Shown here piece after piece: positions 1 to 21,360 of a stretch of DNA of 21,360 bases. The stretch spans positions 1 through 21,360 of IMG/VR virus record IMGVR_UViG_3300031801_000031; one strand, 5' to 3'. Under the pieces are notes generated by a model. That model did no database searches. It saw only the letters and a list, made by a program, of their open reading frames with translations, and was not told the DNA's origin. The translations under genes and the position numbers were made by a program. Numbering within the stretch: position 1 is the first letter of the stretch; every line of letters begins with the position of its first letter. Source of the stretch: a virus.

Positions 1-147
1 TTACACAACATACAACACTCGCCTTGGCTTACACGCTTCCTACTAACTTGTTAAATATATCTTACGATATATATCTGTGTCGTGTAGTAGTGTAACGACA
101 ACAAATTTCTTTTTGTTACAGCGACCAAGTTTATTTTATTGATATCA
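1..147. other. Left-edge non-coding stretch with two small hairpins
   Basis: No supportable gene was found on either strand. The stretch contains a perfect inverted repeat at 55-72 (7-bp arms ATATATC/GATATAT, loop TTAC). It also has an A/T-rich one at 100-117 (AACAAA/TTTGTT). Both lie downstream of the minus-strand operon that ends at 148. They could form weak transcript-end structures, but neither has a GC-rich stem with a U-tract, so a terminator is not claimed. A minus-strand ATG at 9-11 could start a gene running off the window, but only three codons are visible. Confidence 0.4.
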
Positions 148-255
148 TTACGCTGTAACGGAGTAGTACCTCTCGGTACTACCCCTATCTAACAAATCTT
201 TTAATATTGCATCGAGTACTGCTACCAATATTAAAGTTAGTTTATTAGAATTCAT
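148..255 (-). CDS. 35-aa hypothetical protein, last gene of the ArdC operon
   Basis: A short minus-strand frame starts MNSNKLTLILVAVLDAILKD and ends YYSVTA-stop. Its ATG overlaps the stop of the preceding 43-aa gene in an ATGA junction (252-255), which implies coupled translation by the same ribosomes. The N-terminal half (about residues 6-22) alternates hydrophobic and acidic residues and looks like an amphipathic helix, not a clean membrane span. No family is recognised. It is too short for homology by eye; its reality rests on the junction and on every upstream operon member having the same arrangement. It could instead be a chance frame at the end of the transcript. Confidence 0.45.
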   Translation of the reverse strand: MNSNKLTLILVAVLDAILKDLLDRGSTERYYSVTA

Positions 256-383
256 TTAAGTAAACTCCCTAACAAGTTTTCTAAACTTGTTACAACATCC
301 TTAGACATTTGTTCTGTTGTACTTTCATAATGATAAAGCTTTAAGATTTCTCTTAACTCTTTTATTATTTCTGTTTGATTCAT
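252..383 (-). CDS. 43-aa hypothetical protein downstream of ArdC
   Basis: This minus-strand frame begins MNQTEIIKELREILKLYHYE and ends LLGSLLK-stop. A GGAGG-type ribosome binding site lies inside the end of the ardC-like gene, a few bases before the ATG. Start and stop overlap in TAATG, so translation is probably coupled. The sequence is mostly helical-looking, with heptad-like leucines and isoleucines (I6, I7, L10, I13, L14, L16), suggesting a small soluble dimer or a protein that binds a partner. No domain is recognised. Its position directly after an anti-restriction gene suggests it belongs to the same host-defence-countering block, but that is inference only. Confidence 0.6.
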   Translation of the reverse strand: MNQTEIIKELREILKLYHYESTTEQMSKDVVTSLENLLGSLLK

Positions 384-1297
384 TAAGCTACCTCCTGTTC
401 TTGTTCTTTTTGTGGTTGTAATTTCTCACACCACTTAACTGCTTTGTTAGATAATGCAGATGCTTTCCATACTGCGTCTTCATTATCTTCTAAACATTTA
501 ATCCAACTGTTGAGGTACTGTGCGTGGTCCTCTCTTGGATTAGAAGTTATGTTTAGATTGGTAGCCATAAAACAACTTCCTAATTCTGCTACTAACTCTT
601 CGAATGCGTACTCTATCTTAGCAAAACTCGTTGATAGATTTCGTTTGCATCTTGTTTCGTGTCCTGTCCAATGAGTTAGTTCGTGGAATAAGGTACAATA
701 ATAATTTTCAGTTGATGTACTATGTTGGGTATGAATAAATGATTCCTTACTAGGCATCTTAATTGTATCAGTTGTTGGATTATAACAAGCCATACCACCA
801 CCACCTGTAATGATATTCGCTTTAGTATTTGATACAAATGTTTCTGCTCTTGCTATATCATTAACTGTATTGTCAAACTTGTCGAAGTATTTAAACTTCT
901 CAATATCTCCAATGACTTCTTCAATATTCCATACATCAAATGCTCGGTAATGATTAAATCTTCTTAATGCTTTTGATCCATCCCTTTGTTCTACTTCCTT
1001 TTCAAATGGTTGTGGTCTAATCAACTTAATGCTTTTACCTTTCCCCTCTTTAGGTACTTGGCATCCGTGATCTTTCCATTGTTTATATGTACCCCACACC
1101 TTACGAGTATAAGGTTCTTTCTTTGTGAAATATAAACTCAACCATAATGTATTGAGTCCTGTATAGTAGTGTCCGTTACAAGATATGAATCTTCTATTCG
1201 CAAATGGTTTAGTCCAACTTGTACCATTCGCTTTCGCAGTCTTCATAAGCTCAAGCATATGCTTTGTTATGTCTACAAATATATCTTTAACTTTCAT
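383..1297 (-). CDS. ardC: ArdC-type anti-restriction protein with zincin metalloprotease domain
   Basis: The 304-aa protein has the two-part build of the ArdC / TraC N-terminal family known from plasmids and phages. An N-terminal ssDNA-binding ArdC_N-like region (about 5-125) contains W28, the GLNTLWL block near 47-53 and the QWKDHG..VPKEGKGKSI stretch near 73-90. A C-terminal zinc-protease-like region (about 145-290) has HELTH at 205-209, with glutamates at 233-238 (EELVAE) in place for the third zinc ligand. Length is close to the roughly 300 aa of plasmid ArdC. ArdC proteins are known to protect incoming single-stranded DNA from restriction; some are proposed to cleave host proteins. The start at 1297 has a strong AAAGGAGG site. 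It sits in a chain of tiny overlapping genes. In a dsDNA phage the exact target is unknown. Confidence 0.88.
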   Translation of the reverse strand: MKVKDIFVDITKHMLELMKTAKANGTSWTKPFANRRFISCNGHYYTGLNTLWLSLYFTKKEPYTRKVWGTYKQWKDHGCQVPKEGKGKSIKLIRPQPFEKEVEQRDGSKALRRFNHYRAFDVWNIEEVIGDIEKFKYFDKFDNTVNDIARAETFVSNTKANIITGGGGMACYNPTTDTIKMPSKESFIHTQHSTSTENYYCTLFHELTHWTGHETRCKRNLSTSFAKIEYAFEELVAELGSCFMATNLNITSNPREDHAQYLNSWIKCLEDNEDAVWKASALSNKAVKWCEKLQPQKEQEQEVA

Positions 1298-1309
1298 ACT
1301 TCCTCCTTT

Positions 1310-1393
1310 CTATTGTTCTGTTTTAATATAAATCAATACCCATCCTGCTACTCCAAGCAGAACGGTAAACCATATACTATCTATGAATTCCAT
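1310..1393 (-). CDS. 27-aa single-span membrane micropeptide
   Basis: This tiny minus-strand frame starts MEFIDSIWFTVLLGVAGWVL and ends IYIKTEQ-stop. Residues 6-23 form an uninterrupted hydrophobic segment flanked by acidic residues at the N-terminus and a lysine at the C-terminus, as expected for one membrane helix. A GGAGGT ribosome binding site overlaps the end of the 65-aa gene, and the two share one base (TAATG at 1391-1395). The stop lies 12 bases before the ardC-like start, just ahead of that gene's own ribosome binding site. No family is recognised. Plausible roles are a membrane-directed toxin-like or superinfection factor, or a lysis helper; nothing in the sequence decides between them. 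Confidence 0.6.
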   Translation of the reverse strand: MEFIDSIWFTVLLGVAGWVLIYIKTEQ

Positions 1394-1590
1394 TATATTA
1401 CCTCCAATGATTCTTTGATTCTTTTGCATTGATCGTTAGCTTTGTTCCAAGCACTTTGCCAATGTAAATATTCTTCTTCATTCCACATCTTACTTGATCT
1501 GTAATAACGAAGAAGAAACCAAACACTTGAACGCACTAACTCCCAATGAGTCAGTTGTGTATTCAATTCACTTATTGCTTGACTACTCAT
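1393..1590 (-). CDS. 65-aa hypothetical protein, tryptophan- and serine-rich
   Basis: The start chosen is the ATG at 1588-1590 (MSSQAISELNTQL), because a GGAGGT site lies five bases upstream and the ATG overlaps the stop of the 45-aa gene (ATGA). The frame is open for another 22 codons upstream, but those overlap the upstream gene and lack a ribosome binding site. The protein is helical-looking and rich in aromatic residues: WFLLRYYRSSKMW in the middle, then an E-rich hinge and WQSAWNKAN. No membrane span is long enough to be convincing. No domain is recognised; DNA mimicry is not supported because charge is balanced. It is co-transcribed with the anti-restriction gene. Confidence 0.65.
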   Translation of the reverse strand: MSSQAISELNTQLTHWELVRSSVWFLLRYYRSSKMWNEEEYLHWQSAWNKANDQCKRIKESLEVI

Positions 1591-1724
1591 AGTGTACCTC
1601 CCCATTGATTGATGAAATGATTTAGTACCAGCAATAGAATTATTGCTAGAATACAAATCATATTGATCTTGGCTAATGCCGACATATTAAACAGTCGCAT
1701 CGCCCAGTTTTTCAAACCGTCCAT
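1587..1724 (-). CDS. 45-aa single-span membrane micropeptide, first gene of the ArdC operon
   Basis: This minus-strand frame begins MDGLKNWAMRLFNMSALAK and continues into a strongly hydrophobic stretch (about residues 20-37, with ICILAIILLLVLN). It ends HFINQWGGTL-stop. Basic residues before the span and polar residues after it suggest one transmembrane helix with the N-terminus inside. A GGAGGT site precedes the ATG by six bases, and the stop overlaps the next start (ATGA). It opens the operon after an intrinsic terminator and behind a leader resembling that of the 151-aa gene. Function is unknown. A single-span protein of this size could be holin-like, but there is no endolysin beside it. 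Confidence 0.65.
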   Translation of the reverse strand: MDGLKNWAMRLFNMSALAKINMICILAIILLLVLNHFINQWGGTL

Positions 1725-1770
1725 ACTTCTACCTCCAATTTAGTTGTTACCATTTTGTTCTACCTTTTGC
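1725..1770 (-). promoter_or_regulatory. Probable promoter and leader of the ArdC operon
   Basis: Read on the minus strand, this leader contains AAAATGGTAACAAC, then GGAGGT and the ATG of the 45-aa gene. The same ordered blocks (AAAATG, TAACAA, GGAGGT) precede the 151-aa gene at 2276-2305. A weak sigma70-like pair, TTGCAA and TAACAA 17 bases apart, can be drawn. The terminator lies immediately upstream, so the operon needs either a promoter here or read-through. The element similarity is seen directly; promoter function is inference. Confidence 0.4.
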
Positions 1771-1781
1771 AAGAGCAAAAA

Positions 1782-1812
1782 GAAAGCCCTACGGGATTTC
1801 TCCCGTAGAGCC
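1782..1812 (-). terminator. Intrinsic terminator after the 151-aa gene
   Basis: On the minus strand the perfect 8-bp stem CTACGGGA/TCCCGTAG has a GAAA tetraloop (stem at 1789-1796 and 1801-1808). It is followed by GGCTTTCTTTTTG, a U-rich tract. It begins 12 bases after the stop of the 151-aa gene. On the plus strand the stem is not followed by T residues, so it works leftward only. The following operon lies beyond it, so it may also attenuate and not stop all transcripts. Confidence 0.85.
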
Positions 1813-1819
1813 AAAAATA

Positions 1820-2275
1820 CTAAGCGACTTTCTTCTTCGCTTGTATTTGTGAAAGCAATTCTACAGCGTCTTTAACTGCTTGAGTCTGCGACTTCATCGC
1901 TTCAGGATTGAAAACTCTAGGATTCTCAGTATATGTCATACCGAAATGATCCTTATAGAATTTTGAACCTGCTTCGATGAATTCATCGTTTACTGCGATC
2001 TGTTCTTGAAGTTTCTTGATACATCTAGTATCAGACTGGATACTTGTATCTTCCACTTCTTTGCCAGTAAAAGCTCGCATCTTACCAGTTAGTCGGCTTG
2101 CAATTTGAGCAAGTAACGAATTGGCACGTTTGCTAGCTACAGCACAACCTCTAATCATATTCTCAATACTACCTTTTTCAGGTGTATAGGTATCAGATGT
2201 TGGGTTCTCAGACAGTTCTAAACCAGCAAAGTGATTTGCTATTATAGAAAATGCCTTGTGTAGGTCCTTTGTCAT
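1820..2275 (-). CDS. 151-aa hypothetical protein, first leftward gene
   Basis: The start MTKDLHKAFSII is chosen because AAAGGAGGT lies five bases before the ATG; 22 further open codons upstream have no ribosome binding site and lie in the inverted repeat. The protein is mainly helical and charged. A middle section (about 45-80) is rich in A, K, R and S (SKRANSLLAQIASRLTGKMR). The part from about 85 to 105 could form a short coiled coil, and the tail is lysine-rich (IQAKKKVA). No catalytic motif or known domain is visible. It is the first gene leftward from the divergent junction and ends at a strong terminator, so it is probably made early and as its own transcript. A nucleic-acid-binding role is possible but unproven. 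Confidence 0.75.
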   Translation of the reverse strand: MTKDLHKAFSIIANHFAGLELSENPTSDTYTPEKGSIENMIRGCAVASKRANSLLAQIASRLTGKMRAFTGKEVEDTSIQSDTRCIKKLQEQIAVNDEFIEAGSKFYKDHFGMTYTENPRVFNPEAMKSQTQAVKDAVELLSQIQAKKKVA

Positions 2276-2458
2276 AGTATACCTCCTTTCATTTGTTACA
2301 TTTTTACTGAATATCAAACGTGCAAATGTAAAGGAATTCACATCAAGGATGGCTGGTTAGCCACTTGCGTAGCGAAGCGAAGTCCTTGAAGTAGAATTCT
2401 GCATTTGCGATATTCAGGATAAAAATGTTAAATGACAAGGAGGTCCTCATACTATGAC
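2271..2458. repeat. Long imperfect inverted repeat at the divergent junction
   Basis: The left arm is 2271-2348 and the right arm 2384-2458. Aligning the left arm with the reverse complement of the right gives matching blocks in the same order: GTCATAGTAT, ACCTCCTT, TCATTT, ACATTTTTA, CTGAATATC, GCAAATG, GAATTC and TCAAGG, which is 61 matching bases with small gaps. The 35-base centre holds a small hairpin (GGCT GGTT AGCC, 2351-2362). Each arm includes a GGAGG site and an ATG reading outward: the left one starts the 151-aa gene, the right one a 15-codon frame. It may be a bidirectional promoter, a replication origin or the scar of an inverted duplication. Confidence 0.85.
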
Positions 2459-2501
2459 TGGACACTACACGCATTTTCATAATAGTAATTACGCTGGTTG
2501 A
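2454..2501 (+). CDS. 15-aa reading frame starting in the right arm of the inverted repeat
   Basis: An AAGGAGG site at 2438-2444 precedes an ATG that mirrors the start of the leftward 151-aa gene, but the frame (MTGHYTHFHNSNYAG) stops after 15 codons. It is histidine- and aromatic-rich and resembles no known peptide. Either the ribosome binding site and ATG are a passive copy carried in the repeat, or this is a leader peptide at the head of the rightward transcript. The sequence alone cannot tell. Confidence 0.3.
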   Translation: MTGHYTHFHNSNYAG

Positions 2502-2513
2502 AATGTCGGTAGC

Positions 2514-2540
2514 TTGACACAACATCTAGATACCTATAAC
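2514..2540 (+). promoter_or_regulatory. Sigma70-like promoter candidate ahead of the packaging genes
   Basis: A perfect TTGACA (2514-2519) is followed by TATAAC (2535-2540). The 15-base spacer is shorter than the usual 16 to 18, which lowers confidence. Its position between the inverted repeat and the small terminase gene fits the first rightward promoter. An 8-bp palindrome GTAATTAC (2485-2492) lies just upstream and could be an operator. Confidence 0.4.
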
Positions 2541-2570
2541 ACTCTTACCTGAAAGGGAGATTGCTAGAAT

Positions 2571-2618
2571 ATGTCTAATAGAGTGATGCTGTACCAGCTA
2601 GGAAACTACCTCAAATGA
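2571..2618 (+). CDS. 15-aa leader peptide overlapping the small terminase start
   Basis: The frame ATG at 2571 encodes MSNRVMLYQLGNYLK and stops at TGA 2616-2618, overlapping the ATG of the small terminase gene in ATGA. A GAAAGGGAGA ribosome-binding stretch lies 2551-2560. The small terminase gene lacks an obvious ribosome binding site of its own, so coupling from this leader would explain how it is translated. Function beyond coupling is unknown, and chance cannot be excluded for a frame this short. Confidence 0.4.
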   Translation: MSNRVMLYQLGNYLK

Positions 2619-3007
2619 AGTTACCTCAAATTACAAAGCCGACTGGGAAGATGCGAATTTCCTCGAAAGCAAAGAAGTTAGTAGATACATTAGTATCCAG
2701 CGGATGTACTATCACAGAAGCTTCAAAAGTCGCAGGATACCGAGGCAATTCGTCAAGAGTAAGTGCGAGCAAGATGCTACGAAAACCCGAAGTACAAGAG
2801 TATATGGCACGTGAGGTTCAACGGGCATTCGGGCTTTCTTCGGCTCGTGCTGGTGTAAAGCTCCTAGCCCTTTCTCAGGGTGCTAAGAGTGAATACGTAC
2901 AGCTCGAAGCTTCCAACTCCATACTAGATCGAGCAGGATTCAAAGCACCTGAGAAACACCAACACCTTGTCGGTGGCGATTTCCACATCAACATCGACCT
3001 AACGTAG
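2615..3007 (+). CDS. terS: Small terminase subunit (DNA recognition for packaging)
   Basis: The 130-aa protein has a helix-turn-helix-like N-terminal part (about 22-66): KLVDTLVSSGCTITEASKVA, then GY..NSSRVSASKMLRKPEVQEYM. This is the pattern of small terminase subunits that bind phage DNA and hand it to the large subunit. A helical stretch (about 68-105) that would make the oligomer follows, then a C-terminal tail with GGDFHINIDL. Length is typical of the family. The start at 2615 overlaps a 15-codon leader. The gene's G+C looks higher than in the genes to the right, and it is separated from the large terminase by about 1.2 kb of small genes and a structured gap. Assignment rests on motif and context. 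Confidence 0.75.
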   Translation: MKLPQITKPTGKMRISSKAKKLVDTLVSSGCTITEASKVAGYRGNSSRVSASKMLRKPEVQEYMAREVQRAFGLSSARAGVKLLALSQGAKSEYVQLEASNSILDRAGFKAPEKHQHLVGGDFHINIDLT

Positions 3008-3008
3008 G

Positions 3009-3106
3009 CACGATGTTTCGTGAAAAACGCAGGGCTAGGGCATTACGTTACCAGTCGGGGGTTTAAAAACTGGGCGATGCTACTGCGAGGTGGGGTTACC
3101 CACGCA
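3009..3106 (+). ncRNA. Candidate structured RNA between packaging genes
   Basis: The gap after the small terminase is relatively GC-rich for this phage and can fold into consecutive helices. These are a perfect hairpin CACGA-TGTT-TCGTG (3009-3022); a long-range stem CGCAG/CTGCG (3028-3032 with 3083-3087) continuing inward with GCAT/ATGC; an inner hairpin CCAGT/ACTGG (3051-3055 with 3069-3073); and a hairpin GTGGG-GTTA-CCCAC (3090-3103). No match to a tRNA, tmRNA or known riboswitch was recognised. There is no U-tract, so it is not a simple terminator. It could be a regulatory RNA, an mRNA processing element or a packaging-related site. Confidence 0.4.
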
Positions 3107-3149
3107 ATATAACTCTTCAAGGTTCGTTCTAATTATGTTATAGATTGTT

Positions 3150-3356
3150 GTGAACTACTGGGTCCGAATATGGAAGCTAGGCGATATGGATTTGCTGAGA
3201 GAAGCAAACGTAGAAGCCGAAGATGAAAAGGAACTTCTGAAAAAAATTTGGGTTAAGAAAGGTTCAGCAAGGGCAACCTATGAAATTAGGGATAAGGATT
3301 ATAAAGTTCCTGAATATACAACAGTCCTTGGAACAAAAATGGAAGTGAGAAAATGA
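3150..3356 (+). CDS. 68-aa hypothetical protein
   Basis: The frame opens after a TAG at 3141 with GTG at 3150 (MNYWVRIWKLGDMDLLREAN). The next in-frame ATG is inside this conserved-looking stretch, so GTG is preferred although no good ribosome binding site is visible. The composition looks like a small alpha/beta fold: an N-terminal strand (YWVRIWKLG), an acidic helix (EAEDEKELLKKIWVKK), then strands (ATYEIRD, EYTTVLGTKMEV). No family is recognised. It lies between the structured gap and other small genes and is probably co-transcribed with the terminases. The coding frame is convincing because of A/T-rich third positions and the amphipathic pattern. Confidence 0.6.
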   Translation: MNYWVRIWKLGDMDLLREANVEAEDEKELLKKIWVKKGSARATYEIRDKDYKVPEYTTVLGTKMEVRK

Positions 3357-3357
3357 T

Positions 3358-3528
3358 ATGAGAAAAGTACCTATAGCAGACACGCCTGACGGACATAACA
3401 ACTCTAGGAGAAACTATGAAGAATCAAGAAAGATCAGAAAAAAAAGCTGGCAAGAACAACAAGTCTTTGAGTCCATCACAACTAATGATGAATCGGAACA
3501 AGATCAAAGCGAAGCAGATGGTGGCTAA
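3358..3528 (+). CDS. 56-aa frame overlapping the next gene in another frame
   Basis: The ATG at 3358 lies just after the stop of the 68-aa gene. The frame runs MRKVPIADTPDGHNNSRRNY, then EESRKIRKKSWQEQQVF and an acidic end. From 3416 to 3528 it overlaps the 82-aa gene in a different frame. It has no clear ribosome binding site, but its position after a stop fits the compact style of this genome. The 82-aa gene has the better start signal. Both may be translated, or this one may be a chance frame; purine-rich sequence easily gives two open frames encoding charged residues. Confidence 0.35.
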   Translation: MRKVPIADTPDGHNNSRRNYEESRKIRKKSWQEQQVFESITTNDESEQDQSEADGG

Positions 3529-3664
3529 CGAACAGAAAGAAAGAAATGAAAGGCAGAAAAAAGCAGTCGAGCAATACAAAGAAGTCAAAATCCAAAAAGG
3601 TCATAGCGAAGAAGAAGCCGAAAGGATGGCGAAAGACCAAATACTAAACCAATGGGAAGTTTAA
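3416..3664 (+). CDS. 82-aa highly charged helical protein
   Basis: The start ATG at 3416 has a TAGGAGA ribosome binding site five bases upstream. The protein is rich in K, E, Q and N. A basic N-terminus (NQERSEKKAGKNNKSLSPSQ) is followed by a long predicted helix (about 22-75: KIKAKQMVANEQKERNERQ, then EQYKEVKIQKGHSEEEAERM) that looks like a coiled coil. No domain or catalytic motif is seen and there is no membrane segment. It sits between the small and large terminase genes, so a role in packaging or head assembly is possible. An out-of-frame 56-aa reading frame overlaps its first third. Confidence 0.6.
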   Translation: MKNQERSEKKAGKNNKSLSPSQLMMNRNKIKAKQMVANEQKERNERQKKAVEQYKEVKIQKGHSEEEAERMAKDQILNQWEV

Positions 3665-3667
3665 GCG

Positions 3668-4027
3668 ATGACTCCTTTGGAAGAAAAGCTTAAGAAGCAA
3701 CTTCGAGAAGCTGAGGGAGAACTATCCATTATTAAAGGGATTGGTAATAACTCTCCTGAAATGAGGGAAGCTAAAAAAGAAATAGAAGCTTTAAAGAAAG
3801 AGATAGATTTACTCAGGGATCACGCCCAAATAGATAGATTAGAATCAGACAAATCTTATTCTACTAATACAACATTACTTCAAAGTATTAAGAATCTGCA
3901 GAATGTTGAAAAGGAACATAAGAAGTATATTGGAGATTTATTAAAAGAATTAGATTCTAAAGATAAAAAGATTCAAGCCCTCCTAACTAACAATCCACAT
4001 AAGTTAAGAAAGCTAGGAATCATTTGA
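3668..4027 (+). CDS. 119-aa coiled-coil protein
   Basis: The protein has heptad patterns in two blocks: residues about 3-60 (EEKLKKQLREAEGELSIIKG, then EIEALKKEIDLLRDHAQIDR) and about 68-105 (LLQSIKNLQNVEKEHKKYIG, then KELDSKDKKIQALL). A short polar linker separates them and a basic tail (PHKLRKLGII) follows. This suggests an extended, probably oligomeric protein. The ATG is preceded by a weak GGGAAG, and the preceding gene ends three bases before it. Its stop overlaps the TTG start of the next gene. No family is recognised. Its place just ahead of the large terminase makes a packaging accessory plausible but unproven. Confidence 0.7.
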   Translation: MTPLEEKLKKQLREAEGELSIIKGIGNNSPEMREAKKEIEALKKEIDLLRDHAQIDRLESDKSYSTNTTLLQSIKNLQNVEKEHKKYIGDLLKELDSKDKKIQALLTNNPHKLRKLGII

Positions 4028-4218
4028 ACGTCTTTACTAAGTATTCCATAGATGAAATAAAGCTATTGAGAACAGTAGTAAAGAATGTACATATGAAACA
4101 TTATCCTAAGGACAAGAAAACAGATAAGGAGGCAGATAGGATACTAGAAACAATTACTCCTCAAACATTGGAGGAGTTACATAAACTAGCAGTTGATTAT
4201 GGGATCACTAACTTATAA
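4024..4218 (+). CDS. 64-aa hypothetical protein with a TTG start
   Basis: The frame starts with TTG at 4024, supported by AGGA five bases upstream and by the overlap with the stop of the preceding coiled-coil gene. No earlier in-frame ATG exists. The sequence is helical: KYSIDEIKLLRTVVKNVHMK, a lysine-rich turn (YPKDKKTDKEAD), then ITPQTLEELHKLAVDYGI. That pattern suggests a small helical bundle. No domain is recognised. Its 3' end overlaps the large terminase gene by 20 bases when that gene starts at the ATG at 4199. It contains a GGAGGAG stretch near 4170, too far from the terminase ATG to act as its usual ribosome binding site. Confidence 0.6.
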   Translation: MNVFTKYSIDEIKLLRTVVKNVHMKHYPKDKKTDKEADRILETITPQTLEELHKLAVDYGITNL

Positions 4219-5704
4219 GCCCGATGGAGAAATCCTAAAAAAATTTTTAAAAGATCATAGTTTCTTTAGAGGACTAAGAGGTCCAGTAGGAAGTGGTAAG
4301 TCGGTAGCGTGTTGCATAGAAATTATAAGACGAGCTTTAATTCAAAAGCCAGCCCTTGATGGTAAACGTAAATCAAGATGGGCAGTTATTCGTAATACCA
4401 ATCCTCAATTAAAAACAACAACAATTAAAACTTGGCTTGACTGGTTTCCTGAAGAGGAGTGGGGAACTTTTACTTGGTCTGTACCTTATACTCATAAAAT
4501 TGTAAAAGGCGATTTAGAACTCGAAGTTCTTTTTCTAGCCCTTGATAGACCTGAAGATGTAAAAAAATTACTCTCTCTCGAACTGACAGGGGTATGGATT
4601 AATGAAGCACGAGAAATTCCTAAATCAATTATCGATGCGTGTTCAATGCGGGTAGGACGTTATCCCAGTATGAGAGATGGTGGTGCATCTTGGTATGGTG
4701 TGATATGCGATACCAATCCTCCTGATACAGATCATTGGTGGTCTATCTTAGCAGGAGAAACTATTATTCCTGATTACATTACTAAGCAAGAAGCTAAGAT
4801 GTTAATCAAACCTGATAACTGGAAATTCTTTAATCAACCTCCTGCGATGTTAGAAGCAAGAAACTCAGCAAAAGAAATTGATGGGTATAGTGCTAATAAA
4901 GATGCTGAAAATAAAAAGAACCTAACTCCTAACTATTATAATAATATTGTAAGAGGTAAGACAAAATCTTGGATTGATGTTTATGTTTTAAATAAACTAG
5001 GACAAATTGAAGATGGTAAACCAGTTTATGAATCCTTTAGAGCAGATGTTCACGTTGCCAAAGGAGATGTCGCAGTAGCCGATGGTGTTCCTATCTTTAT
5101 AGGAATGGACTTTGGATTAACACCAGCTTGTATCTTTGCACAAAGAGTTAGAGGAAGATGGGTTGTGATTGATGAATTAGTTGCTGAAGATATGGGTATT
5201 GTAAACTTTTCTGTAATACTTAAACAACATATGTCAGCTTATTATCCAAGAGAATTTTATATATATGGCGATCCTGCGGGGGATCATAGAGTACAAACAG
5301 ATGAAAGTACACCTTTTCAAATCCTTAGAGGTAAAGGAATTTCTGCTCGACCTGCTCCCTCAAATGATGTAACGCTTAGATTGGAATCAGTTAATTCTGT
5401 TTTATCAAGAATGATAGATGGAGAAAGTGGATTATTAATTGATCCCAAATGTAATAACTTAATAAGAGGATTTAGCGGTGGTTATCACTATAGAAGACTT
5501 CAGGTATCAGGAGAACGATATGATGAAAAGCCCAATAAAAATAGGTTCTCCCATATTCACGATGCTCTCCAATATTTATTATTGGGTGCAGGAGAGGGTA
5601 GGTCTTTGACATTAGGCAAAAAATTTAATAAACCTATTGTAGCAAAAAGAAATTATAATGTATTTGATGTTAAACCAAGATCAGCTTATGAAAGGAGAAG
5701 ATAG
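4199..5704 (+). CDS. terL: Large terminase subunit (packaging ATPase and nuclease)
   Basis: This is the motor protein that cuts concatemeric DNA and pumps it through the portal. The ATG at 4199 gives 501 aa; an in-frame TTG two codons upstream is possible. The N-terminal ATPase shows Walker A GPVGSGKS (residues 28-35) and a Walker B/catalytic segment GVWINEAREI (about 130-139). The C-terminal RNase H-like nuclease shows aspartates in IGMDFGL (about 300-306), YGDPAGDH (about 355-362) and IHDALQYLL (about 452-460). Two further segments with PNPP-like (DTNPPDTDHW) and SCN-like loops fit the family. The length is normal. It is followed at once by the 87-aa protein and the portal, the usual packaging order. 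Confidence 0.95.
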   Translation: MGSLTYKPDGEILKKFLKDHSFFRGLRGPVGSGKSVACCIEIIRRALIQKPALDGKRKSRWAVIRNTNPQLKTTTIKTWLDWFPEEEWGTFTWSVPYTHKIVKGDLELEVLFLALDRPEDVKKLLSLELTGVWINEAREIPKSIIDACSMRVGRYPSMRDGGASWYGVICDTNPPDTDHWWSILAGETIIPDYITKQEAKMLIKPDNWKFFNQPPAMLEARNSAKEIDGYSANKDAENKKNLTPNYYNNIVRGKTKSWIDVYVLNKLGQIEDGKPVYESFRADVHVAKGDVAVADGVPIFIGMDFGLTPACIFAQRVRGRWVVIDELVAEDMGIVNFSVILKQHMSAYYPREFYIYGDPAGDHRVQTDESTPFQILRGKGISARPAPSNDVTLRLESVNSVLSRMIDGESGLLIDPKCNNLIRGFSGGYHYRRLQVSGERYDEKPNKNRFSHIHDALQYLLLGAGEGRSLTLGKKFNKPIVAKRNYNVFDVKPRSAYERRR

Positions 5705-5968
5705 ATGTGTGTAGGTCCATTTAAACCACCATCAATGCCAGCTCCTCCTCCACCATTACCTGAAGAGGAATCAGTAAGACAACAACGAGAAAGACTTCGT
5801 AAATCACAACAGCTTGAAAGAACGAAAACTAAACAAGCACAATACGAAGATAGAGTTGCGGCTTACACAGGAAGAAAAGGTAGACGATCACTTTTAACTG
5901 GTAGAAGAGGCGGACAAGGTTTTGAAATTGCAGGCAGTATGAAAAGCAGTGCAACCTTAGGAGCATAA
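5705..5968 (+). CDS. 87-aa proline-rich basic protein between terminase and portal
   Basis: The ATG follows the terminase stop directly and has GGAG upstream. The protein has a proline-rich N-terminus (MCVGPFKPPSMPAPPPPLPE), then a charged helix (about 20-50: EESVRQQRERLRKSQQLERT). A basic glycine-rich segment follows (TGRKGRRSLLTGRRGGQGF, about 55-73), with a small-residue tail. Short proline-rich proteins with an R-S-L-L-T-G-like element are common beside portal genes of marine podoviruses, by memory of genome layouts; their role is not settled. Possible roles include a connector or head-completion component. The disordered, basic make-up also fits DNA contact. No enzymatic motif is seen. 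Confidence 0.75.
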   Translation: MCVGPFKPPSMPAPPPPLPEEESVRQQRERLRKSQQLERTKTKQAQYEDRVAAYTGRKGRRSLLTGRRGGQGFEIAGSMKSSATLGA

Positions 5969-5971
5969 TAA

Positions 5972-7588
5972 ATGGTAGTAGATGTAAAACCACAGGCATC
6001 AGTTTCAACAACTGAGAGTCCAGTAAGACAATTACTTAATCGGTACAACCACGCTAAATCCATTAAGGATATGTGGCTTCCCGTATTTGAAGAATGTTAT
6101 GAGTTTGCTCTACCTCAACGTGAAAGTTTCTTTTCAGAATCTATTGGTAGAAGAAGAACCGATAGAATCTTTGATGAAACTGCAGTAGTTGGTGTACAAG
6201 AATTCGCTTCTAGGTTACAAGCAGGTATAGTTCCTAACTATGCAAGATGGGCAGACTTTGTTGCAGGATCAGAAATTCCAAAAGATCAACGAAGAGAAGT
6301 TAATTTAGCTTTAGATGAAACAACAGAATATGTTTTTGAAATATTACAAAATTCAAATTTCTCACAAGAGGTTCACGAAACATTTTTAGATATAGCAGTA
6401 GGTACTGGATGTCTTCTTGTTGAAGAGGGCGATGCAGTTCAACCTGTTAGGTTCAAAGCAATCCCATTACCTCAAGTCGTTTTAGATTCAGGACACGATG
6501 ATAAGATAGATCACGTTTACCGTAAGAGAATGATTCGTTTCAAAGAATTATTAATTGCTTATCCTAATGGAACACTCTCAGAAAAAATGGCGATGGATTC
6601 TGAAAAGAATCCTGATGCTGAATGTGAAGTTGTCGAGATAGTTTATAAAAATTATTACAATACCAAAGAAGAAGAATATAAATTTTGTGTAATTGCTCCA
6701 ATGTATGAACACAAGATAAGTGAAAATACTTTTAAAGGATTAGGTTCTAATCCATACATTGTTTATCGTTGGTCCAAAGTTGCAGGCGAAGTATACGGAA
6801 GAGGACCATTACAATTAGCGATGCCAGCAGTTAAAACTTCTAACTTAGTTATAGAGTTAATTCTTGAAAATGCACAAATGGCAATCTCAGGAATGTATCA
6901 AGTAGAAGATGATGGTGTAATTAATGTCGATAATATTTCCTTAATTCCGGGGACTATCATTCCGAAAGCGGCTGGCTCTTCAGGACTACAAGCAATCGCA
7001 CCAGCAGGAAACTTTAATGTATCTGATTTAGTTCTTAGAGATATGAGAACAAATATTAAAAAAGCTTTATACAATGAAATGTTAGGAGTACCGAATGAAA
7101 AAACTCCTATGTCTGCAACAGAAGTCGCAGAAAGAATGGCTGACCTTTCAAGACAAATTGGTTCAGCATTCGGAAGACTACAAGCAGAATTAGTTAATCC
7201 AGTTTTACAAAGAGTAGTTTATATTCTTAAGAAGCAAGGTAGAATTAAAATTCCAGTTATTAATGGTAGAGAAATAAAAATTAAATCTTCTTCTCCATTA
7301 GCACAAGCACAACATCAACAAGATGTGGCAACAGTTGATAGATTCTTAGGAATGGTTCAAGCTAGAGTTGGTCCACAGTTATTAAATATTTTAGTTAAGC
7401 AAGATGAAGTTGCTAAATACGTTGCTAAGAAATTAGGTATCCCTGCAGAATTAATTAGATCGCAAGAAGAAATGCAGGTTGCCGCAGGACAAATGCAACA
7501 AATGATGCAACAAGGACAAGGAATGATGGGTGGACAACAAACAAATGGAGCTACACCACCGCAACCTCCTGAGGAAATTACACCGTAG
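5972..7588 (+). CDS. T7-like portal (head-tail connector) protein
   Basis: At 538 aa it matches T7 gp8 in length (536). The dodecameric portal sits at one head vertex, forms the DNA channel and docks terminase, scaffold and the tail nozzle. Family-typical stretches are RQLLNRYNHAKSIKDMWLPV near the N-terminus; RRRTDRIFDETAVVGVQEFA (about 53-72); YGRGPLQLAMPAVK (about 274-287); and the C-terminal block with MSATEVAERMADLSRQIGSA followed by ELVNPVLQRV (about 381-415). The tail is low-complexity and rich in Q, M, G and P (about 497-538). AGGAG lies nine bases before the ATG. It follows the terminase module, unlike T7, where the terminase gene is far downstream. Confidence 0.93.
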   Translation: MVVDVKPQASVSTTESPVRQLLNRYNHAKSIKDMWLPVFEECYEFALPQRESFFSESIGRRRTDRIFDETAVVGVQEFASRLQAGIVPNYARWADFVAGSEIPKDQRREVNLALDETTEYVFEILQNSNFSQEVHETFLDIAVGTGCLLVEEGDAVQPVRFKAIPLPQVVLDSGHDDKIDHVYRKRMIRFKELLIAYPNGTLSEKMAMDSEKNPDAECEVVEIVYKNYYNTKEEEYKFCVIAPMYEHKISENTFKGLGSNPYIVYRWSKVAGEVYGRGPLQLAMPAVKTSNLVIELILENAQMAISGMYQVEDDGVINVDNISLIPGTIIPKAAGSSGLQAIAPAGNFNVSDLVLRDMRTNIKKALYNEMLGVPNEKTPMSATEVAERMADLSRQIGSAFGRLQAELVNPVLQRVVYILKKQGRIKIPVINGREIKIKSSSPLAQAQHQQDVATVDRFLGMVQARVGPQLLNILVKQDEVAKYVAKKLGIPAELIRSQEEMQVAAGQMQQMMQQGQGMMGGQQTNGATPPQPPEEITP

Positions 7589-7602
7589 ATTATGCCTTAT
7601 GT

Positions 7603-8301
7603 ATGCACAAATCTATTCTAGTTATTTCCGATCTTCATATTCCGTATCATCATAAAGATACTTTCGCTTTTCTAAAAGAAATCAAAAAAGAATTTAAACC
7701 TGACTTCATCGTTAATATTGGCGATTCGTTAGACTTTCACGCAATCAATATGCACACACACGATCCTGATTTAATGTCAGCAGGATATGAATTACAAGCA
7801 TCTAAAAAATATATTAAAGAATTAGAATCTATTTTTCCTCAAGTCGTAGAAGTAGATTCAAATCATTCAAGTTTAGTTTATAGAAGAGCATTAAAATTTG
7901 GAATGAGTAGATCATTCTTAAAAGATTATGGAGAATTTCTTGGAACAAAGAAATGGAAATGGGTAGATGATCTTACTTTAGATTTACCCAATAAACAAAG
8001 ATGTTTCTTTACTCACGGAAGATCAGCAGATATTTTAAAAGTATCTCAGACAATGGGTATGTCCGCAGTTCAAGGACATTATCATACACAGTTCTGTATT
8101 AAATACTGGGCGAATCCTGATAATCTTTTCTTTGCTATGAATGTTGGATGTTTAATAAATCAAAAATCATTAGCGTTTCATTATGCTAAAAATTTTCGTA
8201 CACGCTTTGTCATTGGATGTGGAATTATTTTAGATGGATTTCCTAAATTATTACCAATGGTTTTAAATAAAACAGGTAATTGGATAGGTACACTTAAATG
8301 A
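7603..8301 (+). CDS. Calcineurin-like metallophosphoesterase
   Basis: The 232-aa protein shows the full metal-binding set of the family: ISDLH (D10, H12), NIGDSLDF (D41), a GNHE-like SNH (N87, H88), THGRS (H138) and GHYH (H159, H161). Such enzymes hydrolyse phosphomono- or diesters of nucleotides or nucleic acids with two metal ions. The substrate here is unknown. Compared with the classic GNHE motif, glycine and the final acidic residue are replaced (DSNHSS), as is seen in some phage members. It stands between the portal and scaffold-like genes, an unusual place for an enzyme. The ATG at 7603 lacks a clear ribosome binding site. Its stop overlaps the start of a hidden 39-aa gene. Confidence 0.88.
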   Translation: MHKSILVISDLHIPYHHKDTFAFLKEIKKEFKPDFIVNIGDSLDFHAINMHTHDPDLMSAGYELQASKKYIKELESIFPQVVEVDSNHSSLVYRRALKFGMSRSFLKDYGEFLGTKKWKWVDDLTLDLPNKQRCFFTHGRSADILKVSQTMGMSAVQGHYHTQFCIKYWANPDNLFFAMNVGCLINQKSLAFHYAKNFRTRFVIGCGIILDGFPKLLPMVLNKTGNWIGTLK

Positions 8302-8417
8302 TTATACAATGTAAAGATTATTTCTATAGTCTACTAGAAATTTATGGTGGTAAAATATCTTGCTGGGCTTGGAATAAAAGATGGAAAGATAAAAAGAAAG
8401 GGACAGGATATGCCTGA
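8298..8417 (+). CDS. Hidden 39-aa Trp/Lys-rich protein
   Basis: This short frame begins ATGA inside the stop of the metallophosphoesterase gene and ends eight bases into the DUF3310 gene (its TGA closes ATGCCTGA at 8410-8417). It encodes MIIQCKDYFYSLLEIYGGKI, then SCWAWNKRWKDKK and a GTGYA end. The tryptophan pattern WAWNKRW in a lysine-rich context is distinctive and unlikely to be random. The two-sided overlap matches how other genes here are packed. No family is recognised with certainty. It also explains why the DUF3310 gene should not be started further upstream. Confidence 0.6.
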   Translation: MIIQCKDYFYSLLEIYGGKISCWAWNKRWKDKKKGTGYA

Positions 8418-8637
8418 TAAAATTAATCCAGCATATTATCAAGCTGGTAAATGTGAATGTGGCAGAACATTACAAACTTATGATTATGTGAAAGACTTGC
8501 CTTATGCAGATGCAACTGCTATTAAATATATTACACGCCATAGGTTAAAAGATGGTGCAACTGATATTAGAAAAGCGATTTGGTTCTTAAAGGCAATCTT
8601 GAAAGATGAATATAAAAATGATAGTAACATAGAATGA
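8410..8637 (+). CDS. DUF3310-family protein
   Basis: The start at 8410 (MPDKINPAYYQAG) is preferred over an in-frame ATG at 8344. It has AAAGGGA about seven bases upstream, the domain begins here, and the longer form would overlap the 39-aa gene almost fully. The 75 aa carry the family pattern: INPAYYQ, then YDYVKDLP, AIKYITRHRLKDG and DIRKAIWFLKAILKDE. DUF3310 domains are small helical proteins frequent in phages; some occur fused to or near nucleotide-metabolism enzymes, but the activity is not established. A CECG pair (residues about 15-18) near the N-terminus is an extra feature. The stop overlaps the next start. Confidence 0.8.
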   Translation: MPDKINPAYYQAGKCECGRTLQTYDYVKDLPYADATAIKYITRHRLKDGATDIRKAIWFLKAILKDEYKNDSNIE

Positions 8638-8918
8638 AATCAGAACAACCAAAAACCCTAATAGGTTTAGATAATATGACACGCAGTCCTGATGAAGAAG
8701 AGAAACTTAATATGGTATTTCTCGCAACTTTTAATACACCATCTGGTAAAGAAGTCTTAGCATCACTAAGAAAAATTACCATTGAAGCTGTAGCAGGTGG
8801 AGAAGTAACAGATAATACTCTTCGACATTTAGAGGGACAAAGATATTTGTTTGGTTTAATTCAACGAAGAATTAATAAAGGATTAAGTCAAACTATAGTA
8901 AAGGATAGGAAAAAATAA
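8634..8918 (+). CDS. Bbp19-like phage protein
   Basis: The 94-aa protein has the pattern seen in Bbp19-like phage proteins: VFLATFNTPSGKEVLASLRK (about 28-47), then a T/G-rich turn, and LRHLEGQRYLFGLIQRRIN (about 63-81). The N-terminus is polar and the C-terminus basic. Members usually lie between portal and capsid genes, as here. Their function is unknown and a structural or head-assembly role is only inferred from position. ATG and the previous stop overlap (ATGA); the stop overlaps the scaffold start (TAATG), so it is translated as part of a coupled chain. Confidence 0.6.
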   Translation: MKSEQPKTLIGLDNMTRSPDEEEKLNMVFLATFNTPSGKEVLASLRKITIEAVAGGEVTDNTLRHLEGQRYLFGLIQRRINKGLSQTIVKDRKK

Positions 8919-9751
8919 TGGCAGAAGAACAAGTTAAAGAACAACCAAAAGAACAACCAAAAGAAGAACCAAAGGAACAACCAAAGGAAGAACCTAAAGT
9001 TGAACCAAAAGAAGAAACGAAAACAGAACCAACTGTTCAAGAAGCTACTAAAGTTATAGTAGAAAGACCTGAGTATATTCCTGAAAAATTTTGGAATAAA
9101 GAAACTGGCGAACCTATTTTAGATGAACTAGGTAAGTCTTATAGTAATCTTGAAAAGTTTGTTGGTGGTAAAAAAGATGAAATGAAGAAGACTGTTGCGG
9201 ATGAATTAAAAATTCAAGCACAACAAAATAGACCTGAAGAAATAAATAAATATGAATTACCTAAACTTCCTGAGGGAATAACCGAAGATATAGTTAGAGC
9301 CAATCCTATTCACGAATGGTGGAGAACTTATTGTTGGAATAATTCTCAGGACCAAGAGCAATTTCAAGAGGGTGTCAATAAATATGTTGATATGTTTTTG
9401 GGTAGCCAACCTAATATGGATAAAGAAAAAGAGAAGTTAGGAGAGAATGCTGATGCAAGAGTTGATGCAGTTAATAGTTGGGCATCTACATTCTTTAATC
9501 AAGAACAATATGATTCGATTGCTGGTACTCTTGGCAAATCAGCCGATGGTATCGAAGCATTAGAAAAAGTTATTGATGCTACTAAACAAAATGTTTCACG
9601 TGCAAACCAAGTTAGCCAACCTGAAAGACCATTAACATTAGCAGATGTAAAAGCTATGATGAAAGATAAAAGGTATTATGATTCAAGGGATCGAGATCAA
9701 TCTTACGTCAAGAAAGTAGATGAGGCATTTCATAGACTTTATAGATTATAA
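8918..9751 (+). CDS. Scaffold / capsid assembly protein (T7 gp9-like)
   Basis: The 277-aa acidic protein lies immediately before the gp13-like and major capsid genes, as expected for a scaffold that templates head assembly and then leaves the shell. The first 40 residues are a low-complexity E/K/Q/P tract built from EQPK-type repeats. A conserved-looking block follows (PEYIPEKFWNKETGEPILDE, then KSYSNLEKFVGG, about 50-90), which is typical of podovirus capsid-assembly proteins. The middle and C-terminal parts are helical. The C-terminus (DRDQSYVKKVDEAFHRLYRL) resembles the capsid-binding tail of scaffolds, rich in basic and aromatic residues. T7 gp9 has 307 aa. AGGA lies upstream of the ATG. 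Confidence 0.85.
   Translation: MAEEQVKEQPKEQPKEEPKEQPKEEPKVEPKEETKTEPTVQEATKVIVERPEYIPEKFWNKETGEPILDELGKSYSNLEKFVGGKKDEMKKTVADELKIQAQQNRPEEINKYELPKLPEGITEDIVRANPIHEWWRTYCWNNSQDQEQFQEGVNKYVDMFLGSQPNMDKEKEKLGENADARVDAVNSWASTFFNQEQYDSIAGTLGKSADGIEALEKVIDATKQNVSRANQVSQPERPLTLADVKAMMKDKRYYDSRDRDQSYVKKVDEAFHRLYRL
8939..9022 (+). repeat. 12-bp tandem repeat, seven units, in the scaffold gene
   Basis: Units of the form GAACAACCAAAA are repeated seven times in phase: two exact copies, then variants with GAAGAACC, CCAAAG, CCTAAA and a diverged last pair. They encode EQPK, EQPK, EEPK, EQPK, EEPK, VEPK and EETK (residues 8-35). The in-frame 12-base period can expand or shrink without breaking the gene. 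Confidence 0.95.
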
Positions 9752-10293
9752 TGTTAATAGTCGAAAAGACTATACCCGATCATTGTTTTTCTTTAGCTCC
9801 AAATCTCAAGGCGATAGATCGGTATGAGATAGCAGTATTAGGGTATGATCCAATTCACGCCTTACTACTGCCATTTCGTTACGCAAGACCAAACACCTGT
9901 ACTTATACAATTTTAACCGAACATACTAACGAAGTTGTTGCAATCTTTGGAGTTATACCCACAAAAACAAATCCTAAAGTTGGATATATTTGGTTCTTAT
10001 CCTCAAATTTATTAGATAAATACTATCGTTATTTCCTAAGAGGTAACAAAAGATGGTTATCTTATATGGAAGAACACTATGAATATCTTTGTAATTATAT
10101 CATAGCCGAACACACATTAAGCATTCGATGGTTAAAATGGCAGGGATTTATTTTTTCAAAAGAAATACTTGTCAAGGGAGTAAAAATGTATTACTTCTAT
10201 AAGAGATTGCATTGTGCAATCAAAAAAGGTACACAGCCCGTTTTGAGGGAAATCGGTCCATACTGGGCAACCGAATTAAGTCATCAAGGATAA
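9751..10293 (+). CDS. T7 gp13-like protein with GNAT-like features
   Basis: The 180-aa protein resembles the T7 gp13 family (internal virion protein A), which has an acetyltransferase-like fold and is needed for morphogenesis. Supporting stretches are ALLLPFRYARPNTCTYTILT, then VVAIFGVIPT (about 36-72), a WFLSS motif, and the helix-turn AEHTLSIRWLKWQGFIF (about 119-135), which mirrors the C-terminal N..S..LY.K.GF segment of GNAT enzymes. It is longer than T7 gp13 (138 aa). In T7 the gene lies after the tail tubular genes; here it lies between scaffold and capsid. Enzymatic activity is not implied. The start overlaps the scaffold stop (TAATG). Confidence 0.65.
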   Translation: MLIVEKTIPDHCFSLAPNLKAIDRYEIAVLGYDPIHALLLPFRYARPNTCTYTILTEHTNEVVAIFGVIPTKTNPKVGYIWFLSSNLLDKYYRYFLRGNKRWLSYMEEHYEYLCNYIIAEHTLSIRWLKWQGFIFSKEILVKGVKMYYFYKRLHCAIKKGTQPVLREIGPYWATELSHQG

Positions 10294-10330
10294 CTGTTTT
10301 TATTAACAATAACTGACAAGGAGAAAAGTT
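10287..10330 (+). promoter_or_regulatory. Leader and strong ribosome binding site of the capsid gene
   Basis: The 37-base gap holds TTAACAATAA and then TGACAAGGAG, ending seven bases before the capsid ATG. The 10-mer TGACAAGGAG recurs in the right arm of the inverted repeat (2433-2442), and AGGATAA precedes it in both places (10287-10293 and 2416-2422). This is one of the few real gaps in a chain of overlapping genes, fitting strong independent expression of the capsid. Promoter function is inference. Confidence 0.45.
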
Positions 10331-11155
10331 ATGAGTACATCTATTTCAACTGCGTTTATAAAACAGTTCGAAGCGGAAGTTCATATGGCATATCAACGTA
10401 TGGGTTCTAAACTTCGTAACACTATAAGACAGTTAAATAATGTTACTGGTAGCCAAGCGAGATTCCAAAAAGTAGGAACGGGAACTGCTGTGTCTAAATC
10501 AAGACACGCACAAGTTCCAACTATGGATATTTCGCATAGTACAGTTGATGTTACTTTAGCAGACTTTTATGCGGCAGATTATGTCGACAGATTAGACGAA
10601 CTAAAGACCAACATTGACGAAAGACAAGTACTTTCTCAGTCTGCTGCGGCGGCACTTGGAAGAAAAACAGACTCTCTAATCATAGATGTCTTAGACGCTG
10701 GAACAAATTCGGCAAACATAGCTCACGGATCGGCGGCTTTAACGCTTGCTAAATCTTTGACTGTTTACGAAACTTTCGGCGGAGCAGATGTCCCTGATGA
10801 TGGTGGTAGATACTTTGTAGTATCTCCTGCAGGATGGGCTGATCTATTACAATTAGATCAATTCTCTCGTGCAGAATACATCGGAGAAGCTGGGCTTCCT
10901 TACGCTGGCGGTATGACTGCTAAAAGATGGTTGTCTTTCACTTGGTTTGTACATTCAGGTCTTTCTATTTCAGGCACTACTAGAGAATGCCACGCTTTCC
11001 ACAAGAGTAGCGTAGGTGTTGCTAATGGTTCGGAAATTAGAACAGAAATAAATTACATTCCAGAAAAAGTCAGTAATCTTATCACATCTTATATGTCAAT
11101 GGGTGCAACAATGATTGACAATAATGGTGCGGTTAAGGTTCAAATAACAGAATAG
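10331..11155 (+). CDS. Major capsid protein
   Basis: The 274-aa protein forms the head shell. It belongs by pattern to the phage capsid family seen in many marine podoviruses: an N-terminal helix (STAFIKQFEAEVHMAYQRMG, about 6-25), a K-V-G-T-G-T loop followed by VPTMDISHSTVDVTLADFYA (about 62-85), then DERQVLSQSAAAALGRKTDS, the GGRYFVVSP strand (about 157-165) and a C-terminal SNLITSYMSMGATMID. An HK97-like fold is expected from the family. It is shorter than T7 gp10A (345 aa). It has the clearest ribosome binding site of the structural genes, and its codon choice looks more G+C-rich than its neighbours, both in line with high expression. Confidence 0.85.
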   Translation: MSTSISTAFIKQFEAEVHMAYQRMGSKLRNTIRQLNNVTGSQARFQKVGTGTAVSKSRHAQVPTMDISHSTVDVTLADFYAADYVDRLDELKTNIDERQVLSQSAAAALGRKTDSLIIDVLDAGTNSANIAHGSAALTLAKSLTVYETFGGADVPDDGGRYFVVSPAGWADLLQLDQFSRAEYIGEAGLPYAGGMTAKRWLSFTWFVHSGLSISGTTRECHAFHKSSVGVANGSEIRTEINYIPEKVSNLITSYMSMGATMIDNNGAVKVQITE

Positions 11156-11168
11156 GAGAACAAATAAA

Positions 11169-11411
11169 ATGGCATTTGCAATAGCAGACTTGAAAAAAGT
11201 AGCTGGTGGTGCGGTTGGAATTTGGCACTATTCTTCAACTGACGCAATCGGTACTATAGTTGGTGCAGACTATTTTTTATCAGCAACCACTGAACTCAAA
11301 GTAAACGACTTAATACTTTGTGTAGGTGCAACTGGTGGAACTAGAACTGCAGACCTCGTAGTAGTAGCAACCAATACTGGTACTGCTCTTACGACTATCA
11401 ACGGCACGTAG
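11169..11411 (+). CDS. 80-aa probable virion-associated protein
   Basis: The small protein begins MAFAIADLKKVAGGAVGIWH and continues with YSSTDAIGTIVGADYFLSAT, then LKVNDLILCVGATGG and a T/A/V-rich end. The pattern of an aromatic start, a YxTxDxxxTIxxxDYF motif and a hydrophobic GDxI/NDLI strand is shared by small beta-rich proteins found beside capsid genes in many phages. These are thought to be decoration or fibre-like virion proteins. AGGAG lies about ten bases upstream of the ATG. It is the last gene before a stable hairpin, so capsid and this protein form an expression unit. A role in head decoration is inferred from context only. Confidence 0.6.
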   Translation: MAFAIADLKKVAGGAVGIWHYSSTDAIGTIVGADYFLSATTELKVNDLILCVGATGGTRTADLVVVATNTGTALTTINGT

Positions 11412-11428
11412 TAATAAAATAAGACGTA

Positions 11429-11454
11429 TAGGCGGGGTGCTTGCATTCCGCCTA
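11429..11454 (+). terminator. Stable hairpin after the capsid unit, at the T-phi position
   Basis: The sequence TAGGCGGGGTGC-TT-GCATTCCGCCTA folds into a stem of about eleven pairs, including two G-T pairs, with a CTTG loop. It is by far the strongest hairpin in the structural region and lies between the capsid unit and tail tubular protein A, where T7 has its T-phi terminator. It is followed by AAACTTAAG, not a T-run, so it is not a classic intrinsic terminator. RNA processing or 3'-end protection is an alternative. Confidence 0.45.
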
Positions 11455-11475
11455 AACTTAAGATAAATAAATGAA

Positions 11476-12084
11476 ATGGCTGATAGTAAATATGATATTT
11501 GTAGTAAAGCATTAGTTTTAGTAGGTGCTAATACTATTTCAAGCTTTACTGAAAATACCACAGAATCTAAGGTAGCCAATCAATTATACGAATCAACACT
11601 AGAAAATCTCTTAACAAGATGCAGATGGAGATTTGCAAGTAAACAAGCCACATTAAGTAAGAAAACAGCCGATCCAACAGCAAGATACGACTCAGCTTAT
11701 TCATTACCAGCAGACGCATTTATTATGCACACCGTAACCGTAGGAGATAATATTATTAAATATGACCGTTACGGAGATGAAATCTTTACAAACACAACAT
11801 CAACTGATACAGTAGTTGCTGATTACACTTTCCAACCAAGCGAAAGTGATTTTCCTCCATACTTCAAACAGACGCTAGTTTTCGAGCTAGCGTCTTTGTT
11901 TGCAGGAGCTATCGCAAGGAACGATCAATTATCAGAAATGTATCATAAGAGAGCAATAGCACAGCAAGCGATTGCTAAATCTATTGATGCACAAGCACAA
12001 ACAACTAGGAAAGTAGATTTGAATCGATTTAGAAATGTTAGGAATGTAACTTCATTTAATAAGATCGATGCCAAATCTCCTTAA
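11476..12084 (+). CDS. Tail tubular protein A (T7 gp11-like)
   Basis: The 202-aa protein is the adaptor or gatekeeper that joins the portal to the tail nozzle. It shows the family's N-terminal pattern: MADSKYDICSKALVLVGANT, then ESKVANQLYESTLENLLTR and CRWRFASKQATL (about 1-57). The YSLPADAFIMHTV stretch and the PPYFKQTLVFELASLFAGAI helix (about 70-145) are also typical. T7 gp11 has 196 aa. The ATG at 11476 has no Shine-Dalgarno; the leader is A-rich with a second ATG five bases earlier in another frame. It is the first gene after the stable hairpin. Confidence 0.9.
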   Translation: MADSKYDICSKALVLVGANTISSFTENTTESKVANQLYESTLENLLTRCRWRFASKQATLSKKTADPTARYDSAYSLPADAFIMHTVTVGDNIIKYDRYGDEIFTNTTSTDTVVADYTFQPSESDFPPYFKQTLVFELASLFAGAIARNDQLSEMYHKRAIAQQAIAKSIDAQAQTTRKVDLNRFRNVRNVTSFNKIDAKSP

Positions 12085-12093
12085 TGAAATGCT

Positions 12094-14559
12094 ATGGCTA
12101 GACAAAGAATACATCAAGCAAGCTTTCTTCGAGGGGAACTTGATCCTACTATCATATCTCGTGTCGATGTTGCGGCTTACGCACAAGGTTTAAAAAAAGC
12201 TAGAAACGTCATTCCTTTAAACCAAGGTGGAGTTGAAAGAAGAGGAGGAACTCTTTTTAGAGCAGACCTAGGAGGACCAACTCGATTGGAAAGCTTTATC
12301 TTTAATTCTACTCAAGAATATATATTTGCTTTTCAAAATACTGTATTAAAAATTTATACAACAGCAGGAGTTTTAGCGGCAACTTTTACTTCTTGTCCTT
12401 GGCTTACATCAGAACTCTATGAATTAAATTTCACACAACAAGGAGATACAATGATTGTGGTTCACGAAAATATAGTACCACAAATCATTACAAGAATAGG
12501 ATCAACTTCTTTTACAAGAACTGCATTTGGATTTGAAACTAGCGTCAATGGCGAAAAGACTTATCAACCTTATTTTAAATTTGCTGACGATAGTATTACT
12601 TTAGATATTGATTCTACTACTAAAGGTGCGACAGGTGTTACTTGTACTACCTCTAGTGCTTATTGGATTTCAGGTTATGTAGGTATGGTTATTCGATACC
12701 ACGGAGCAGAATTAACAATTACAGGATATACTTCTTCAACTGTAGTAACTGCAACTTTAAATGATGATGTTGAAATGGAATTGGATGCTGATCCTTTTGC
12801 TACTCAACAAGGTTCAGGAGTTGTTAAAGTTACACAAGTAGGACACGGATTTTCTACAAGTGCATCAGTTACTATCTCAGGAGCTAATGATATTTTTGAT
12901 GCTGATGGAGATGGTTTAGCAACTGCTAATATTAATGGAACTTTTACTATTACAGTAGTGGATGACGATCATTGGGAATTTACCGCAGGTGGAAGTGATA
13001 CTGCTCTTGAATCAGTAGATGGTGGTGGAGTAAGAGTTGTTATTGTAGGACACCCTCCTACTAGAAATTGGGATGAACAAGTATTTTCTTCAGTTAATGG
13101 TTATCCAAAAACAGTTACATTCCACGAACAAAGATTATATTTTGGTGGAGTAACTGCATTACCTGATGGCATACAAGGAAGCAAGATTACAGACTTTTAT
13201 AATTTTGATGTAGGTACAGCCGCAGATGCAGATTCAATACAAATACAAATTGCCTCAGATCAAATTAACGAAATAAGACATTTAGTATCAGGAAAACTAT
13301 TACAGATTTTTTCAAGTACATCTGAGTTTTTTTTAAAACCACAAATAGGAAAACCTATTACACCAACCGATATTCAAATTATTAGACAATCGACTTTAGG
13401 ATGTCAGCTAAAAGCGATGCCTAGATTATTTGATGGTGCAACTATCTATATTCAAAATAATGGTAAGACTGTAAGAGAATATTTTTATAGTTCAGGAGCA
13501 GAAGAATTTACTTCTAACTCTATTAGCTTATTATCCAATCATTTAATTTCCAATCCACAAGACTCAGCAAAGATTACTTCAATGCCAAAACGTACAGAAC
13601 AATTTTATTTTCTTGTAAACGATGATGGAACAATGGGAATTTTTACTTCACAAAGAGCAGAAAAAATTGCAGGATGGATGTTATGGTCCACAGATGGAAT
13701 AATAGAATCCGTTGCTTGTACGACCAGTAATATTTATGTAAGTGTCAAGAGAACAATTAATAGCTCAGATGTTTATTATCTTGAACAATTTGCATCTACC
13801 TCTTTTGATCTGCCAACAGATATGACAGTTACTAAGACAATTTCCGCAAGCTATCAACCTCACGGAACACCTTTAGTAGATGGAACATTTAGTAGTACTA
13901 CTACATTTATTGGAGATGGTTTTACAAATGCTCCAAGTCAAGGAGAAACATTCCAGTTTGCAGGAACAGGTACGGTCTATACAATTCAAAGTGCTACTGC
14001 GACAGGTGGTAGTGGAGAATATACTATTGTTCTTAATGCTAGTACCTCACAATCTGATGGTGTTGCATTACAATTTGTAACTTCAAAAGTATTTTCAGGA
14101 TTAAATAGTTTACCTGATATGAGATTAAAAACAGTTTATCTTACTTCAGGATCAGCCGAGGGAAGTCCAGTTTACTATTATGGATCAGGAACAGTTGATA
14201 CTAATGGCGTAGTTAGTATTACTACAGCTACTTCATCAGCCGATATTGGTTTGAATTATGATATTACATTACATACTTTACCCATTGATGCTACAATTCA
14301 GAACGGACAATTAACAGGGTATCCTAGGAAAATTGCCAAAGCTGTTGTAGAACTATCTTCAACGTATAATATGAAAGTTAATACGAATGATGTCATTCTT
14401 ACAGATGTAACTTTGAATACATCAAGCGGATTAACAAGTTTTACAGGAAAGAAAGAAGTGTATTTTTTAGGATATAATTTAGAACCCAATTTAGAAATTA
14501 CTCAATCAGCACCAGTACCTATGAGATTACTGGGCTTAACAACGGAGGTATACTACTAA
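12094..14559 (+). CDS. Tail tubular protein B / nozzle (T7 gp12-like)
   Basis: At 821 aa it is close to T7 gp12 (794). It forms the tail nozzle. The N-terminus carries family hallmarks: QASFLRGELDPTIISRVDVA, then YAQGLKKARNVIPLNQGGVE and RRGGTLF (about 8-55). Further on are the YPKTVTFHEQRLYFGG block (about 337-352) and the PTDIQIIRQSTLGC and GATIYIQNNGKTVREYFYSS strands (about 427-472). Two threonine- and serine-rich beta segments appear inserted, at about 243-312 and 586-659. The C-terminus ends LLGLTTEVYY. The ATG lacks a Shine-Dalgarno and lies in a run of three closely spaced ATGs. The stop overlaps the next start. Confidence 0.92.
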   Translation: MARQRIHQASFLRGELDPTIISRVDVAAYAQGLKKARNVIPLNQGGVERRGGTLFRADLGGPTRLESFIFNSTQEYIFAFQNTVLKIYTTAGVLAATFTSCPWLTSELYELNFTQQGDTMIVVHENIVPQIITRIGSTSFTRTAFGFETSVNGEKTYQPYFKFADDSITLDIDSTTKGATGVTCTTSSAYWISGYVGMVIRYHGAELTITGYTSSTVVTATLNDDVEMELDADPFATQQGSGVVKVTQVGHGFSTSASVTISGANDIFDADGDGLATANINGTFTITVVDDDHWEFTAGGSDTALESVDGGGVRVVIVGHPPTRNWDEQVFSSVNGYPKTVTFHEQRLYFGGVTALPDGIQGSKITDFYNFDVGTAADADSIQIQIASDQINEIRHLVSGKLLQIFSSTSEFFLKPQIGKPITPTDIQIIRQSTLGCQLKAMPRLFDGATIYIQNNGKTVREYFYSSGAEEFTSNSISLLSNHLISNPQDSAKITSMPKRTEQFYFLVNDDGTMGIFTSQRAEKIAGWMLWSTDGIIESVACTTSNIYVSVKRTINSSDVYYLEQFASTSFDLPTDMTVTKTISASYQPHGTPLVDGTFSSTTTFIGDGFTNAPSQGETFQFAGTGTVYTIQSATATGGSGEYTIVLNASTSQSDGVALQFVTSKVFSGLNSLPDMRLKTVYLTSGSAEGSPVYYYGSGTVDTNGVVSITTATSSADIGLNYDITLHTLPIDATIQNGQLTGYPRKIAKAVVELSSTYNMKVNTNDVILTDVTLNTSSGLTSFTGKKEVYFLGYNLEPNLEITQSAPVPMRLLGLTTEVYY

Positions 14560-15095
14560 TGTGTGTCCCAGCAGTCTTTACAGCGATGGGAGCTTCAGCT
14601 TCAACTGCGGCAACTATGGCGGCAGTTTCACAAGTTGCCCTAATTGCTGGTGGAACAATGATGAGTATGAATGCTCAAAGAAAAGCTATGGCTTATCAGT
14701 CAATGCAGTATGAAACTCAACAAAAACAATATAAGGATCAAGCAGATTCAGAAGCATTAAGAACTTTAATGGATGAGAATGATAGAAAGAAAAAATATCT
14801 TACTCAGATTTCAAACAATAGAGCATTACTTTCAATTACAGGAACGACTGCGGATTCTGCTTCTTATCGTGCATTCTTTAAAGCAGGTAAAGCAGTAGTT
14901 AAAAGTGATTTAGAAAAAATTAAATTAATGGGAACTGAAAGAAGATTAGCGGCTTTATACGGAGTACAGCAAGCTGGATTAGCAAGTCAAGGTGTAAGAG
15001 CAGGTGGTAAAGCTGGATTAATTACTACAGGAGCTAGAGGATTAATGTCTGCTTATGGAGTTTCTAAAGAAATGGGCTGGTTTGGAATAGAATAA
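14559..15095 (+). CDS. Internal virion protein B-like (T7 gp14-like)
   Basis: The 178-aa protein starts with a small-residue hydrophobic segment (MCVPAVFTAMGASASTAATM, then AAVSQVALIAGGTMM, about 1-36). A glutamine- and lysine-rich helix follows (YQSMQYETQQKQYKDQADSE, about 47-66). Glycine- and alanine-rich C-terminal stretches (QQAGLASQGVRAGGKAGLIT) follow that. T7 gp14 has 196 aa, lies in the same position and inserts in the outer membrane after ejection; the membrane-seeking N-terminus here fits. A strong GGAGGT site lies nine bases upstream inside the nozzle gene, and the ATG overlaps its stop. Confidence 0.85.
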   Translation: MCVPAVFTAMGASASTAATMAAVSQVALIAGGTMMSMNAQRKAMAYQSMQYETQQKQYKDQADSEALRTLMDENDRKKKYLTQISNNRALLSITGTTADSASYRAFFKAGKAVVKSDLEKIKLMGTERRLAALYGVQQAGLASQGVRAGGKAGLITTGARGLMSAYGVSKEMGWFGIE

Positions 15096-17497
15096 TGGCA
15101 AAATTAAAACAATCAACAGCAGAAATAAAATATGTAGACCAGATTGGAGTTAATCAAGGTGCAGGTTTTAGCGTTGCGGCTAGAAGTCAAGTACAAGCGG
15201 CAAATCAATTTAATAATTTAGTCAGCCATTTTGCAGACTTTGGATTAAAAGAATTAAAAGACTTCGGTACGAAGATGGGAGAGGATGCGGCAGAAAACGC
15301 TAAGTTTACTGAAGTAGAAAGAGATTATACGAATCCCATTACAGGCGAAACTGAAAAACAATTTGTCCCTGATAAGATACCTGATGTTAGTATCGATCAA
15401 CCTACTTGGTTTAAGCCAACTGTATCAATGCAAAACGCATATGATAAAGATGTTTATATTAAATATAAAAAAGAAGTTGAGTCTTCAATACGAGCAATTA
15501 CATTAGAGGAAAGAGCAAAAGCAGTTGAGAATAAATCTAATCCTAGCGAGTTTAATGAAATTGTAAATGCAAGAATATCTCCACTCTTAGATAATTTAGA
15601 ACCTAAATTTTCTACAATAATGAAAACATATGCAGAAACACAAAGACAAACACATTGGTATCAGGTCCAAGATTCTTTTGTTAGACATAATGAGAAAGTT
15701 GCCAATGCTGAATATAATGCCACAGTACTTCAAGATGTTGCTGAAATTGAAGCGATGTATATTAATGGAGTACCTGATAAAGAAATTGAAATTAAAAGAA
15801 CAGAATTAAAAGACTATATTAAGAATTCTCAAGATGCTAAACGAATTAATGCTTTAGCAACAGGCGATAGAGTATTGGATGCTATGAATGATAGCAAAGC
15901 AGGAAATAAAATACTTCAATCTCTTATTCCATTAAATATGAAAGACTTGGCTATTTCAAAAAGATTAATTGTTTTAGAGGATTTGAATAGATATGAAATG
16001 CTTTTACAAGGTGGAGTAAAAGAGATTACACTTTCTACAGGCGAAAAGATTAATGGACCTGCACTTCTTAAAAAATTTAATAACAATCAATCTGCTATTA
16101 ATAATATGGAAACAAGAGTCAGTAAAATCATTACTGATTTTAATACTAATATTACCAAAGATACTAAACTAAATACAATGCTTTCATATACTCAAAACAA
16201 TATATTAAAATCACACACAGGTACTCCTGCATATTACGGTAATATGAGTGCAAGTAATGTATCTGAAATGTTAATGGAACCTAAAGTAATGGAATTACTA
16301 ATGTCAGAATATAATAAACTTCAAGGTGTTACACCTATTACAGATCATTTTCTTGCATATGAAGATTCAAACTTTGTTAAATACGTTTTAAGAACTACAA
16401 AACATTTACCGACTGTTATGACAGAAACAATCAAGAACGCATTTAAAGAAGATATGAATCAAACTGCATTAACTTCATTATATGATAGCAGTTTATTAAG
16501 AATGCTAACTCATTTTAATCAGACGCATATGAATACTGATGGCACAACTTCTGTACAAACTTTAGATTTATTAAAGTCTATTGGACTTGATGATAAACTG
16601 ATTGGTAAAATTAGAACAATGGAAAGTGCATTATCTGTAATGCCAATGGCTGAAGCTAGACAATTTACTATCGATTGGTTTGCTGATTTAGATAAAACAA
16701 AAGTAGGTAGTCTTTCTGAATTATTAAATAAACGTGGCAAGGTTACTATGACATCGGTTAATAAAAGAATTGATGAACAAATTGAATATAATCTTAAAAC
16801 AATGAAAGGTGTATGGGGATTTAGAAATGAAGTAATGTTTAGTAACCGTCTTCAAGACTTAGTAAGAGTTCAAGTACATAAAAATATTTTAGATGGTTCA
16901 GGATATATTAAAGATGATAATGATGTTGATCCTTATGTTAAGTCTGCTTTAGCTTTAGTAATGAATAATAAAACAAATTTTGGATTTGATAAACATACTT
17001 ATACTCCATTTATTAATCCTACAAATGAAGACTGGGATGATGCAGATAGATTTGTTTTATTGCCTGCTAAAAACTTTTATTCATTACCTGATGCAAAAGG
17101 AGAAATGTCAGTTGAGTGGATGAATCCTGAAATTATAAAGTTAGTTAAAGCATCACAAGAACACGAAAAAGGTTTTAGTTATAAATTTGGTAAAGATATA
17201 TTTCTACAACCAACAGATAGTTTTAGTATTCCTCCAAGATATAATCTTGTTTATTATAATACAACAGATGGACAAGCTACAATGCTATCTGATGATAATG
17301 GTTTTCATATTGTTTATGATCCCAATGTTACTTTTGAAAAATATAAAAATTTACTTGTGCAAAGTGAAGATTTTAAAATTAATATAGATAACGCTACACA
17401 AAATAGAATTCTTTTCTTAGATGATAATACAGAAACCGATTCAGGTTTAACTAAGAAAGAAGAAAGACTGATAGAAAATATTGGGAAAAAACTATAA
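15095..17497 (+). CDS. Internal virion protein C-like (T7 gp15-like)
   Basis: The 800-aa, mostly helical, charged protein lies between gp14-like and gp16-like genes and is similar in length to T7 gp15 (747 aa). In T7 this protein forms part of the internal core and the ejected periplasmic tube. Visible features are an N-terminal QIGVNQGAGFSVAARSQVQA stretch (about 16-35), long acidic/basic helices through the middle, and a C-terminal segment of mixed strands ending in a charged helix (LTKKEERLIENIGKKL). No lysozyme-like or protease motif was seen. Start and stop overlap the neighbours in TAATG. Assignment is by order, size and composition; residue-level similarity to gp15 could not be tested. 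Confidence 0.75.
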   Translation: MAKLKQSTAEIKYVDQIGVNQGAGFSVAARSQVQAANQFNNLVSHFADFGLKELKDFGTKMGEDAAENAKFTEVERDYTNPITGETEKQFVPDKIPDVSIDQPTWFKPTVSMQNAYDKDVYIKYKKEVESSIRAITLEERAKAVENKSNPSEFNEIVNARISPLLDNLEPKFSTIMKTYAETQRQTHWYQVQDSFVRHNEKVANAEYNATVLQDVAEIEAMYINGVPDKEIEIKRTELKDYIKNSQDAKRINALATGDRVLDAMNDSKAGNKILQSLIPLNMKDLAISKRLIVLEDLNRYEMLLQGGVKEITLSTGEKINGPALLKKFNNNQSAINNMETRVSKIITDFNTNITKDTKLNTMLSYTQNNILKSHTGTPAYYGNMSASNVSEMLMEPKVMELLMSEYNKLQGVTPITDHFLAYEDSNFVKYVLRTTKHLPTVMTETIKNAFKEDMNQTALTSLYDSSLLRMLTHFNQTHMNTDGTTSVQTLDLLKSIGLDDKLIGKIRTMESALSVMPMAEARQFTIDWFADLDKTKVGSLSELLNKRGKVTMTSVNKRIDEQIEYNLKTMKGVWGFRNEVMFSNRLQDLVRVQVHKNILDGSGYIKDDNDVDPYVKSALALVMNNKTNFGFDKHTYTPFINPTNEDWDDADRFVLLPAKNFYSLPDAKGEMSVEWMNPEIIKLVKASQEHEKGFSYKFGKDIFLQPTDSFSIPPRYNLVYYNTTDGQATMLSDDNGFHIVYDPNVTFEKYKNLLVQSEDFKINIDNATQNRILFLDDNTETDSGLTKKEERLIENIGKKL

Positions 17498-20400
17498 TGA
17501 CAGATATAGTTAATTTACTTGAAGAAGCACCTCAACCAACATTTACAGCAGAAGAAAAATCTAATCTTACAGTTTTAAAAGATACTCAGACTGCTTATGG
17601 TGGAACATTTGCTAATAGAATTAAACCATTAAGTTATGATGCAGGTTTTAAATCTGATGTGTCTGATGAATTTGCTCTTTCTTGGATGGGACAAGCGATT
17701 GAACAAACTCCATCACTATTTGAAATAGGATTATCTCCTATTGATTTTAATTATGATCCTTTTGATGTTGATAATTTAAAAGGATACGAAGAATTTGCAT
17801 TAGATTTTTCAGAAGTTAGAAATAAAGAACACCACGATTATTTAAAAGGACAAATTGATAAAAATAAATCAAGACGAGCAAGATTAAATGCAAGTCAAAG
17901 AGGAATGTCTGCGGCTCTTCTTGGAAATATTCTTGATCCAATTAACTTTGTACCTATTCCTTTAGTTAAAGGTGTAAGTGTTGGATATAAAGCTTTAAAA
18001 GGTGCGGCAATTTCAGGTGGATTAGTAGCCGCAACTGAACCTGTGCGTAGAGGTTTAGATTTAACTGCTACACGAGAAGAAACAATGGGGTACATCGGTG
18101 CCGCCGCTTTCTTTGGTGGTTTATTTGTAGGTGGAGTATCTATGTTTAGTAAAGGTATTCAAAAACATACAATCAAACCTAAAGGTGGCATTAATAAAAT
18201 GGCAGAAAAATATTTTAAAGCCCATTATAAAACTGAGGGTAAAGTAGATTGGGAAGCAACTGGATTTATTTATAAAGTCAAAGATGATTTATATGATGTT
18301 AAAGTTGTGCCTGATAGACCAACGAATGTCAAACTACATAACAGAACTAAGTTAGCTCATCTTGAAGTTAAAGGTCCAAATAAAAATAAATTAGTTGTTG
18401 ATACAGGAAGAATCAGAAGAATCTTTGATGCTGATTATCATATCTATTATGATATTAAAGGCGTTACTCCTATTCCAAGAGATAGATTTAAAACTCCTGA
18501 TGACTTCATTCAATTTGTAATGAAAAAAGAAATTAACAAAAGAATTTATTGGAAAAGAAAAAAGGGAGAATTATTACCTGACTATGAAAATAGAATCAAC
18601 TCTCGTACTTTAATGGAGTTAGAAGCAGATGCAGTTGCTAATAGAAGAACAGCTACTAATAAAGTATTAGAATCTTTAGCGGCATTTTCTAATTACGAAA
18701 AAGTAATGAGAGAATTTCCTGATCCTTATTATGCAAAAGAAATGCAAAGATTAACAGGAGATTATGGAACTGCACAAAGAGCCATAGCACAAGGAGTAGA
18801 ACCCGTAACATCAGCGATGATGCAGGCACATACAAGATGGGCTTCGCATTGGGTAAGACACAGATACGAACTAGATAATTTATTTGGTAAGTATAGAGGT
18901 ATAACTGGTAATCAAAAAAGAATATTAGGTATGAACTTAAAAGTTGGTGGCATTCGTGCTGTTGATGCGTGGGATAGTTTAACTCGAAGATTCTCTAATA
19001 AGAATACAGCCGATCCTGAATTAATGACTCATTCACAATTTATGGATAATGTTTCAGATGCAGTAATGGATAGTAAAATTTTTAATGATTCTTCAATTAA
19101 TCCAGTTGTTAAAGAGGGAGCAATAACAGTAAGAAAATTTTACAAAAGTTATGCTGATGATGCAACAGAACTTGGGATGTTTGAATCTCAAGGTAATTAT
19201 AAAAAATTACAAGATGCTAAATTAGCAAATATTGAAGAAGTAAAATCAAGATTAGCTAATAAAGCTTTAAGTGATATTCAAATTAAATATTATAATAAAC
19301 AATTACATCGAATGCAAAGTGAGTATCGAAATGTAAAAGCACAAGCCGATGATCTCGGTAAAGATATATCTCCTCCTTATACTCAACCTGAAGAATTTTT
19401 CCAAAGAGTATGGTTAAGAGATATGATGATGAATCGTAAAGATGAACTCATAGGAATTTTTATTAAATGGTTTACAGCACATCCTACGATTATTAAAAAA
19501 GGGAAAATAACACATTTATCTACTAATCCTACTGCAATTAAAAAAAGAGCAGAAGACGCTTTCCATACTATTCTTAATCTTGAAGCAAATTTTTTAGATG
19601 GCGATGGTATGGCAGGATGGGGTTTACTAAAAGTTAAAGATGCAAAAGGTAAAGTAGTACAGACACATTTTAAAGCTGGCGTTAGACCATTAATGTCAAG
19701 AAAAATAGATATTCCAAATAAATTAGTTAAAGATTTTATATCAACAGATATGCCACAGTTGATGCGTGATTATCATATGAGAATGTCAAATAGAATAGAA
19801 CTCGAAAGAGAATTTGGCGATGCTCATTTATCTAGTTTTTTAGATCAAACAGAAATGCGTTTAATTGACAAAGAACTTAAACAAGAATCAGATTGGAAAA
19901 GAATTACTAGAGTCTTGAATGCTTTTGAAGATGATAAAGATAAAATGTTAGGTACATTAAATATACAGGACCCAGCATCTTTTAATAAAAGAAGTGCATC
20001 TCTTCTAAAAGATTGGGCGAGTTTAGCATTTATGGGCAAAGTAGTAATGTCTGCTTTACCTGATAGTGCAAGACCAATAATGGTTAATGGATTCAAGAAA
20101 GTCTTTGGTGGACCAATGAGAACATTTTTTAGAGAAAGTGAAGTCTATGCAAAACAATTAGAGGACTTAACTTATTTAGCTCCAATTACAGAAACAGCCG
20201 CAAACTTAACAAGACAAAGATTTCAAATGGATGGAGGTTCTGTTGGATTAGGTAAAGGATTTTTAAACAGACAATTTGATAAAGGTGCTTTAATGATGAA
20301 CAAAGTACAAGGACCATTTTATTTTGCTAATTTATTAACTCCTTGGACACACGGTTGGAAAACTATTCAAGGTCTTACTTCTGCACATAGATTTATAGAA

Positions 20401-21288
20401 GATTCAGTAAAAGTAAGTGGAGGAACTGCAAGCAAATTTGATATTGATCGTTTAGCAAGTTACGGTATTTCAGAAAAAACAGCAGAATTAATTGCTAAGA
20501 TGCCTTGGGAAAAAAATGGTTCTCAATATGTTGCGAATGGTCAAATGTGGGCAAGTAAAGCAGGAGGAGAAACAGCAAGAAGAAAATACTCTCAAGCAAT
20601 TTGGGCTGATTATCAACGAACTATTATCACTCCTACTCACGCTGACACATTTAATATGATGCACGGAGTTTTAAGAGTTGATAATGAAATTAGCAGAAGT
20701 ATGCTAAGAAATCCTTTAGGAAGAATGTTAGGATATACAGATACTAAGTATGGTGGTAAAGTTAGTAATGCTTGGTTAGGTTTACCATTTCAATTCTTTT
20801 CTTGGGCGATTGCGGCAAATAGAAAATTATTAATTTCAGGATTACAAGGAAGAGAATTGGCTCCAATCTCAGGTGCATTGGCTATGGTTACTATGGGAAT
20901 CTTAGGAGATTATATGAAGAATCCTAGATACTGGTCGCAAAAGGATTGGGAAGAAAAATTAATTAGAGGAGTAGAATTATCAGGAGTACTTGCATTATTT
21001 GGAGATATGAATTTTATGCTTGAAACAATTTCAATGGGACAGTTAGGAGCAAGACCATCTGTAGGATTAGGAACAAGATTTGGCGATCCTGATATGACTG
21101 ATGTAATTGGAGAATTTACAGGAGCAGGACCAAGCATTCCTATAGATTTATTATATGCTTTTTTAGGAGATTCAAGTTTTAGTGAACGATCTGCAACTCT
21201 TAGAAGAATAATTCCATTGAATACTTTATGGTTATGGGATAGAAAGTTTAAAGACTTGTGGCAATTAGGAGAAGACAAACTTAGATAA
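17497..21288 (+). CDS. Internal virion protein D-like (T7 gp16-like), 1263 aa
   Basis: This is the largest gene, matching the position and size of T7 gp16 (1318 aa), which is ejected and spans the cell membrane during DNA entry. Residues about 137-218 form a hydrophobic, glycine-rich region (MSAALLGNILDPINFVPIPL, later GYIGAAAFFGGLFVGGVSMF) with possible membrane-active helices. A conserved-looking C-terminal region (about 1090-1150) has AWLGLPFQFFSWAIAANRKL and GALAMVTMGILGDYM, typical of gp16-like carboxy ends. The N-terminal soluble lytic transglycosylase domain that T7 gp16 has is not recognisable here. The rest is long charged helix. It ends three bases before the tail fibre start. Confidence 0.82.
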   Translation: MTDIVNLLEEAPQPTFTAEEKSNLTVLKDTQTAYGGTFANRIKPLSYDAGFKSDVSDEFALSWMGQAIEQTPSLFEIGLSPIDFNYDPFDVDNLKGYEEFALDFSEVRNKEHHDYLKGQIDKNKSRRARLNASQRGMSAALLGNILDPINFVPIPLVKGVSVGYKALKGAAISGGLVAATEPVRRGLDLTATREETMGYIGAAAFFGGLFVGGVSMFSKGIQKHTIKPKGGINKMAEKYFKAHYKTEGKVDWEATGFIYKVKDDLYDVKVVPDRPTNVKLHNRTKLAHLEVKGPNKNKLVVDTGRIRRIFDADYHIYYDIKGVTPIPRDRFKTPDDFIQFVMKKEINKRIYWKRKKGELLPDYENRINSRTLMELEADAVANRRTATNKVLESLAAFSNYEKVMREFPDPYYAKEMQRLTGDYGTAQRAIAQGVEPVTSAMMQAHTRWASHWVRHRYELDNLFGKYRGITGNQKRILGMNLKVGGIRAVDAWDSLTRRFSNKNTADPELMTHSQFMDNVSDAVMDSKIFNDSSINPVVKEGAITVRKFYKSYADDATELGMFESQGNYKKLQDAKLANIEEVKSRLANKALSDIQIKYYNKQLHRMQSEYRNVKAQADDLGKDISPPYTQPEEFFQRVWLRDMMMNRKDELIGIFIKWFTAHPTIIKKGKITHLSTNPTAIKKRAEDAFHTILNLEANFLDGDGMAGWGLLKVKDAKGKVVQTHFKAGVRPLMSRKIDIPNKLVKDFISTDMPQLMRDYHMRMSNRIELEREFGDAHLSSFLDQTEMRLIDKELKQESDWKRITRVLNAFEDDKDKMLGTLNIQDPASFNKRSASLLKDWASLAFMGKVVMSALPDSARPIMVNGFKKVFGGPMRTFFRESEVYAKQLEDLTYLAPITETAANLTRQRFQMDGGSVGLGKGFLNRQFDKGALMMNKVQGPFYFANLLTPWTHGWKTIQGLTSAHRFIEDSVKVSGGTASKFDIDRLASYGISEKTAELIAKMPWEKNGSQYVANGQMWASKAGGETARRKYSQAIWADYQRTIITPTHADTFNMMHGVLRVDNEISRSMLRNPLGRMLGYTDTKYGGKVSNAWLGLPFQFFSWAIAANRKLLISGLQGRELAPISGALAMVTMGILGDYMKNPRYWSQKDWEEKLIRGVELSGVLALFGDMNFMLETISMGQLGARPSVGLGTRFGDPDMTDVIGEFTGAGPSIPIDLLYAFLGDSSFSERSATLRRIIPLNTLWLWDRKFKDLWQLGEDKLR

Positions 21289-21291
21289 GAA

Positions 21292-21360
21292 ATGACAATA
21301 TTAAGTAGTAAAAACACACCAAGAGTATCGTATGTAGCGAGTGGCAGTCAAACTGCCTTT
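21292..21360 (+). CDS. Tail fibre protein, N-terminal fragment (T7 gp17-like), cut by window end
   Basis: Only 23 codons are visible, starting MTILSSKNTPRVSYVASGS and ending QTAF. The Y.A..GQTAF-type pattern is the usual opening of T7-type tail fibre N-terminal domains, which attach the fibre to the nozzle. Its place directly after the gp16-like gene is the T7 order. The receptor-binding part lies outside the window, so host range cannot be judged. No Shine-Dalgarno is seen in the three-base gap; TAAGAAATG suggests re-initiation after the previous stop. Confidence 0.75.
   Translation, partial: MTILSSKNTPRVSYVASGSQTAF

What the first reader, a model, noticed from the sequence alone, without database searches (positions are those of the whole stretch)
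2271..2458. Mirror-image start region: a 188-bp imperfect inverted repeat at the divergent junction
The two arms (2271-2348 and 2384-2458) share eight ordered blocks, including ribosome binding site and ATG, so the same leader points outward on both strands. Only the left one opens a long gene. This could be an inverted duplication of a promoter-leader, a bidirectional early promoter with overlapping control, or a replication origin able to extrude a cruciform. The small central hairpin GGCT-GGTT-AGCC supports a cruciform. The arrangement is not explained by the gene content.
Basis: seen in the sequence. Interest (0 to 1): 0.72.

Follow-up and report, generated by a model that had tools for sequence, protein, structure and literature searches.

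The report
Kilobase bulged hairpin in marine phages
Where the genes of this SAR11-type ocean phage point away from each other, about 790 bases fold back on themselves into one long, regularly bulged hairpin that runs through two protein genes; relatives with different sequences keep the pairing by matching changes on both sides, so it is a real and apparently undescribed structural element whose job is still unknown.

Summary
The inverted repeat is real, and about four times longer than reported. One arm lies mostly inside the leftward gene (1820-2275), the other covers the late promoter, leader and first ~35 codons of the small-terminase gene. Significant hairpins sit upstream of TerS in pelagiphage Hodr and in 47 of 59 IMG/VR relatives, with different sequences but preserved complementarity. 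Compensatory changes exceed a matched null about two- to four-fold, and bulge positions are partly conserved. This is neither chance, nor a one-off inverted duplication, nor tract gene conversion. Wobble pairs and the apical three-way junction favour the rightward (TerS-sense) strand: a strand-specific RNA or single-stranded-DNA fold, not a symmetric cruciform. I think a structured RNA from the rightward strand is most likely, with breaks keeping helices near one turn, possibly against RNase III. Transcription is not shown; function is inferred. The leftward gene is a genuine protein gene of unknown function. No Rfam family reaches threshold, and I found no description in the literature library.

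The parts
1972..2349 (.). left arm of the hairpin; 1972-2275 lies inside the leftward gene, 2276-2349 is its leader
   Evidence: strict local alignment of arms
2383..2757 (.). right arm; contains the mirrored RBS/ATG, the rightward late promoter, the TerS leader and about 35 codons of TerS (counted from ATG 2651)
2350..2382 (+). apical region of the hairpin; in Hodr-like relatives a three-way junction (SL1+SL2) with covarying stems
1820..2275 (-). leftward gene, 151 aa, family of unknown function, all-helical model; coding sequence doubles as most of the left arm
   Evidence: ORF; dN/dS 0.09-0.44 for 15 of 16 pairs; AlphaFold pLDDT 85; no Pfam/PHROGs hit for the window protein
2615..3007 (+). 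small terminase subunit (TerS); many relatives align only from residue 13-15, so the start is probably ATG 2651
   Evidence: Pfam PF03592 and PHROGs terminase small subunit
2514..2540 (+). sigma70-like promoter TTGACA-15-TATAAC in the right arm pointing to TerS; relatives have TTGACA-16..18-TATACT at the same place
2439..2456 (+). mirror image of the leftward gene's RBS and start (AAGGAGGTCCTCATACTATG); its frame stops after 15 codons
1785..1812 (-). terminator-like hairpin just downstream of the leftward gene

Best explanation
A conserved, strand-specific giant hairpin, most likely an RNA read in the TerS (+) direction across both arms (from about 1970 to about 2760). Shown by computation: the arms are complementary, co-evolve by compensatory changes, and keep uninterrupted helices to 10-13 bp. 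Supported across the wider group: the + strand folds better than the - strand, and the top is a three-way junction. Inferred: it is transcribed as one RNA; interruptions about once per helical turn make it a poor RNase III substrate; it acts at the early/late junction, where the full-length RNA would be antisense to the leftward gene and would lock the TerS start in the stem, while the short transcript from the right-arm promoter would leave TerS free. The regulatory step is the weakest part (about 0.25 on its own).
For: Own-arm scores (88-150) exceed every cross-phage arm comparison for 12 of 13 members; in the remaining row (L008) one comparison is about level. Compensatory changes above null for all references, e.g. 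136 vs 33+-9. Conserved bulges 21 of 47 vs 6 expected; 12 of 16 compensated pairs flanked by conserved bulges. Mismatch-shuffled null: + strand folds better than null (p=0.0004), - strand not (p=0.79), difference p=2.6e-5, 35 loci. Apical consensus -40.3 (+) vs -30.1 (-) kcal/mol; an invariant G.U and a U.G/U-A pair form only on +; 97.3% of cells paired, covariation 0.281 vs 0.096 shuffled. Longest run 10-13 bp vs 15-20 expected; P<0.05 in 15 of 17. One helical turn is described as the minimal E. coli RNase III substrate (PMC3386247). Own versus cross-arm scores.
Against: No transcript data. No convincing + strand promoter at the left outer end; the only conserved + strand promoter lies inside the right arm and would give a transcript without the hairpin. 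In the window's own clade the mismatch-based strand test is neutral (about 0), so the strand call there rests on the apical folds (window -52.5 vs -46.1) and on relatives. G.T wobble would support a + strand ssDNA hairpin equally well. Some relatives (L022, L055) have uninterrupted runs of 28-32 bp, so the cap is not universal. Pair turnover is fast: most single-arm changes are not compensated at the same pair.
Confidence: 0.5

Rival explanations
1. A + strand single-stranded-DNA hairpin used when the phage DNA is unwound or single-stranded (priming site, ssDNA promoter of the Frpo/sso type, or packaging/replication signal). The consensus -35/-10 in the stem would be double-stranded when the + strand folds.
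For: Strand preference and G.T-compatible pairs; a consensus promoter sits inside the stem; Hodr encodes SSB, a YqaJ/RecE-like exonuclease, a RusA-like protein and a DnaT-like protein; the element adjoins TerS, a usual place for cos/pac sites (general knowledge).
Against: No ssDNA stage is known for these dsDNA phages; relatives with the strongest strand bias (L070, L077) lack a conserved promoter there; known ssDNA promoters are much shorter (general knowledge).
Confidence: 0.2
2. A double-stranded DNA cruciform or inverted repeat (origin, packaging or recombination site) in which both strands matter equally.
For: Strand-neutral mismatch test in the window's own clade; position at the only divergent junction in Hodr; window GC-skew minimum nearby at 2178.
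Against: + strand bias in the wider group and in the apical domain; Hodr's skew minimum is not at the element; frequent bulges make extrusion of long arms unlikely.
Confidence: 0.12
3. Concerted evolution without function: the right arm is a decayed inverted copy of the leftward gene, repeatedly homogenised by fold-back synthesis or gene conversion, with indels escaping correction.
For: Own arms are more alike than orthologous arms of distant phages; mismatches rise with distance from the centre (3 to 15%); indels are more frequent than ordinary divergence would suggest.
Against: Right arms carry right-specific conserved features and L/R differences that persist across species; compensated pairs lie between conserved bulges, so tracts would have to be shorter than a bulge interval; strand bias and limited run length are not predicted.
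Confidence: 0.12
4. Assembly or amplification artefact (chimeric inverted fold-back).
For: Fold-back chimeras are a known artefact of whole-genome amplification (general knowledge).
Against: Present in the isolate genome Hodr and in dozens of independent contigs with different sequences; artefacts give near-perfect repeats, not bulged, covarying ones.
Confidence: 0.01

Closest known systems
Large structured non-coding RNAs of phages and bacteria (e.g. GOLLD, ROOL, OLE; from memory)
   Same: Long, covarying structured RNA in a phage genome; variable stems with conserved apical loops
   Different: This is essentially one unbranched bulged rod overlapping two divergent protein genes; no Rfam family reaches its gathering score
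Single-stranded promoters/origins (Frpo/ssiD of F plasmid, plasmid sso)
   Same: Strand-specific imperfect hairpin with promoter elements in the stem; active only when single-stranded (PMC7736820)
   Different: Several times longer, overlaps coding sequence, in a dsDNA phage without a known ssDNA stage
Rod-shaped RNAs (viroids, HDV, Obelisks; from memory)
   Same: Kilobase-scale bulged rod with an ORF occupying one side, no long perfect helix
   Different: Encoded in a dsDNA phage; no evidence of circular RNA or RNA replication; the ORF was not compared directly with Oblin-1 or delta antigen
T7 concatemer-processing hairpin (from memory)
   Same: Fold-back near packaging functions
   Different: Not tested here; complementarity here covers two genes and covaries

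Membership tests
Any Rfam RNA family | covariance-model score at or above gathering | tested here: not met
   0 gathering hits in the window; best weak hit MIR4208, 29.9 bits vs gathering 140, a generic hairpin
Conserved structured RNA/ssDNA (generic) | compensatory changes above matched null | tested here: met
Conserved structured RNA/ssDNA (generic) | strand preference (wobble pairs on one strand) | tested here: met
   met in the wider group and apical domain; neutral for the long stem in the window's own clade
Transcribed ncRNA | detected transcript with defined ends | not testable with these tools
   no expression data at hand
Frpo/sso-type ssDNA promoter | promoter elements in the folded stem | tested here: inconclusive
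   TTGACA-N15..18-TATACT/TATAAC in the right arm of the main clade only
Frpo/sso-type ssDNA promoter | ssDNA stage of the element | not testable with these tools
   not known for these phages
Replication origin / cruciform | strand-symmetric pairing, initiator sites, skew switch | tested here: inconclusive
   pairing not symmetric overall; window skew minimum at 2178 but Hodr minimum elsewhere; initiator sites not tested
Bidirectional promoter with duplicated leader | conserved promoters on both strands at the junction | tested here: not met
   only the rightward promoter is conserved; no consistent leftward promoter upstream of the leftward gene

The most novel reading that the evidence does not exclude
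A new class of phage RNA: a 0.8-1.1 kb rod encoded across two divergent protein genes, whose pairing is selected strongly enough to influence codons of one gene against another, with breaks about once per helical turn to evade RNase III, acting at the early/late switch or as a decoy for a host RNA-binding system.
Probability: 0.4. Interest if true: 0.9.

Novelty: categorically new. Interest (0 to 1): 0.8.

Why it matters
Phages of SAR11, among the most abundant bacteria in the ocean, carry a large, fast-evolving but strictly maintained secondary structure that sequence searches miss because only the pairing is conserved. It couples two unrelated protein-coding sequences by base pairing, limits helix length, and is testable in an existing phage-host pair (Hodr on HTCC1062). 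Whether it is RNA or ssDNA, it would be a new kind of element, and it gives a method (own-arm versus cross-arm complementarity) for finding others.

Tried and rejected
Rfam: nothing at gathering, only a generic hairpin at E 0.03. Inverted paralogous genes: rejected, because bulges break the frame and the mirrored ORF stops after 15 codons. Leftward ORF as a by-product of the RNA: rejected, dN/dS 0.09-0.44 in 15 of 16 pairs (L013/L016 0.80). Artefact: rejected. Early + strand promoter at the left boundary (TTGTAT-16-TATAAT in Hodr and near relatives): judged a probable by-product of the overlapping leftward early promoter. Presence in other isolates: MEP301, HTVC024P, Lederberg, Greip and Skadi-5 lack it; HTVC010P has a weak mirror at its divergent junction (25.5 vs shuffled maximum 20.5), left as suggestive. 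Four-way MAFFT of distant arms misaligned and was not used for counts. Fold searches of the leftward protein: viral homologues of unknown function and generic helical hairpins. The genome-contig scan with the protein alignment could not run. Literature library: one pelagiphage/hairpin search returned two papers whose titles and abstracts are unrelated; no paper with pelagiphage and inverted repeat.

Full report
What is there. The window is a 21,360-base virus record from a podovirus-like phage related to Pelagibacter phage EXVC031P Hodr: its portal is 86% and its TerS 77% identical to Hodr's. At the divergent junction a leftward 151-aa gene (1820-2275) faces away from TerS (ORF 2615-3007, probable start 2651). 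These are real, but pairing continues outward to 1972 and 2757: 300 identical outward letters, 28 mismatches and 97 gap letters. The gaps are mostly 1-4 nt on either side, about one per 7-8 pairs. The 786 nt fold into a single rod at -321.8 kcal/mol (+ strand; z -16.6) or -309.8 (- strand; z -17.4). It is the only such structure in the window and in Hodr.

It is conserved as complementarity, not as sequence. Of 59 IMG/VR regions upstream of TerS homologues, 47 exceed the maximum of 25 dinucleotide shuffles by more than 3, as do the window and Hodr (some loci are near-duplicates). In 13 members of the window/Hodr clade, the score of a phage's left arm against its own right arm (88-150) beats all comparisons with other phages' arms in nearly every row; among very close relatives one or two cross-comparisons are about level (for example L012 left arm against L008 right arm, 116, versus L008's own 114). 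For distant pairs the cross-phage scores are mostly 20-55. For distant phages own-arm similarity even exceeds left-left similarity (window vs Hodr left arms 85, window own arms 140). For each reference, pair columns in which both arms changed to a new matching letter are about two to four times more frequent than in a null that re-pairs columns of the same reference letter, above every one of 300 shuffles for most references (L002 is the exception: 75 vs maximum 82).

Selection rather than copying. Between phages with 80% identical left arms (L083/L003), 21 of 47 bulges keep position, side and size, against 6 expected by shifting, and 12 of 16 compensated pairs lie between conserved bulges. 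In the close Hodr group, L/R differences are fixed across species. Gene-conversion tracts would erase them. Pair turnover is nevertheless fast: many single-arm changes are not compensated at the same position, so overall duplex content, rather than each pair, seems to be what is kept.

Helix length is limited. Over the inner 200 pairs the longest uninterrupted run is 10-13 bp, where random placement of the same number of breaks gives 15-20; P is below 0.05 in 15 of 17 sequences (the sequences are related, so these are not independent tests). One helical turn is described as the minimal substrate of E. coli RNase III (PMC3386247), which suggests, but does not show, avoidance of that enzyme. The limit does not hold in L022 and L055 (runs of 28-32).

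Strand. RNA folds of the + strand (TerS direction) are more stable than the - strand in most loci. Against a null that shuffles mismatch letters, the + strand gains 4.4 kcal/mol on average (p=0.0004), the - strand none (p=0.79), difference p=2.6e-5 over 35 loci. The effect comes from outer relatives; in the window's own clade it is about zero. The apical 150 nt, however, favour + by several to ~15 kcal/mol in most members, including the window (-52.5 vs -46.1). RNAalifold on 11 Hodr-like sequences gives -40.3 (+) vs -30.1 (-); an invariant G.U and a U.G/U-A pair exist only on +. A fixed-structure count gives 97.3% cells paired and covariation 0.281 (shuffled 0.096; slid versions at most 0.094). 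The structure was taken from the same alignment, so the comparison with slid versions is partly favoured by construction; the shuffle control is the fairer one. The apex is a three-way junction whose SL2 loop (UCCUUGCCU) is largely conserved while its stem covaries. G.T wobble in DNA would give the same signal, so RNA and ssDNA are not separated.

Genes overlapped. The leftward gene is a true protein gene: dN/dS 0.09-0.44 in 15 of 16 pairs. It gives an all-helical model with pLDDT 85, no family match, and viral homologues of unknown function. The right arm carries a sigma70-like promoter pointing to TerS (TTGACA 2514 -15- TATAAC; TATACT with 16-18 nt spacing in relatives) and reaches about 35 codons into TerS. 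No consistent promoter for the leftward gene was found.

Interpretation. I conclude that this is a conserved, strand-specific giant hairpin, most likely a structured RNA of the rightward strand (0.5), with a + strand ssDNA element as main rival (0.2). What it does is inferred: a full-length rightward RNA would be antisense to the leftward gene and would hide the TerS start, while the right-arm promoter makes a free TerS mRNA. That would suit early/late control, but no expression data exist here. A dsDNA cruciform or origin, and neutral concerted evolution, are less consistent with the strand and bulge evidence.

Novelty. No Rfam family reaches its gathering score; the library searched holds no paper with 'pelagiphage' and 'inverted repeat', and the two papers found for pelagiphage and hairpin have unrelated titles and abstracts and were not read. 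It resembles rod RNAs and ssDNA promoters in different respects but is not shown to belong to either.

Noticed in passing
L104 (HTVC010P) record ends, centre about 34747: HTVC010P shows a weak mirrored RBS/start at its divergent junction (25.5 vs shuffled maximum 20.5); the public record is cut within it.
   Followed up: partly
L022, L055 upstream of TerS: Relatives whose hairpins contain perfect runs of 28-32 bp, unlike the window's clade.
   Followed up: no
L027/L030, -1442 to -111 of TerS: Very strong 1.3-kb hairpin (score 538 under stricter scoring) placed further upstream, over a 164-aa leftward ORF.
   Followed up: partly
IMG/VR loci L011, L014, L018, L024, L041, L043, L054, L064, L082: Nine of 80 contigs begin within 140 bp upstream of the TerS match; could be assembly breaks at the hairpin or physical genome ends.
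   Followed up: no
L067, L071, L074 apex: Conserved apical motif GGGCGTTCGGCTTG(C/T)CCGAATCCCCCGAAG beside a covarying stem-loop.
   Followed up: no
window 383-1297 (-): ArdC-like anti-restriction protein (ArdcN + MPTase-PolyVal) in the early region.
   Followed up: no
window 7603-8301 (+): Calcineurin-like metallophosphoesterase gene between portal and capsid genes.
   Followed up: no
OQ414635 (Hodr) annotation: Locus tags of the Hodr record read EXVC032PBaldr, a probable labelling slip in the public record.
   Followed up: no
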